Source: Hydrogenophaga sp.
GTDB taxonomy: Bacteria > Pseudomonadota > Gammaproteobacteria > Burkholderiales > Burkholderiaceae_C
Direction of reading: 5' to 3'
NCBI RefSeq assembly: GCF_019635465.1
Contig: NZ_JAHBZK010000004.1
Coordinates: forward strand, 1 to 64,000
Length of the DNA stretch: 64,000 bases
A model generated the notes under the pieces. The model did no database searches, was not told the origin of the DNA, and was given only the letters and a program-made list of their open reading frames with translations. A program made the position numbers and the translations under genes. Every line of letters begins with the position of its first letter. Position 1 is the stretch's first letter. This document shows, in pieces, positions 1 through 64,000 of the stretch.

Positions 1-1
1 G

Positions 2-1399
2 CGCGCCTGCGCCGCGGCCGACCGCACCGGCCACGCCATGCTGCACACGCTGTACCAGCAGAACGTGGCAGCCCGCACCACCTTCTTCGTCGAATGGATG
101 GCGCTCGATCTGGTGCGCGATGCCGAGGGCGACGTGGTCGGTGTGACCGCACTCGAGATGGAGACCGGTGAGGTCTACATGCTCGAAGCCAAGACCACGT
201 TGCTGGCCACCGGCGGCGCGGGCCGCATCTTTGCGGCCTCCACCAACGCCTTCATCAACACCGGCGACGGCCTGGGCATGGCGGCACGCGCCGGCATCCC
301 GCTGCAGGACATGGAGTTCTGGCAGTTCCACCCCACCGGCGTGGCCGGTGCTGGCGTGTTGCTGACCGAAGGCTGCCGTGGTGAAGGTGCCTTCCTGGTC
401 AACAGCGAGGGCGAGCGCTTCATGGAACGCTATGCCCCGACGCTGAAGGATCTGGCACCGCGCGACTTCGTCTCGCGCTGCATGGACCAGGAGATCAAGG
501 AAGGCCGTGGCTGTGGTCCCAACAAGGACTACGTGCTGCTGAACTTCAGCTACCTGAGCGCCGACACCATCCACAAACGCCTGCCCTCGGTGTACGAGAT
601 CGGCGTGAACTTCGCCAACGTCGACATCACGCGCGAGCCGATCCCCGTGGTGCCGACCATCCACTACCAGATGGGTGGCATCCCGACCAACGTGAATGGC
701 CAGGTCGTCGTGCCCGATGGCGCGGGCAGCCAAAAGGTGGTCAACGGCCTGTATGCGGTGGGCGAGTGCTCCTGCGTGAGCGTGCACGGCGCCAACCGCC
801 TGGGCACCAACTCGCTGCTGGACCTGCTGGTGTTCGGCCGCGCGGCCGGCAACCACATCGTCCAGTACAACGACAAGAACAAGACCCACAAGCCCGTGCC
901 CAAGGACGGCGCAGACTTCACGATGTCGCGCCTGGCCCGCCTGGACAGCACCACCAGCGGCGAGTACGCGCAGAACGTGGCCAACGACATCCGCGCCGCG
1001 ATGCAACAGCATGCGGGCGTGTTCCGCACCCAGGCCGGCATGGACGAAGGCGTGCAGAAGATCAACGCCATGCGCGAGCGCGTGGCCGGCATCGAACTCA
1101 AGGACAAGTCCAAGGTGTTCAACACCGCGCGCATCGAAGCGCTGGAGGTCGAGAACCTCATGGAATGCGCCCAGGCGACCATGACCTCGGCGGCAGCCCG
1201 CAAGGAATGCCGCGGCGCCCACACGGTGTACGACTACGAGCGCCCCGCCGACGACGCGCAATACCCGCTGGGCCGCAACGACGCCGACTGGATGAAGCAC
1301 ACGCTTTGGCACAGCGCCGACAACTCGCTGACCTACAAGCCGGTGAACCTCAAGCCGCTGACCGTCGAGTCCGTGCCGCCCAAGGTCCGCACGTTCTGA
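2..1399 (+). CDS. sdhA: Succinate dehydrogenase flavoprotein subunit, 5' end missing
   Basis: This is the catalytic FAD subunit of respiratory complex II, which oxidises succinate to fumarate on the cytoplasmic face of the membrane. The reading frame is open from the left edge (frame starting at base 2, encoding [20 protein letters not shown]), so the N-terminal FAD-binding part lies outside the window. Visible family signatures are FHPTG at about 331-345, the [14 protein letters not shown] block near 786-827, and the C-terminal [12 protein letters not shown] segment with conserved Arg and His. sdhB follows after 19 bases and sdhE and gltA after that, as usual in beta-proteobacteria. The family is certain; only the start is unknown. 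Confidence 0.97.
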
Positions 1400-1418
1400 G
1401 CACGCCCCGGAGAAGAAC

Positions 1419-2123
1419 ATGGCACTTCGCACTTTCAAGATCTATCGCTACGACCCCGAAAAGGACGCCAAGCCCTACATGCAGACCATCCAGGTCGAGC
1501 TCGACGGGCACGAGCGCATGCTGCTCGACGCGCTGATGAAGCTCAAGGCGGTGGACCCGTCGATCTCGTTCCGCCGCTCCTGCCGCGAAGGCGTGTGCGG
1601 CTCGGACGCGATGAACATCAACGGCAAGAACGGTCTGGCCTGCCTGACCAACATGAACACGCTCAAGGGCGACATCGTGCTCAAGCCCCTGCCCGGCCTG
1701 CCGGTGGTGCGCGACCTGATCGTCGACATGACGCTGTTCTTCAAGCAGTACCACAGCATCAAGCCCTACCTCATCAACGAGTCGATCGCACCCGAGAAAG
1801 AGCGTCTGCAGTCGCCCGAAGAGCGCGAAGAGCTCAACGGCCTGTACGAATGCATTCTGTGCGCCAGCTGCTCGACCAGCTGCCCCAGCTTCTGGTGGAA
1901 CCCGGACAAGTTCGTGGGTCCGGCCGGTCTGCTGCAGGCCTACCGCTTTATCGCCGACAGCCGTGACCAGGCCACCAGCGAGCGCCTCGACAACCTCGAG
2001 GACCCGTACCGCCTGTTCCGCTGCCACACCATCATGAACTGCGTCGATGTCTGCCCCAAGGGTCTGAACCCCACCAAGGCCATCGGCAAGATCAAGGAAA
2101 TGATGGTGCTGCGCTCGGTCTGA
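1419..2123 (+). CDS. sdhB: Succinate dehydrogenase iron-sulfur subunit
   Basis: SdhB carries electrons from the SdhA flavin to ubiquinone through three iron-sulfur clusters. The 234-residue length is normal. The N-terminal ferredoxin-like domain has the 2Fe-2S cysteines (SCREGVCGSDAMN, then GLAC). The C-terminal helical domain has CILCASCSTSCP for the 4Fe-4S cluster and CHTIMNCVDVCPKGLNP for the 3Fe-4S cluster. A GGAGAAG ribosome-binding site precedes the ATG. It sits between sdhA and sdhE in one transcription unit. No anomalies seen. Confidence 0.98.
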   Translation: MALRTFKIYRYDPEKDAKPYMQTIQVELDGHERMLLDALMKLKAVDPSISFRRSCREGVCGSDAMNINGKNGLACLTNMNTLKGDIVLKPLPGLPVVRDLIVDMTLFFKQYHSIKPYLINESIAPEKERLQSPEEREELNGLYECILCASCSTSCPSFWWNPDKFVGPAGLLQAYRFIADSRDQATSERLDNLEDPYRLFRCHTIMNCVDVCPKGLNPTKAIGKIKEMMVLRSV

Positions 2124-2140
2124 GCACCATCCCAGAGCCC

Positions 2141-2446
2141 ATGAACGGCGGCGACAACGCCCTGCTGGACGAACGCGGCTTGAGCAAGCTGCGCTGGCGC
2201 TGCCGTCGTGGGCTGCTCGAGAACGATCTGTTCATCGAGCGATTCTTCGAGCGGCACGCATCTTGCCTGACCGTTGGGCAGGCCAATGCGCTGGGCGCGT
2301 TGATGGACCTGTCCGACAACGACCTGCTGGATCTGCTGCTCGGCCGCAAGCCCCTCGAGGGCGAACTCGCACGCGACGACGTGCAGCGGGTCCTTGACCT
2401 GCTGCGCGGCGTCAGCCCAACCACCAGTACCGAGGAACCTGCATGA
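2141..2446 (+). CDS. sdhE: FAD assembly factor SdhE
   Basis: This is a small helical protein of 101 residues in the SdhE/YgfY (DUF339) family, which promotes covalent attachment of FAD to SdhA. The diagnostic R-G-x-x-E motif is present in [14 protein letters not shown] near residues 23-36, followed by [16 protein letters not shown], typical of the family. Its place directly after sdhAB supports the call. The stop overlaps the gltA start (ATGA at 2443-2446), so the two are probably translationally coupled. The C-terminal Ser/Thr-rich tail is longer than in E. coli SdhE. Confidence 0.93.
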
Positions 2447-3753
2447 AACCCGTCGACAACAAAGCCACCCTGACGTTCTCCAACGGCAGCCCCAGCGTCG
2501 AACTGCCCGTGTATGGCGGCAACATCGGCCCGGACGTGATCGACATCCGCAAGCTGTATGCGCAGACGGGCATGTTCACCTACGACCCGGGCTTCCTGTC
2601 CACGGCGTCGTGCCAGTCGGCCATCACCTACATCGACGGCGACAAGGGCGAGCTGCTGTACCGCGGCTACCCCATCGAGCAGCTGGCCACCAACTGCGAC
2701 TACCTCGACGTGTGCTACCTGCTGCTCAAGGGCGAACTGCCCGACGAGACGCAGCGTACCGAGTTCCACAAGCTCGTGACCAACCACACCATGGTCAACG
2801 AGCAGATGCAGTTCTTCCTGCGGGGCTTCCGCCGCGACGCGCACCCCATGGCCATCCTCACGGGCCTGGTCGGCGGCCTGTCGGCCTTCTATCACGACAG
2901 CACCGACATCAATAACCCGGAGCACCGCGAAATCGCCGCGATCCGCCTGATCGCCAAGATGCCGACGCTGGTGGCACTGGCCTATAAGTACAAGATGGGT
3001 CAGCCCTACATGTACCCGCAGAACAGCCTGTCCTACGCAGGCAACTTCATGCGCATGATGTTCGGCACCCCGTGCGAGGACTACGTGGTCAACCCGGTGC
3101 TCGAGCGCGCGCTGGACCGGATCTTCATCCTGCACGCCGACCACGAACAAAACGCTTCCACCTCGACCGTGCGGCTGTGTGCTTCGTCGGGCACCAACCC
3201 GTTCGCGGCCATTGCCGCGGGCGTGGCCTGCCTGTGGGGCCCTGCCCACGGTGGTGCCAACGAGGCCTGTCTGAACATGCTGGAAGACATCCAGCGCGAC
3301 GGCGGCGTTGCCAAGGTCGGCGAGTTCATGGAGAAGGTCAAGGACAAGAACTCCGGCGTGAAGCTGATGGGCTTCGGTCACCGCGTGTACAAGAACTACG
3401 ACCCGCGCGCCAAGCTCATGCAGGAAACCTGCAACGAAGTGCTGCAGGAGCTCGGTCTTGAGAATGACCCGCTGTTCAAGCTGGCCAAGCAGCTCGAGAA
3501 GATCGCCCTGGAAGACGACTACTTCGTGCAACGCAAGCTGTACCCGAACGTGGACTTCTACTCCGGCATCGTGCAGCGCGCCATCGGCATTCCGGTCAAC
3601 CTGTTCACCGGCATCTTTGCGCTGGCGCGCACGGTCGGCTGGATCGCCCAGCTCAACGAAATGATCGGCGATCCTGAGTACAAGATCGGCCGTCCACGTC
3701 AACTGTTCACCGGCTCGCCGCGCCGCGACGTGCCGGCCGCCGCCAAGAAGTGA
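2443..3753 (+). CDS. gltA: Citrate synthase, type II
   Basis: It condenses oxaloacetate and acetyl-CoA to citrate at the entry of the TCA cycle. At 436 residues it has the length of the hexameric, NADH-sensitive type II enzymes of Gram-negative bacteria. Active-site blocks are [12 protein letters not shown] (His near residue 269), [15 protein letters not shown] (second His) and [14 protein letters not shown] (Asp). An AGGA ribosome-binding site lies upstream of the ATG, which overlaps the sdhE stop. The gene is followed at once by a strong intrinsic terminator, so it ends the sdh-gltA operon. Confidence 0.98.
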
Positions 3754-3781
3754 TGCTGAACTGCGCAAGCTGACACTTGCA

Positions 3782-3823
3782 AACACCCGCCCAGGCGAAT
3801 GCCTCGGCGGGTGTTGTCTTTCT
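3782..3823 (+). terminator. Rho-independent terminator after gltA
   Basis: AACACCCGCC (3782-3791) pairs perfectly with GGCGGGTGTT (3806-3815). Inside it AGGC pairs with GCCT around a GAAT loop, with one C-C mismatch between the two stems. A T-rich stretch (GTCTTTCT) follows. It lies 28 bases after the gltA stop and before leuC, so it should separate the TCA operon from the leucine operon. Confidence 0.85.
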
Positions 3824-3875
3824 ACAGCCCGTAGAATCGTCGACCGGCCCACGAACGACCGATCAGAGACAAGCC

Positions 3876-5297
3876 ATGGCCCGCACGCTGTACGACAAGA
3901 TCTGGGACGAACACATCGTCCATACCGAAGAAGACGGCACCGCCGTTCTCTACATCGACCGCCATCTGGTGCACGAAGTCACCAGTCCGCAGGCTTTTGA
4001 AGGCCTGCGCGAACAGGGCCGAAAGGTCTGGCGCGTCAGCTCGGTTGTGGCCACCGCCGACCACAACACACCCACCACCGGCTGGGAACGCGGCTATGAC
4101 GGCATTGCCGACCCGATCAGCAAAGAGCAGATCACCACGCTGGACGCCAACATTGCCGAATTTGGCGCGGCAGCGTTCTTCCCTTTCCTGTCGCAACGAC
4201 AGGGCATCGTGCACGTGATCGGTCCCGAGAGTGGCGCCACGCTGCCCGGCATGACCGTTGTGTGCGGCGACTCGCACACCAGCACGCACGGCGCCTTCGG
4301 TGCCCTGGCCCACGGCATTGGCACCAGCGAAGTCGAGCACGTCCTCGCCACCCAGACGCTGCTGGCCAAGAAGGCCAAAAACATGCTGATCAAGGTGGAA
4401 GGTCAGTTGGCCAAGGGCGTGACCGCCAAGGACGTGGTGCTGGCCATCATCGGGCGCATCGGCACCGCGGGCGGCACGGGCTACACGATTGAATTCGCCG
4501 GCAGCGCCATCCGCTCGCTGTCGATGGAAGGCCGCATGACCGTGTGCAACATGGCCATCGAAGCGGGCGCACGCGCCGGTCTGGTGGCGGTGGACGACAA
4601 AACCATCGAGTACGTCAAAGGCCGTCCCCTCGCGCCGCAGGGCGTGGAATGGGATCAGGCAGTCAACTACTGGCGCACCCTGCATTCCGACCCCGGCGCT
4701 ACCTTCGACACCGTGGTCGAACTCGACGCCACGAAAATCGTGCCGCAGGTGACCTGGGGCACCTCGCCCGAGATGGTTCTCGGCATCGATGCGCGCGTCC
4801 CCGACCCCGACAAGGAAAAGGACGCCACCAAGCGTGGCGCGATCGAACGCGCCCTGACCTACATGGCACTCGAACCCGGCAAAGCCATGAACGACATCTT
4901 CGTTGACAAGGTGTTCATCGGCTCCTGCACCAACAGCCGCATCGAAGACATGCGTGAAGCCGCCGCCATGGTGAAGAAGCTGGGCCAGCGAGTCGCCAAA
5001 AACGTCAAGCTGGCCATGGTGGTGCCCGGCTCCGGGCTGGTGAAGGCCCAGGCGGAACGCGAGGGTCTGCACGAGATATTCAAGGCCGCGGGCTTCGAAT
5101 GGCGCGAGCCGGGCTGCAGCATGTGCCTGGCCATGAACGCCGACCGCCTGGAACCCGGCGAGCGCTGCGCCTCGACCAGCAACCGCAACTTTGAAGGTCG
5201 CCAGGGCGCTGGCGGTCGCACGCACCTGGTCTCACCGGCCATGGCCGCGGCCGCCGCCGTGCACGGCCATTTTGTCGACGTTCGCACCCTGGCCTGA
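3876..5297 (+). CDS. leuC: 3-isopropylmalate dehydratase large subunit
   Basis: LeuC with LeuD isomerises 2-isopropylmalate to 3-isopropylmalate, the second step of leucine synthesis, using a labile 4Fe-4S cluster. The start chosen is the ATG giving [15 protein letters not shown], the canonical N-terminus, and 473 residues; the frame is open further upstream but would run through the gltA terminator. Cluster ligands are [13 protein letters not shown] and the pair in [15 protein letters not shown], and [15 protein letters not shown] is typical of aconitase-type enzymes. Next come the small lipoprotein gene and leuD. Confidence 0.97.
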
Positions 5298-5328
5298 GCG
5301 TCCCGTCCATCCGCCAAAGGAGATCCGC

Positions 5329-5490
5329 ATGAAACGCATCCCATGGTTCATCGCCGCTGCGGCCGTGTGCGCCGCGCTTGCCGGTTGCAACACCTGGAGC
5401 GGCGTCAAGCAAGACGCCAAGGAAGTCGGTCAGGCCGCCGGCAAGGGCATTGAAAAGGCCGGCGAAAAAATTCAGGACGTGGCCAAGTAA
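5329..5490 (+). CDS. Entericidin-like small lipoprotein
   Basis: This 53-residue secreted lipoprotein has a Lys/Arg-initiated signal peptide (MKRIPWFIAAAAVCAALAGC) ending in the lipobox L-A-G-C with the acylated Cys at residue 20. The charged, Gly/Lys-rich helix after it (KEVGQAAGKGIEKAGEKIQD) is typical of the entericidin A/B family (PF08085). AAGGAG lies upstream of the ATG. It is inserted between leuC and leuD, 31 and 9 bases away, and is probably co-transcribed. Entericidins were described as a toxin/antidote pair in E. coli; only one member is present here and its role is unknown. Confidence 0.85.
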   Translation: MKRIPWFIAAAAVCAALAGCNTWSGVKQDAKEVGQAAGKGIEKAGEKIQDVAK

Positions 5491-5499
5491 GGCAAGGCG

Positions 5500-6150
5500 A
5501 TGCAGAAGTTCACAGTGCACAAGGGGCTCGTGGCCCCGATGGATCGCGACAACGTCGACACCGACGCCATCATTCCGAAGCAGTTTCTGAAGTCGATCCG
5601 CAAGACCGGTTTCGGACCCAACCTGTTCGACGAGTGGCGCTACCTCGACAAGGGCGAACCCGGTCAAGACCAGACCAAGCGCAAGCCCAATCCGGACTTC
5701 ATCCTCAATCTGCCGCGCTACACCGGTGCGTCGGTGCTGCTGGCGCGCAAGAACTTCGGCTGCGGCTCCAGCCGCGAACACGCGCCCTGGGCCATTGAGC
5801 AATACGGCTTTCGCGCGCTGATCGCCCCCAGTTTCGCCGACATCTTCTTCAACAACTGCTTCAAAAACGGCCTGCTGCCCATCGTGCTGCCCGAGGCCAC
5901 GGTATCGCGCCTGTTCGACGAGGTCGCGGCGTTTCCCGGATACAGCCTCACGATCGACCTGGAGCGCCAGGTGATCGTTGAACCACAAGGCGGCGAGATC
6001 GCGTTCGACGTGCAGCCGTTTCGCAAGTACTGCCTGCTCAATGGCCTGGACGACATCGGTTTGACCTTGCGCCACAAAGACAAGATCACCGCCTACGAAG
6101 CCGAGCGCCTGGCCACCAAGCCCTGGCTCGCCCATACCCTCAACGGCTGA
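5500..6150 (+). CDS. leuD: 3-isopropylmalate dehydratase small subunit
   Basis: This is the swivelling-domain partner of LeuC. The 216 residues start [20 protein letters not shown], and contain the diagnostic [20 protein letters not shown] motif near residues 85-105 and the [15 protein letters not shown] block. An AAGG element lies just before the ATG, only nine bases after the entericidin-like gene. leuB follows after 16 bases. Length and motifs are normal for the bacterial leucine enzyme as opposed to homoaconitase. Confidence 0.97.
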
Positions 6151-6166
6151 CAGACAGCCTTGCCAA

Positions 6167-7237
6167 ATGAAGATTGCAGTTCTCCCCGGTGACGGCATCG
6201 GCACCGAAATCGTTGCCGAAGCGGTCAAGGTGCTCCAGGCGCTGGACCTGTCGTTTGAGATGGAATCCGCCCCCGTGGGCGGTGCCGCCTACGAGGCACA
6301 TGGTCACCCGCTGCCGGAATCGACGTTGAAGCTGGCGCAGCAGGCCGACGCCGTGCTGTTCGGTGCGGTGGGCGACTGGAAATACGACAAGCTCGAACGC
6401 GCATTGCGCCCCGAGCAGGCGATCCTGGGTTTGCGCAAGCACATGGGGCTGTTCGCCAACTTCCGTCCGGCCATCTGCTACCCCGAGCTGGTGGGTGCCT
6501 CCACCCTCAAGCCCGAGGTGATTTCGGGACTGGACATCCTCATCATCCGGGAGCTGACGGGCGACATTTACTTCGGCCAGCCTCGAGGCCGACGCACCGC
6601 GGCGGACGGGCACTTCCCGGGTGCTGACGAAGCCTTCGACACGATGCGCTACAGCAAGCCCGAGATCGAGCGCATTGCGCACGTGGCGTTTCAGGCGGCA
6701 CGCAAACGCAGCAAGAAGGTGACCAGCGTTGACAAGGCCAACGTGCTGGAGACCTTCCAGTTCTGGAAAGACGTGGTGACCGAAGTGCACGCGCAGTACC
6801 CGGATGTCGAGCTGGAGCACATGTACGTCGACAACGCTGCCATGCAACTGGTGCGCGCACCCAAGAAATTCGACGTGGTGGTCACCGGCAACATGTTTGG
6901 CGACATCCTGTCGGACGAGGCCTCCATGCTGACCGGCTCGATCGGCATGCTGCCCTCGGCCAGCCTCAATGCCAGCAACCAGGGTCTGTATGAGCCCAGC
7001 CACGGCAGCGCACCCGACATCGCGGGCAAAGGCGTGGCGAACCCATTGGCCACCATCCTGAGTGCGGCCATGATGTTGCGCTTCAGCCTCAATCAGGCCC
7101 AGGCGGCTGATCGCATCGAGGCGGCGGTGAAGGCGGTGCTGGCCCAGGGACTGCGCACCCCCGACATCCACAGCGAAGGCACCACCAAAGTCGGCACCGC
7201 TGAAATGGGTGCCGCCGTGGTGAAAGCGCTGCGCTGA
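6167..7237 (+). CDS. leuB: 3-isopropylmalate dehydrogenase
   Basis: It catalyses the NAD-dependent oxidative decarboxylation of 3-isopropylmalate to 2-oxoisocaproate. The 356-residue protein starts [16 protein letters not shown] and has the substrate-binding Arg region ([20 protein letters not shown]), the Tyr/Lys catalytic region ([13 protein letters not shown] and [13 protein letters not shown]), the Asp-containing [14 protein letters not shown] and the cofactor motif [15 protein letters not shown]. It is the last leu gene. A probable new promoter starts about 15 bases after its stop, so asd is likely transcribed separately as well as by read-through. Confidence 0.97.
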
Positions 7238-7251
7238 CCGCTCGCCGGGCC

Positions 7252-7278
7252 TTGATCGGCCCGCGCTTGCACTACAAT
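7252..7278 (+). promoter_or_regulatory. Candidate sigma-70 promoter for the asd leader
   Basis: TTGATC (7252-7257) and a strong -10-like TACAAT (7273-7278) are separated by 15 bases, shorter than the ideal 17. The -10 ends nine bases before the ATG of the leader frame at 7287, so transcripts would start at or next to that ATG and the leader would be nearly leaderless. This is a visual match only. Confidence 0.5.
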
Positions 7279-7286
7279 CCGCGACC

Positions 7287-7388
7287 ATGTTTGCCGCCAG
7301 CCCGTTCCTGTTGAACACTGCATCCGCCGCCCTGGTGGGTGTCGCTGTGTGCGCAATCTCCACCAAAACCACGACCATTAAGGGCTGA
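7287..7388 (+). CDS. Putative Thr/Lys/Ile-rich leader peptide of asd
   Basis: This is a 33-codon frame, starting [19 protein letters not shown] and ending in the run [10 protein letters not shown] just before the stop. Thr, Lys and Ile are all made from the product of Asd. A cluster of these codons immediately before a stop, with alternative hairpins downstream and a biosynthetic gene next, is the usual layout of a transcription-attenuation leader such as thrL. There is no known homologue that I recognise, and the peptide itself probably has no function beyond ribosome stalling. The family assignment is inference. Confidence 0.55.
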
Positions 7389-7396
7389 CACAGCCT

Positions 7397-7446
7397 GGTT
7401 CGTCGTGCGCCCTCCCCGGCCAGACGAGCCGGGCGAGTCGGTCTGG
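7397..7446 (+). promoter_or_regulatory. Candidate attenuator: mutually exclusive hairpins before asd
   Basis: Three stems compete in the RNA after the leader stop. Stem C pairs GGTTCGTC (7397-7404) with GACGAGCC (7423-7430), with one G-U pair. Stem A pairs CCCGGC (7415-7420) with GCCGGG (7428-7433). Stem B pairs CCAGAC (7420-7425) with GTCTGG (7441-7446). A ribosome stalled on the Thr/Lys/Ile codons would leave stem C free to form; one reaching the stop at 7386-7388 would cover its left arm and favour A or B. No U-tract follows, so the output could be Rho-dependent or translational. Confidence 0.5.
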
Positions 7447-7483
7447 TCAACACCGGATCACTTCACTGAAAGGGCGAACTGCA

Positions 7484-8614
7484 ATGAGCAAATTGGTAGG
7501 CTTGGTTGGCTGGCGCGGCATGGTGGGCTCCGTGCTGATGGACCGCATGGTCGAAGAAGGCGACTTCGACCTCATCGAACCCATCTTCTTCTCCACCTCC
7601 AATGCGGGTGGTGCAGCACCGGCCATGGCCAAGAACGAAGCCAAACTGCTGGACGCCAACAACATCGATGCGCTCAAGCGCTGTGACATCGTCATTACCT
7701 GCCAAGGGGGCGACTACACCACCGATGTCTTCCCCAAGTTGCGCGCGGCCGGCTGGAACGGCCACTGGATCGACGCCGCCTCTTCCCTGCGCATGAAGAA
7801 CGACGCGGTCATCGTGCTCGACCCCGTGAACATGCCGGTCATCAAGGACGCATTGGCCAAAGGCGGTCGCAACTGGATTGGTGGCAACTGCACCGTGAGC
7901 TGCATGCTGATGGGTGTGGGCGCGCTCTACAAAGCGGGACTGGTTGAGTGGATGAGCACACAGACCTACCAGGCCGCCAGCGGCGGCGGCGCTCAGCACA
8001 TGCGCGAGTTGCTCACCCAATACGGCACGCTCAATGCCGAGGTCAAGGCGCTGCTGGACGACCCCAAGAGCGCCATTCTGGAAATTGACCGCAAGGTGAT
8101 CGCCAAACAACGCGCACTTTCCGGGTCGGACGTTGCCAACTTCGGCGTGCCGCTGGGCGGTTCGCTCATTCCCTGGATCGACAAGGACATGGGCAACGGC
8201 GTGTCCCGCGAAGAGTGGAAGGGCATGGCCGAGACCAACAAGATTCTTGGCCAGGGCGAGGGTTTCAACGCACCCGCCGTGCCAGTTGATGGTTTCTGCG
8301 TGCGAGTGGGCGCCATGCGGTGCCACTCACAGGCACTGACCTTCAAGCTGCGCAAGGACGTACCGCTGGCCGACATCGAGGCCATGATCGCTGCGGACAA
8401 CCCGTGGGTCAAAATGGTGCCCAACACCCGGGAGGACACCATGCGCGACCTCACGCCGGTGGCGGTGACGGGCACCATGTCGATTCCGGTCGGTCGCCTG
8501 CGAAAAATGGCGATGGGGCCGGAATACCTCGGCGCCTTCACCATTGGCGACCAGCTGCTGTGGGGTGCCGCGGAGCCGTTGCGCCGCATGCTGCGGATTC
8601 TGTTGCAGGACTGA
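7484..8614 (+). CDS. asd: Aspartate-semialdehyde dehydrogenase
   Basis: It reduces aspartyl phosphate to aspartate semialdehyde, the branch-point precursor of lysine/diaminopimelate, threonine, methionine and isoleucine. The 376-residue length fits the Gram-negative (E. coli-type) enzyme. The N-terminal NADP-binding loop is [17 protein letters not shown], the catalytic Cys lies in [12 protein letters not shown], and the acid/base His is in AMRCHSQ. An AAAGGG element lies upstream. The 246-base gap after leuB contains the leader and attenuator described separately. Confidence 0.97.
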
Positions 8615-8641
8615 GTCTCACCCCGGGGGGTAGGTGCGAGG

Positions 8642-8673
8642 CCGTTCTCGTTGCAGGTGAACAACGGGAACGG
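8642..8673. other. Hairpin between asd and fimV
   Basis: CCGTTCTCGTTG (8642-8653) pairs with CAACGGGAACGG (8662-8673) over 12 bases, with one G-U pair and an 8-base loop. No T-run follows on either strand, so it is not a classical terminator. It is the only structure I see in the 170 bases between asd and fimV. Confidence 0.5.
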
Positions 8674-8784
8674 GCCCCCTCGCAGTGACGAGCGGTAGCC
8701 TCAGAAACTCAAGCGGATTCTCAGCTTGTAACCGTAATCCGTTGATGTTAAGGTCAATTCTCGGTTTTTGACGTCGAGGTTCCA

Positions 8785-11424
8785 GTGCCATCCCCCACCC
8801 GCCACACCCCATCGCCCGCTGCCTCGTCCGTGTCGAAACACACGAAGCGAATGGGCTTTGCGGGCCTGCACGCCGTCGCGGCGGCGGCCCTGGTGTCGAC
8901 CTTGATGCTTCACCCGGGCGACGCCAACGCGCTCGCACTGGGAAGAGTTGTTGTTCAGTCCGCCCTGGGCGAACCACTGCGCGCCGAGATTGACGTACCT
9001 GACATCAGTGCGACCGAACAATCCAGCCTCCGGGTGGGATTGGCGTCCGGAGACACCTACCGTGCCGCGGGCGTCGACGTCAGCCCAGCGCTCAATCAAC
9101 TCGAAATCACGCTTCAGCGCCGTGCCGATGGGCGGGCCTTCCTCCGTCTTCGCAGCCCGAACCCGGTCAACGAGCCGTTCCTTGACCTGATCCTGGAAGC
9201 CAACTGGTCGACCGGCCGACTGGTGCGCGACTACACGTTGCTGTTCGATCCGCCCAGCCTGCGTGCCAAGGCGCCTGCGCCTGCACCCGTTGCGCCCATT
9301 GCCCAGGCCCCGCGGCCAGCGCCTGCACCGTCGGCTGCGCCAGCACCTGCTGCCGCACCGGTGAGCCCCGCACCAGCGGCGCCTCGCGCCGCCAGCGCAG
9401 AACCCGCGCCGGCCCCCGCACCCGCCGAAGGACCGCGCCAAGTCACCGTGCAACGCGGCGACACCGCAGGCGGCATCGCCGCCGCCAACCGGCCCTCCGG
9501 CGTGTCACTGGATCAAATGCTGGTGGCCATGTTGCAGGCCAACCCGAATGCCTTCGTTGATGGCAACGTCAACCGCTTGCGTGCGGGCGCCGTCATCGAC
9601 CTGCCCAACCGAGATGCCGCCAGCGCCGTCAGCGCCAGCGAAGCTCGCCAGACCATCGCAGCACAAAGCCGCGACTTCGACGAATATCGCCGCCGCCTGG
9701 CGGGCGCTGTGCCCCAGGCCCAGGTCGAGGCAGCAGATCGCCAGGCCAGTGGCCAGGTACAAGCCGAGGTTCAGGATCGTGCGGCGCCAGCGCCGAGCAC
9801 CGATCGTCTGACCTTGAGCCAACCCAAGGCGGAAGCCGGCGCCGAATCCAAGATCGCCGAAGAGCGCCAGACCAAGGACGCCTCTCAGCGAACTGCAGAG
9901 CTCTCCCGCAACATCGAAGAGCTCTCCAAGCTGGGCCAACAGGCGACACCTGCGCCGACCCCAGCGCCTGCGGCTGCCGCCCCCGAACCCGCTCCTGCCC
10001 CCGCGGCGGCGCCAGCGCCCACGGCAGAGGCGCCCGCGGCCCCGCCAGCACCTGCGCCCGAGGCTCAGGCACCCGCACCTGCCCCCGCAGCTCCGGCACC
10101 AGCCCCTGCCCCGGCCGTCGTCAAAGCGCCCACCCCGCCGGCCCTGCCCGCGCCCGCTGCGCAAGAGCCCAGCCTCATCGACTCCCTCAGCGAGAACCCC
10201 CTGGTGCTGCCCGTCGCTGGTGGCTTGCTGGCTTTGTTGGCTGGCTTCGGCCTGTGGCGCATGCGTCAACGCAAAGCCTCGGCCAACGTGGACAGCTCTT
10301 TCCTTGAAAGCCGCCTGCAACCCGACTCCTTCTTTGGCTCCAGCGGTGGTCAGCGCATCGACACCGCCGAGGCCATGGCGTCCGGCTCGTCCATGGTGTA
10401 TTCGCCCAGCCAGCTGGACGCCGCGGGCGACGTCGACCCGGTCGCAGAAGCCGACGTCTACCTCGCATACGGACGCGATCTGCAGGCCGAAGAGATCCTC
10501 AAGGAAGCGATGCGCAGCACCCCGACGCGGGTGGCCATTCACACCAAGCTGCTTGAGATTTATGCCAAGCGCCGCGATGCGCGCGCATTTGAAGTCGTGG
10601 CCAGCGAAGCATTTGGCCTGACCCAGGGCGAAGGTGCGGAATGGGAGCGTGCCTGCGAATTGGGTCGCGAACTGGATCCCTCCAACCCGCTGTATCAACC
10701 GGGCGGACACCCGGTGGCCAAGGCCGTCGCGGGCACAGCACCTGGCCCCTTGCAGACCGCACCGTTCGGTCCGAGCACGGTCAACCTGGGCACCGGGCCC
10801 GCGACCGGCGCTGGCGCCCTGGACCTCGATCTTGACTTCTCGCTCGACGATGCGGCTGCCTCAGGTCCGGATTCGCGGCCAGTGGCACCCATGTCGGGGC
10901 TCGACGACCTCGACTCCACCGAAGCGCTCACCGCAAGCGCCAGCCCCGTCGATGCCCAGCCCTCTGGTGCCATGGACTTCGACCTGGACTTGCCCGACGA
11001 ATCGCCGGCCGGCAATGTCGAGCGGGCCGAGACCGCACCGGTCACGCTCGAAGTGCCCAGCCTGGATCACGTCACGCCTGAGGCTGTGGCCGCACCCAGC
11101 TTCGACCTGGATCTGGGCAATCCGCCGGCGGTGCAAGCCCCCGCCACAGCAGACGCTGCTGCCTCCGGGATGATGGACTTCAACCTGGGCGACCTCAACC
11201 TCGACCTCGAGGGCGGTGCCGGCAAGACCGCGGAGGTAACGGCCGCCCCCACCCCGGCCGAACTCACCGAAGAAAATCCCCTCGAGACCAAGCTGTCGCT
11301 GGCGGAAGAATTCCGCGCCATCGGCGACTTCGAAGGCGCTCGATCGCTGGCTGAAGAAGTGCTGGCCGAAGCCTCCGGCCCCCTCAAAACCAAGGCGAGC
11401 ACCTTCTTGTCCGATCTGGCCTGA
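8785..11424 (+). CDS. fimV: FimV-like peptidoglycan-binding assembly protein
   Basis: FimV family inner-membrane proteins organise the cell pole, type IV pili and twitching in Pseudomonas and relatives. The 879 residues include a signal-like N-terminus, the FimV N-terminal domain (LALGRVVVQSALGEPLRAEI), a LysM-type segment near residues 218-275, long Pro/Ala-rich linkers, one membrane segment near 472-491 (PVAGGLLALLAGFGLWRM), acidic repeats (DLDLDFSLDD, DFDLDLPDE) and a C-terminal TPR-like helix pair (LAEEFRAIGDFEGARSLAEE). The GTG start has GAGG five bases upstream; an in-frame ATG at 8851 is an alternative. Confidence 0.88.
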   Translation: MPSPTRHTPSPAASSVSKHTKRMGFAGLHAVAAAALVSTLMLHPGDANALALGRVVVQSALGEPLRAEIDVPDISATEQSSLRVGLASGDTYRAAGVDVSPALNQLEITLQRRADGRAFLRLRSPNPVNEPFLDLILEANWSTGRLVRDYTLLFDPPSLRAKAPAPAPVAPIAQAPRPAPAPSAAPAPAAAPVSPAPAAPRAASAEPAPAPAPAEGPRQVTVQRGDTAGGIAAANRPSGVSLDQMLVAMLQANPNAFVDGNVNRLRAGAVIDLPNRDAASAVSASEARQTIAAQSRDFDEYRRRLAGAVPQAQVEAADRQASGQVQAEVQDRAAPAPSTDRLTLSQPKAEAGAESKIAEERQTKDASQRTAELSRNIEELSKLGQQATPAPTPAPAAAAPEPAPAPAAAPAPTAEAPAAPPAPAPEAQAPAPAPAAPAPAPAPAVVKAPTPPALPAPAAQEPSLIDSLSENPLVLPVAGGLLALLAGFGLWRMRQRKASANVDSSFLESRLQPDSFFGSSGGQRIDTAEAMASGSSMVYSPSQLDAAGDVDPVAEADVYLAYGRDLQAEEILKEAMRSTPTRVAIHTKLLEIYAKRRDARAFEVVASEAFGLTQGEGAEWERACELGRELDPSNPLYQPGGHPVAKAVAGTAPGPLQTAPFGPSTVNLGTGPATGAGALDLDLDFSLDDAAASGPDSRPVAPMSGLDDLDSTEALTASASPVDAQPSGAMDFDLDLPDESPAGNVERAETAPVTLEVPSLDHVTPEAVAAPSFDLDLGNPPAVQAPATADAAASGMMDFNLGDLNLDLEGGAGKTAEVTAAPTPAELTEENPLETKLSLAEEFRAIGDFEGARSLAEEVLAEASGPLKTKASTFLSDLA

Positions 11425-11472
11425 CGCCATCGCTTGACCGACCCCTCGCCCTCGCCCGACACGCCCAGCCCG

Positions 11473-12261
11473 ATGCACCGCATCGCGCTGGGCGTGAGCT
11501 TTAACGGAAGTGCCTACGACGGCTGGCAAAGCCAACCCAGTGGCAGAACAGTCCAGGACCACCTGGAGCAGGCCCTGGCCAAGTTCTGCGCCTTGCCTGC
11601 CATCAACACCTTGTGTGCGGGACGCACCGACGCAGGCGTGCACGGCCTGATGCAGGTGGTGCACTTCGACGTGCAGTTACAGCGCACGGAGAACGCCTGG
11701 GTACGAGGCACCAACAGCTTTCTGCCCGCAGACATTGCCGTGCAGTGGGCGCGCGAGGTACCGCAAAACTTTCACGCCCGGGCAAGTGCCATCGCGCGTC
11801 GCTACGCCTACGTGCTGCTCGAATCGCCCGTGCGACCCAGCGTGGACCAGGGGCAGGTGGGCTGGGTGTTCAGGCCACTGGCTTTGGAACCCATGCTTGC
11901 CGCCGCGCAGGCCCTGCTGGGCGAACACGACTTCACCTCGTTTCGCGCGTCCCAATGCCAGGCCCACACCCCGGTCAAGACGCTTCGTCGTCTCGACATA
12001 CAAAGGCGTGGGGCCTATTGGCGATTCGAATTCGAAGCCAATGCCTTCCTGCACCACATGATCCGCAACATCATGGGCTGCCTGATCGCCATCGGCAGTG
12101 GCAACCGCCCACCGGACTGGATGACACAGGTGCTGGCAGCCAAAGACCGTGACGCCGCGGCGCCCACCTTTTCCCCCGACGGCCTGTACTTTCTCGGCCC
12201 CGTCTACGATGCCGTCTGGAACCTGCCTGAGCGGACCGCCGCCTTTGACTGGCTGCCATGA
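11473..12261 (+). CDS. truA: tRNA pseudouridine(38-40) synthase
   Basis: TruA converts uridines 38-40 of the tRNA anticodon arm to pseudouridine. The catalytic Asp is in CAGRTDAGVHG, and RRYAYVLLES and NAFLHHMIRNIMGCL are family blocks. I chose ATG 11473 (MHRIALGVSFNGSAYDGW, 262 residues); the frame is open from a TTG at 11434, but the extra residues are Ser/Pro-rich and unlike the family. The gene follows fimV closely and its stop overlaps the trpF start (ATGA), as in many Burkholderiales. Confidence 0.95.
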   Translation: MHRIALGVSFNGSAYDGWQSQPSGRTVQDHLEQALAKFCALPAINTLCAGRTDAGVHGLMQVVHFDVQLQRTENAWVRGTNSFLPADIAVQWAREVPQNFHARASAIARRYAYVLLESPVRPSVDQGQVGWVFRPLALEPMLAAAQALLGEHDFTSFRASQCQAHTPVKTLRRLDIQRRGAYWRFEFEANAFLHHMIRNIMGCLIAIGSGNRPPDWMTQVLAAKDRDAAAPTFSPDGLYFLGPVYDAVWNLPERTAAFDWLP

Positions 12262-12944
12262 CATCCCACAGACGCACACGCATCAAGTTCTGCGGCCTGA
12301 CACGCGAAAAGGACGTGGATGCCGCGGTGCAGCTGGGCGCCGATGCGGTCGGCTTCGTGATGTACGCCCCCAGCCCCCGCTTCGTGACGCCCGAGCGGGC
12401 CGGCGCCCTGGCGCGACGTCTACCGGCGTTCGTCACCCCGGTTCTGCTGTTCGTCAATGCCAGCGCCGAGGCCATCGCGCAAGGGCTGACCGCGGTGCCG
12501 CAGGCGGTGCTGCAGTTCCACGGCGACGAGTCTCCCGAAGAATGCGATGCGGCGAAGCACCCTTACCTGCGCGCGGCCCGCATTCCGACAGGCGACGCCG
12601 GCAAGGGATTTGATCTTCTACAATTCGCGAACCGCTTCGCCACCGCCCAGGCCATCCTGCTGGATGCCCACGTTGAGGGATTTGGCGGCGGCGGTCAATC
12701 CTTCGACTGGACAGCATTCCCTTGGTCACATCCTCGACTAAACGCCAGCTCTCGCCTCGTTTTGTCTGGTGGACTCACGCCTGCAAACGTGACCGATGGC
12801 ATTCACCTCGTACGGCCCTGGGCCGTTGACGTGAGTTCCGGCATCGAGGTGTCCAAGGGCATCAAGAGCGCCGAGAAGATGCAGGCCTTTGTGGCCGCCG
12901 TGCGCGCCGCCGATGCGACGCCACCGCCCCCGCAGTCCCCCTGA
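12258..12944 (+). CDS. trpF: Phosphoribosylanthranilate isomerase
   Basis: TrpF performs the Amadori rearrangement in tryptophan synthesis. It is a 228-residue TIM barrel with the catalytic Cys in [20 protein letters not shown], the catalytic Asp in [19 protein letters not shown], and phosphate-binding [11 protein letters not shown] and [15 protein letters not shown]. It is slightly longer than usual because of a Pro/Ala-rich tail. It starts within the truA stop and precedes trpB and trpA; the other trp genes are not in the window, the split arrangement common in beta-proteobacteria. Confidence 0.96.
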
Positions 12945-12994
12945 GCCAATGCCGGGTCTTGCTGCGGGCCATCCATCGATCAGGATTCCCGACC

Positions 12995-14277
<1,283 letters not shown>

Positions 14278-14281
<4 letters not shown>

Positions 14282-15087
14282 GCCGCATTGAACAAACCCT
14301 GACCGCGCTCAAGGCCGAGGGTCGCAAGGCGCTCATCCCCTACGTGACCGCCGGCTTCCCTTATGCCGACATCACCGTCGACCTGATGCACGGCATGGCC
14401 GAGGCCGGTGCCGACATCATCGAGCTGGGCGTGCCATTCTCCGATCCGTCCGCAGATGGCCCGGTGATTCAGAAGGCCGGCGATCGCGCGCTGGCGGCTG
14501 GCGTGGGCCTGGCTCAGGTCATCGCCATGGTCAAGCGCTTTCGCGAGCGCAACCAGAAGACGCCCGTCGTCCTCATGGGCTACGCCAACCCGGTGGAACG
14601 CTATGACCAGAAGCATGGCCAGGGCGCATTCGTGAAGGACGCGGCCGAGGCCGGTGTTGACGGCGTGCTGGTGGTCGACTACCCACCCGAAGAGTGCGAA
14701 GACTTCGCCAAGGCCTTGCGCGCACGCGACATGGACCTGATCTTTCTGCTCGCGCCCACCTCCACCGACGAGCGCATGGCGCAGGTCGCGCAGGTGGCCA
14801 GTGGGTACGTCTACTACGTCTCGCTCAAGGGAGTCACCGGTGCTGGCACGCTCGACGTCTCGCAGGTCGAGGCCATGCTGCCGCGCATCCGCCAACACGT
14901 GCACATCCCGGTGGGAGTCGGCTTCGGCATCCGCGACGCCGACACGGCACGCGCGATTGGCAAAACCGCCGACGCCGTGGTAATTGGCAGCCGCTTGATC
15001 CAGCTGATCGAGAACGAACCCCACGAGAAGGTCGTGCCCATCGCTGGTCAGTTCCTGCGCACCATCCGAAAGGCGCTCGACGCATAA
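14278..15087 (+). CDS. trpA: Tryptophan synthase alpha chain
   Basis: It cleaves indole-3-glycerol phosphate to indole, which is channelled to TrpB. The 269-residue barrel carries the two catalytic acids in [19 protein letters not shown] and the conserved [12 protein letters not shown] and [16 protein letters not shown] blocks. The ATG overlaps the trpB stop. accD follows after 35 bases, a linkage typical of beta- and gamma-proteobacteria. Confidence 0.97.
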
Positions 15088-15122
15088 TCCCGCCTCGCGC
15101 CCGTACACCCCCGGAGAACCGA

Positions 15123-16001
15123 ATGTCCTGGCTGGAAAAGCTCCTCCCCCCCAAGATCTCCCCGACCGACCCCACCGAGCGCCGCAGCGTGCCCGAGGGC
15201 CTGTGGGTGAAGTGCCCTAGTTGCGAAGCCGTTCTCTACAAGAACGACCTCGAAAAGAACCAGAACGTCTGCCCGCACTGCGCGCACCACCACCGCATCG
15301 GTGCGCGTGCGCGCCTGGACGCGTTTCTGGACGCGGAGGGTCGCTATGAGGTCGCGCAAGAAGTGCTGCCCGTCGACGCCCTGAAGTTCAAGGACAGCCG
15401 CAAGTACCCCGAGCGCCTGAAAGAGGCGCTTGAGACTACCGGCGAAACCGACGCGCTCATCGTCATGGGCGGCGCCGTCAAAGGCATGAGCCTGGTGGCC
15501 GCCTGCTTCGAGTTCGACTTCATGGGCGGCTCGATGGGTTCGGTGGTCGGCGAGCGCTTTGTGCGAGGCGTCGAAGAGGCCATCTCGCAAAAGGTGCCCT
15601 TCGTGTGCTTCACCGCGACCGGCGGTGCGCGCATGCAGGAAGGCCTGCTGTCGCTGATGCAGATGGCCAAGACCAACGCGGCCCTCACGCGCCTGGCCAA
15701 GAAAGGCCTGCCCTACATCAGCGTGCTGACCGACCCCACAATGGGCGGCGTGAGTGCCGGGTTTGCGTTCGTGGGCGATGTGGTGATTGCCGAGCCCAAG
15801 GCGCTGATCGGCTTTGCCGGCCCGCGGGTGATTGAGAACACTGTGCGCGTGAAGCTTCCCGAAGGCTTCCAGCGCGCCGAATTCCTGCAGACCAAGGGTG
15901 CGGTCGACTTCATCTGCGACCGTCGTGAGCTGCGTGGGCAGGTGGCCAGCATCCTGGCCATGCTGCAACGCCAGAGCGCCGACGCGGTGGTGAACGATTG
16001 A
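15123..16001 (+). CDS. accD: Acetyl-CoA carboxylase carboxyltransferase beta subunit
   Basis: AccD forms the carboxyltransferase half of acetyl-CoA carboxylase with AccA, making malonyl-CoA for fatty acids. The 292 residues start [12 protein letters not shown], followed by the four-cysteine zinc ribbon ([20 protein letters not shown], then HC), then the crotonase-like core with [14 protein letters not shown] and [18 protein letters not shown]. The ATG is the start that puts the zinc ribbon near residue 35 as in the family. The frame is open upstream through trpA but only in the wrong phase. Confidence 0.97.
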
Positions 16002-16687
16002 GCAACGCCTCCGCTGCCGACACGCTCAAGCTGACGCAGCTGCCACTGTTCCCGCTGCAGACCGTTCTGTTTCCGGGCGGCTGGCTGCCGCTGCGCATTT
16101 TCGAAGTGCGCTACCTCGACATGATCGGCCGCTGCCACAAGGCGGGCGCACCTTTCGGGGTGGTCTGCCTGAGCCAGGGCATCGAGGTACGGCGCGTCGA
16201 TCCGAATGCGCCACCTGGCGGCGACGGCTTCGCCAAGGAGGTTTTTCATCCGGTGGGCGTGTTGGCGCAGATCGAAGCACTTGAACGACCCCAGCCCGGC
16301 CTGATGATGATTCGTTGTCGTGGCATGCAACGCTTTCAGGTCACGCGCCGCAGCCAGTTGCCACACGGCCTGTGGGTGGCCGATGTGGACTTGCTTGCCG
16401 CAGACGCGGCGGTTGCGCCGCCGCCGGACCTGCTTTCCACGGTCGAAGGGCTCAAGCGCGTATTGGCCAACCTGACGGAGCGCCAGGCGGGCGCCACCGA
16501 GCAGTTGCCCATTCAGCCGCCCTATCGGTGGGACGACGCCGGGTGGGTGGCGAACCGCTGGGCAGAATTGCTGCCCGCGCCAACCGACTTGAAGCAGCGC
16601 TTGATGGCGCTCGACAACCCCCTTCTGCGGCTGGAGTTGGTAGCAGACCTGCTGGAAAAACTCGGACTGGACCGCGCTGAACCCTGA
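15998..16687 (+). CDS. LON substrate-binding domain protein
   Basis: This is a 229-residue protein of the stand-alone Lon N-terminal domain family (PF02190), without the AAA or protease domains of Lon. The start of the domain is clear: [20 protein letters not shown], followed by FEVRYLDMI. The most likely start is TTG 15998, which overlaps the accD stop (TTGA); there is no ATG upstream of the domain. Its role is unknown; such proteins may bind unfolded or specific protein substrates. It is convergent with nagZ, whose stop lies five bases beyond. Confidence 0.85.
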
Positions 16688-16691
16688 CGAT

Positions 16692-17771
16692 TCAGGGCAG
16701 CAAAGTCAGCGCGTGCATGTAGCGCGCCTGCACCATCAAGGCATCCCAATCCGGCCCGGCAGACGCCGGCAGCAAGCCAAGGCGACGCTCCTCGCTGGCC
16801 AGAGATGGCCGCCATTCGCCGTGAACAGCGGCGCGCGAGAGCGCCTCAATGGCATCGTCGATGGGTGCACCCTCATCAACCACGCTCTGGTTGCACAACA
16901 GCACCATGTCGCAACCGGCCGTCAGCGCGGCCAGGGCCGCCTCGCCGAACGCAACGGAATGGCCTTCGATCTGACGCGCCGCTGCCATGCCCAGGTCATC
17001 GCTGAACACCGCACCCGTGAATCCCAACCGGCGCCGCAACACGTCCTGCAACCAGCGCGATGAGAAGCCGGCCGGGCGCCGATCGACCTTGGGGTAGATC
17101 ACGTGCGCGGGCATCACCGCCGACAGGCTCGCGCTCAACCATTCGTAAGGTCGAGCGTCTTCGGCCAGGATGGCGCTCAGCGTTCGAGGATCACGCGGAA
17201 TCTCGACGTGCGTGTCGCCGCGCACAAAACCATGCCCCGGAAAGTGCTTGCCGCAATTGGCCATGCCGCTCTGGCGCAGGCCGTGCATGAGTGCCTGGGC
17301 CAACATGGCCACCACCCGCGGATCGCGGGCAAATGCCCTGTCACCGATCACCGAGCTGCCGCCATGGTCCAAGTCGAGCACGGGCGTGAAGCTGAGGTCA
17401 ATGCCGCAGGCCCGCAACTCGGCACCCAGTACGTAGCCCGCCGCTGTGGCGGCGTCCATCGCACGCAGCGCGCCGGAGCCGTCCGGAGACCCGTCCGCCC
17501 AAAGGGCACCCAAGGCAGCCATCGCCGGCAGGTGCGTGAACCCGCCACTGCGAAACCGCTGGACCCGGCCACCCTCGTGATCGACCGCAATCAACAGATC
17601 GCCACGCACGGACTTGATCTCCGCGCACAGGGCACTGAGCTGCAGCCTGTCACGCCAATTTCGGCCAAACAGTATGACCCCGCCCACCACCGGGTGCGCA
17701 AGGCGCTGTCGATCCGCCTCGCTCAGCGATTCGCCGGCAACGTCGATGATGAGCGGAGCGTGAATGGTCAT
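16692..17771 (-). CDS. nagZ: Beta-N-acetylhexosaminidase NagZ
   Basis: This cytoplasmic glycoside hydrolase family 3 enzyme removes N-acetylglucosamine from anhydromuropeptides during cell-wall recycling. The 359 residues contain [13 protein letters not shown], the [20 protein letters not shown] motif with the catalytic His loop, and the nucleophile Asp in [10 protein letters not shown]. It is the last gene of the minus-strand lepA-lepB-rnc-era-recO-pdxJ-acpS operon, overlapping acpS by four bases. Confidence 0.96.
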
Positions 17772-18181
17772 GGTGTCGCCTTGGTTGGGGGGACTTGCTC
17801 CACCACGACGAAGCTCGCGGCGTAGTCGGTCTCGTCGGTAACCGTCACGTGGGCGCTCAGGCCGCGCGCTTCAAACCAGACTTTCAGTTCGTCGTGAAGA
17901 ACGATCACGGGTTGCCCGCTTGCGAGGTTGGCGATTTCGCAGCGGCGCCAGGTCATGGGCATGCGCATGCCCAGTCCGATTGCTTTGGAGAACGCCTCTT
18001 TGGCAGAGAACCGCGTGGCCAGGTAACGAAGACCACGCTCGGGCCAACGGCCCTGGCGACGGACCCAGATTTCAAGCTCAGCGTCGCTCAACACCTTGCG
18101 CGCAAAGCGATCGCCTTGGCGCTGGAGCACGGCGGCCACCCGCCTCACATCACAGATGTCGGTGCCGATGCCGTAGATCAT
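17768..18181 (-). CDS. acpS: Holo-[acyl-carrier-protein] synthase
   Basis: AcpS transfers 4'-phosphopantetheine from CoA to the serine of acyl carrier protein. The 137-residue protein has the two metal-binding motifs [12 protein letters not shown] (Asp near residue 8) and [13 protein letters not shown] (Glu near 60). Starts and stops overlap with both neighbours (pdxJ upstream, nagZ downstream), as expected within a tightly packed operon. Its substrate acpP is encoded about 13 kb away in this window. Confidence 0.96.
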
Positions 18182-18930
18182 GTGAACGCCAGATCAATGC
18201 AGCGGTTGTAGGCGCGAATGGTCCGCTCGTAGCCCATTTCAAGCGCGTCGGCGATCAGGGCATGGCCGATCGATACCTCGCTGACGCCTGCGACCGCGCG
18301 CAGAAACGGCGTGAGGTTGTCGCGGTTGAGGTCATGCCCGGCATTGACCGCCAGACCGGCCCTCTTGGCCGCACGCGCCGCAGCAGCAAACCGCTGCAAT
18401 TGCTGACCTTCCTGCGCAGTGCCGAAGGCAGCGGCATAGGGCTCCGTGTAGAGCTCCACCCTGTCGGCCCCGACATCCCGTGCGGCCGCCATCTGATCGG
18501 CGTCGGCGTCCATGAACAGACTCACGCGCACGCCCAGATCGCGGCACTCGGCAATCAGAGGGCGCAGGCGCAAGGCATCGTCGGGAAACTGCCATCCGTG
18601 GTCACTGGTGAACTGCCCTTCGGCATCGGGCACGAAGGTCGCCTGGTGCGGCCGTACCTGGCGGATGAAATCCATCAGGTTGTGAAACGGGTTGCCTTCG
18701 ATGTTGTATTCGCAAGCCGGCCAGTCCTTGAGCAAGGCGGCCAGGTCGTGCACATCCTGCGCGCGGATATGGCGCTCATCGGGCCGGGGATGCACCGTGA
18801 CGCCTGCGGCACCGGCGCCCAGGCACAGGCTCGCTGCACGGGTGACGGAAGGAATGCCAAGGTGGCGGGTGTTGCGCACCAGCGCGACCTTGTTGAGGTT
18901 GACCGACAAGGCGGTGCGAACGGATGACAT
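18178..18930 (-). CDS. pdxJ: Pyridoxine 5'-phosphate synthase
   Basis: PdxJ makes pyridoxine phosphate from 1-deoxyxylulose 5-phosphate and 3-amino-2-oxopropyl phosphate. The 250-residue TIM barrel starts with [18 protein letters not shown], followed by [12 protein letters not shown], the catalytic Glu region NIEGNP, and the C-terminal [16 protein letters not shown]. It lies one base from recO and overlaps acpS, the conserved recO-pdxJ-acpS order of proteobacteria. Confidence 0.96.
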
Positions 18931-18931
18931 G

Positions 18932-19717
18932 TCAAGCCTGGGAAGATGAAGTTGGGCCCTGTCGACGACGACTCAGGGCCTGCATGTCGTGCAACAACTG
19001 GCGGGTGCGAAAGGTATGTACGCCCGCATGGTAGTGCAGCAGATTGCGAAGCGGGATACGCAGGGTGGGCGCGAGGTCGGCGCAGGCGCGCATGGTCGGC
19101 ACGAAGGGTGCCGCCTGGTCGACGGCACTTTGCAACCCTTGCCACCGCGCGCCGGCCACCACGTGGTGATCGTCGTCGTGCGCCTTGCGCAAGCCTGCAT
19201 CGGGAAGGAGAACGTAGCCGTGAGCGGGGTCCAGTGTCGCCAGCGTGTGGCCCTCGCTGGCCAGATCGGGCAACAAGCCGGCATCCTTGAGCAACAGCAA
19301 CTCGAAGGCCCTCACCACCAGCGACTGTGTTTCGGGTTGCTCGGCCAGCAGTTGCACAGCCAGCGTGTAATGGTCATACAGGCGAGGGTGCGGATCGTCA
19401 CGGGCCAGCAGTCGCATCAGGAGCTCGTTCAGATACGCACCTGCCAACAGGGCGTCGCCGGTGGGCATGACATGCCCGCCCATCCATTGCGCCGACTTGA
19501 GCGTGCGAACCTCTGCGTCTCCGCCCCAGGCAATCTGCAAGGGCTGCATCGGCAGCAGCAGTGCCCGAAATTGTGACGTCGGGCGTTTGACACCTTTGGC
19601 CACCACCGCCACACGGCCGTGGTGCCGCGTCAGCACCTCGAGCACCAGGCTGGACTCGCTCCAGTCGTAACGGTGCAGCACGAAGGCTGGCTCGTCGACG
19701 ACGCGGCGTGTGCTCAC
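18932..19717 (-). CDS. recO: DNA repair protein RecO
   Basis: RecO loads RecA onto SSB-coated gaps with RecR. I chose GTG 19717 (start [19 protein letters not shown], 261 residues), which overlaps the era stop in GTGA; the frame continues upstream but inside era. The N-terminal OB-fold region shows [21 protein letters not shown]. The C-terminal region is less conserved and no zinc-binding cysteine cluster is visible, as in many proteobacterial RecO proteins. Confidence 0.93.
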
Positions 19718-20709
19718 TCGTACCCGAAGGAGCGCACCCGGGCGTCGTCGTCCGCCCAGCCTGAACGGACCTTGACCCAAAGCTCAAGGAACACCTTGCC
19801 ACCCCAGAGCTTCTCCAGCTCCACGCGCGCTTCGGTCCCGATGCGCTTGAGCTTTTCGCCCTTGTCACCGATGACCATGCCCTTGTGCCCATCGCGCTCG
19901 ACCACGATGGTCGCCGCGATGCGTCGCAACTGCCCCTCTTCCTCGAACCGGTCGATAACCACCGTGGAGGTGTAGGGCAGCTCATCACCCGTGAGGCGAA
20001 ACAGCTTCTCGCGCACCATCTCGGCGGCCATGAACCGCTCGCTGCGATCGGTCAGTTCCTCTGCTGAATGAATCCAAGGTTGCTGGGGCAGGTAGCGCTC
20101 GCAGATGGCAAACAGCCGCTCGATGTCCTTGGCTGCCTTGGCCGACATGGGCACGTACTCGGCAAAGGGGTGGCGCTCCTGCATGCCGCGCAACCAAGGT
20201 GCGAGTTCGCCGCGGCGATGCACCTGGTCCAGCTTGTTGGCCAACAAAATGACCGGCACATTGGGGGGCAGCAGCGAGAGCACTTTGGCGTCGGCCAGGT
20301 TGAAGTGGCCCGCTTCGACCACAAACAGAATCAGATCCACATCGCTCACCGCCCCCAGAACCGTCTTGTTCAAGGAGCGGTTGAGGGCGTTGCCGTGCCG
20401 GGTCTGAAACCCAGGCGTGTCGACAAAAATAAACTGTGCCGCCCCAACCGTGCGAATACCGGTGATTCGATGGCGTGTGGTCTGCGCCTTGCGCGAAGTG
20501 ATGCTGACCTTCTGACCGACCAGCGCATTGAGCAAGGTGGACTTGCCCACATTCGGCTTGCCGACGATTGCGACATAGCCACACCGCTGCGCGCTGGCAT
20601 CCGTGGCGTTGGATGCCGCAGGCGCGCCGGCCTCGTCCTTGCCCAGCGCTCGCGCGAGCATGGCCTCCAGATTGGCGTCGGCAGGTTGAGAAGATGGGTC
20701 CTGCGCCAT
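19714..20709 (-). CDS. era: GTPase Era
   Basis: Era is a 16S rRNA-binding GTPase needed for 30S subunit maturation. It has G1 [17 protein letters not shown]3 DTPG, G4 NKLD and a C-terminal KH domain ([20 protein letters not shown]). I placed the start at ATG 20709 ([18 protein letters not shown], 331 residues) because a GAGG ribosome-binding site stands five bases upstream; an ATG at 20727 inside rnc is an alternative. The roughly 45-residue N-terminal extension before the GTPase domain is longer than in E. coli. Confidence 0.96.
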
Positions 20710-20716
20710 GTGATCC

Positions 20717-21400
20717 TCACGCGCCATGGGTGGCGAAATGCTGCAGCATGGCGGCGGCCGCCGCCTGCTCTCCTGCCCGCCGCGACGCACCGATGCCGCG
20801 CTCCGCGTGCCCCGATTCCTGAACCAGACATTCAACGTCGAACGTCTGCTTGTGCGCTTCCCCCAGGGTCGCGACCACGCGGTACACAGGCAACTTCATC
20901 TTGCGCGCTTGCAGCCACTCCTGCAACTCGGTCTTGGGGTCCTTGCCCAATGAACGCATCTGCGCATTGAGTTCGACGTCGGCGTAAAGGCGCCGCACCA
21001 ATTGCGATGCAGGTTCAAAGCCACCGTCCAGGTAGACCGCACCGATGACCGCTTCCAATGCATCGGCGAGTATGGATGGGCGCTTGTGCCCGCCAGAGCG
21101 CTTCTCGCCATCGCCCAGGCGCAAACAGGGCGACAAACCCAGGCCTTGCGCGATGTCGAACAGGGTGTCTTGCTTGACCAGGTGGGCACGAACGCGTGAC
21201 AAGTCCCCTTCGGGCATGTTGTCCAAGCGTTCGTACAGCAGACTCGACACCGCCAGATTGAGCACCGAGTCACCCAAAAACTCAAGGCGCTCGTTGTGGT
21301 CCGCGCCGAAGCTGCGGTGCGTCAACGCGCGCTCAAGCAATCGAGGGCTGGCAAATCGGTGCTGCAGGCGGCTCTGCAGCGCAACAAGTTCAGGGTTCAA
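20717..21400 (-). CDS. rnc: Ribonuclease III
   Basis: This double-strand-specific endonuclease processes rRNA precursors and structured mRNAs. The 227 residues comprise a catalytic domain with the signature [12 protein letters not shown] (about 36-47) and the metal-binding [15 protein letters not shown], and a C-terminal double-stranded RNA-binding domain from about residue 155 ([20 protein letters not shown], then [10 protein letters not shown]). It is placed between the DUF4845 gene and era, the normal order. Confidence 0.97.
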
Positions 21401-21419
21401 TGTGGCCAGTGCGGCCCGC

Positions 21420-21767
21420 TCACTGCGAGCGACCCTTGTACTTCATCACCAGCCACGCCGGGCCAGTCAAGTGGATCTCGCGCACGTAGTCGTACGACAC
21501 GACCACCCGGTCACCTTCCTTGCCAACGGTGAGATCCTTGCCGGTGATGGTGGTGATGTCATCGATGGTGGCCGCCTTGTCGAAAATCGAGCGCACCTCG
21601 GCGACCGTGGATCCTTGCGCCGCCTTGTCGACCGCCTTCTGCACCGCCAGGTACTCGATGTAGGTGGGAAACACCTGCGCAGCGACCAGACCGGCCAGCG
21701 CCAGCAGAACGCCGACGATAACGAGGCCTACGAACGTCAAACCCTGCTGTTGCCGCTTGAGCTTCAT
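21420..21767 (-). CDS. DUF4845 membrane protein
   Basis: This 115-residue protein has a short basic N-terminus (MKLKRQQQG), one membrane segment (about residues 10-30, LTFVGLVIVGVLLALAGLVA) and a periplasmic domain containing YIEYLAVQKAVDKAA and TITGKDLTV. It matches the DUF4845 family that sits between lepB and rnc in beta- and gamma-proteobacteria. The N-terminus resembles a pseudopilin prepilin segment, but no G-F-T-L-I-E processing site is present. The function is unknown. Confidence 0.85.
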   Translation of the reverse strand: MKLKRQQQGLTFVGLVIVGVLLALAGLVAAQVFPTYIEYLAVQKAVDKAAQGSTVAEVRSIFDKAATIDDITTITGKDLTVGKEGDRVVVSYDYVREIHLTGPAWLVMKYKGRSQ

Positions 21768-21792
21768 TCATGTTCTCCAGATACGCGCTTGA

Positions 21793-22770
21793 TCACTGGA
21801 ACGAGCCAATCCGGCCCAGATCGCCGAAATTCATCCAAACAAAGAACGCTTTGCCGACGATATTCGCCTCGGGCACAAAGCCCCAATACCTAGAATCAAG
21901 CGAATTGTCGCGATTGTCGCCCATCATGAAGTAGTGGCCCTGCGGCACCTTGCAGACGACACCCTCCACGCTGTACCTGCAATTGTCAACAAAGGGGAAC
22001 TGCGACGCGCCCGGAACAAAGGCCGGACGGTCCCCGTCGGTGAGCGTGTGGTAAGTCTTGCTCCCCAACTGCTCCTGCCACTGCTGCGAATAGCGCATCG
22101 AGTCCTTGTCAAAGAACTCCGGTTGAGCCGCCCTCGGAACCGGTTGCCCATTGATCGTCAGTTGCTTGTTGAGGTAGGCCACCTCGTCGCCTGGCAAGCC
22201 CACCACCCGCTTGATGTAGTCGAGGCTGGGCTGAGGCGGGTAGCGAAACACCACGACGTCACCGCGTTCGAGCGCATGGTTGTCCCAGACCTTGGTGTTC
22301 ACAACCGGCAGTCGAATGCCGTAGTGGAATTTGTTCACCAGGATGAGGTCGCCGATCCTCAGGGTGGGAATCATCGAGCCCGAGGGAATCTTGAAAGGCT
22401 CGAACAGGAATGAGCGCAGCAAGAAGACGGCGCATATCACCGGGAACAATCCGGCCGTCCAGTCCAGCCACCAAGGCTGCGCCAGGATTTTCTGGCGGGC
22501 GTTATCGATGTCGCCTTCGATCTGGCTGAAGCCTTGCTTCTCCAGCGCTGCCTTGCGCTGATCATGTTCGGCCAACAGGCGATCTGCGGCGCGCCGACGC
22601 TGGGGCAGAAAGTACAGGCGCTCGGCCACCCAATAGGCGCCCGTCACTGCGGTGGCCAGCAGCAACAGCAGCGCAAAGTTGCCCTCGACGTAGCCTGTGT
22701 ACCAACCGAGCCCGTATGCCAGAAACGCGGCCAGTATGGCCCCGGTGATCGCACTCATGGCGGCTTGCAT
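21793..22770 (-). CDS. lepB: Signal peptidase I
   Basis: LepB cleaves signal peptides from secreted proteins at the outer face of the inner membrane. The catalytic Ser is residue 132 in IPSGSMIPTL and the general base Lys is residue 187 in YIKRVVGLPGDEV; FMMGDNRDNSLDSRYWG is the C-terminal family box. Two N-terminal membrane stretches (about 9-29 and 32-50) and another at 104-122 are visible. ATG 22770 shares its A with the lepA stop (TGATG); an internal ATG at 22758 is possible. 325 residues. Confidence 0.96.
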   Translation of the reverse strand: MQAAMSAITGAILAAFLAYGLGWYTGYVEGNFALLLLLATAVTGAYWVAERLYFLPQRRRAADRLLAEHDQRKAALEKQGFSQIEGDIDNARQKILAQPWWLDWTAGLFPVICAVFLLRSFLFEPFKIPSGSMIPTLRIGDLILVNKFHYGIRLPVVNTKVWDNHALERGDVVVFRYPPQPSLDYIKRVVGLPGDEVAYLNKQLTINGQPVPRAAQPEFFDKDSMRYSQQWQEQLGSKTYHTLTDGDRPAFVPGASQFPFVDNCRYSVEGVVCKVPQGHYFMMGDNRDNSLDSRYWGFVPEANIVGKAFFVWMNFGDLGRIGSFQ

Positions 22771-24578
22771 CAGTCTTGCACCTGGAGAATGGCCAGGAAC
22801 GCTTCCTGGGGAACTTCGACGGAGCCGATCTGTTTCATGCGCTTCTTGCCTGCCTTTTGCTTCTCGAGGAGCTTGCGTTTGCGGGTGATGTCTCCCCCGT
22901 AGCATTTTGCCAGCACGTTCTTGCGCAAAGCCTTGATGGTTTCTCGCGCGATCACGTTGCCACCGATGGCCGCCTGAATCGCCACATCGAACATCTGGCG
23001 ACTGATGATCTCGCGCATCTTGGCGGCCACCGCCCTGCCGCGGTATTGCGCCTGGCTGCGGTGCACGATGATCGACAGCGCGTCCACTTTCTCGCCGTTG
23101 AGCAAGATATCGACTTTGACCACGTCGGACTTACGGTACTCCTTGAACTCGTAGTCCATGGACGCGTAGCCACGGCTGACCGATTTGAGCTTGTCAAAGA
23201 AGTCCAGCACGATCTCGCCAAGCGGCAGGTCGTAGGTCAGCATGACCTGCTTGCCGTGGTAGGCCATGTTGAGCTGTACCCCGCGCTTCTGGTTGCACAG
23301 CGTCATGACCGGGCCCACGTAGTCCTGCGGCATGTACAGGTGCACGGTGACGATGGGCTCGCGAATCTCCTCGATGCGGCCCACGTCGGGCATTTTCGAA
23401 GGGTTCTCGACTTTGAGTACCTCCCCGTCACCCTTGACCACTTCGTAGACCACGCTCGGTGCCGTGGTGATCAGGTCTTGGTCGAATTCACGCTCCAGGC
23501 GCTCCTGCACGATTTCCATGTGCAGCAAGCCCAGGAAGCCACAACGAAAGCCAAAGCCCAACGCCTGCGACACCTCGGGCTCATAGTGCAGCGAGGCATC
23601 GTTGAGTTTCAATTTCTCAAGCGCGTCGCGCAAAGCGTCGTACTGGTTGGCCTCTGTGGGATACAAACCCGCAAAGACCTGGGGCTGAACCTCCTTGAAA
23701 CCCGGGAGGGCAGTGGTCGCCGGTCCAGCGTTGTTGGGCAACTTTTTCTCGAGCGTGATGGTGTCGCCAACCTTGGCGGCCGTCAGCTCTTTGATGCCCG
23801 CGATGATGTAGCCCACTTCGCCGGCCTGAAGACTGTCGCGCGCCTCGTTCGCGGGCGTGAACACACCCAGGTTGTCGGCGTTGTAGACCGCGTTGGTGGC
23901 CATCATTTTGATGCGCTCACCCTTGCCCAGGCGCCCGTCGACCACTCGCACCAGCATCACGACGCCCACATAGGCGTCGTACCAACTGTCGATGATCATG
24001 GCTCGAAGTGGCGCTTCAGCAGCGCCGCGGGGAGACGGCACTCTGGCCACAACGGCCTCCAGGATGTCTTCGACACCCATACCCGTCTTGGCCGAACACG
24101 GAATCGCCTCTGCCGCGTCGATGCCGATGACGTCTTCGATCTCACGCTTCGCGTTCTCTGGATCGGCGTTCGGCAGATCCATCTTGTTGAGCACCGGGAG
24201 CACCTCGACGCCGAGGTCCAAGGCGGTGTAGCAGTTCGCCACCGTCTGGGCTTCCACCCCCTGGCTCGCGTCCACCACTAGCAGCGCACCCTCACATGCC
24301 GAAAGCGAGCGACTCACCTCGTAGCTGAAGTCAACGTGCCCCGGCGTATCGATCAGGTTCAGGTTGTAGACCTTGCCGTCGCGGGCGGTGTACCTGAGTG
24401 CAGCTGTCTGGGCCTTGATGGTGATGCCGCGCTCCTTCTCGATATCCATCGAGTCAAGCACCTGCTCACTCATCTCTCGGTCTGACAGACCTCCGCAGCG
24501 CGAAATGATGCGATCGGCCAGCGTGGACTTGCCATGATCGATGTGCGCAATGATCGAAAAGTTGCGGATGTGATTCAT
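22770..24578 (-). CDS. lepA: Elongation factor 4 (LepA)
   Basis: LepA is a translational GTPase that affects ribosome biogenesis and initiation. The 602 residues start [20 protein letters not shown] and contain [12 protein letters not shown], and the LepA-specific C-terminal domain ([20 protein letters not shown]). The frame is open further upstream but runs through an intrinsic terminator, so ATG 24578 is used although no good ribosome-binding site is seen before it. It heads the lepA-lepB-rnc operon. Confidence 0.97.
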
Positions 24579-24636
24579 CGAAAGGAGCGACGCATCGTGC
24601 GTACTGAGCACACGGACTACTCGCTTGAGAGAGCAT

Positions 24637-24667
24637 AAAAAAGGGCGCGTCAGCTGCTGACGCGCCC
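24637..24667 (-). terminator. Intrinsic terminator upstream of lepA
   Basis: On the minus strand GGGCGCGTCAG pairs with CTGACGCGCCC (11 base pairs, 3-base loop, 24643-24667), followed directly by TTTTTT (24642-24637). It is a textbook Rho-independent terminator pointing into lepA, 59 bases before the lepA ATG. It could end mucD transcripts or a short RNA, or attenuate lepA. Confidence 0.85.
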
Positions 24668-24701
24668 GTAACCAACAATCAATGGCAACTGCGATAGTTG
24701 G
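24637..24701 (-). ncRNA. Candidate short RNA or attenuated leader
   Basis: On the minus strand a -10-like TACAAT (24713-24708) predicts a start near 24701. The short transcript would contain the CAACT/AGTTG hairpin (24686-24700) and the strong terminator, about 65 bases in all. This could be a small RNA or a terminated lepA leader. No convincing -35 element is seen and no known RNA family is recognised. Confidence 0.3.
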
Positions 24702-25096
24702 AGTTTCATTGTAGGCAAAAAGCCCCGTCCGCACAGCCGCCCGACCCACCAAATGCCTTGTCGCCGGGCCGCAACAAGGCAAGTTATTCACAACTTGCTC
24801 ACAAAGTCGGTGGACTTCCTGTGAACCGCCTGTGGACGCCATAACGACCGCTCATTTCATCTTCCATATCGTGAACTACGAGGGTCAAAGATGCAGGCAA
24901 TCGATCATCAAGGCGCCGCATTTTAGCGAATCTGGTCAAGACTCCAGACAAAAAAGTCCGTAACCACTAACTTCGAAACAATCAACAGGCCACGCCCCTC
25001 CAGGAGACCTGTGTCGCGAATCGGCGACCGACGACAGACGGCACCGATGCCCTATCAGCCAACGGGGGTTTTCGTGACGGAAGCGCCCGGTTCGGT

Positions 25097-26569
25097 CTAG
25101 CGCGCCGGGCGCACCACCGCGTACTGGGCCCACTCGCCTCGCCGAAGCAACAAGGTGATGGAGCGGGACTTGTCACTCTTGGCCAATGCCGCTTCGACGT
25201 CGCGCGCGGATGAAACCTCGGTATTGCCCACAGCCATGATGATGTCGCCCTCTCGCACGCCAGCGCGAGCAGACGGCCCAACCGCGCCCATGACCCGTAC
25301 ACCGCCACGAAGGCTCAGCGCCTTGGCCTCTGCCGCACTGAGTTCGGCCAACGTAAGACCCATGGCCTGCACTGCGCCGCCGGCCGGCGCAGGAACTGGC
25401 GACGGTGCTTCTGCACGGGCTTCGGGTTGCTCGGGCACCAGTTCGGCGACCACGATGTTCAAGTCGCGCTGGCTGCCTCGGCGCAATACAGTGAGCGTGC
25501 TGCGCGTTCCGGGTTTGGTGTTGCCAACCAGGCGGGGCAGATCCACGGATTTGTCGATGGTGCGACCATCGAACTTGAGGATGATGTCGCCAGGCTCCAC
25601 ACCGGCCTTCGCAGCGGGCGATTCGGGTTCGACGCCCCGCACCAAAGCGCCCTTGGGCTGGCCCAGCCCCAATGACTCAGCCACATCCTTGCTCACCTGG
25701 TCAATGCGCACACCGATCCGCCCACGCGTGACCTTGCCGTTTGCGCGCAGTTCATCCGAGACGCGAACAGCCTCGTCGATCGGGATGGCAAAGGAGATAC
25801 CTTGGAACCCGCCTGAGCGAGAGTAGATCTGGCTGTTGATACCCACCACCTCACCGCGCATGTTGATCAGCGGACCGCCAGAGTTGCCCGGGTTGATCGC
25901 GACATCCGTCTGAATGAACGGCAGGTAGTCGCCGGTGTCTCGCTGCTTGGCACTCACGATGCCCGCAGTGACGGTGTTTTCGAGGCCAAACGGCGATCCG
26001 ATGGCCATCACCCACTCGCCCACGCGCAGGCGACTTACGTCGCCGGTTTTGACCGGCGACAGGCCGTTCGCATCGATCTTGACCACGGCAACATCGGTGC
26101 GCTTGTCAGCCCCGATCACGCGGGCCTTGAACTCGCGTTTGTCCGCAAGCGTCACGACCAGTTCGTCTGCGCCATCGACCACATGAGCGTTCGTCATGAT
26201 GTAGCCGTCGGCACTGAGCACGAACCCCGAGCCAACGCCTCGCGGGCGCGGTTCTTCGTCAGGCGTCTGACGGGGGGTTCGAGGCGTGGCGCCCGGAGGG
26301 ATGGGAATCCCGAACCGACGGAAGAAATCCAGCATTTCTTCATCGGGACCGCCGCTTTGCGCCGAGGCGCCAGCTCGCTCCAGCGTGCGGATGTTCACCA
26401 CCGACGGACCGACGAGGTCCACCAGATCCGTGAAGTCTGGCAGGCCCCGCACACTGGCCGCCGCAGGTGTCTGGCCCAGTGCGCTCATTGGAAGCAACAC
26501 AACGCTGCCAGCGGAAATACCCAGAGCAATGGCGACAGAGGCGAGGGATTGAGTGACTGACTTGGACAT
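25097..26569 (-). CDS. mucD: Periplasmic Do-type serine protease MucD/DegP
   Basis: MucD degrades misfolded envelope proteins and dampens RpoE/AlgU signalling. The 490 residues have a signal peptide (cleavage near AlaLeuGly at 30-32), a trypsin-like domain with His129 (MTNAHVVDGADE), Asp159 (KRTDVAVVKI) and Ser230 (NPGNSGGPL), and two PDZ domains. ATG 26569 has AGGAAG upstream; the frame extends further but that part lacks secretion features. The gene ends the rpoE-rseA-rseB-mucD cluster. Confidence 0.95.
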   Translation of the reverse strand: MSKSVTQSLASVAIALGISAGSVVLLPMSALGQTPAAASVRGLPDFTDLVDLVGPSVVNIRTLERAGASAQSGGPDEEMLDFFRRFGIPIPPGATPRTPRQTPDEEPRPRGVGSGFVLSADGYIMTNAHVVDGADELVVTLADKREFKARVIGADKRTDVAVVKIDANGLSPVKTGDVSRLRVGEWVMAIGSPFGLENTVTAGIVSAKQRDTGDYLPFIQTDVAINPGNSGGPLINMRGEVVGINSQIYSRSGGFQGISFAIPIDEAVRVSDELRANGKVTRGRIGVRIDQVSKDVAESLGLGQPKGALVRGVEPESPAAKAGVEPGDIILKFDGRTIDKSVDLPRLVGNTKPGTRSTLTVLRRGSQRDLNIVVAELVPEQPEARAEAPSPVPAPAGGAVQAMGLTLAELSAAEAKALSLRGGVRVMGAVGPSARAGVREGDIIMAVGNTEVSSARDVEAALAKSDKSRSITLLLRRGEWAQYAVVRPAR

Positions 26570-26663
26570 CAATGACTTCCTATCAACTTGGGTGGCACGC
26601 CGTACTGTTCTTGAACTGGAAATCCAGACCACCTGGGGTGACCGCACCCGGCAGTCAGAGTTC

Positions 26664-27743
26664 TCAGGGCGTGCGCTCGAGAGACAAGGCAAAACGTTGA
26701 AGGGTTGCTGCAGGAACTTCACCCACCGCAGTGACCCAGTGGTCGCCAACACGGCGACTCACCGAATGGGTGGCGCCAAATGCAGTGCCCCCCTCCTCGC
26801 CATGACGCGACGGATCAAACGGTTCAACAAACAGCGACACCGAGGCCAGACCGTCCGAGAACACCCATTGCATCGGCGCCTGGCCTGGCACTTCCGCACC
26901 ATCAACCGCCCGGGTATGACAACTCATGGATTCGAAACCAGGTACGGGCTCCTTCAGGCGCCAGCCTTGCGCCTGGGCAGTGGTCTTGCGCAGTGTCGGT
27001 TTGACCACCTCATAGCCACGGGTGTCCTTCATCAGGCGCGTCAGCTTTTCCATGCTGACTGGCGCGTCCAGCTGCAGTTCGGAGAACGCGACCTGCTCGA
27101 TCACCCGCCCACCCTCGCCCAGGGTTTGCAGCTTGACCACCAACCCGGTTTTTTGCTCCGACCAGACCCGGTAGCCAAAACGAAGCTCATCCTTGGGTTG
27201 AATCTCGACCATGTCGGCCAAATGGCCCGCCACCCGCTGCACCCCCAGCGCCTTGGCACCGTAATGCTGGGCGATCACGTTCTGAGGCGTGCGCAACAGG
27301 TCGGGAAACAAGCCCAACGACTCGCGCGTCTCGACGATCGCCTGCCGGGCATCCGGCTCGAACGTGATCACCTCGTTGTTGCGCCGGATAGTGGTACGCG
27401 GAGCGCCAGTGAGGGTATCGACACGCTCCATTTGCTGTTTGCCATCGCAGACATGCCAGATTTTGGCGGCCGACATGGCAGGGCCTGCCGTGACCACGAG
27501 CGTGCCCACATAGGCGCGGTAGCGGGAAGCCTCGTGCATGCGCGACAACCAGTCGGTCACGCTGCGGGCAGGCACCGACGGTTCTTGCGCCCACCCTGCG
27601 CCGCCCAGTCCGGCCGCAGCACTGATCAGCAGGCCCGCCCCAAGGAGACGCACATGTCGGCTCCTGCCAAGCCCCCAACGCGCAGGCTGACGGCGCGAGC
27701 CAACGCGCGAGAGAAGGCATCGAGCGTCAGCGAGCATCTGCAT
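26664..27743 (-). CDS. rseB: Sigma-E factor regulatory protein RseB/MucB
   Basis: RseB is a periplasmic protein that binds RseA and protects it from cleavage until lipoprotein or LPS stress signals bind. After a signal peptide (LLGAGLLISAAAGLGGAGWA), the MucB/RseB N-terminal domain (RSVTDWLSRMHEASRYRAYV) and C-terminal domain (GWRLKEPVPGFESMSC, then VSRRVGDHWVTAVGEVP) are visible. Start candidates are ATG 27743 (359 residues) and ATG 27737; both overlap the end of rseA, and neither has a clear ribosome-binding site. Confidence 0.92.
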   Translation of the reverse strand: MQMLADARCLLSRVGSRRQPARWGLGRSRHVRLLGAGLLISAAAGLGGAGWAQEPSVPARSVTDWLSRMHEASRYRAYVGTLVVTAGPAMSAAKIWHVCDGKQQMERVDTLTGAPRTTIRRNNEVITFEPDARQAIVETRESLGLFPDLLRTPQNVIAQHYGAKALGVQRVAGHLADMVEIQPKDELRFGYRVWSEQKTGLVVKLQTLGEGGRVIEQVAFSELQLDAPVSMEKLTRLMKDTRGYEVVKPTLRKTTAQAQGWRLKEPVPGFESMSCHTRAVDGAEVPGQAPMQWVFSDGLASVSLFVEPFDPSRHGEEGGTAFGATHSVSRRVGDHWVTAVGEVPAATLQRFALSLERTP

Positions 27744-28377
27744 CGTAGGTCGCGTTTCGAACAAAACCGGTGGAGGACTGGAAGGCCGACATGGCACCGT
27801 GTTGACGGTGTTCAGCCAGCAACCGTTCCAGCGCCGCATCGCGAATCACCTTGCCCTGCGGGGTCGCCACCAGCACAGGTTGCGGCGTGCGTTGGGCGAC
27901 CGGAATCACCGGCGATTCGACAGTTGACACTGGAGCACCGCCTTGGGCCAGCTGGGTCGGCCCCGGGGCGCCTGTGGGCGCAATCGACAATACGTTCCAA
28001 CCAATGGCCGCGATCGCCACCACGCTGGCCACCCCTGAAACAAGCTTCCAGCGAAACACAGGATCGTTGGCGGCCTGCACTTGCACATCCTGATGCATCG
28101 GCACCTGGGGACTTTCAGCGACTTGTGGCCTCGCCAGTTGCGCGCGAACGGCATCCAGAAACTCACCGGCACTCTGTCGCCCGCCAGGCGCAACGTATTG
28201 ACCGCGCAATACATCGCCAATCAAGTGATAGTTCTGCCACTGCGCGTGCAAACCAGGATCGTCATCCATCGACGCCAGCAACTGCGCAAGCATGGCTTCG
28301 TCCAGAAAGCCGTCGCACAGCGCAGACAGCTGCTCGGCTCTGGGCATGACGGGTACGGAAGGATGCAACGTGTTCAT
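27727..28377 (-). CDS. rseA: Anti-sigma-E factor RseA
   Basis: RseA is a single-pass membrane protein whose cytoplasmic domain binds RpoE. The 216 residues have the N-terminal anti-sigma domain (RAEQLSALCDGFLDEAML, then WQNYHLIGDVLRGQ), one membrane segment at about 111-131 (KLVSGVASVVAIAAIGWNVL) and a periplasmic tail. It sits between rpoE and rseB. Regulated proteolysis by DegS/RseP-type proteases would be expected from the family; those genes are not in this window. Confidence 0.93.
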   Translation of the reverse strand: MNTLHPSVPVMPRAEQLSALCDGFLDEAMLAQLLASMDDDPGLHAQWQNYHLIGDVLRGQYVAPGGRQSAGEFLDAVRAQLARPQVAESPQVPMHQDVQVQAANDPVFRWKLVSGVASVVAIAAIGWNVLSIAPTGAPGPTQLAQGGAPVSTVESPVIPVAQRTPQPVLVATPQGKVIRDAALERLLAEHRQHGAMSAFQSSTGFVRNATYDADAR

Positions 28378-28402
28378 GGCAGCGACCTATACAACCACAG
28401 CA

Positions 28403-29044
28403 TCACCAGCGCTTGCCAGACTGCTTGTCCAGCAAGGGTTTGATGCGCGATGAAATGGCTTCGCGCGCCCGGAATATCCGGGAACGCACGGTACCGATGG
28501 GACATTCAAGTGCGGTGGCGATTTCTTCGTAACTCAGGCCCTCGATTTCACGCAAGGTGATGGCCATGCGCAACTCTTCCGGCAGGGCTTCCATCGCGGC
28601 GTTGACCGTCGCGGCGATTTCCTTGCTGGCCAACACCGCCTCGGGCGTCTCGGCGTCGGCAACGTGGGGGTTTAGTTCGCGCTCGGGGGCGGAAGTTTCA
28701 TCGTCGTCGGACGATTTCAGCTGAGACTGATAGACCAAAGGGTCTCTTTTCAGCTCCAGCAGTTGCTTTTTGGCGGTATTCACCGCGATTCGGTAGAGCC
28801 AGGTGTAGAACTGGGCGTCCCCGCGAAACTGGCCCAACGCCCGATAGGCCCGAATGAACGTTTCCTGGGCAATGTCCTGTACCAGATCGGTATCGCGAAC
28901 CATTCGCGCAATCAAACGCTCAACCCGCCGCTGGTACTTGATGACCAGCAAATCGAAGGCGCGCTGCTCACCGGCCAGGGTACGCTGCACCAGCATGGCG
29001 TCGCTGTCCGGCGGCGGCGGAGCGGTGTGGTCTTCCTGACTCAT
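28403..29044 (-). CDS. rpoE: RNA polymerase sigma factor RpoE/AlgU
   Basis: This is an ECF sigma factor for envelope stress. Region 2 is visible as AGEQRAFDLLVIKYQRRVER, then DIAQETFIRAYRALGQFRG and FYTWLYRIAVNTAKK; region 4 as LPEELRMAITLREIEGLSYE and GTVRSRIFRAREAI. The 213 residues match the family, with an acidic linker (SSDDDETSAPERE) between the regions. It starts immediately after the preceding small membrane-protein gene (4-base overlap) and is followed by rseA, rseB and mucD. Confidence 0.96.
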   Translation of the reverse strand: MSQEDHTAPPPPDSDAMLVQRTLAGEQRAFDLLVIKYQRRVERLIARMVRDTDLVQDIAQETFIRAYRALGQFRGDAQFYTWLYRIAVNTAKKQLLELKRDPLVYQSQLKSSDDDETSAPERELNPHVADAETPEAVLASKEIAATVNAAMEALPEELRMAITLREIEGLSYEEIATALECPIGTVRSRIFRAREAISSRIKPLLDKQSGKRW

Positions 29045-29535
29045 GCGCGCGGCACTATACCGGAACGCTCATCCGCCCCAGACCGGAGTGCGCCCCGGAT
29101 GGCGCGACGCAACGGCAGCCAATCCTGTGGAGCCGACTCAGCGCTCACCCACACCCAGCGGGGAGCGCCGGACGAACCTCGCAAGCTGACAAGCAAGTGG
29201 CTCCGCAAATCAATCACGGCCGTCGGCGCGAAGCGCAAGGGAATGGCACGCTCATTGTCACCCCCTCGCCAAACCCACCCGCTATCCAGACCAGCGACCG
29301 TTGACGCAGCCGCTGCGGAATACACCAGCGATCCTTGATGGGACGCTTTGCCGCCGCGCCAAGCCAGCGCGCTCCAGACCACAACGCCAAGCCACCAGGC
29401 AGGCAGCCACGCGCCCTGCATGCGAGGCCAAGCCAGCAGGCCCACGCAAACAAGACAGGCGAAAAGACCGGCGCCGAGGCGCCATTGAAGCGCGCACTGC
29501 CCCACCGGGTAGCTCACCGATGGAGCACTGTTCAT
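29041..29535 (-). CDS. Hypothetical two-helix membrane protein (YgfX-like layout)
   Basis: This 164-residue protein has two hydrophobic segments near residues 21-38 (LGAGLFACLVCVGLLAW) and 44-58 (LPAWWLGVVVWSALAW) and a C-terminal soluble part with VIDLRSHLLVSLRG. The layout recalls the YgfX/CptA inner-membrane family, but I cannot confirm that by motif. It lies between fabF and rpoE and its last bases overlap the rpoE start, so it may be co-expressed with the stress sigma factor. Function unknown. Confidence 0.65.
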   Translation of the reverse strand: MNSAPSVSYPVGQCALQWRLGAGLFACLVCVGLLAWPRMQGAWLPAWWLGVVVWSALAWRGGKASHQGSLVYSAAAASTVAGLDSGWVWRGGDNERAIPLRFAPTAVIDLRSHLLVSLRGSSGAPRWVWVSAESAPQDWLPLRRAIRGALRSGADERSGIVPRA

Positions 29536-29553
29536 GCTTGCCAGGGCAGTCGA

Positions 29554-30798
29554 TCAGATGCGTTTGAACACCAACGTGCCGTTGGTGCCGCCAAAGCCGA
29601 AGTTGTTCTTCAGCGCCACATTGATCTTGAGATCGCGGGCTTCGTTGGCGCAGTAGTCCAGATCACACTCGGGATCCTGGTTGTCCAGATTGATCGTGGG
29701 AGGAACTTTCTGGTGGTGAAGCGCCAGAACGGTAAACACGCTCTCGATACCGCCGGCACCACCCAGCAAGTGGCCGGTCATGGACTTTGTCGAGCTGACC
29801 ACCATCGACTTCGCGCGCTCGCCCAGCGCAGCCTTGATGGCGTTGCTCTCGTTGACGTCGCCAAGCGGCGTCGACGTGCCGTGCGCGTTGAGGTAGTCCA
29901 CCTCGTCTGCATTGACGCCCGCATTGCGCAGCGAATTGAGCATGGCGCGACGGGGGCCATCCATGTTGGGTGCGGTCATATGTCCGGCATCGGCACTCAT
30001 GCCATAGCCAGCCACTTCGGCATAGATCTTTGCGCCGCGGGCTTTGGCGTGCTCGTACTCCTCGAGCACCATCACGCCCGCCCCTTCGCCAAGCACAAAT
30101 CCGTCGCGGTCCTTGTCCCAGGGACGCGAGGCGGCGCCTGGGTCATCGTTGCGGGTCGACAGCGCACGCATGGCGGCAAACCCGCCGATGCCGAGCGGGG
30201 AGACGGTGGCCTCGGAACCACCAGCCACGATGATGTCGGCATCACCGTACTCGATCTTGCGAGCACCTTCACCAATGCTGTGCAGGCCCGTGGTGCAGGC
30301 GGTGACCACGGCGAGGTTGGGCCCTTTGAAGCCGAACCGCATCGACACATGCCCCGAGATCATGTTGATGATCGACGCAGGTACAAAAAACGGTGAAATA
30401 CGCCGCGGGCCGCGATTGACCAGATCGGAGTGGGTTTCTTCGATCAACGGCAAGCCGCCGATGCCCGAGCCAATGATGCAGCCGATGCGCGTCGCCAGCT
30501 CCTCATCCAGTGCATCGCCCGTTGGCAATCCGGCGTCTTTGACGGCCTGATGCGCGGCAGCGATGCCGTAATGGATAAAGGTGTCCATCGTGCGCGCCTC
30601 TTTGGTGCTCAGATAGGACTCGAGATCGAACCCCTTGACCTCGCCGGCAATGCGGCAGGCCATGTTCGATGCATCGAACTTGGTGATCGTGGCGATGCCG
30701 GTGCGACCGGCAATCAGGTTGGCCCAGGCGTCAGCCACCGTGTTGCCCACGGGGCTGATGCATCCCAGGCCGGTCACGACAACGCGACGTCGGCTCAT
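29554..30798 (-). CDS. fabF: Beta-ketoacyl-ACP synthase II
   Basis: FabF elongates acyl-ACP by condensation with malonyl-ACP. The Cys-His-His triad is in [32 protein letters not shown] and [12 protein letters not shown], and the C-terminal [10 protein letters not shown] is conserved. I chose ATG 30798 ([19 protein letters not shown], 414 residues); a TTG at 30810 would overlap the acpP stop. It follows acpP directly, closing the fab cluster. Confidence 0.96.
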
Positions 30799-30806
30799 GG
30801 GTTTGT

Positions 30807-31085
<279 letters not shown>

Positions 31086-31129
31086 TTAGCCGGGGGATGG
31101 GGTGGGTTCCCCAAGACGTTCATCGGCAC

Positions 31130-31891
31130 TCAGGCCATGAACATTCCGCCGTTGACATGGAGCTCCTGCCCAGTGATGTACCCACCGCGCGGGCTGGCCA
31201 GAAAGCTCACTGCATGCGCAATGTCTGCCGGCTTGCCGAGGTGCCCCAGGGGAATCTGGCTCAGCAGGGCTTTCTGCTGTTCATCGGGCAGCGATGCGGT
31301 CATATCTGTCTCGATAAAGCCAGGCGCGATGCAATTGACCGTGATCTGGCGACTGCCCAGCTCTCGCGCCAGTGCGCGGCTCATGCCCGCCACCCCGGCT
31401 TTGGCCGCAGCATAGTTGGCCTGCCCGGCGTTGCCGGATGCACCAACCACACTGGTGATGTTGATGATGCGACCGTAGCGTTGCTTCATCATGGGACGCA
31501 TGACTGCGCGACAGAGGCGAAAAACCGCCTTGAGGTTCGTATCGAGGACCGCATCCCAGTCCGCATCCTTGAGCCGCATGGCCAGCATGTCGCGCGTGAT
31601 GCCGGCATTGTTCACCAGCACCTGCAAAGCGCCCTGGGTCTTCACGATGTCATCGATGAGTGCATCACAAGCGCCCGCGTCGTTGACATCAAGTACCACG
31701 CCTTTGGTGCCCGGTGCAGCACCATCGATGCCCTTGAGGGCCGCATCAAGGCGCGCAGCGCCCTCTGCAGAGGTTGCGGTGCCGATCACAGTCAGTCCCT
31801 GCTGAACCAAGTCGTGCGCAATGGCGGCACCGATACCGCGAGATGCCCCCGTCACCAAGGCCACCTGGCCCGCGAATTTGATCTCTGACAT
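31130..31891 (-). CDS. fabG: 3-oxoacyl-ACP reductase
   Basis: FabG is the NADPH-dependent short-chain reductase of fatty-acid synthesis. It has the cofactor motif VTGASRGIGAAIA, the NNAG motif (VLVNNAGITRDMLAMRL), the catalytic Ser-Tyr-Lys (ITSVVGASGNAGQANYAAAK) and the C-terminal GGYITGQELHVNGGMFM. It has 253 residues, a little longer than E. coli FabG. Neighbours fabD (12 bases upstream) and acpP are standard. Confidence 0.97.
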   Translation of the reverse strand: MSEIKFAGQVALVTGASRGIGAAIAHDLVQQGLTVIGTATSAEGAARLDAALKGIDGAAPGTKGVVLDVNDAGACDALIDDIVKTQGALQVLVNNAGITRDMLAMRLKDADWDAVLDTNLKAVFRLCRAVMRPMMKQRYGRIINITSVVGASGNAGQANYAAAKAGVAGMSRALARELGSRQITVNCIAPGFIETDMTASLPDEQQKALLSQIPLGHLGKPADIAHAVSFLASPRGGYITGQELHVNGGMFMA

Positions 31892-31903
31892 GTGTGCCTC
31901 TCG

Positions 31904-32854
31904 TCAAGCCAGCAAGGCCCGGGTCTCATCCAGCGTACCAGCGTCATGCAGCGCCGTACCGTGCAGATCGTGCTCAATGCGACGGGTCATGCCAGCGAGC
32001 ACCCTGCCTGGGCCACACTCAATCACAACTTCAATGCCCCGAGCACGCATGGCCTTGACGCTCTCGACCCAGCGTACCGGTCCGAATGCCTGCCTGTACA
32101 ACGCGTCACGGATGCGCATTGCATCGGATTCAATGGCGACGTCGATGTTGTTGATCAACGCAATCGAAGGCGCCTTGATGTCGACCTTCGCCAATTCATC
32201 GCGCAGACGTTCGGCAGCAGGTTTCATCAGGCTGGAGTGAAACGGCGCGGATACCGGCAGCGGCAGGGCGCGTCGAGCACCAGCGGCCTTGAGCGCTTCG
32301 CAGGCGCGCTCCACCGCCAGTTTGCTGCCAGCGATCACGGTTTGCAGCGGGTCGTTGTAGTTGACCGCTTCGACAACTTCGCCGGCACCTGCCGCAAAGC
32401 CGGTTTGGACCTCTTCGCAAACGGACCTCACCTTGTCCGCATCCAGCCCAAGGATCGCAGCCATGGCGCCAGACCCTACAGGAACCGCCTCCTGCATGGC
32501 CGCCGCCCGAAAACGAACCAAGGGCGCCGCCTGCGCCAAGGTCAGCGAATTCGCGGCCACCAAGGCGGTGTACTCACCCAGCGAATGGCCAGCCACCACC
32601 GAAGGCAGGGCACCACCTTCGGCAAGCCAGACGCGCCAGCAGGCCACACCGGCCACGAGCATGACTGGCTGGGTATTGGTGGTCAGAGCCAGCGCCTCTT
32701 TGGGGCCTTCATGAATGAGTCGCCCGACGTCTTCGCCCAATGCATCGGAGGCTTCTTCGAGGGTCTGTACCACTGCGGGATGGTCGCCCCACGCGTCAAG
32801 CATGCCCACCGATTGGGAGCCTTGCCCCGGGAACACAAACGCAAACGATTTCAT
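31904..32854 (-). CDS. fabD: Malonyl-CoA:ACP transacylase
   Basis: FabD moves malonyl groups from CoA to acyl carrier protein. It starts MKSFAFVFPGQGSQSVGMLD, the canonical N-terminus, giving 316 residues; the open frame continues upstream towards fabH but without family similarity. The catalytic Ser is in VVAGHSLGEYTALVAA and the His in LPVSAPFHSSLM. It lies between fabH and fabG. Confidence 0.97.
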   Translation of the reverse strand: MKSFAFVFPGQGSQSVGMLDAWGDHPAVVQTLEEASDALGEDVGRLIHEGPKEALALTTNTQPVMLVAGVACWRVWLAEGGALPSVVAGHSLGEYTALVAANSLTLAQAAPLVRFRAAAMQEAVPVGSGAMAAILGLDADKVRSVCEEVQTGFAAGAGEVVEAVNYNDPLQTVIAGSKLAVERACEALKAAGARRALPLPVSAPFHSSLMKPAAERLRDELAKVDIKAPSIALINNIDVAIESDAMRIRDALYRQAFGPVRWVESVKAMRARGIEVVIECGPGRVLAGMTRRIEHDLHGTALHDAGTLDETRALLA

Positions 32855-32900
32855 GAATACGATGTCTCTCTTGTTGTCGTTGGTGGCACTGTCGAAACGC

Positions 32901-33878
32901 TCAGAAATCCAGCAGCACGGCGCCCCAGGTGAACCCGCCACCCACACCTTCAAGCATCAGCGTGTCGCCGCGCTTGATCTTGCCGGTGCGCACAGCATGG
33001 TCAAGTGCCAGTGGAATGGACGCGGCCGAGGTGTTTCCGTGTTCATCAACCGTCACCACCAGCTTGTCCAGGGGCAACTTCAGCTTCTTGGCCGTACCTT
33101 GCATGATGCGGATGTTGGCCTGATGCGGGATGAGCCAGTCGATGTCCGCATCCGAGCGACCTGCCTTGGCGAGAACGGTTCTGGCCGCATCCTCCAGGAC
33201 GCCGACCGCCAGCTTGAACACCGCCTGCCCATCCATCTTGAGCAGGGGGTCGCCGAGAATCTCACCACCCGACACATGGCCAGGTACACACAGAATGCCG
33301 GCATGCTTGCCATCCGCATGAAGGTCGCTGGCCAGGATGCCAGGCGTCTCGGAAGCCTCAAGCACCACAGCACCTGCGCCGTCTCCGAAGAGCACGCATG
33401 TAGTGCGATCGTTGAAGTTCAGCAGGCGCGAAAACACCTCTGTGCCGATGACCAGCGCCTTGTGCGCACTGCCTGTGCGAATCATCGCATCGGCCACGGT
33501 CAGCGCGTAGACGAAACCGCTGCACACCGCCTGCACATCAAATGCGGGGCACCCTGCGACGCCCAGCTTGTGCTGGATGATGGCCGCCGTTGAAGGGAAG
33601 ACCATATCTGGCGTGGAAGTGGCCACCACGATCAAGTCAATATCGTGAGCCTCACACCCCGCGGACTTGAGCGCCTCGAGTGCCGCTTGAGCACCCATGT
33701 CACTGGCGAAGACACCGTCTGCAGCGAAGTGACGCGCTTTGATACCAGTGCGCTCAATGATCCATTGATCGCTGGTTTCGACGCCACGCGGCGCGAGCAT
33801 GGCCACCATGTCGTCGTTGGTCAGGCGACGCGGCGGGAGATGGCTGCCGGTGCCGGTGATACGAGAGTAACGGGTCAT
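32901..33878 (-). CDS. fabH: Beta-ketoacyl-ACP synthase III
   Basis: FabH starts fatty-acid chains by condensing acetyl-CoA with malonyl-ACP. The Cys-His-Asn triad is in [27 protein letters not shown] and [14 protein letters not shown]. The 325 residues are typical. It lies 14 bases after plsX and before fabD in the plsX-fabH-fabD-fabG order. Confidence 0.97.
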
Positions 33879-33892
33879 GCGGGAATGCGCGC

Positions 33893-34951
33893 TCAGATGG
33901 TCGGAATGTTGCCGAGCTCGCTCACGGTGTCCGGGGACAACAGCGGCTTGGCGTGCGCGATGCGCTGCCGAACGTTGTCGAGCAGGCCGCGAGAGGCCGC
34001 ATCATAAGCGCGCGCCAACGCGTGCTCGAAGGCCAATGAATCGGCCGATCCATGGCTCTTGAAAACCAGCCCCTGCAGGCCGAGCAACGCGGCGCCGTTG
34101 TAGCGGCGGTGATCAACGCGATCCCGAAAGGCATTGATGATCGGCATGGCAAGCAAACCCACGAGTTTGCGCCACGGGCTGCTGGTGAACCCTTCGCGCA
34201 AAAAACCGGCAATCATCGACGCCAGTCCCTCGCTGGCCTTCAAGGCCACGTTGCCCACGAATCCATCGCAGACCACGATGTCGGTGGTGCCCTTGAAGAT
34301 GTCGTTGCCTTCCACGTTGCCGTGGAAATTCAGATCGCCAGCGGCGGCAGCACTGCGCAGAAGCTGGCCGGCCTGCTTGATCACCTCGCTGCCTTTGATG
34401 ACTTCTTCGCCGACGTTGAGCAGCCCCACGGAAGGTTCCGCCTTGCCAGTGCTCGCAGCCACAAGTGCCGATCCCATGACGGCGAACTGAAGCAGGTGCT
34501 CTGCACTGCAATCCACATTGGCGCCAAGGTCAAGCACGGTGGTCGCGCCGCCCAGCGCATTGGGCAATTGGGTGGCGATGGCAGGGCGCTCGATGCCATC
34601 CAGGGTCTTGAGCAAATAGCGCGAGATGGCCATGAGCGCACCGGTATTGCCGGCCGAGACCGCGACCTGGGCGTGCCCTTCTTTGACTTGCTGGATCGCC
34701 ACACGCATGGACGAATCCTTCTTTCGGCGCAGCGCGATTTCAATGGGGTCGTCCATGGTGACGACTTCGCTGGCCGGCACCAGTACGCAGCGCGAATCAT
34801 CGAACACCCTGGGCCAGCCGCGCAACACGTCGGGGCGGCCCACCAGCAGCACCCGCGCGTCCGGGTGGGTCGCCAAAAAGGCCGTGCAGGCCGGCAACGT
34901 GGCAGCCGGTCCGATGTCTCCCCCCATGCAGTCCACAGCGACGGTGATCAT
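33893..34951 (-). CDS. plsX: Phosphate acyltransferase PlsX
   Basis: PlsX makes acyl-phosphate from acyl-ACP, the donor for PlsY in phospholipid synthesis. The 352 residues start [20 protein letters not shown] and contain [37 protein letters not shown] and [21 protein letters not shown] in pieces typical of the family. It is separated from rpmF by about 120 bases that hold an intrinsic terminator, unusual for the rpmF-plsX pair. Confidence 0.97.
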
Positions 34952-34995
34952 CTCAACATCCCGGTCGGGCGCATGAATCGCGCGTTTTTGTAATG

Positions 34996-35017
34996 AAAAA
35001 GGCCCGCATGCGGGCCT
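34996..35017 (-). terminator. Intrinsic terminator between rpmF and plsX
   Basis: AGGCCCGCATGCGGGCCT (35000-35017) is a perfect 18-base palindrome. On the minus strand it is followed by TTTTT (35000-34996). It lies after rpmF and 45 bases before the plsX start, so it should end or reduce rpmF transcription into the fab genes. Confidence 0.8.
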
Positions 35018-35074
35018 GTCACAGCTGAAGGACGCCGGCGCCCCGAGAGGCTACCCGGCCAATCCCGCCGAGGC

Positions 35075-35257
35075 TCAGGCCTCGGACTTGTTCTTGAGCA
35101 CCTGACGGCCGCGGTAGAAGCCGTTGGGGCTGACGTGGTGTCGAAGGTGCGTTTCGCCCGTGGTGGGTTCGACGGCAATGCCCGGCACCGACAGGGCGTT
35201 GTGCGAGCGGTGCATGCCACGCTTGGAAGGCGATTTCTTGTTTTGCTGGACGGCCAT
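35075..35257 (-). CDS. rpmF: 50S ribosomal protein L32
   Basis: The 60-residue protein starts [20 protein letters not shown], the L32 signature, and ends [26 protein letters not shown] is typical of beta-proteobacterial L32. The cysteine zinc ribbon found in some L32 proteins is absent, as in its relatives. It lies between the YceD/DUF177 gene and plsX, the conserved order. Confidence 0.97.
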
Positions 35258-35402
35258 GATGGGCTCCTGGGAAAGATGGGTTGGGACCTAAGGGCGTTGG
35301 GGCCTGCCGCGGAATCAGTGCGGGCGCATGCCCTGCATCCGATGCCGACTGGGCCCTGCGAATGCTCCCGCATCCTCGGCCCGCCCTGGCGCAAAGCCAA
35401 GC

Positions 35403-35432
35403 ATTATAGCCTGACTCCAAATGATCAACCAA
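35403..35432 (-). promoter_or_regulatory. Probable promoter of rpmF
   Basis: The minus strand has a perfect -10 TATAAT (35408-35403), with TTGGTT (35432-35427) 18 bases upstream as a partial -35. Transcription would start near 35396 and give a leader of about 140 bases before rpmF. It lies directly after the DUF177 stop, so rpmF need not depend on that gene. Confidence 0.6.
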
Positions 35433-35440
35433 CAAGAGGC

Positions 35441-36022
35441 TCACTGCTTGCCTTTGAGTCGGGCCAGCGCTGCAAAGGGATTCGGCCGGCCGCCCATTTC
35501 GGTCGGCTCTTCGGTGCCTTCGGCTCGCGGAGGCGAGAGCGCTTCAGGGTGGTCCGGGCAGGTGTCGTGCATTGGCACAAGCGGCAGGCCCATGATCAGT
35601 TCGTCCTCGACCACGGCGAGAAGATCGGGCCGAGGTTCAATGGCGAGCAGGTCTTCGTCGCAGTCATCGTCCTGCGCATCGGCGGCGGCCTCATCGGCCA
35701 CAAACCGGAACCAGCGATCGATCGGTATCGGTGACTGGACCGCGCCCAGGCATCGCTGACAGGTCAGAGGTACAGTTGCCTCCACCTGTAAATGCATCCA
35801 GCCCTGAGGTGCGCCACCAGCTCCCCCGGCACGCCATTCCCCTTCGGCAGACCAGCGAACCGCCACCGTGCGGTCAGCACCCTCTACTAGGTCCTCGCAG
35901 AGCCGCCGAAGATCGGCCAATGGCAAGGCACCTTCCAGAACCGCCCCTTCCTGAGCGAACCGGACAGCGTCAAGGCGTCGTGGATTGAAAACGCTGCTTG
36001 GAGACCTGGGGGCGGACGGCAT
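35441..36022 (-). CDS. YceD/DUF177 family protein
   Basis: YceD proteins are linked to 23S rRNA accumulation and sit upstream of rpmF in most bacteria. The family core is visible: VPLTCQRCLGAVQSPIPIDR with the C-x-x-C pair, and DLLAVVEDELIMGLPLVPMH with C-P at CPDH. I chose ATG 36022 (MPSAPRSPSSVFNPRRLDA, 193 residues) because a minus-strand TACAAT lies six bases upstream, suggesting a leaderless message; ATG 36046 is an alternative. It diverges from maf. Confidence 0.85.
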   Translation of the reverse strand: MPSAPRSPSSVFNPRRLDAVRFAQEGAVLEGALPLADLRRLCEDLVEGADRTVAVRWSAEGEWRAGGAGGAPQGWMHLQVEATVPLTCQRCLGAVQSPIPIDRWFRFVADEAAADAQDDDCDEDLLAIEPRPDLLAVVEDELIMGLPLVPMHDTCPDHPEALSPPRAEGTEEPTEMGGRPNPFAALARLKGKQ

Positions 36023-36058
36023 CCGGCGATTGTAGAGAGCGGTCATCACAATAGCGCC

Positions 36059-36658
36059 ATGAACCACGCACCGCCCGCCAGCCGCGCCCTCGTGCTCGGC
36101 TCCACTTCCCGCTACCGACGAGAACTGCTGTCGCGTCTGGGTCTACCGTTCGAGGTTGCAGCGCCCGATGTCGACGAAACGACGCTGCCCGCAGAGACGC
36201 CCGCGGCCCTGGCCACCCGGCTCGCCCTGGCCAAGGCCAGGGCCGTGGCGCAGCGCCACCCCGAGGCCATCGTGATCGGCAGCGACCAGGTTGCCGACCT
36301 GGACGGTGTGCCGCTGGGAAAACCAGGCACCCATGCACGAGCCGTCGAGCAGTTGCGCCGGATGCGGGGGCGCACGGTGGTCTTTCAAACGGCGCTGGCC
36401 GTCGCCTGTCAGGCCACAGGATTTGAAGCCCACGACCTGGCGGCCGTGCACGTCCGGTTTCGCGACCTGTCCGATGCCGAGATCGAGCGCTATCTGCTCG
36501 CCGAGCAACCCTATGACTGCGCCGGCAGCGCCAAAAGTGAGGGCTTGGGCATCGCGCTGCTTGATCGCATCGACAGCGACGATCCCACGGCTCTGATTGG
36601 TCTGCCGCTGATCCGCACCTGTCGCTTGTTGCGCGAAGCTGGCCTGGTGTTGCCATGA
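36059..36658 (+). CDS. Maf-like nucleoside triphosphate pyrophosphatase
   Basis: Maf proteins hydrolyse non-canonical or modified nucleoside triphosphates to monophosphates. The 199 residues have the N-terminal LVLGSTSRYRRELLSRLG, the substrate loop PDVDET, VIGSDQVADLDG and the Cys-containing YDCAGSAKSEGLG typical of the YceF subfamily, which prefers m7GTP. The start is the first ATG, diverging from the DUF177 gene with a gap of only 36 bases. The stop overlaps the next gene. Confidence 0.92.
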   Translation: MNHAPPASRALVLGSTSRYRRELLSRLGLPFEVAAPDVDETTLPAETPAALATRLALAKARAVAQRHPEAIVIGSDQVADLDGVPLGKPGTHARAVEQLRRMRGRTVVFQTALAVACQATGFEAHDLAAVHVRFRDLSDAEIERYLLAEQPYDCAGSAKSEGLGIALLDRIDSDDPTALIGLPLIRTCRLLREAGLVLP

Positions 36659-37428
36659 GAACGGGTCGACTGCTGTTGGTGCCCACGCCGCTGGACTTTG
36701 GCGCCGAGGCGCAACCCCTGGCCCATTCGCTGCCAGGCGACACCATCGCCACTGCAGCGGGGGTTTCCCACTGGATCGTAGAAAACGCCAAGAGCGCACG
36801 CGCCTTTCTCAAACGGGTCGACGCGCTGCATCCGCTGGATACCCCGCTTCAATCGCTCATGATGACCGAGCTGCCACGCCAGGCCCACAAGCGGGGGGAC
36901 CATCAGGCTGGCGCCCTGGACGAAGCGGCGCGACCCCTGCTGGCGCCAGCGCTACAAGGCCATGACGTCGGGCTGTTGAGCGAGGCCGGCATGCCCGCCG
37001 TGGCCGACCCTGGCAGCAGCGTGGTGCGAGCCGCGCACGCGCTCGGCCTTGAAGTCGTGCCCTTGATCGGACCGGTCTCGCTCATGCTGGCATTGGCCGC
37101 CAGCGGCCTCAATGGCCAACGATTTGCGTTCGTGGGTTACGTGCCCCAGGACCCGGTGTCGCGCGCCCGGGAACTGCGCGACCTGGACTCACAAGCCACC
37201 CGCAGCGGCCAGACGCAGATCGTGATCGAGACGCCTTACCGAAATACAGCGCTGCTGCATTCGCTGGTCGACAGCCTGAACCCACGCACCCGATTGGCGG
37301 CCGCCTTCGCGCTGGGCGGTCCGCAGCAGACTGTTCGCAGCGCGCTGGTTTCCGAATGGCGGCAGGCGCCGCCATGGCGCAGCTCCTTGCCCATGGACCA
37401 ACCCTGCGTGTTTCTATTTGGCCCCTGA
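36655..37428 (+). CDS. SAM-dependent methyltransferase, tetrapyrrole-methylase fold
   Basis: This 257-residue protein starts RTGRLLLVPTPLDFG and has the tetrapyrrole-methylase blocks GLLSEAGMPAVADPGSSVV and IGPVSLMLALAASGLNG plus FVGYVPQD. These match the RsmI-like family, but RsmI proper starts LYVVATPIGNL and is longer, so this is probably a paralogous family of unknown target, common next to maf. The ATG overlaps the maf stop (ATGA). It is convergent with galU. Confidence 0.85.
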   Translation: MRTGRLLLVPTPLDFGAEAQPLAHSLPGDTIATAAGVSHWIVENAKSARAFLKRVDALHPLDTPLQSLMMTELPRQAHKRGDHQAGALDEAARPLLAPALQGHDVGLLSEAGMPAVADPGSSVVRAAHALGLEVVPLIGPVSLMLALAASGLNGQRFAFVGYVPQDPVSRARELRDLDSQATRSGQTQIVIETPYRNTALLHSLVDSLNPRTRLAAAFALGGPQQTVRSALVSEWRQAPPWRSSLPMDQPCVFLFGP

Positions 37429-37437
37429 GCCTGAGCG

Positions 37438-38322
37438 TCAGGGCGTCACTCGCTGCAAATGCGCCCGGACCGAAGCGCTGAGCTCCGGGTTGGCCAGGGC
37501 GAGATCGATCGTTGCCTCGAGGAAACCCTCTTTGCTGCCGCAGTCGTAGCGCTTGCCGTCGTAGCGGAAAGCCTGTACGCGCTCCTTGCCGATGAGGGCC
37601 GCGATACCGTCGGTCAATTGAATCTCGCCGCCCGCGCCACGCGGCTGACGCCGGATGCTGTCAAACACCGTCGGCGTGAGGATGTAGCGGCCAGCGACCG
37701 CCAGCGTCGAGGGCGCTTTTTCCGGTGCAGGCTTCTCAACCATGGCAAACACCTCGGCCAGCGGCGCATCGACGCCGTGCACATCCACCACCCCGTAGCG
37801 CCGGGTCTCGGAGCGCGGCACATCCTGCACGGCCAGCACAGTGCCTGGGCTTTGATCGAATGCCTTCACCATTTGCGCCAGCACGGTGTCACCGCCCTGC
37901 ATCTGCTCCCGACCGATCATGAGGTCGTCGGCCAACAACACGGCGAATGGCTCATTGCCCACCATGCGCTCGGCACACAGCACCGCGTGTCCCAAGCCGA
38001 GCGCGCGGGGCTGACGCACATAGAAGCAGTCCATGTCGTCAGGCTTGATCGAATTGACCAAGGCCAGCAAAGCGCCTTTGCCGGCAGCTTCCAGTTCGGC
38101 TTCAAGTTCGTAGGCCACGTCAAAGTGGTCCTCGATGGCGCGCTTGTTTCGCCCTGTCACGAAGATCATTTCGCGGATGCCAGCGGCATAGGCCTCCTCC
38201 ACCGCGTACTGCATCAAGGGCTTGTCCACGACCGGAAGCATTTCCTTCGGGATGGCCTTGGTGGCTGGCAGGAAGCGGGTGCCGAGGCCACCCACAGGGA
38301 AGACGGCTTTTCGGATCGTCAT
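37438..38322 (-). CDS. galU: UTP-glucose-1-phosphate uridylyltransferase
   Basis: GalU makes UDP-glucose for polysaccharide and LPS synthesis. The start is the ATG giving [20 protein letters not shown] (294 residues), with the nucleotide loop [27 protein letters not shown] and the sugar-phosphate site [13 protein letters not shown]. The frame is open upstream into the divergent promoter region but has no family content. It diverges from manC; with galE this forms a nucleotide-sugar cluster. Confidence 0.95.
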
Positions 38323-38443
38323 AGCGTGCAGAAGTTGGGTTTCGGTTGTCAAACTGACCGCCCATAATACCGATGGCCTATGTCGATGCACCGACATGTA
38401 CCCAAGTGGCACCGCCAATCGCGGGCGAAACTCACACATTGCA

Positions 38444-39862
38444 ATGAACATCACACCCGTCGTGCTTTGCGGCGGCTCGGGCACACGCCTGTGGCCACTG
38501 TCTCGCCAAAGCCTGCCCAAGCAGTTTGTGCCTCTGGTGGGCGACAAATCACTCCTTCGCCTGACATTGGAACGTTTGGCCTGGTGTGGCGCGCCGGCAG
38601 TGTGCGTGGCGTCTGAGGATCACCGCTTTCTTGTCGCCGACGAAATGGAACGTGCCCGGCAGCCTGGCACGGTCATCCTGGAACCGGTGGCTCGCAATAC
38701 CGCGGCGGCCATGGCGTTGGCCGCATTGCACTGTGCCGACGATGCCCTGCTGCTGTTCTGTCCGTCCGACCACCACATCCCGGACGCCTCTGCATTTGCA
38801 GACACCGTCCGGCAAGGGGTGGCGGCCGCGCGGGCTGGTGCCATCGTCACCTTTGGCGTCGTCCCGACATTTCCCAGCACCGCCTACGGATACATCGAAG
38901 AGGGCGAAGTTCGCTCCGATGGCAGTCGCCGCGTGGCGCGCTTCATCGAGAAGCCCCAGGCCGCCGCCGCGCAGCAGATGTTGCTCAAGGGCGGTGTGCT
39001 CTGGAACGCCGGCATCTTCCTGGCCACGGCCTCCACGCTGAAAGGCGCATTGCGTCGCCACGCCCCCGACATCCTGTCGGTCTGCGAGCAAGCGATGGCC
39101 AATGCACGCACCGAATCGCTCTCCGGCCTGCAATTCGTGCGCCCGGATGCCGACACGTTCGGCGCCTGCCGGTCTCAAAGCATCGACTACGCGGTCATGG
39201 AGCCGCACGACAATGTGGCGGTGGTGCCGTTCCAGGGCCGTTGGAGTGACGTGGGCAGCTGGAACGCAGTGGCCGATCTGGCACCAGCCGACGGCGAAGG
39301 CAACCGCGTACGTGGCATGGGCCATGCGCTGCATTCGCGCAACACGTTTATCCACGCACCGCATCGCCCGGTGGTGGCACTGGGTACACAAGACTTGCTC
39401 ATCGTGGACACGCCGGACGCTCTCCTCGTGGCCCAACGCGACCACGCGGAAAAGGTCAAGGACGTCGTGGCCCACCTGGCCAACAACGCCGTGCCCGAAG
39501 CCGCTACCCATCGGCGAGTGGCTCGCCCCTGGGGCTGGTACGACAGCATCGACATGGGAGACCGCTTCCAGGTCAAACGCATCGGCGTCAAACCAGGCGC
39601 CTCGCTGAGCCTGCAAAAACACCATCACCGGGCCGAACACTGGATCGTCGTACGCGGAACGGCCGAGGTCACGCGAGGAGAGGACGTCTTCCTGATGTCG
39701 GAAAACCAGTCCACCTACATCCCCATCGGCGAGGTTCACCGCCTGCACAACCCCGGGAAGATGGAGCTGGAGATGATCGAGGTGCAGTCTGGCGCCTACC
39801 TGGGCGAAGACGACATCGTTCGTCTGGAGGACCGCTACGGTCGCCAACCCAAAACCACATGA
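38444..39862 (+). CDS. manC: Mannose-1-phosphate guanylyltransferase / mannose-6-phosphate isomerase
   Basis: This bifunctional enzyme makes GDP-mannose for exopolysaccharide or O-antigen. The N-terminal nucleotidyltransferase domain has [29 protein letters not shown] and FIEKPQ; the C-terminal cupin isomerase domain has [28 protein letters not shown] and [17 protein letters not shown] 38444 gives 472 residues, the family length; the frame is open upstream but that part is non-homologous. The stop overlaps the galE start. Confidence 0.94.
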
Positions 39863-40902
39863 GCACCGCCACCATGAAAATCTTGCTCACTGGCGGCGCA
39901 GGCTATATCGGCAGCCACACCGCCGTTGCCCTGATCGAAGCCGGGTTTGATCCCATCGTCCTCGACAACTTTGCCAACAGCCACCCCGAGGTGCTGGCAC
40001 GCCTGGCGCGCATCACGGGTCGTTCGCTGACCCTGGAACGCGGCGATCTGCTCGAGACCGCCTGGTTGACCGATGTGCTGCGCCGCCACGCACCGGTGGG
40101 TGTGGTGCACTTTGCCGGCGACAAGGCCGTTGGCGAAAGCGTGGCGCAACCCCTCAAGTACTTCCACAACAACCTCGGCGGCGCCATCAGCCTGCTGCGG
40201 GCCATGACCGAGGCTTCGCAAGACCTGCCGGCGGCCCCCACCCTGGTGTTTTCCAGCAGCGCCACGGTGTATGGCGACCCCGCAAGCGTGCCGATCACCG
40301 AAGACTTTCCCCGCAGCCACACCAACCCCTATGGCCACACCAAGCTGGTCATCGAGGACATGCTGAGCGCCCAGTTGCGCGCGCAGCCGCATTGGCGCAT
40401 CGGGGTACTGCGCTACTTCAACCCGGTGGGTGCTCATCCGAGCGGCCTCATCGGCGAAGACCCGAACGGCATTCCGAACAACCTCATGCCGTTCGTGGCC
40501 CAGGTGGCGGTTGGCGTGCGCGACCACCTCAACGTGTTTGGTGACGACTACCCGACGCCCGACGGCACCGGCGTGCGCGACTACATCCACGTGATGGACC
40601 TTGCGCGCGGACACGTCGCAGCGCTCCAAGCGCTGCTGGGTCGCGGCGACAGCTTCACGGTGAACCTGGGCACCGGCCGCGGCAACAGCGTGCTGGAAGT
40701 CGTCAAGGCCTTCGAGAAGGCCAGCGGCCGCACCGTGCCCTACCGAATCGCGCCCCGGCGCGAGGGCGATGTGGCGCAATGCTGGGCCGACCCCGCGCTG
40801 GCCAAACGGCTGCTGGGCTGGCAGGCTGTGCACACGCTGGATGAAATGTGCGCCGACGCCTGGCGCTGGCAGAGCGGCAACCCCAGCGGCTATCGCAACT
40901 GA
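39859..40902 (+). CDS. galE: UDP-glucose 4-epimerase
   Basis: GalE interconverts UDP-glucose and UDP-galactose. The 347 residues have the NAD-binding GGAGYIGSHTAVALIEAG, DNFANS, the catalytic Ser-x-Tyr-x-Lys (VFSSSATVYGDP and NPYGHTKLVIEDML) and RYFNPVGAHPSGLIGEDP. It begins within the manC stop (ATGA); a second ATG at 39874 gives MKILLTGGAGYIGS and could be the real start. It is convergent with the S49 peptidase gene. Confidence 0.95.
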   Translation: MSTATMKILLTGGAGYIGSHTAVALIEAGFDPIVLDNFANSHPEVLARLARITGRSLTLERGDLLETAWLTDVLRRHAPVGVVHFAGDKAVGESVAQPLKYFHNNLGGAISLLRAMTEASQDLPAAPTLVFSSSATVYGDPASVPITEDFPRSHTNPYGHTKLVIEDMLSAQLRAQPHWRIGVLRYFNPVGAHPSGLIGEDPNGIPNNLMPFVAQVAVGVRDHLNVFGDDYPTPDGTGVRDYIHVMDLARGHVAALQALLGRGDSFTVNLGTGRGNSVLEVVKAFEKASGRTVPYRIAPRREGDVAQCWADPALAKRLLGWQAVHTLDEMCADAWRWQSGNPSGYRN

Positions 40903-40920
40903 GGTCGCAACCTCAGTTGC
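40895..40920. terminator. Hairpin between convergent galE and S49 peptidase genes
   Basis: GCAACTGAGGT (40895-40905) pairs perfectly with ACCTCAGTTGC (40910-40920), with loop CGCA and the galE stop inside the stem. There is no T-run on either strand, so it may be a weak bidirectional terminator or a 3'-end protecting hairpin. Confidence 0.5.
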
Positions 40921-40932
40921 AATGGAGCGGGC

Positions 40933-41907
40933 TCAGCGAAGCTGAAACCCTGCCGACTGGGCAGCGTGGTACATGCCCTCACCCACGCTGGCGCCGAAGC
41001 GACGCGCCAGCCGCAAGCCAAGGTTCTCGCGCTGGGTGTAGTCGACGATGTCGTCGGCCTTGACCACTTCGCGCGCCACATAGTCAAGATTGCCCAGGCC
41101 GTCGGCCAGCCCGTTCTTGACCGCCTGCTGGCCGCTCCAAACCAGGCCACTGAAGGTGTTGGCGTCTTCCTTGAGCCGATCGCCGCGACCCTTCTTGACC
41201 ACCGCGATGAACTGCTGGTGGATCTCGTCGAGCATGGCCTGCAGGTAGGCCTTCTGCTCGTCATCCTGAGGGCTGAACGGATCGAGCAACGCCTTGTTGC
41301 GCCCCGCCACCATCAGGCGGCGCTCCACGCCCAGTTTGTCCATGAGCCCGGTGAAGCCAAAGCCGTCCATGAGCACGCCGATGCTGCCGACCAGACTGGC
41401 CTTGTCGACGTAGATGTCATCGGCGGCCGATGCAATGTAGTAGGCGGCCGAGGCGCAGGTCTCTTCCACCACCGCATAGACCTTCTTGCCGTGCAAGGCC
41501 TTCAACCGATGGATCTCGTCGTTGATGATGCCGGCCTGCACCGGACTGCCACCGGGGGAATTGATCAGCAACACCAGCGCCTGCGCGCCCTTGTCCTCGA
41601 ATGCCGACTGCAGCGCCGGCAGCACGTTCTCGGCACTGGCTTCGGCACCGTCGGCAATCGTGCCCTTGATTTCGATCAGTGCGGTGTGGGGCGTCGAAGG
41701 CTGCGAGGTGGCGCCCCCCTCGGCCTTGAAGGCCAGCCAGACAATGGCACCGATCACCAGCAACCACGCCAGCCGGAAGAACAGGCGCCAGCGGCGCGCG
41801 GCGCGCTGCTCCTGCAACTGCGCGAACAGCAACTTCTCGATCGTGTCGCGCTCCCAGACAGGGCCGACCGGTCGCGGCGTGCCATGGGCATTGAAGTCAT
41901 CGTTCAT
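40933..41907 (-). CDS. Signal peptide peptidase SppA-type S49 protease
   Basis: This short-form S49 membrane protease degrades cleaved signal peptides. The 324 residues have one membrane anchor near residues 38-60 (RWRLFFRLAWLLVIGAIVWL) and the peptidase core: LLINSPGGSPVQAGII, EETCASAAYYIASAADDIY with the catalytic Ser, and SLVGSIGVLMDGFGFTGLM. Only one S49 domain is present, as in other short SppA/SohB-like proteins. It is followed on the same strand by a Rieske protein and a phosphatase, a common Burkholderiales order. Confidence 0.9.
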   Translation of the reverse strand: MNDDFNAHGTPRPVGPVWERDTIEKLLFAQLQEQRAARRWRLFFRLAWLLVIGAIVWLAFKAEGGATSQPSTPHTALIEIKGTIADGAEASAENVLPALQSAFEDKGAQALVLLINSPGGSPVQAGIINDEIHRLKALHGKKVYAVVEETCASAAYYIASAADDIYVDKASLVGSIGVLMDGFGFTGLMDKLGVERRLMVAGRNKALLDPFSPQDDEQKAYLQAMLDEIHQQFIAVVKKGRGDRLKEDANTFSGLVWSGQQAVKNGLADGLGNLDYVAREVVKADDIVDYTQRENLGLRLARRFGASVGEGMYHAAQSAGFQLR

Positions 41908-41919
41908 GGTGGTCTCGGA

Positions 41920-42297
41920 TCAGAATTCGACGGGCTTGAGATGGTACTGCGAGCGCCAGTGCACCACGCCGTCGAACTCGACCAGTTCGATCTTGAACAA
42001 GCCGCCACGGCAGGGGCCCCCTCGGCACTCGCCGGTATCGGGCGCATAAGCCGCGCCATGCGTGGCGCACAGCAACCATTGGGCGCTGTCGTCAAAAAAC
42101 TGGTCCGGCTGCCAGTCCAGCTCCATCGCCACATGGGTGCAGCGGTTCAGGTAGGCATGCGCCTCGCCGCGGTAGCGAATGGCGAAGGCCCGGCAGGTCT
42201 GCCCCGCGTAGTTCACGTCGAAGGACACGCCACGACCACCGTCGCTCAGATCGTCGCTGCGGCACAGCGGATGAAGGTCTGCGTCGCCAGCATCCAT
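41920..42297 (-). CDS. Small Rieske 2Fe-2S protein
   Basis: This 125-residue protein is a free-standing Rieske domain with the two ligand motifs C-T-H (RCTHVAMELDW) and C-x-x-H (LLCATHGAAYAPDTGEC). It has no catalytic oxygenase domain, so it would act as an electron carrier or as an assimilatory-type ferredoxin. It lies between the S49 peptidase and the HAD phosphatase genes with gaps of 12 and 9 bases, so the three are probably one operon. The partner is unknown. Confidence 0.9.
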   Translation of the reverse strand: MDAGDADLHPLCRSDDLSDGGRGVSFDVNYAGQTCRAFAIRYRGEAHAYLNRCTHVAMELDWQPDQFFDDSAQWLLCATHGAAYAPDTGECRGGPCRGGLFKIELVEFDGVVHWRSQYHLKPVEF

Positions 42298-42306
42298 GGG
42301 CCCTCC

Positions 42307-42963
42307 TCAGGCGTTGTCACTGAGCCATTGATGCAGCTCGGCCACCGAATGCGCCACATGCAGGGGCGACAGTGCGTGAAACGTATCGGGCTCGTGGGCA
42401 CCGTAGCTCACGCCCACACTTGCGCAGCCTGCGTTGACCGCCATCTGCAGGTCGTGCGTGGTGTCGCCGATCATGAGCGTGCGCTCTGGCTCGACACCGA
42501 ACTCGCGCATCAGCTCATTGAGCATCACCGGGCTGGGCTTGCCCGCGGTTTCGTCGGCTGTGCGCGATCCATCGAACACGCCCTGAAGTGCCTGGAGGCG
42601 CAGCACGTCGTCGAGACCGCGGCGGCTCTTGCCGGTGGCCACGGTCAGCCAGTGGTGGCGCGCCTTGAGTTCTTCCAGCATCGGCAGCACCCCATCGAAC
42701 AGGCTCAGATCGTTCTGGTGCGCGATGTAGTGATGGCGGTAGCGGTCGCCAAGGCGCGGGTACAGGTCGGGCGGCACATCGGGCGCCGCATGGGCCAGCG
42801 CCTGCATCAGGCCCATGCCGATCACGTAGCTGGCTTGTTCCCGGGTGGGGGGCTGGCCGCCAACATCGGCCACCGCCAGCTGAATGCAGCGGGCAATGAC
42901 CGCGGTTGAGTCGTAGAGGGTTCCGTCCCAGTCGAAGGCAATGAGGTCGAAGCGTCGCGGCAT
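42307..42963 (-). CDS. HAD-family hydrolase, phosphoglycolate-phosphatase-like
   Basis: The 218 residues show all HAD motifs: nucleophile FDWDGTLYDST near residue 10, the motif II Thr in VATGKSRRGLD, the Lys in GKPSPVMLNE and the acidic motif MIGDTTHDLQMA. The alpha-helical cap fits the Gph/PpaX-like subgroup, but the substrate cannot be read from the sequence. It overlaps the order S49 peptidase-Rieske-HAD seen in related genomes and lies downstream of puuD. Confidence 0.88.
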   Translation of the reverse strand: MPRRFDLIAFDWDGTLYDSTAVIARCIQLAVADVGGQPPTREQASYVIGMGLMQALAHAAPDVPPDLYPRLGDRYRHHYIAHQNDLSLFDGVLPMLEELKARHHWLTVATGKSRRGLDDVLRLQALQGVFDGSRTADETAGKPSPVMLNELMREFGVEPERTLMIGDTTHDLQMAVNAGCASVGVSYGAHEPDTFHALSPLHVAHSVAELHQWLSDNA

Positions 42964-42988
42964 GGGGCGATGCTACCGGGCCCGCGCC

Positions 42989-44185
42989 TCAGTCGACCTT
43001 GGCGCCTGCCAGAAACCACTGCCCGATGAGGGCACGCTCGTCGTCGGTGATGCCGGTGGCGTTGTTCAGCGGCATGGTGCGCGCCACGACAGCCTGCTGG
43101 TACACAGCCTGCGCATGGCGCTGCAGCTCAACGGGCGAATCCAGACGCACGCCCTTGGACTGCAAGGCCTCACCGTGGCACATGACGCAGCGCTGCGCGA
43201 CCACGGCCTGCACGGCACTTGCCGTCACTTCCACCGGCACGGCCTTGGCCGTCACCGGCGCCGGCCGCAGCCAGGCGATGAGCGCGACCAACACCACCAC
43301 ACCTGCCAGCGCGTAGGGCCAGGGGTGGGCGTTGCGCCCGAGCTTGAAGCCGTGGCGCAGCACGAAGAACTGCCGGATGGCGGCACCGGCCACCATCATG
43401 CCGACCAGCACCCAGCCGTTGTGCGGGTGGGCGTAGGTGAAGCTGTAGTGGTTGCTCAGCATCGCGAACAGCACGGGCAGCGTGAAGTAGGTGTTGTGCA
43501 CGCTGCGCTGCTTGGCGCGCTGCCCATGCACCGGATCCACCGGCTGCCCGCCCTTCAACGCGGCCACCACCTTGCGCTGGCCCGGAATGATCCAGACAAA
43601 GACGTTGGCGCTCATCGCGGTGGCCAGCATGGCGCCCACCAACAAGAAAGCGGCACGGCCCGCGAACAGTGTCGTTGCGAGGTGGGCGGCCAGCACGACC
43701 AGCACCACCACCGCGGCACCGACCTTGGCGTCGCCGTTCTTCGTCTGGCCCAGCGTGCGGCAGATCGCGTCATACGCCAGCCAGAACACCACCAGGAAGC
43801 CAACCGCCGAGGCGATGGCCGCCGACGGCGACCAGGCATGCACGTTCGGGTCGATCAGGTAGACCGTCGGACTCCAGAGGTAGGACACGGTGAACAGCGC
43901 GAAGCCCGACAGCCAGGTGGAGTAGCTCTCCCAGTAGAACCAATGCAGGTGCCCCGGCAATTGCGGTGGCGAGACCGCGTACTTGACCGGGTGGTAGAAG
44001 CCGCCACCATGGACGGCCCACAGTTCACCGGTGGCACCGTCGCGACGCAGGGACTCGTCCTCTGGCGTGGTGAGGCTGCTGTCGAGAAAGACGAAGTAGA
44101 AGGAGGACCCGATCCAGGCGATGGCGACGATCACGTGCAGCCAGCGCAACAGCAGATTGGCCCAATCGAGCAAATAGGTTTCCAT
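42989..44185 (-). CDS. puuD: Membrane urate hydroxylase PuuD with cytochrome c tail
   Basis: PuuD oxidises urate to 5-hydroxyisourate in bacteria lacking soluble uricase. The start is METYLLDWANLLLRWLHVI (398 residues), with a family block HWFYWESYSTWLSGFALF and at least seven membrane segments. The C-terminus carries a c-type haem motif CVMCH near residue 333 and a distal Met (ARTMPLNN), so electrons probably pass to the respiratory chain. It fits with hiuH, uraD-allC and puuE nearby. Confidence 0.9.
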   Translation of the reverse strand: METYLLDWANLLLRWLHVIVAIAWIGSSFYFVFLDSSLTTPEDESLRRDGATGELWAVHGGGFYHPVKYAVSPPQLPGHLHWFYWESYSTWLSGFALFTVSYLWSPTVYLIDPNVHAWSPSAAIASAVGFLVVFWLAYDAICRTLGQTKNGDAKVGAAVVVLVVLAAHLATTLFAGRAAFLLVGAMLATAMSANVFVWIIPGQRKVVAALKGGQPVDPVHGQRAKQRSVHNTYFTLPVLFAMLSNHYSFTYAHPHNGWVLVGMMVAGAAIRQFFVLRHGFKLGRNAHPWPYALAGVVVLVALIAWLRPAPVTAKAVPVEVTASAVQAVVAQRCVMCHGEALQSKGVRLDSPVELQRHAQAVYQQAVVARTMPLNNATGITDDERALIGQWFLAGAKVD

Positions 44186-44264
44186 GGCACCTCGTAGAGG
44201 GACGGCAAAGGCCGTCCGGCATTTCGACTCACCACCGCGGGCGCTCTGAGCCGACCGAGGGCCG

Positions 44265-44334
44265 CGATACACGGTGCGCCCCATGGGCATGCACACCGGC
44301 TCCGCTGCGACCACCAACGCCGCGCAGTGTATCG
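44265..44334. repeat. Inverted repeat CGATACAC / GTGTATCG upstream of puuD
   Basis: CGATACAC (44265-44272) and GTGTATCG (44327-44334) are reverse complements 54 bases apart, in the gap between xdhC and puuD. Each contains the half GTGTAT of the GTGTATACAC palindrome seen at 53536-53545. They may be separated half-operators for the same regulator, but the evidence is thin. Confidence 0.3.
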
Positions 44335-44336
44335 GC

Positions 44337-45179
44337 TCAGGCGCCCTGCGGGCGTCGGGATTCCTCCAGCAACAGTTGTGCCGCCACCGAGGCGGCGATC
44401 ACGGCCGGGGCTTTGCCCACGATGCCAGGCATGCCGATCGGGCAGGTCACCCGCGCCAGCAACGGCTCGTCGTATCCGCGCGCCTCGAGCCGGTGCCGAA
44501 AGCTCGCCCATTTGGTGCGGCTGCCGATCAGCCCGATCAGGCCCAGGTCATCGTGCGCGCGCACACGGCTGAGGCAGGCGGCCACGATGTCGAGATCTTC
44601 GGCGTGCGAAAAACTCATGATCAGCACGTGCGAGCCCGGGGTCAGCGTCGCCACTGCGCCCTGTACCGGCGCGGAGTGCTCGGCAATCACGTTGGGGGGC
44701 AGCGGCTGGGGAAACACCTCATCGCGGCTATCCACCCAGGTCAGCGCGAACGGCAGCGGCGCCAAGGCTTGCACGATGGCATGACCCACATGGCCACCGC
44801 CAAACAGCGCCACGGGCGTGGCCATGGACGCCAGCCGGGCCGCCAGCCCGTCCACCGACGCTGCATCCACCCATTCGTAACGCAATGTCACGGCGCCCCC
44901 GCAGCATTGACCCAGCGAAGGACCAAGCGTGACCGATTGCACATCTGTTCCAGCCGTGCGTCGCGACAGCAGTGTGCGGGCGCGGCTTATCGCGTTCCAT
45001 TCGAGCTGTCCGCCGCCGATGGTGCCCAGCGCACCGTGTTCGAACACCGCCATCCAGGTGCCTGCCTCCCGAGGCACCGACCCGCGAGACTCGATCACCG
45101 TGACCAGCACCGCCGGCGCCTCGCGCAGACGGCATAGAAAAGTATGCAGTTCAGGCGAGGCCTGTGGCGCCGACGACAT
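44337..45179 (-). CDS. xdhC: Xanthine dehydrogenase accessory protein XdhC
   Basis: XdhC inserts the sulfurated molybdenum cofactor into xanthine dehydrogenase. The 280 residues have the N-terminal VTVIESRGSVPREAGTWM and GTIGGGQLEWNAI, the paired Cys in GQCCGGAVTL, and the C-terminal Rossmann part LFGGGHVGHAIVQALAPLP and LIGLIGSRTKWASF. No xdhA or xdhB is in the window, so the catalytic subunits must lie elsewhere. Its location next to puuD supports purine catabolism. Confidence 0.92.
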   Translation of the reverse strand: MSSAPQASPELHTFLCRLREAPAVLVTVIESRGSVPREAGTWMAVFEHGALGTIGGGQLEWNAISRARTLLSRRTAGTDVQSVTLGPSLGQCCGGAVTLRYEWVDAASVDGLAARLASMATPVALFGGGHVGHAIVQALAPLPFALTWVDSRDEVFPQPLPPNVIAEHSAPVQGAVATLTPGSHVLIMSFSHAEDLDIVAACLSRVRAHDDLGLIGLIGSRTKWASFRHRLEARGYDEPLLARVTCPIGMPGIVGKAPAVIAASVAAQLLLEESRRPQGA

Positions 45180-45325
45180 GGAAGCTGTATGGATCTGTAA
45201 GAGGACTCAAGCGCCGTGAGTATCGACCGAAGCGACAGATGCACTGTGCGAAACCGCACATACACTGCATCCGCCGCGCGGTATGGCACCCCGGGGCACC
45301 GACCGACCTACTCGAGACGACGAGC

Positions 45326-45883
45326 ATGACGACACGAGACATCCCACCCGCACCGCGGCCAGAAGGCGCCGCGAGCCGACTCCAGGCCCTGCGCTGGACC
45401 GGCGTGACCATTGCCGCGCTGCTGGCCGCTTGTGCCGCGCCGCTGCCACCCCCGCCGCCGCCACCGCCCCCACCACCGCCCATGCCCGCTCCCCCCCCGT
45501 CCAAACCGGTGAGCCGCGCGCCCGCGCCCAAGGACATTTCCGAGGCCGCCTCGCCGCTCGAGTACCGCAAGGACGGCGCACGCCACATCTATGCCCAGAA
45601 CGGCAGCCGCATCTACAAAGGCAAGCTGCCGCCACTGCTGCACGCGGTGGGCGTGCTGCAGGTCGACGTGGACGACCGCGGCAACGTACAGAAGATGAAC
45701 TGGATGCGCGCGCCCAGCCACGCACCCGACGTCATGCGCGAAATCGAACGCACCGTGCGCGCCGCATCGCCCTTCCCCGCGCCTGTGCGCATGGGCCACG
45801 TCACCTACACCGACGTCTGGCTCTGGGACAAGAGCGGCAACTTCCAGCTCGACACGTTGACCGAGGGTCAGCGCAGCAAATGA
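45326..45883 (+). CDS. Proline-rich lipoprotein with TonB-like C-terminus
   Basis: This 185-residue protein has a signal peptide with lipobox L-A-A-C (Cys near residue 36: LRWTGVTIAALLAACAAP), an uninterrupted run of 12 prolines just after it, and a C-terminal domain with LLHAVGVLQVDVDDRGNV and VRAASPFPAPVRMG that resembles TonB C-terminal/energy-transducer domains. The start ATG 45326 was chosen because it begins the signal peptide; the frame is open upstream. A strong terminator follows. Function unknown; I see no link to the purine genes around it. Confidence 0.7.
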   Translation: MTTRDIPPAPRPEGAASRLQALRWTGVTIAALLAACAAPLPPPPPPPPPPPPMPAPPPSKPVSRAPAPKDISEAASPLEYRKDGARHIYAQNGSRIYKGKLPPLLHAVGVLQVDVDDRGNVQKMNWMRAPSHAPDVMREIERTVRAASPFPAPVRMGHVTYTDVWLWDKSGNFQLDTLTEGQRSK

Positions 45884-45905
45884 TCTCCAGGGGGTTGAAT
45901 GTTTG

Positions 45906-45933
45906 GGCCCGCTTCGGCGGGCCTTTCTTTTTT
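45906..45933 (+). terminator. Intrinsic terminator after the proline-rich lipoprotein
   Basis: GGCCCGC (45906-45912) and GCGGGCC (45917-45923) form a perfect stem with a TTCG tetraloop, followed by TTTCTTTTTT (45924-45933). It ends the plus-strand lipoprotein gene and overlaps the region just past the hiuH stop. Confidence 0.9.
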
Positions 45934-45935
45934 CC

Positions 45936-46289
45936 TCAGCTGCCGCGGTAGGTTGAGTAGCTCCAGGGGCTGACCAGCAGGGGCACGTGGTAGTGCTGCT
46001 CGGTATTGGCGATACCGAAGTCCAGCGCCACCCGGTCCAGGAACCGGGGTTCCGGCAGCGCCACGCCACGTGCGTCGAAATAGTCCTTCACGTCAAAGAG
46101 CAGCCGGTAGGTGCCCTGTTTGAGCGACGCGTTGTCGAGCAGCACGCCGTCGGGATTGCGCCCGTCGGCGTTGAGCACAAAGCGCTTGATCAGCGTCGCT
46201 TCATCACCATTGGTGCGAAACAGCGCCACTTGCATGCCCTCGGCAGGGCAGCCGTGCATCGTGTCCAGAACGTGGGTACTCAGGCCCAT
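45936..46289 (-). CDS. hiuH: 5-hydroxyisourate hydrolase
   Basis: HiuH (transthyretin-like) hydrolyses 5-hydroxyisourate to OHCU, the step after PuuD. The 117 residues start MGLSTHVLDTMHGCPAEGM with the catalytic His, contain Arg in LNADGRNPDGVLL, HYHVPLLVSPWSYSTY and end in the family hallmark YRGS. It diverges from the GntR regulator with a 65-base gap that contains two palindromes. The next enzyme, UraD, is encoded in the fusion downstream on the other strand. Confidence 0.95.
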   Translation of the reverse strand: MGLSTHVLDTMHGCPAEGMQVALFRTNGDEATLIKRFVLNADGRNPDGVLLDNASLKQGTYRLLFDVKDYFDARGVALPEPRFLDRVALDFGIANTEQHYHVPLLVSPWSYSTYRGS

Positions 46290-46307
46290 GGCGCCATCCT
46301 CTTCAAG

Positions 46308-46332
46308 TTTCAGTCGACTGAAAGTGTATACA
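46308..46332. promoter_or_regulatory. Two palindromes between hiuH and the GntR gene
   Basis: TTTCAGTCGACTGAAA (46308-46323) is a perfect 16-base palindrome. It is followed by TGTATACA (46325-46332), a perfect 8-base palindrome of the type bound by FadR-group GntR regulators. They lie in the middle of the 65-base divergent promoter region, where a bound regulator could block both genes. TGTATACA recurs upstream of the first transporter operon. Confidence 0.6.
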
Positions 46333-46354
46333 GTTTGAGTCGATTCTGGCTATC

Positions 46355-47032
46355 ATGCCGCGCATGGAAACCTCCAGCACGGCCCAGATCGTCGAGTCAC
46401 TGACCCGGGCCATCGTCGAACACCGCCTGCGCCCCGGCACCAAGCTGGCCGAGCAGAAACTGGCCGACCATTTCGGCGTGTCACGCACCCTGGTCAGGCA
46501 AGCGCTGTTCCAGCTGTCGCAGAACCGGCTGATCAAACTGGAGCCCGCCAGAGGCGCGTTTGTCGCCACGCCGTCCGCCGACGAGGCCCGACAGGTGTTT
46601 CACGTGCGGCGCATGCTCGAACTCGAAATGACCCGCACCTTTGCGCGCCAGGCCACCGTCCCCATGCTGCGTGCGCTTCGCGAGCACATCGCGCAGGAGC
46701 GCGCTGCGGTGGACCAGCAGGACGTGCCCGGGCGCACCGAGCTGCTGGGCGACTTTCACGTGCGCATCGCCGAACTGCTGGGCAACCAGGTGCTGGCCGA
46801 CCTGTTGCGCGACCTGATCTCGCGCTGCGCCCTCATCACGCTGATGTACCAGTCCAGCGAAGCCGCCGCCGACTCCAGCGATGAGCACACCACCATCGTC
46901 AAGGCCCTGGCGGCACGCGATGAGGCGCTGGCGGTCAGGCTCATGGAACAACACCTGCTTCATGTCGAAGCGGGCCTGGCCTTTGATCGCAAGGCGCCCG
47001 CCAACGATCTGTCTCTTGCCCTCGCGCCCTGA
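46355..47032 (+). CDS. GntR-family (FCD) transcriptional regulator
   Basis: The 225 residues contain an N-terminal winged helix (LAEQKLADHFGVSRTLVRQA, then LSQNRLIKLEPARGAFVA) and a C-terminal all-helical FCD ligand-binding domain (LGDFHVRIAELLGNQVLAD, then DEHTTIVKALAARDEALAV). The His/Asp spacing fits metal-assisted acid binding in FCD proteins. It diverges from hiuH and precedes puuE by 28 bases, so it is a likely local regulator of urate/allantoin catabolism. The ligand is not readable; a ureide or purine is a reasonable guess. Confidence 0.88.
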   Translation: MPRMETSSTAQIVESLTRAIVEHRLRPGTKLAEQKLADHFGVSRTLVRQALFQLSQNRLIKLEPARGAFVATPSADEARQVFHVRRMLELEMTRTFARQATVPMLRALREHIAQERAAVDQQDVPGRTELLGDFHVRIAELLGNQVLADLLRDLISRCALITLMYQSSEAAADSSDEHTTIVKALAARDEALAVRLMEQHLLHVEAGLAFDRKAPANDLSLALAP

Positions 47033-47059
47033 CGGCGCCATTGCAGTGCCCACCACGCC

Positions 47060-48007
47060 ATGACCTACGACGCCACAGCCCCCTACCCGCGCGATCTGCG
47101 CGGCCACGGCCGCAACCCACCTCACGCCCGCTGGCCCGGCGGTGCACACATCGCCGTGCAGTTCGTGCTCAACCACGAAGAGGGCGGCGAGAACAGCGTG
47201 CTGCACGGTGACGACGCCTCCGAGCAGTTTCTGTCCGAGATGTTCAACCCCGCGGCCTACCCCGCGCGGCACATGAGCATGGAAGGCATCTACGAATACG
47301 GCTCGCGTGCGGGGGTCTGGCGCATCCTGCGCGAGTTCGAGCGCCGCGGCCTACCTTTGACCATCTTTGGCGTGGCCAGCGCCCTGCAGCGCTGCCCGGA
47401 CATCACCGCCGCGTTCGTCGAACTCGGCCACGAGATCGCCTGCCACGGACTCAAGTGGATCCACTACCAGAACGTGGACGAGGCCACCGAGCGCGCCCAC
47501 ATGGCCGAGGCCATGCAAATCATCAGCACCCTCACCGGCCAGCGCCCGCTGGGCTGGTACACCGGCCGCGACAGCCCCAACACGCACCGCCTGGTGGCCG
47601 ATTTCGGTGGTTTCGAGTACGACGCCGACTATTACGGCGACGACCTGCCCTTCTGGATGAAGCTGCACAAGAGCGATGGCAGCGTGGCACACCAGCTGAT
47701 CGTGCCCTACACGCTCGACTGCAACGACATGCGCTTTGCACTGCCGCAGGGCTACTCGCACGCCGACCCGTTCTTCCAGTACCTCAAGGACAGTTTCGAC
47801 GTGCTGTACGCCGAGGGCGACCCGAACGGGCTGGACCGGCCCAGGATGATGAGCATTGGCATGCACAGCCGCCTGCTGGGGCGCCCAGGCCGCATCACCG
47901 CGCTGCAGCGCTTCCTGGACCACATCCAGTCGCACGACAAGGTGTGGATCACGCGCCGGCTCGACATCGCGCGCCACTGGCGCGCCCACCACCCGCAGCC
48001 GGAGTGA
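47060..48007 (+). CDS. puuE: Allantoinase PuuE
   Basis: PuuE is the polysaccharide-deacetylase-fold allantoinase, not metal-dependent AllB, and opens allantoin to allantoate. The 315 residues start TYDATAPYPRDLRGHGRNPP and contain FVLNHEEGGENSVLHGD, GHEIACHGLKWIHYQNVDEA and PLGWYTGRDSPNTHRL, all typical of PuuE. It follows the GntR gene and is four bases from the uraD-allC fusion, so these probably form one operon. Confidence 0.95.
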   Translation: MTYDATAPYPRDLRGHGRNPPHARWPGGAHIAVQFVLNHEEGGENSVLHGDDASEQFLSEMFNPAAYPARHMSMEGIYEYGSRAGVWRILREFERRGLPLTIFGVASALQRCPDITAAFVELGHEIACHGLKWIHYQNVDEATERAHMAEAMQIISTLTGQRPLGWYTGRDSPNTHRLVADFGGFEYDADYYGDDLPFWMKLHKSDGSVAHQLIVPYTLDCNDMRFALPQGYSHADPFFQYLKDSFDVLYAEGDPNGLDRPRMMSIGMHSRLLGRPGRITALQRFLDHIQSHDKVWITRRLDIARHWRAHHPQPE

Positions 48008-48011
48008 CGCC

Positions 48012-49793
48012 ATGGCTCTCACCCTCGATCAACTCAACAGCGCCAGCGTCGCCGAAGCGGTGCAACTGCTCGACGGCCTGTACGAGCATTCCCCCTGGGT
48101 GGCGGAACGCGCCATGGCGCAGCGCCCGTTTGCGACGCTCGCCGCCCTCAAATGGGCCCTGGTGACCACACTGGCCGCGGCCTCGCGCGGCGAGCAGCTG
48201 GGTCTCATCCGCGCTCACCCCGAACTGGCCGGCAAGGCCATGGTCGCGAAGTCGCTGACCGCCGAGAGCACTGGCGAACAAAGCCGCGCCGGCCTGACCA
48301 ACTGCACCCCTGAAGAGTTCGCGCTGCTGCAACGCCTCAACACCGACTACAACGCGCGCTTCGGCTTTCCGTTCATCCTCGCGGTGCGCGGCCCGCGCGG
48401 CAGCGGCCTGTCGCGCCAGCAGATCATTGCGACCTTCGAGCGTCGGCTGCACAACCCCATTGACTTCGAGCGCGAAGAGGCACTGCGCAACATCCACCGC
48501 ATTGCCGAAGTGCGACTGGCCGACAAGTTCAACGCCGAGCCCGCGCTGGGCCACCGCGTGTGGGATTGGCACGAAGACCTCGCACGCCACAGCGACCCCG
48601 GTTTCAAGGAGCAAGGCCAGCTCACGGTGACCTACCTCACCGAGGCCCACCTGGCCTGCCAGCGCGACCTGATGGCGCAGATGACCGCGCTGGGATTTGA
48701 CGAGGTGAGCCGCGACGCGGTGGGCAACATCGTGGGCGTGTACCACGGCAGCGATCCCACCGCGCCGCGATTGCTCACCGGCAGCCACTACGACACCGTA
48801 CGTAACGGTGGCAAGTACGACGGGCGCCTTGGCATCTTCGTGCCCATGGCCTGCGTGGAGCGACTGCACCAGGCCGGTCGCCGCCTGCCGTTCGGCATCG
48901 AGGTGGTGGCCTTCGCCGAAGAGGAAGGCCAGCGATACAAGGCCACCTTCCTTGGCTCGGGCGCGCTCACCGGTCACTTCAACCCCGACTGGCTCGCGCA
49001 GACCGACGCCGATGGCGTGAGCATGGTTGACGCGATGCGCAGCGCCGGCCTGCCGGCATCGCTCGACGCCATCCATGCCATCCAGCGCGACCCATCGCGC
49101 TACCTGGGCTTCATCGAGGTCCACATCGAGCAGGGGCCGGTGCTCAACGAGATGGGCCTGCCCCTGGGCGTGGTGACCTCCATCAACGCCAGCGTGCGCC
49201 ACGTGGGCGAAGTCATCGGCATGGCCAGCCATGCGGGCACCACGCCCATGGACCGGCGTCGCGACGCGGCCTGCGCCGTGGCCGAACTGGCCTTGTATTG
49301 CGAACGACGCGCCACACAGGACGGCGATTCGGTGGCCACCATCGGCCTGCTCAACGTACCGGGTGGTTCGATCAACGTGGTGCCTGGCCGCTGCACTTTT
49401 TCGCTCGACCTGCGCGCTCCGCTCGACGCGCAGCGCGATGCGCTGGAGCGCGACGTGTTGTCTGAACTCCAGGCCATCTGCGAGCGCCGTGGCCTGGCCG
49501 TGAAGCTGGAGAAAACCATGGCCGCGTCGGCAGCGCCGAGTGCGCCCGAGTGGCAGGCCCGTTGGGAGCGTGCAGTGGCCGCACTCGGCCTGCCCGCGCA
49601 CCGCATGCCCAGCGGCGCCGGCCACGACGCCATGAAGCTGCACGAGGTGATGCCGCAAGCCATGCTCTTCGTGCGTGGCGAGAACAGCGGCATCAGCCAC
49701 AACCCGCTGGAGAGCAGCACCAGCGACGACATCGAACTGTGCGTGCTCGCCTTCGAGCACGTCCTGAACCAACTGGCGAACGAGACCCCATGA
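48012..49793 (+). CDS. Fusion: OHCU decarboxylase (UraD) and allantoate amidohydrolase (AllC)
   Basis: This single 593-residue protein joins two steps of the ureide pathway. Residues 1 to about 170 are UraD, with the catalytic His near 69 (LIRAHPELAGKAM) and NARFGFPFILAVRG. From about 175 onward is an M20-type allantoate amidohydrolase with LLTGSHYDTVRNGGKYDGRL, VVAFAEEEGQRYKATFLGS, EVHIEQGPVLNE and GISHNPLE supplying metal ligands. The intermediate steps (allantoin opening by PuuE) lie between these two activities, so the fusion does not join adjacent reactions. The stop overlaps the next gene. Confidence 0.93.
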   Translation: MALTLDQLNSASVAEAVQLLDGLYEHSPWVAERAMAQRPFATLAALKWALVTTLAAASRGEQLGLIRAHPELAGKAMVAKSLTAESTGEQSRAGLTNCTPEEFALLQRLNTDYNARFGFPFILAVRGPRGSGLSRQQIIATFERRLHNPIDFEREEALRNIHRIAEVRLADKFNAEPALGHRVWDWHEDLARHSDPGFKEQGQLTVTYLTEAHLACQRDLMAQMTALGFDEVSRDAVGNIVGVYHGSDPTAPRLLTGSHYDTVRNGGKYDGRLGIFVPMACVERLHQAGRRLPFGIEVVAFAEEEGQRYKATFLGSGALTGHFNPDWLAQTDADGVSMVDAMRSAGLPASLDAIHAIQRDPSRYLGFIEVHIEQGPVLNEMGLPLGVVTSINASVRHVGEVIGMASHAGTTPMDRRRDAACAVAELALYCERRATQDGDSVATIGLLNVPGGSINVVPGRCTFSLDLRAPLDAQRDALERDVLSELQAICERRGLAVKLEKTMAASAAPSAPEWQARWERAVAALGLPAHRMPSGAGHDAMKLHEVMPQAMLFVRGENSGISHNPLESSTSDDIELCVLAFEHVLNQLANETP

Positions 49794-51046
49794 CCATGAC
49801 CCCCTACCAGACCCTCGACGCCTGGATCGACGCGCATTTCGACGAGCAGCTGGCGTTTCTGCAGCAACTGGTGCGTGTACCCACCGACACACCACCCGGC
49901 AACAACGCGCCGCATGCCGAGCGCACAGCCGAGTTGCTGGCGGCCATGGGCATGACCGCAGAGAAGCACGCTGTGCCCGCGGCCGACGTACAGGCCGCGG
50001 GCCTGCAAAGCATCACCAACCTGATCGTGCGTCGCCGCTTTGGCGATAGCGGCCCTGTCGTCGCCCTCAACGCCCACGGCGACGTGGTGCCGCCCGGCGA
50101 AGGCTGGACACACGACCCCTACGGCGGCGAGATCGTCGATGGCGCCATGTATGGCCGCGCCACCGCCGTCAGCAAAAGCGACTTCTCCAGCTTCACCTTC
50201 GCCTTGCGGGCGATCGAGGCGCTGGGTCTGCCGCTCAAGGGTGGTGTGGAACTGCACTTCACCTACGACGAGGAGTTCGGCGGCGAGCTGGGCCCGGGCT
50301 GGTTGCTCGACAAAGGCCTCACCCGCCCCGATCTGATGATCGCGGCCGGCTTCAGCTACCAGGTGGTCGTGGCGCACAACGGCTGCCTGCAGCTGGAAGT
50401 GACGGTGCAAGGCGAGATGGCGCATGCCGCCATACCCGACAGCGGCACCGATGCGCTGCAAGGCGCCACGCACATCCTCAACGCGCTGTACGCGCTCAAC
50501 CGCGACTACCAGCAGGTGCGCTCCGAGGTCGAGGGCATCACCCACCCCTACCTCAACATCGGCCTCATCCAGGGCGGCACCAACACCAACGTCATCCCCG
50601 GCAAGGTGGTCATCAAGCTCGACCGGCGCATGATCCCCGAGGAGGACCCCGCACAGGTGGAGGCCGATCTGCGCGCCACCATCGAGCGTGCCGCGGCCAG
50701 CTACAACCCGCCGCGCGGCGGCAAAGCCCTGCAGGTGCAGGTGCGCCGAATGCTGCTGGCCCGCGCCATGCGGCCGCTACCCGGCAACGCGCCGCTGGTG
50801 AAGGCGCTGCAGACCCACGCGAGCGAGCTCTTCGGTGAATCCGTGCCCGCGGTGGGCACACCGCTCTACACCGATGTGCGCCTGTACGTTGAACGCGGCA
50901 TCCCGGGTGTGATCTATGGCGCAGGCCCCCGCACCGTGCGCGAGTCCAACGCCAAGCGCGCCGACGAGCACGTGCGCCTTGACGACCTGCGCCGCGCCAC
51001 CAAAGTGGTGGCCCGCACGCTGTTCGATCTGCTTTCCATGGGCTGA
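49790..51046 (+). CDS. M20-family metal-dependent amidohydrolase/deacylase
   Basis: This 418-residue protein is related to ArgE/DapE peptidases. Metal ligands are visible in ALNAHGDVVPPG, YDEEFGGELG and the C-terminal AGPRTVRESNAKRADEHV region; the usual D-M-K-G loop reads AVSKSDFSSF, a known variant. It starts inside the uraD-allC stop (ATGA), with a second ATG at 49796. Its place suggests it acts on a ureide or N-carbamoyl product such as ureidoglycolate or a related amide, but this is inference; it is not clearly any named enzyme. Confidence 0.8.
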   Translation: MTMTPYQTLDAWIDAHFDEQLAFLQQLVRVPTDTPPGNNAPHAERTAELLAAMGMTAEKHAVPAADVQAAGLQSITNLIVRRRFGDSGPVVALNAHGDVVPPGEGWTHDPYGGEIVDGAMYGRATAVSKSDFSSFTFALRAIEALGLPLKGGVELHFTYDEEFGGELGPGWLLDKGLTRPDLMIAAGFSYQVVVAHNGCLQLEVTVQGEMAHAAIPDSGTDALQGATHILNALYALNRDYQQVRSEVEGITHPYLNIGLIQGGTNTNVIPGKVVIKLDRRMIPEEDPAQVEADLRATIERAAASYNPPRGGKALQVQVRRMLLARAMRPLPGNAPLVKALQTHASELFGESVPAVGTPLYTDVRLYVERGIPGVIYGAGPRTVRESNAKRADEHVRLDDLRRATKVVARTLFDLLSMG

Positions 51047-51120
51047 TACCCCAACACGGGTCGGCGCGCCCGGTGCCAGAATCGTCCGGGCAAGGCCACA
51101 CAACCAGACAGGAGACCACC

Positions 51121-53397
<2,277 letters not shown>

Positions 53398-53684
53398 GCA
53401 CCCATAGGGCTTCCCCGCGGTGGCGGCATGCACCACCGCGGGTAAAAAGCGAACCGAAACGGTGCGCACAGCACTGTGACCGTGCACCGTTTCAGGGTAT
53501 GTCAGGATGACCGCCCCAACCCCCGTACGGACAATGTGTATACACATTCGGTGTGCAAAACACGAACCACGGTCCGGCATACCCCTGCCCGGTACTGGCA
53601 CCGATGTTGCTAACTCAGTTGCCGTACGCCGCAACGACGGCGATGCCTCGCCGACCTTCAACACCCGCCAGCCCTGGAGAAACC
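53398..53684. other. Intergenic region maeB to the first NMT1 gene
   Basis: These 287 bases contain two large inverted repeats and one operator-like palindrome. CCCGCGGTGG (53414-53423) pairs with CCACCGCGGG (53433-53442) just after maeB; no T-run follows. GAAACGGTGC (53456-53465) pairs with GCACCGTTTC (53484-53493). The palindrome at 53533-53548 is listed separately. No gene is seen. Confidence 0.6.
53533..53548. promoter_or_regulatory. Perfect palindrome AATGTGTATACACATT, candidate GntR operator
   Basis: A 16-base perfect palindrome lies 137 bases upstream of the first NMT1 binding-protein gene. Its TGTATACA core (53537-53544) is identical to the palindrome next to the local GntR regulator gene at 46325-46332. 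This suggests the same protein regulates both promoters. The larger symmetric arms here would be the stronger site. Confidence 0.6.
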
Positions 53685-54719
53685 ATGATCAAACGCCGTT
53701 TCCTGCAGACCACCGCCGCGCTGGCCGCGGTTGCCGCCTTCTCGGGCGTTGCGCACGCGCAGACCCCCATCAAGTTCCAGCTCGACTGGCGCTTCGAAGG
53801 CCCCGCCGCCCTGTTCCTGCACCCCGCCGCCAAGGGCTATTTCAAGCAGGCTGGTCTGGACGTGACGGTGGACTCGGGCAACGGCTCGGGCGGCACCGTC
53901 ACCCGCGTGGCCTCCGGCACCTATGACATGGGCTTTGCCGACATGGCCGCCCTGATGGAGTTCCACGCCAACAACCCCGACGCACCGAACAAGCCGGTCG
54001 CGGTGATGATGGTCTACAACAACACGCCGGCCGCGGTGCTCGCGCTCAAGAAGAGCGGCATCACCAAGCCCGCTGACCTGGAAGGCAAGAAGCTCGGCGC
54101 GCCGGTGTTCGATGCCGGCCGCAAGGGCTTCCCGATTTTCCAGAAGGCCAACAACATCAACAACGTGGCCTGGACCTCGATGGACCCGCCGCTGCGCGAG
54201 ACCATGCTGGTTCGTGGCGACATCGAAGCCATCACCGGCTTCTCGTTCACCTCGCTGCTCAACCTCGAAGCGCGTGGCGTCAAGGCCGAAGACATCGTCA
54301 TCCTGCCCTACGCCGACTACGGCGTGAAGCTGTACGGCAACGCCATCATTGCCTCGCCCAAACTCATCGCTGAGAACCCGGCCGCCGTCAAAGCCTTCCT
54401 CACCGCCTTCGCCAAGGGTGCCAAGGAAGTCATGGCTAATCCGGCCGTGGCGATCGAGTCGGTCAAGGCGCGCGACGGCATCATCAACGTCGGCCTCGAA
54501 ACGCGCCGCCTGGCGCTGGCCGTGGACGCCGTGGTGGCCAGCCCGGACGCCCGCAAGGAAGGCTTCGGCCAGGTCGTGCCGGGGCGCCTGGCGCTGATGG
54601 CTTCGCAAGTCTCCGACGCCTACAACACCAAGACCCGCGTCGACCCGACCAAGATCTGGAACGGCTCGATGCTGCCCAGCGCCGCCGAGCTCAACGTGCT
54701 GCCGCCGGCCAAGAAGTAA
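53685..54719 (+). CDS. NMT1/SsuA-type ABC transporter substrate-binding protein (copy 1)
   Basis: The 344-residue periplasmic protein has a signal peptide (MIKRRFLQTTAALAAVAAFS, cleaved near AHA-Q) and the NMT1/THI5 fold (IKFQLDWRFEGPAALFLHPA, then KGYFKQAGLDVTVDSGNGSG). It belongs to the family that binds pyrimidine- or purine-like ligands. GGAGA precedes the ATG. It heads an operon with an ATPase, permease and deaminase; a terminator-like hairpin after it probably makes it the most abundant subunit. It is clearly paralogous to the gene at 58530 (shared NLYGNAI-like and VRGD motifs). Confidence 0.9.
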   Translation: MIKRRFLQTTAALAAVAAFSGVAHAQTPIKFQLDWRFEGPAALFLHPAAKGYFKQAGLDVTVDSGNGSGGTVTRVASGTYDMGFADMAALMEFHANNPDAPNKPVAVMMVYNNTPAAVLALKKSGITKPADLEGKKLGAPVFDAGRKGFPIFQKANNINNVAWTSMDPPLRETMLVRGDIEAITGFSFTSLLNLEARGVKAEDIVILPYADYGVKLYGNAIIASPKLIAENPAAVKAFLTAFAKGAKEVMANPAVAIESVKARDGIINVGLETRRLALAVDAVVASPDARKEGFGQVVPGRLALMASQVSDAYNTKTRVDPTKIWNGSMLPSAAELNVLPPAKK

Positions 54720-54750
54720 CGGCCCGCGCCCGCCACGATGTCAGCGACGA

Positions 54751-54784
54751 GGCCAGCTGCCCACCGGTAGCTGGCCTTTCTTTC
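54751..54784 (+). terminator. Partial terminator after the first NMT1 gene
   Basis: GGCCAGCT (54751-54758) pairs with AGCTGGCC (54769-54776), with a 10-base loop and TTTCTTTC after. It lies between the binding-protein gene and the ATPase gene of the same operon, a common arrangement that lowers expression of the downstream membrane components. Confidence 0.75.
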
Positions 54785-54795
54785 AAGGGACGCCC

Positions 54796-55632
54796 ATGAA
54801 CACCCCCACCGCCGCCGCCGACGACGCGTTTGTCGATTTCGACGAAGTCTGGCTGGCCTACAACGAAGAGTTGCTCGCGAAGAATGTCTTCGCGGTCGAG
54901 GACATCAACCTCAAGGTCAAGCGGGGCGAGTTCATCGCCATCGTCGGGCCGTCGGGTTGCGGCAAGTCCACCTTCATGAAGCTGACCACCGGCCTGAAGA
55001 TGCCGAGCATGGGCAGGATCCGCATTGACGGCCAACCCGTGACTGGCCCCTTGAAGATCTCGGGCATGGCGTTTCAGGCGCCGTCGCTGCTGCCCTGGCG
55101 CACCACCATCGACAACGTGCTGCTACCGCTGGAGATCGTCGAACCCTTCCGCCAGCAGTTCAAGGACCGCAAGCGCGAGTTCGAAGAGCGCGCGAAGAAG
55201 TTGCTGGCCAGCGTGGGGCTGGGCGGCATGGAGAACAAATTTCCCTGGGAGCTCTCGGGCGGCATGCAGCAACGCGCCAGCATCTGCCGCGCGCTCATCC
55301 ACGAGCCCAAGATGCTGCTGCTCGACGAGCCCTTCGGCGCGCTCGACGCTTTCACCCGCGAAGAGCTGTGGTGCACGCTGCGCGACCTGTGGGAGGCGCA
55401 GCGCTTCAATGTCATCCTGGTCACGCACGACCTGCGCGAATCGGTCTTCCTGGCCGACACGGTGTACTGCATGAGCCGCAGCCCCGGGCGCTTCGTGGTG
55501 CGCCGCGAGATCGAGATCCCGCGCACGCGCGAGCTTGAAGTGACCTACACCCGCGAGTTCAGCGACATCGTGCACGAGCTGCGGGGCCACATCGGCGCCA
55601 TGCGCCAGAGCGGCATGGTCATCAATCAGTGA
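54796..55632 (+). CDS. ABC transporter ATPase, nitrate/taurine/NMT1 type
   Basis: The 278 residues have Walker A GPSGCGKSTFMKLTTGL, the Q-loop FQAPSLLPWRTTIDNV, the signature LSGGMQQRASICRAL, Walker B MLLLDEPFGALDAFTRE and the H-loop LVTHDLRES. This matches the SsuB/TauB-type ATPases that serve NMT1 binding proteins. The permease gene follows after 7 bases. The substrate is inferred from context to be a nucleobase or ureide. Confidence 0.93.
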   Translation: MNTPTAAADDAFVDFDEVWLAYNEELLAKNVFAVEDINLKVKRGEFIAIVGPSGCGKSTFMKLTTGLKMPSMGRIRIDGQPVTGPLKISGMAFQAPSLLPWRTTIDNVLLPLEIVEPFRQQFKDRKREFEERAKKLLASVGLGGMENKFPWELSGGMQQRASICRALIHEPKMLLLDEPFGALDAFTREELWCTLRDLWEAQRFNVILVTHDLRESVFLADTVYCMSRSPGRFVVRREIEIPRTRELEVTYTREFSDIVHELRGHIGAMRQSGMVINQ

Positions 55633-55639
55633 GGCACAC

Positions 55640-56413
55640 ATGACTGGCAAACAACGCAAGAACATCGAACGCTTCTCGCCCTGGCTGCTGCTGATCGCGA
55701 TCATCATCATCTGGGAGGTGATCACCCGTGGCTTCGGCGTCTCGGAATTCATCTTCCCCAGCCCGTCGCGCATTTGGGAACAGACGATGGAGCACCAGAC
55801 CACCATCCTGGGCCACGCCTGGCGCACCTTCTGGGTCACCATGGCCGGCTTTGGCATCGCCATCGTGGTGGGTGTGCTGCTGGGCTTTCTGATTGGCAGC
55901 TCGCGCATCGCCTACGCGGCTGTCTACCCGCTGATGACGGCCTTCAACGCCCTGCCCAAGGCGGCCTTCGTGCCGATCCTGGTGGTGTGGTTCGGCATCG
56001 GCATCGGGCCGGCCATTCTCACGGCTTTCCTGATCAGCTTCTTCCCGATCATGGTGAACATCGCCACCGGCCTCGCCACGCTCGAGCCCGAGCTGGAAGA
56101 CGTGCTGCGCGTGCTGGGTGCCAAACGCTGGGACGTGCTCACCAAGGTCGGCCTGCCGCGCTCCATGCCCTATTTCTTCGGCTCGCTCAAGGTCGCCATC
56201 ACGCTGGCCTTCGTGGGCACTACCGTGTCGGAGATGACGGCGTCGAACGAAGGCATCGGCTACCTGCTGATCTCGGCCGGCTCGTCCATGCAGATGGGCC
56301 TGGCGTTCAGTGGCCTGCTGGTGGTCGGCGCCATGGCCATGGCCATGTACGAGCTGTTCAGCTTCGTCGAGAAACACACCACGGCCTGGGCGCACAGAGG
56401 ATCACAGGGCTGA
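55640..56413 (+). CDS. ABC transporter permease, SsuC/TauC type
   Basis: The 257-residue membrane protein has about six hydrophobic segments (LLLIAIIIIWEVITRGF at the N-terminus, FWVTMAGFGIAIVVGVLLGF, MQMGLAFSGLLVVGAMAMA at the end) and the EAA-type loop for the ATPase (EPELEDVLRVLGAKRWDVL). The family is binding-protein-dependent transport inner-membrane component. The next gene starts 7 bases after its stop. Confidence 0.93.
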   Translation: MTGKQRKNIERFSPWLLLIAIIIIWEVITRGFGVSEFIFPSPSRIWEQTMEHQTTILGHAWRTFWVTMAGFGIAIVVGVLLGFLIGSSRIAYAAVYPLMTAFNALPKAAFVPILVVWFGIGIGPAILTAFLISFFPIMVNIATGLATLEPELEDVLRVLGAKRWDVLTKVGLPRSMPYFFGSLKVAITLAFVGTTVSEMTASNEGIGYLLISAGSSMQMGLAFSGLLVVGAMAMAMYELFSFVEKHTTAWAHRGSQG

Positions 56414-56420
56414 TCGCTGC

Positions 56421-56897
56421 ATGACGCCGGAACAGGTTGCGCGCCACCTGCGACGCGCCAACGATGTGGCGCGCCGGGCCGCTGCCATGGGGCGCCACCC
56501 GTTTGGTGCGCTGCTGGTAGCGCCCGATGACGAGACGGTGCTGGCCGAGCAAGGCAACATCGACACGGTCAACCACGCCGAGGCCACGCTGGCGCGACAT
56601 GCGGCCAGCACCTACCCCGGCGCCTACCTGCGCCAGTGCACGCTGGTCACCACCTTCGAGCCCTGCGCCATGTGCGCCGGCACCATCTACTGGGCCGACA
56701 TCGGGCGCGTGGTCTATGGCGCGAGCGAAGAAGCCCTGCTCGCGCTCACAGGCTCGCACGAAGAGAACCCGACGCTCTCGCTGCCGTGTCGTGAGGTGTT
56801 TGCGCGCGGGCAGCGGGCGGTCGAGGTGGTCGGGCCAGTGGCTGAACTGGTGGACGAGATGGTGGAACCGCACAAAGGGTTCTGGGCCTCTCGCTGA
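56421..56897 (+). CDS. Nucleobase deaminase-like protein, guanine-deaminase/TadA fold (copy 1)
   Basis: The 158 residues have the zinc deaminase motif H-A-E (VNHAEATLARHA) and P-C-x-x-C (FEPCAMCAGTIYWADIGRVVYG). This is the family of guanine deaminase (GuaD-like) and TadA, but with a different N-terminus (MTPEQVARHLRRAND) from TadA, and it lies in a transporter operon for purine-like molecules. Guanine or another aminopurine is the likeliest substrate; that is inference. It is paralogous to the gene at 59552. Confidence 0.85.
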   Translation: MTPEQVARHLRRANDVARRAAAMGRHPFGALLVAPDDETVLAEQGNIDTVNHAEATLARHAASTYPGAYLRQCTLVTTFEPCAMCAGTIYWADIGRVVYGASEEALLALTGSHEENPTLSLPCREVFARGQRAVEVVGPVAELVDEMVEPHKGFWASR

Positions 56898-57206
56898 GGC
56901 GATCTCCGGGGGGCTGCGGTGGGCGGCAACCGCGATGTCCGGCTCCGCTCATGTCCCCCGCGAAGGGCTGCGCCCTTCGCTCCTCCTTTACTTCGCTGCG
57001 CCGGACACCCCGATCACCGCCCACCTCGTGGCACTCGTCGGGTGTCACGCCACCATCACTTCAGCCCGCGAGTGTGGGGTGCTCCACGCAGCGACATAAA
57101 GGAGGAGGACCGGGCTCAGCCCGGTCCGGGGGACAGTCGCGGAGTGGAGTACCCCGCGATCGCGAGCGTGCGAGCCGCGATGTGCAACGAGCGAAGAGCA
57201 TCGCAA
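56898..57206. repeat. Palindromic intergenic region between deaminase copy 1 and Rieske oxygenase
   Basis: These 309 bases have no gene. They contain two long hairpins: GCGAAGGGC (56960-56968) with GCCCTTCGC (56972-56980), and GGACCGGGCT (57107-57116) with AGCCCGGTCC (57118-57127). Blocks like these look like the dispersed palindromic intergenic repeats of Comamonadaceae genomes. The convergent position of the flanking genes suggests a transcription-ending role, but no T-runs are present. Confidence 0.5.
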
Positions 57207-58226
57207 TCAGCGATGCACCTCCACCTCCCCGGCAGAGGACAACATCGCCATCAAGCGCCGCCGGATCAGGATGCCGGGCCGATCGGAATCCATCGAGTAC
57301 TCCACGCCGCGGCGGCGCAGGTCGACCACCGCGTCCGGGTCGGTGCTTTCCAGGATGTCCTTGTCCTCGCGCGTGATCTCGGCGTCAAAGTCGATCAGCA
57401 TCTGTGCCGGGCAATCCTGCTCGGTGTCGTTGCGGAACAGCCATTGGCACAACTGGATGTGGCCATCGTCGATCGGTGTGAAGCAGTTGATGATCACGTG
57501 GCGCACACCGCCCGGGTACTCGATGTCGAGCCGGCGCGAGAACGGTTGCATGTAGGCGTTGCGCATGTGGCGCTGGGTGATCGCATCCTTGACGCCGCTG
57601 ATGCGCTGAAATCGCTCGGGGTTGGCGGCGTCGATCACCGTCTCGGCGTAGAAGCCCTGCTCGTTCTCGACGATCTGATACTTGCTGGGCTTGGGTTGCG
57701 CCGCCACGCCAAAGGTGGCGCGGTGCACGAAGCTGAAGTGCGAGTTGTCGAATGAGTTCTCCAATGCACGCACCGGGCTGGTCTGCCAGGTTTCGTAGAA
57801 CTGGAAGATGGTGCGCCAGCCCGGCGCGTCGAACTCGGGCATGGTGGGGATGTCGGCTTCGGGCTCCTCCAGCGCCACCCAGGCATAGCCGTAGCGCGCT
57901 TCGCAACGGTAGGCAGGCGTGCAGTAGTCCTTGGGAATCTCACGGTCAGCGCCGTACTGCGGGATCTCGATCACGCGACCGCTGCGGTTGTAGACCCAGC
58001 CATGGTAGCCGCACTGCAGGTTGCCGTTCTTGCACCAGCCCTTGCTGAGTTTGGCGGTGCGGTGGCAGCAGCGGTCCTTGAGCGCGGCAGGCGCGCCGTG
58101 CTCGTCGAGGAAGAGGACGATGGCCTCGCCGAGCAGCGTGAAGGGTTTGGGGCCGTCCTGCAGTTCCGTCAGTGGCATGACGGCGTGCCAGTGGCGGCGA
58201 AAGACGGCTTGTTGGGAGACGAGCAT
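57207..58226 (-). CDS. Rieske-type ring-hydroxylating oxygenase, alpha-subunit-like
   Basis: The 339 residues have an N-terminal Rieske domain with ligands in CCHRTAKLSKG and LQCGYHGWVYNRSG, and a C-terminal mononuclear iron domain with the His-x4-His motif FDNSHFSFVHRATFG. This fits the vanillate-demethylase/dicamba-type single-component oxygenases. AGGAG is eight bases before the ATG. Its leader carries a xanthine-riboswitch-like RNA, and it diverges from a purine-type binding protein, so a purine or ureide substrate is plausible. The exact reaction is not known. Confidence 0.85.
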   Translation of the reverse strand: MLVSQQAVFRRHWHAVMPLTELQDGPKPFTLLGEAIVLFLDEHGAPAALKDRCCHRTAKLSKGWCKNGNLQCGYHGWVYNRSGRVIEIPQYGADREIPKDYCTPAYRCEARYGYAWVALEEPEADIPTMPEFDAPGWRTIFQFYETWQTSPVRALENSFDNSHFSFVHRATFGVAAQPKPSKYQIVENEQGFYAETVIDAANPERFQRISGVKDAITQRHMRNAYMQPFSRRLDIEYPGGVRHVIINCFTPIDDGHIQLCQWLFRNDTEQDCPAQMLIDFDAEITREDKDILESTDPDAVVDLRRRGVEYSMDSDRPGILIRRRLMAMLSSAGEVEVHR

Positions 58227-58269
58227 GGGGAAGCACTCCTGATGGAAACGGCTTGAACGTGGGGCTCAA

Positions 58270-58314
58270 GAGCAATTTCCTGCCCACCCTGGCGGTGGTT
58301 GAACGCTTCTACTC
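58270..58314 (-). ncRNA. NMT1-motif (xanthine) riboswitch candidate, leader of the Rieske gene
   Basis: Reading the minus strand: GAGTAGAAGCGTTCA, a hairpin CCACC-loop-GGTGG (plus-strand positions 58298-58294 and 58288-58284), then GGAAATTGCTC. P1 pairs GAGUAG with UUGCUC; AAGCGUUCA and GGAAA form the internal loop around P2. Both flanks are identical to the copy at 58420-58467, while P2 has different bases that still pair. This fits my recollection of the NMT1 motif, which senses xanthine and urate. It ends 43 bases before the ATG. Confidence 0.8.
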
Positions 58315-58419
58315 TCGCGCAGGAATGTAGCAAAACCAGGGCCACGCCGGTGTGCATCCCGTCGCCGCACCACAAGCGTGCAGCGCCGCTGGCACGGCTC
58401 CTGCGTCAGCGTTGCGCAG

Positions 58420-58467
58420 GAGTAGAAGCGTTCAGCGTCCCCGCAGTGGGACGCCCGGAAATTGCTC
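58420..58467 (+). ncRNA. NMT1-motif (xanthine) riboswitch candidate, leader of NMT1 gene copy 2
   Basis: GAGTAGAAGCGTTCA (58420-58434) is followed by hairpin GCGTCCC (58435-58441), loop CGCAGT, GGGACGC (58448-58454), then CC and GGAAATTGCTC (58457-58467). P1 pairs GAGUAG with UUGCUC, including two G-U pairs, and the internal loop is AAGCGUUCA opposite GGAAA. Downstream is an NMT1-domain protein, the gene type that gave the motif its name. The RNA ends 62 bases before the ATG, so control by direct masking of the ribosome-binding site would need an extended structure. Confidence 0.85.
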
Positions 58468-58529
58468 TGTCGATACCGACGCCGAACCAACGGCGCCGGA
58501 CCGTTCAAGGCACACACCGGAGACCCGCC

Positions 58530-59555
58530 ATGCAGCGCCGCCGCTTCCTCGTTCAATCCATCGCAACGTCCGCCGCCCTGTGCGCGCCCGCCATCTGGGC
58601 GCAAGGCAGCCCCAGGCTGCAACCCCTGAAGTTCACCCTCGACTTTCGCGTCACAGGCCAGACCTCGCCCTTCTTTCTGGCCCAGCAGCGCGGCTACTAC
58701 GCGGCCGAAGGTCTGGACGTGAGCATCGACGTCGGCTCGGGCTCGGTCGCTTCGATCACGCGCATCGTCAGCGGCGCCTACCAGATGGGCCTGGGCGACA
58801 TCAGCTCGCTCATCGAGTTTCAGTCGGTCAATGGCGGCACGCCGGCGGTGCAGGCCGTGTACCAGTACTACAACCGCGCGCCCTTCGCCATCATCGGCCG
58901 CAAGGACCGCGGCATCACCGATTTCAAGAGCCTGCAGGGCAAGAAGGTGGCCGCCGCCGCCGTGGAGTCGACCCGTCGTGCCTGGCCCATGGTGGCGCGC
59001 AAGCTGCGCGTCGAGGACGGCTATTTCCAGTGGTCCACCACCGACTTCTCCGCACGCGACAACGTCATGGTGCGTGGCGACGTGGACGCGGCCACCTACT
59101 TCCACGACTCGGCCGTGTCGCTGTTCGCGCGCATGAAGCCCGAGGAGCTGACGGTGCTCAAGTACACCGACGCGGGCGTGAACCTGTATGGCAACGCCAT
59201 CCTCGCCAGCAACGCCATGATCACGCAGAACCCAAATGCGGTCGCCGGCTTCCTGCGCGCCACCAACCGCGCCATTCAGGACGCATTCGCCGACCCGGCC
59301 GCGGCGATTGCCGCCACCAAGGCACGCGAGTCCATCCTCAACGAGGCGGTCGAGCTGGAACGCTGGCGCATCACGCGCGAGTACATCGCCGCCGCCGACA
59401 CGCGCAGCCATGGCCTGGGCGATGTGCTCAAGCGCACGCTGGAACAACAGGTCGACGAGGTGAGCGAGGTGTTCAAGCTCAAACTCAAACCGGGTGTGGA
59501 AGGTGTCTTCAACCGCGCCTTCCTGCCGGCCGCCAGCGAGCGCAGGGTGGCATGA
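58530..59555 (+). CDS. NMT1/SsuA-type substrate-binding protein (copy 2)
   Basis: The 341-residue protein starts MQRRRFLVQSIATSAALCAP with a twin-arginine-like signal peptide, then the NMT1 fold (LKFTLDFRVTGQTSPFFLAQ, then RGYYAAEGLDVSIDVGSGS). It shares NLYGNAILAS and VRGDVDAA with copy 1 at 53685. GGAG is upstream. No permease or ATPase follows, so it either uses the transporter encoded at 54796-56413 or another one. Its leader carries an NMT1-motif riboswitch. It overlaps the deaminase start (ATGA). Confidence 0.9.
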   Translation: MQRRRFLVQSIATSAALCAPAIWAQGSPRLQPLKFTLDFRVTGQTSPFFLAQQRGYYAAEGLDVSIDVGSGSVASITRIVSGAYQMGLGDISSLIEFQSVNGGTPAVQAVYQYYNRAPFAIIGRKDRGITDFKSLQGKKVAAAAVESTRRAWPMVARKLRVEDGYFQWSTTDFSARDNVMVRGDVDAATYFHDSAVSLFARMKPEELTVLKYTDAGVNLYGNAILASNAMITQNPNAVAGFLRATNRAIQDAFADPAAAIAATKARESILNEAVELERWRITREYIAAADTRSHGLGDVLKRTLEQQVDEVSEVFKLKLKPGVEGVFNRAFLPAASERRVA

Positions 59556-60058
59556 GCAAGGAGCTGCTTGACGAAGTCGCGCTCGATGAGCGTGACGGGC
59601 GCTACCTGCGCCAGGCCATCGCCTGGTCGCAGGTGGCCCGCGATCGCGGCAACCGGCCGTTCGGTGCGGTGGTGATCGGCGAGGACGGTGCGGTGCTCGC
59701 CGAGGCCTGGTGCAACACCACCGAAACCGGTGACTGCACCGGCCACGCAGAAACCACCGCGGTGCGCCAGCTGGGCAACCGCTTTGCGCGTGACACACTG
59801 GCCCGCGCCACGCTGTACTCCTCGGCCGAGCCCTGCGTCATGTGCGCGGGCGCCATCTTCTGGAGCGCGATCGGGCGGGTGGTCTACGGCATCGACGCGG
59901 TACGCCTGCGCGACTTCCGGGGCGAGCGCACCGAGCAACGCGATGCCGAGCTGTCGTGCCGCGACGTGTTCGCCGCCTCACCGCACCCAATCGACTGCAT
60001 CGGCCCCGCGCTCATCGACGAGGCCAGCGAGGCGCACCGGGGGTTCTGGAAAACGTGA
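59552..60058 (+). CDS. Nucleobase deaminase-like protein, guanine-deaminase/TadA fold (copy 2)
   Basis: The 168 residues have the zinc site H-A-E (CTGHAETTAVRQLG) and P-C-x-x-C (SAEPCVMCAGAIFWSAIGRVVYG), closely matching copy 1 at 56421. It starts inside the stop of the binding-protein gene, so both belong to one transcript under the riboswitch. A guanine- or other aminopurine-deaminase role giving xanthine or related products would fit feedback by a xanthine-sensing RNA. This is inference. Confidence 0.85.
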   Translation: MSKELLDEVALDERDGRYLRQAIAWSQVARDRGNRPFGAVVIGEDGAVLAEAWCNTTETGDCTGHAETTAVRQLGNRFARDTLARATLYSSAEPCVMCAGAIFWSAIGRVVYGIDAVRLRDFRGERTEQRDAELSCRDVFAASPHPIDCIGPALIDEASEAHRGFWKT

Positions 60059-60135
60059 GCGCGTGCCTTCAGCAGGGCGAGCCGGACTGTCCGAATGTGG
60101 CTGCGGCCCAGGGGCGTGCACCTACACTCGCGCCC

Positions 60136-60966
60136 ATGCCCTGGCACGCTCACCTGCACCTGCACTACCAGTCCAATGCGGACAAGACCACGCTGCAGTT
60201 CCGCCACGACGGGCCGCTGCGCATCCTCAAGAGCCTTTACCCCGAAGGGCCTCGCGTCTGCCACAACGTGGTCGTGCACCCACCGGGCGGCCTGGTGGGC
60301 GGTGATGTGCTCGACATCGATGTGCAGGTCGATGCCGGCGCGCACGCGCTGATCAGCACACCCGGCGCCACCCGCTTCTACCGCAGCGACGGACCACAGG
60401 CCGCGCAGCAGGTGCAACTGCATCTGGCGCCCGGTGCGCGTTTGGAATGGCTTCCGCTGGAGACCATCGCCTACCCCGAATGCAATGCGCGCAATCAGCT
60501 GTCCATGACCCTGGACGACGATGCCGAATGCCTGGGCTGGGATGTCACCGCACTGGGTCTGCCCGCCGCCGACCAGGCCTTCGAGCGCGGCGTATTGCAG
60601 CAACAGGTGCAATGGCCCGGCGTGTGGCTGGAGCGCGCGCGCATCGACGCCAGTGACACCCGGCTGCTCGATGGCCCGGTCGGCCTGGCGGGCCAACGCG
60701 CCATGGGCACCTTGTGGCTGGCCAGTGGCACACCGCGCGACGACGCCACACGCGAGCGGCTGCTGGACGTCGCGCGCGACGCCCTGGGCGCGCCCGATGG
60801 CGTGGTCCACGCCGGCGCCACCAGCCCCGATGCGCGACTGGTGCTGGTGCGCGCGCTGGCGCCGCAGGTTGAGCCGCTGATGCAGGCGCTGCAGCGCGTC
60901 TGGGCCGCCTGGCGGGCCGCGGCATGGGCCATGGGCCAGCAGCCGCCGCGCATCTGGCGGGTGTAA
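60136..60966 (+). CDS. ureD: Urease accessory protein UreD
   Basis: UreD (UreH) binds urease apoprotein with UreF and UreG during nickel insertion. The 276 residues contain the family blocks VVVHPPGGLVGGDVLDIDV, LISTPGATRFYRSDG and ARLEWLPLETIAYP. It follows deaminase copy 2 by 77 bases. No ureABC, ureE, ureF or ureG gene is in the window; the next gene is unrelated, so ureD appears to be split from the urease operon, unlike the common ureD-ureABC order. Confidence 0.92.
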   Translation: MPWHAHLHLHYQSNADKTTLQFRHDGPLRILKSLYPEGPRVCHNVVVHPPGGLVGGDVLDIDVQVDAGAHALISTPGATRFYRSDGPQAAQQVQLHLAPGARLEWLPLETIAYPECNARNQLSMTLDDDAECLGWDVTALGLPAADQAFERGVLQQQVQWPGVWLERARIDASDTRLLDGPVGLAGQRAMGTLWLASGTPRDDATRERLLDVARDALGAPDGVVHAGATSPDARLVLVRALAPQVEPLMQALQRVWAAWRAAAWAMGQQPPRIWRV

Positions 60967-61043
60967 ACCCCTCTATTCGACGCTTAGGCGCGGGCGCGGG
61001 CGCCCAGAATCGGTGCACGGTTTTCACTGACCGTGCCCGAGCC

Positions 61044-62717
61044 ATGTTTTTTGAAGACAACCCGCTGCACGAATCGCAAGCCCTCGTGATCGAGGGCAAC
61101 GCACAGGCGCGCTCCATCATCGTTTCGCAGTTGCGCGAACTCGGTGTGGGCACGGTGGCGCAGTGCGCGCGGGCCCACGACGCGCGCCGCAAGCTCGAAG
61201 CGCAGCGCTACGACGTCGTCATCTGTGAACAGCAGTTCGATCGGGAAAGCTATTCGGGCCAGGAACTGCTCGACGACCTGCGGCGCAACCAGATCCTGCC
61301 GTTCTATACCGTCTTCATCATGCTGACGGCCGAGGCCACCTACAGCAAGGTGGCCGAAGCGGCGGAGTCGGCGCTGGACGCCTACCTGCTCAAACCCCAC
61401 ACCGGCGCCCGCCTGGGCGAGCGCATCTTTGCCGCGCGGGCACGCAAGCGCGCCCTGCAGGACATCTTCGAAGCGATCGACACGCAAGATTTCGAGCGCG
61501 CCACTTCCTTGTGCCTGGCGCGATTTGAAACACGCAAGGACTACTGGCTCTATGCCGCGCGCATCGGCGCCGAGCTGCTGCTGCGCGAAGGCCGTATCGA
61601 AGAAGCACGCGAGCTCTACCAGGCCGTCATCGAAGCCAAGACCCTGCCCTGGGCACGGTTGGGCGTGGCGCGCACACAGCTGGAAGGCGGGCAACCCGCC
61701 AAGGCCGTCAGCACGATCGAAAGCCTGCTGATCGACGACGACGCCTTTGCCGATGCCTACGACGTGATGGGGCGTGCCCAGTTCGAGCTGGGTCAGTTCG
61801 ACCAGGCGCTGTCCACCTACGCCATGGCCACGCGGCTCACGCCGGGCTCCATCAGCCGCCTGCTCAAACACGGCATGCTGGCCTTCTTCAGCGGTGACCG
61901 CGCCGAAGGCGTGGAACACCTGGACCGCGCCGCCCGCATGGGTGTCGACTCCAAGTTGTTCGATCCGCAGGCACTGGTGCTGCTGGCTTTCGCCCGCTAC
62001 GACAACAACGACACGCGCGGCCTGCAACGCTGTGTCGAGAGCCTGGCGCGCATCGCCGACCGCAGCTTCGAGCCCGAACGTCCGCGCCGCCTGCACTTGG
62101 TGGCCAACGCCATCAACGGCCTGCACAACAAGATCAACGCGGTGGCACTGGACGCGGCCGCCGAGCTGATGGGACAGGTGCTGGCCGCCGAATTCGACGT
62201 CGAGACATCCTGCAACCTGATCTCGCTGATGCTGCGCATGGTCGATCGCGGCGTGACGCCACCCGACGCCGACGCGGCCATCGATGCGATCGCCCTGCGT
62301 TTTGGTACCAGCCGCGCCATGAGCGAGCTGCTGGCCTGCGCGGCCAGGGGTCACAACACCTGGGAAGAGGTCCTGCGCAACGGCCACGCCACCATCCTCA
62401 AACTCTCGGAAGCCGCCATGCGCCGCAGCCTCAAGGGCGACCCGGCGGGCACCGTGGAGCAGTTGCTGGCAGAGGCCGACCGCACCCGAAACGCCAAGCT
62501 GATCGAGTCGGCCCACCAGGTGCTCAACCGCTACGCCGATCGCATCCCCGGCGCCGACGCGCTGCACCTGCGCGTGGACGCCATGCGCGACACCTATCGC
62601 CTGCGGCCCTTGCGCCTGGGCGACCAGACCGGCCACGGCGTCGGCGGCATTCCACTCTCGGGCGGCTTCAAGACGCCGCAACGCGACGGCCTGCTCGACG
62701 AACTCAAGGCCGCCTGA
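61044..62717 (+). CDS. Receiver-like domain fused to TPR-type repeats
   Basis: The 557 residues start with a CheY-like domain (about 12-130). At the phosphoacceptor position the residue is Glu62 (YDVVICEQQFD) rather than Asp, and the acidic pocket reads V-I-E-G instead of V-D-D, while the conserved Thr95 (IMLTAEA) and Lys117 (YLLKPH) are kept. This suggests phosphorylation-independent signalling. The rest is TPR-like helices (EGRIEEARELYQAVIEAKTL, then GRAQFELGQFDQALSTYAM). No DNA-binding domain is seen, so it likely acts through protein contacts. Confidence 0.85.
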   Translation: MFFEDNPLHESQALVIEGNAQARSIIVSQLRELGVGTVAQCARAHDARRKLEAQRYDVVICEQQFDRESYSGQELLDDLRRNQILPFYTVFIMLTAEATYSKVAEAAESALDAYLLKPHTGARLGERIFAARARKRALQDIFEAIDTQDFERATSLCLARFETRKDYWLYAARIGAELLLREGRIEEARELYQAVIEAKTLPWARLGVARTQLEGGQPAKAVSTIESLLIDDDAFADAYDVMGRAQFELGQFDQALSTYAMATRLTPGSISRLLKHGMLAFFSGDRAEGVEHLDRAARMGVDSKLFDPQALVLLAFARYDNNDTRGLQRCVESLARIADRSFEPERPRRLHLVANAINGLHNKINAVALDAAAELMGQVLAAEFDVETSCNLISLMLRMVDRGVTPPDADAAIDAIALRFGTSRAMSELLACAARGHNTWEEVLRNGHATILKLSEAAMRRSLKGDPAGTVEQLLAEADRTRNAKLIESAHQVLNRYADRIPGADALHLRVDAMRDTYRLRPLRLGDQTGHGVGGIPLSGGFKTPQRDGLLDELKAA

Positions 62718-62787
62718 ACGCCCTCGCAGGCGCCCGGGCATGCAGGCCCGGTCACAATCGCGCGCTCATCCATTGCGGAGATCGCGC

Positions 62788-63492
62788 ATGACACCAGAAA
62801 AAGTCGCCGTCGTCACCGCCGGTGGCAGCGGCATGGGCGCCGCCGCCGCGCGCAAACTGGCCGCCGACGGCCATCGCGTGGCCATCCTGTCCTCCTCGGG
62901 CAAAGGCGAGGCGCTGGCCGCCGAACTCGGTGGCCTCGGCGTTACCGGATCGAACCAGTCGGTGGCGGACCTGCAACGCCTGGTCGACCTGACCATGGCT
63001 CGATGGGGCCGCGTCGACGTGCTGGTCAACAGTGCGGGCCACGGTCCCAAGGGGCCGCTGCTGGACATCACCGACGAGCAGTGGCACGCGGGCATCGACG
63101 TCTACCTGCTCAACGTGATCCGTCCAACGCGAATCGTCACGCCATTGATGGTGCAGCAAGGTGGTGGCGCCATCGTCAACATCTCGACCGCCTGGGCCTT
63201 CGAGCCCAGCGCCATGTTCCCGACCTCCGGCGTGGCACGGGCCGGGCTGGCCGCCTTCACCAAGGTGTTCGCAGACCAGTACGCCGCCAGCAACGTGCGC
63301 ATGAACAACGTGCTGCCCGGGTGGATCGACAGCTTGCCGCAGACAGATGCGCGCCGCGACAGTGTGCCGATGCAGCGCAATGGCCGCGCCGACGAGATCG
63401 CGGCCACGGTGGCCTTCCTGGCCTCCGAGGGCGCGGGTTACATCACCGGGCAGAACATCCGCGTGGATGGCGGTTTGATGCGCTCTGTCTGA
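62788..63492 (+). CDS. SDR-family protein with altered catalytic residues
   Basis: This 234-residue short-chain dehydrogenase/reductase has a cofactor loop (VVTAGGSGMGAAAARKLAADG), VLVNSAGHG and the C-terminal GAGYITGQNIRVDGGLM. The usual Ser-Tyr-x-x-x-Lys is missing: the aligned positions read Thr (NISTAWAF), Ser and Arg (PTSGVARAGLAAFTK). It may be non-catalytic, or use other residues. GGAG stands upstream of the ATG. It is convergent with urtE. Confidence 0.85.
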   Translation: MTPEKVAVVTAGGSGMGAAAARKLAADGHRVAILSSSGKGEALAAELGGLGVTGSNQSVADLQRLVDLTMARWGRVDVLVNSAGHGPKGPLLDITDEQWHAGIDVYLLNVIRPTRIVTPLMVQQGGGAIVNISTAWAFEPSAMFPTSGVARAGLAAFTKVFADQYAASNVRMNNVLPGWIDSLPQTDARRDSVPMQRNGRADEIAATVAFLASEGAGYITGQNIRVDGGLMRSV

Positions 63493-63518
63493 GGCAGGCG
63501 GCCAGAGCGGCCGACCGC

Positions 63519-64000
63519 TCAGATCGCCACCAGCTGGCGAATGCCCTTGTCCTGCATCTCGCTGCCGGGTCCGCTGGCGATCACCTCGCCACGCTCCATC
63601 ACCAGGTAGCGGTCCGCCAGCGCCTCGGCGAAGTCGTAGTACTGCTCCACCAGCAGGATCGCCATGGGCTCGCCGTCCAGGCCCTTGTCGGCCAGCTGAC
63701 GCAGCACGCGGCCGATGTCCTTGATGATGTTCGGCTGAATGCCCTCAGTGGGCTCGTCCAGGATCAGCACCTTGGGCTTGCTCGCCAACGCACGCGCAAT
63801 GGCCAGCTGCTGCTGCTGCCCGCCCGAGAGGTCACCGCCGCGGCGGCCCAGCATCTGCTTGAGCACCGGGAACAGCTCGAACAGTTGTGGTGGCACCGGG
63901 GTGCCGGCTGGTCGCGTGGCCAGTCCCATCTGCAGGTTCTCCTGCACGGTCAGCCGGGCAAATATCTCGCGTCCCTGCGGTACATAGCCCATGCCCAGGT
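63519..64000 (-). CDS. urtE: Urea ABC transporter ATP-binding protein UrtE, N-terminus missing
   Basis: This is a branched-chain-amino-acid-type ATPase continuing past the right edge. The visible 160 codons run from LGMGYVPQGREIFARLTVQE through the signature LSGGQQQQLAIARALASKPK, Walker B VLILDEPTEGIQPNI and the H-loop-like LLVEQYYDF; the Walker A part lies outside the window. GREIF, TEGIQPNII and YYDFAEALADRYLVMERG are typical of UrtE. The urt genes import urea, the end product of ureide breakdown. The rest of the urt operon is expected beyond the right edge. Confidence 0.9.
   Translation of the reverse strand, partial: LGMGYVPQGREIFARLTVQENLQMGLATRPAGTPVPPQLFELFPVLKQMLGRRGGDLSGGQQQQLAIARALASKPKVLILDEPTEGIQPNIIKDIGRVLRQLADKGLDGEPMAILLVEQYYDFAEALADRYLVMERGEVIASGPGSEMQDKGIRQLVAI

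Follow-up and report, generated by a model that had tools for sequence, protein, structure and literature searches.

The closest described systems to the locus studied here are the xanthine riboswitches of Rfam family RF03054 (xanthine riboswitch, NMT1 RNA; gathering cut-off 36 bits), a class that was found by Yu and Breaker (2020; PMC7373994) to bind xanthine and urate. According to that paper, the targets of the class include NMT1, hcaE-type dioxygenase and tadA genes, the dioxygenases are related to hpxD/hpxE, and the substrates of the two oxygenase families are called not established. The legend of its Fig. 5A mentions adjacent NMT1 motifs in opposing orientations in Hydrogenophaga intermedia S1. 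An E. coli reporter assay with the 'right-most' H. intermedia motif led the authors to call the class an OFF switch: the mutant M4, which carries a change in J1 equivalent to that of a mutant shown to lose ligand binding, was expressed above the wild type in both LB and M9. The main text of the paper reports no titration of ligand in cells, and the class-wide direction of regulation rests there on one mutant without added ligand. Searching the open-access literature by title or start of the abstract retrieved no report of the ON direction.

The window analyzed in this study, a 64-kb stretch of Hydrogenophaga DNA, contains two RF03054 matches within a 303-nt intergenic region (58227-58529). The aptamer on the minus strand (58265..58319; 51.5 bits, E = 1.6e-8) points toward a Rieske oxygenase gene starting at 58226, and the aptamer on the plus strand (58415..58472; 52.5 bits, E = 8.3e-9) toward a gene for an NMT1-family protein starting at 58530. 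Both arms align to the full model (positions 1-56) and score above the gathering cut-off with the P1/J1/P2a/J2/P2b architecture; the E-values, obtained over the 64-kb window, indicate that the matches are not due to chance. In the plus arm, GAGTAGAAGCGTTCA (58421-58435) is followed by the hairpin GCGTCCC/GGGACGC and by GGAAATTGCTC (58457-58467). The minus arm has identical flanks (58314-58300 and 58281-58271), which enclose CCACC/GGTGG, and a repeat search returned two inverted-repeat pairs that span the flank stretches of both arms. The pocket letters G10, C11, G35, A39 and U40, as judged by comparison with the crystallized construct and the mutants described in PMC8266621, are present. Each aptamer lies in the 5'-leader context typical of RF03054, that is, upstream of NMT1, dioxygenase or deaminase genes in Proteobacteria. 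An earlier note on this DNA, which was made from the letters alone, had correctly described the shared flanks, the differing hairpins and the outward orientation between a Rieske oxygenase and an NMT1 gene, and its assignment to the NMT1 motif was confirmed by the Rfam model, a check that it had named beforehand. Its interval for the elements (58270..58467) is slightly narrower than the full Rfam matches. Judging from sequence, we are almost certain that these are two genuine xanthine riboswitches. Both aptamers are ordinary RNA for their class, and by analogy with the binding shown for the class (PMC7373994) both arms would be expected to sense xanthine and urate. They are the only RF03054 copies in the assembly (3.9 Mb, 29 contigs, 88% complete), and a permissive scan of positions 46000-60500 (E up to 5) revealed no third copy. 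The 95-nt spacer between the aptamers (58320..58414) would hold both promoters, provided that both transcripts start there; neither a consensus match to sigma-70 promoters (spacer included) nor a terminator-like site was detected in 58100-58600.

The gene on the minus strand (57207..58226) encodes a 339-aa Rieske [2Fe-2S] oxygenase with a VanA_C domain (Pfam; PDB search), whose nearest solved relatives by sequence in the PDB search are SxtT, SxtDIOX, NdmA and NdmB. The plus strand encodes an NMT1/THI5-like substrate-binding protein (58530..59555; 341 aa, PF09084), the start of which is backed by relatives aligning full-length from residue 1, and, in an overlapping gene, a deaminase of the cytidine-deaminase fold (59552..60058; 168 aa, PF00383) with PDB matches to CMP/dCMP, tRNA-adenosine, guanine and guanosine deaminases. 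A urate/allantoin cluster (44337-49793), located 8.5-14 kb left of the riboswitch pair, comprises XdhC and hydroxyisourate hydrolase on the minus strand as well as a GntR/FCD regulator, the allantoinase PuuE and an ORF with UraD and allantoate-amidohydrolase domains on the plus strand. These neighboring genes fit the purine-gene and NMT1 context described in the earlier note. The cluster itself has no RF03054 match, as the reported pair represents the only matches in the window. Since XdhB and the guanine deaminase GuaD are also found in the genome, above their cut-offs, conversion of xanthine to urate probably does not depend on the Rieske enzyme alone. The region 53688-56897 (plus strand) encodes another NMT1 binding protein, an ABC ATPase, a permease and a second deaminase, and has no detectable riboswitch. 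Neither an ABC ATPase nor a permease gene was observed next to the NMT1 gene under riboswitch control, the product of which may therefore share the 53688-56897 transporter.

RF03054 matches were detected in 56 of 299 genomes sampled from the family of the window, 34 of which possess a divergent pair with 59-305 nt between the aptamers; convergent pairs within 1 kb were found in none of the 299 family genomes. Draws from the order (399 genomes) and the phylum (398 genomes) yielded matches in 17 genomes each, which overlap with the family draw, and added three pairs among 16 further genomes. Named loci of Rieske relatives were taken from the best 80 of 498 relatives. In 46 of these 80 loci the aptamer precedes the Rieske gene, 32 of the 46 have a divergent partner, and an NMT1 gene lies on the opposite strand in all 32; the nearest named relatives within this set are from Hydrogenophaga. 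In H. intermedia S1 (L108), the only pair of the genome is located between Rieske and NMT1 genes, the products of which share 91% and 87% identity, respectively, with those of the window. The gene opposite NMT1 in the only pair of this strain is a Rieske oxygenase gene, and a second NMT1-like gene (34% identical) follows the first. The novelty that the earlier note implied for the opposed pair is not supported, as the founding paper (PMC7373994) already mentions such a pair in H. intermedia S1 and the layout is common in the family (34/56).

The oxygenase in the divergent slot belongs to one of two families. Across the 37 pairs, NMT1 is combined with an Fe(II)/2-oxoglutarate (2OG) oxygenase in 26 and with a Rieske oxygenase in nine; one pair joins a deaminase and a 2OG oxygenase, and one has no assigned genes. 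The 2OG oxygenases contain the domains DIOX_N and 2OG-FeII_Oxy (three members scanned), and thymine dioxygenase is the nearest solved relative of the one member searched. Among the 34 paired family genomes, the oxygenase arm is Rieske in nine and 2OG in 25. We searched these 34 whole genomes for both families (E ≤ 1e-60): the nine Rieske-pair genomes contain the close Rieske family (in G041 as two pieces on two contigs) and lack the 2OG family, and the other 25 contain the 2OG family, with a Rieske match, distant at 338 bits, in G105 alone. No genome in this set has both close families. This one-or-other pattern suggests that two unrelated oxygenases do the same job and provides a concrete shared-substrate hypothesis for the two enzyme families.

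The two leaders of the window differ in length and in their Shine-Dalgarno (SD) sequences. The Rieske leader (58227..58264, minus strand; 38 nt) contains GUUUCC, the SD AGGAG and a 9-mer of SD and spacer, GAGUGCUUC, that is complementary to the pocket strand GAAGCGUUC; the NMT1 leader (58473..58529, plus strand; 57 nt) has the SD CGGAGA. In Rieske leaders around the window, SD and spacer read GAGCGCUUC, of which GAGUGCUUC is the window version, and 9-mers of the GAGCGCUUC type are a nine-base complement of GAAGCGUUC, the J1/P2a strand of the ligand pocket. All nine J1:SD pairs are possible in 21/65 Rieske leaders, 1/37 NMT1 leaders and 0/26 2OG leaders (1/63 non-Rieske), compared with a rate of 0.0015 in shuffled regions. 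The leaders around the window form a set of 23, made up of G041, L165 and the Comamonadaceae part of the Rieske tree outside the Variovorax subclade, with three duplicate names removed; 19 of these 23 have all nine pairs, with six spellings of the 9-mer, every one of which pairs. Strong complementarity (E ≤ -10) was observed for 14/46 Rieske genes that have an Rfam-scored aptamer and for 1/34 that lack one among the best 80 of 498 relatives; of these 34 loci, two (L113, L115) do possess an aptamer core, which scores under the Rfam cut-off. When the J1:SD trait was mapped on the Rieske protein tree (present in 19/63 rows; 63 of the 65 leaders, G041 and L165 being left out with translations under 250 aa), it required 7 changes versus 16.6 in shuffles. 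The trait is clustered by descent and is also kept where the remaining leader has diverged. A leader alignment of 16 rows shows 100% J1:SD pairing, but its rows were chosen for the known helix and it is illustrative; the less selected figure is the 19/23 given above. J1 is near-invariant, and the changes in the J1:SD helix are one-sided only.

In the Variovorax clade J1:SD pairing is absent, and the P1 3' strand with its tail, GCUCUUUC, pairs with the SD GAAGGAGU over 8 bp in 24/28 leaders. Two members of this clade (L137, L152) have GCUCUUUG:CAAGGAGU, a two-sided change, and two others (L128, L138) have a pairing of 7 bp. The corresponding pairing in the Rieske arm of the window is UGCUCUUGA:UCAGGAGUG. 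Matching of the tail to the letters before its own SD was examined in 92 leaders with a placed SD (52 unique combinations), a set that excludes 36 long leaders, 12 in which no SD was placed and 18 whose SD is of the GAGG type. The mean match was 2.37 of 4 versus 1.78 for permuted combinations (p < 1/4000), and it holds in Rieske (54) and short 2OG leaders (8, p = 0.009) and is not significant in the 30 NMT1 leaders (p = 0.07-0.20); p-values in the leader comparisons are inflated by the relatedness of the leaders, for which clustering by gapped identity (one to seven clusters per class) gave no usable correction. In the full 2OG set, the P1-3'/tail strand pairs with its own SD no better than with those of same-class leaders (p = 0.53). 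In the five short 2OG leaders examined, among them that at 4918-4971 of L032, the SD region can pair at -10.7 to -20.3 kcal/mol with the 3' half of the aptamer and its tail. At least four long 2OG leaders (129-167 nt; L050, L055, L057 and L062 from genomes G088, G150, G190 and G187) contain, far upstream of the SD, CTTCAAGAGC, which is complementary to the P1 3' strand plus tail and might fold into a hairpin in competition with P1. An aptamer:SD pairing of the type CCGG:CCGG, considered for the NMT1 leaders, was dropped, as no association was found (37 leaders; Fisher p = 0.25).

We compared the cost of opening the SD, alone or together with the stretch up to the AUG, between the free and the aptamer-constrained ensemble (partition function) with shuffled controls. 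The SD-alone set consisted of 128 distinct leaders of the three gene classes, without N and with duplicates removed, in which the start lies 12-170 nt from the aptamer and the SD downstream of it. From SD to AUG, the difference (free minus aptamer) was +4.58 kcal/mol for Rieske leaders (shuffled +1.16; 61/65 positive), +2.65 for NMT1 leaders (shuffled +0.32; 57/65 positive) and +2.23 for 2OG leaders (shuffled +0.56; 18/26 positive). For the SD alone it was 3.60 (shuffled 0.72; 55/65 positive), 1.38 (0.17; 27/37) and 1.70 (0.16; 19/26), respectively. The window itself gave +3.9 for the NMT1 arm from SD to AUG; its Rieske arm gave +1.1 to +1.3 from SD to AUG and -1.9 for the SD alone, and the Rieske arms of the nearest Hydrogenophaga relatives (L105-L108) ranged from 0.0 to -1.8 for the SD alone. 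The energies of the window Rieske arm are equivocal because its leader can form a UUCC:GGAG hairpin that hides the SD with the aptamer formed: in both the window and the H. intermedia Rieske leaders, GUUUCC pairs with GGAAAU when free, and UUCC with GGAG once the aptamer is in place. In the nearest-neighbor model, the bound fold lies 4.5-18.2 kcal/mol above the free one (44 leaders checked). The E. coli ribB, thiC, thiM, lysC and btuB riboswitches are OFF switches. Calibrated on these five, the SD-to-AUG measure had the right sign for ribB, thiC and thiM and the wrong one for lysC (+0.7) and btuB (+2.1), and the SD-alone measure was clearly right for thiC only.

The explanation that we favor, with somewhat more confidence than doubt, is a genuine riboswitch pair exerting translational control, in which the Rieske arm is an ON switch. 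One riboswitch heads each divergent transcript, and the likely target is translation of the Rieske gene on the minus strand and of the NMT1 and deaminase genes on the plus strand. In the absence of ligand, the SD region would be paired with the J1 strand GAAGCGUUC, with the P1 3' strand and its tail, or with both, which would close the oxygenase gene. Binding of xanthine or urate would organize J1 and close P1, so that both SD pairings would be excluded, and the oxygenase arm would in consequence switch ON. These pairings are compatible with control at translation start, and as they occupy strands needed by the ligand-bound aptamer, ligand should free the SD. The ON direction of the Rieske arm is a prediction counter to the published OFF assignment, drawn from leader comparison, and its chances appear even or slightly better. 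Evenly balanced, in our judgment, is the wider proposition that oxygenase-arm switches are ON, with pocket and P1 strands doubling as anti-SD strands, and that the published OFF direction is wrong or limited to some arms; the leaders of dozens of relatives argue against the OFF direction in oxygenase arms. The earlier note had proposed the same metabolite control for both arms, which stands as far as the shared class is concerned, but the sign of control may be wrong for the Rieske arm. If the oxygenase arm is ON, the expected role of the controlled enzymes would shift from makers of xanthine and urate to consumers of oxidized purines, and the two swapping oxygenase families would be substrate-induced enzymes of purine catabolism.

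That both arms are OFF as published, with the ligand hiding the ribosome-binding site and the genes being shut when oxidized purines are plentiful, seems the less probable reading. In its favor are the elevated expression of M4 in LB and M9 (PMC7373994) and the leader energies: the UUCC:GGAG leader hairpin is its best case at the window, where the modeled SD-only energies lean OFF (-1.9; -0.9 in H. intermedia), with the GUUUCC switch shared by both Rieske leaders. However, the main text of PMC7373994 describes this reporter result without a ligand titration in cells, an OFF design does not readily account for the conserved SD complementarity to strands of the bound aptamer, and the J1 base change of M4 would weaken the J1:SD helix of a Rieske arm, too. 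In our calculations, an A-to-U change at either adenine of J1, the kind of substitution present in the published mutant, in the H. intermedia Rieske arm lowered the SD-to-AUG cost without ligand from 10.0 to 8.0 or 6.4 kcal/mol, compared with 8.4 for the wild type with the aptamer formed, and the cost for the NMT1 arm stayed at 8.1-8.2. For the SD alone, the same change gave 3.2 to 3.2/2.2 in the H. intermedia Rieske arm, 3.3 to 3.2/3.2 in the window Rieske arm and 5.0 to 5.9 or 5.7 in the H. intermedia NMT1 arm. By the modeled SD-to-AUG energies, the ON model would therefore account for the published M4 result had the Rieske arm been assayed, but not had it been the NMT1 arm. In contig orientation, the right-hand arm of H. 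intermedia S1 is the NMT1 arm (115173-115232, plus strand), and with the 'right-most' motif having been used (PMC7373994) this points to opposed logic, a special case of the favored explanation in which the NMT1 arm is OFF and the Rieske arm ON, and one metabolite would lower uptake and deamination and raise oxidation. The J1:SD complementarity, frequent in Rieske leaders (21/65) and rare in NMT1 leaders (1/37), agrees with such a split, but the drawing in PMC7373994 may be oriented differently from the contig, and for NMT1 leaders, too, the folding energies favor ON (+2.65 versus +0.32 shuffled, with +3.9 in the window NMT1 arm), and we consider opposed logic unlikely.

A further reading, that the repeats are protein-binding DNA sites rather than RNA, could appeal to the inverted repeats surrounding the space between the two transcripts. 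It was rejected as highly improbable, since the repeats match a structure model, the hairpins pair despite their differing letters, and other genomes have solitary copies upstream of genes. The identity of the hairpins also speaks against protein sites, with 0.498 within and 0.482 between genomes (37 pairs; permutation p = 0.13). This comparison likewise gave no sign of recent duplication or gene conversion between the arms.

Compared with known systems, the pair in the window most resembles that of H. intermedia S1, which is of the same class and has the same divergent Rieske/NMT1 layout with no structural difference seen; it belongs to another species, and its published direction is OFF, where leader comparison predicts ON for the Rieske arm. 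The Ideonella construct used for crystallography (Xu et al. 2021, PMC8266621) shares GAGUAGAAGCGUUCA and CCGGAAAUUGCUC with the plus arm of the window, but differs in the sequence of its P2b stem and in its loop, which was swapped for GAAA. The minus arm of the window has an A in place of C34 of this construct, a change reported in PMC8266621 to keep wild-type-like binding. The methylxanthine demethylases NdmA and NdmB, as well as SxtT and SxtDIOX, are Rieske oxygenases like the protein encoded in the window and are distant from it (E = 8e-33 to 3e-25). The Fe(II)/2OG oxygenase, listed as 'pcbC' type in the founding paper, fills the same divergent riboswitch slot as the window enzyme in other genomes of the family, but belongs to the Pfam families 2OG-FeII_Oxy and DIOX_N and not to the Rieske type. 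The riboswitch class and its back-to-back layout are already published, and the window is a further member; the oxygenase swap and the SD complementarity in Rieske leaders go beyond what the main text of PMC7373994 describes.
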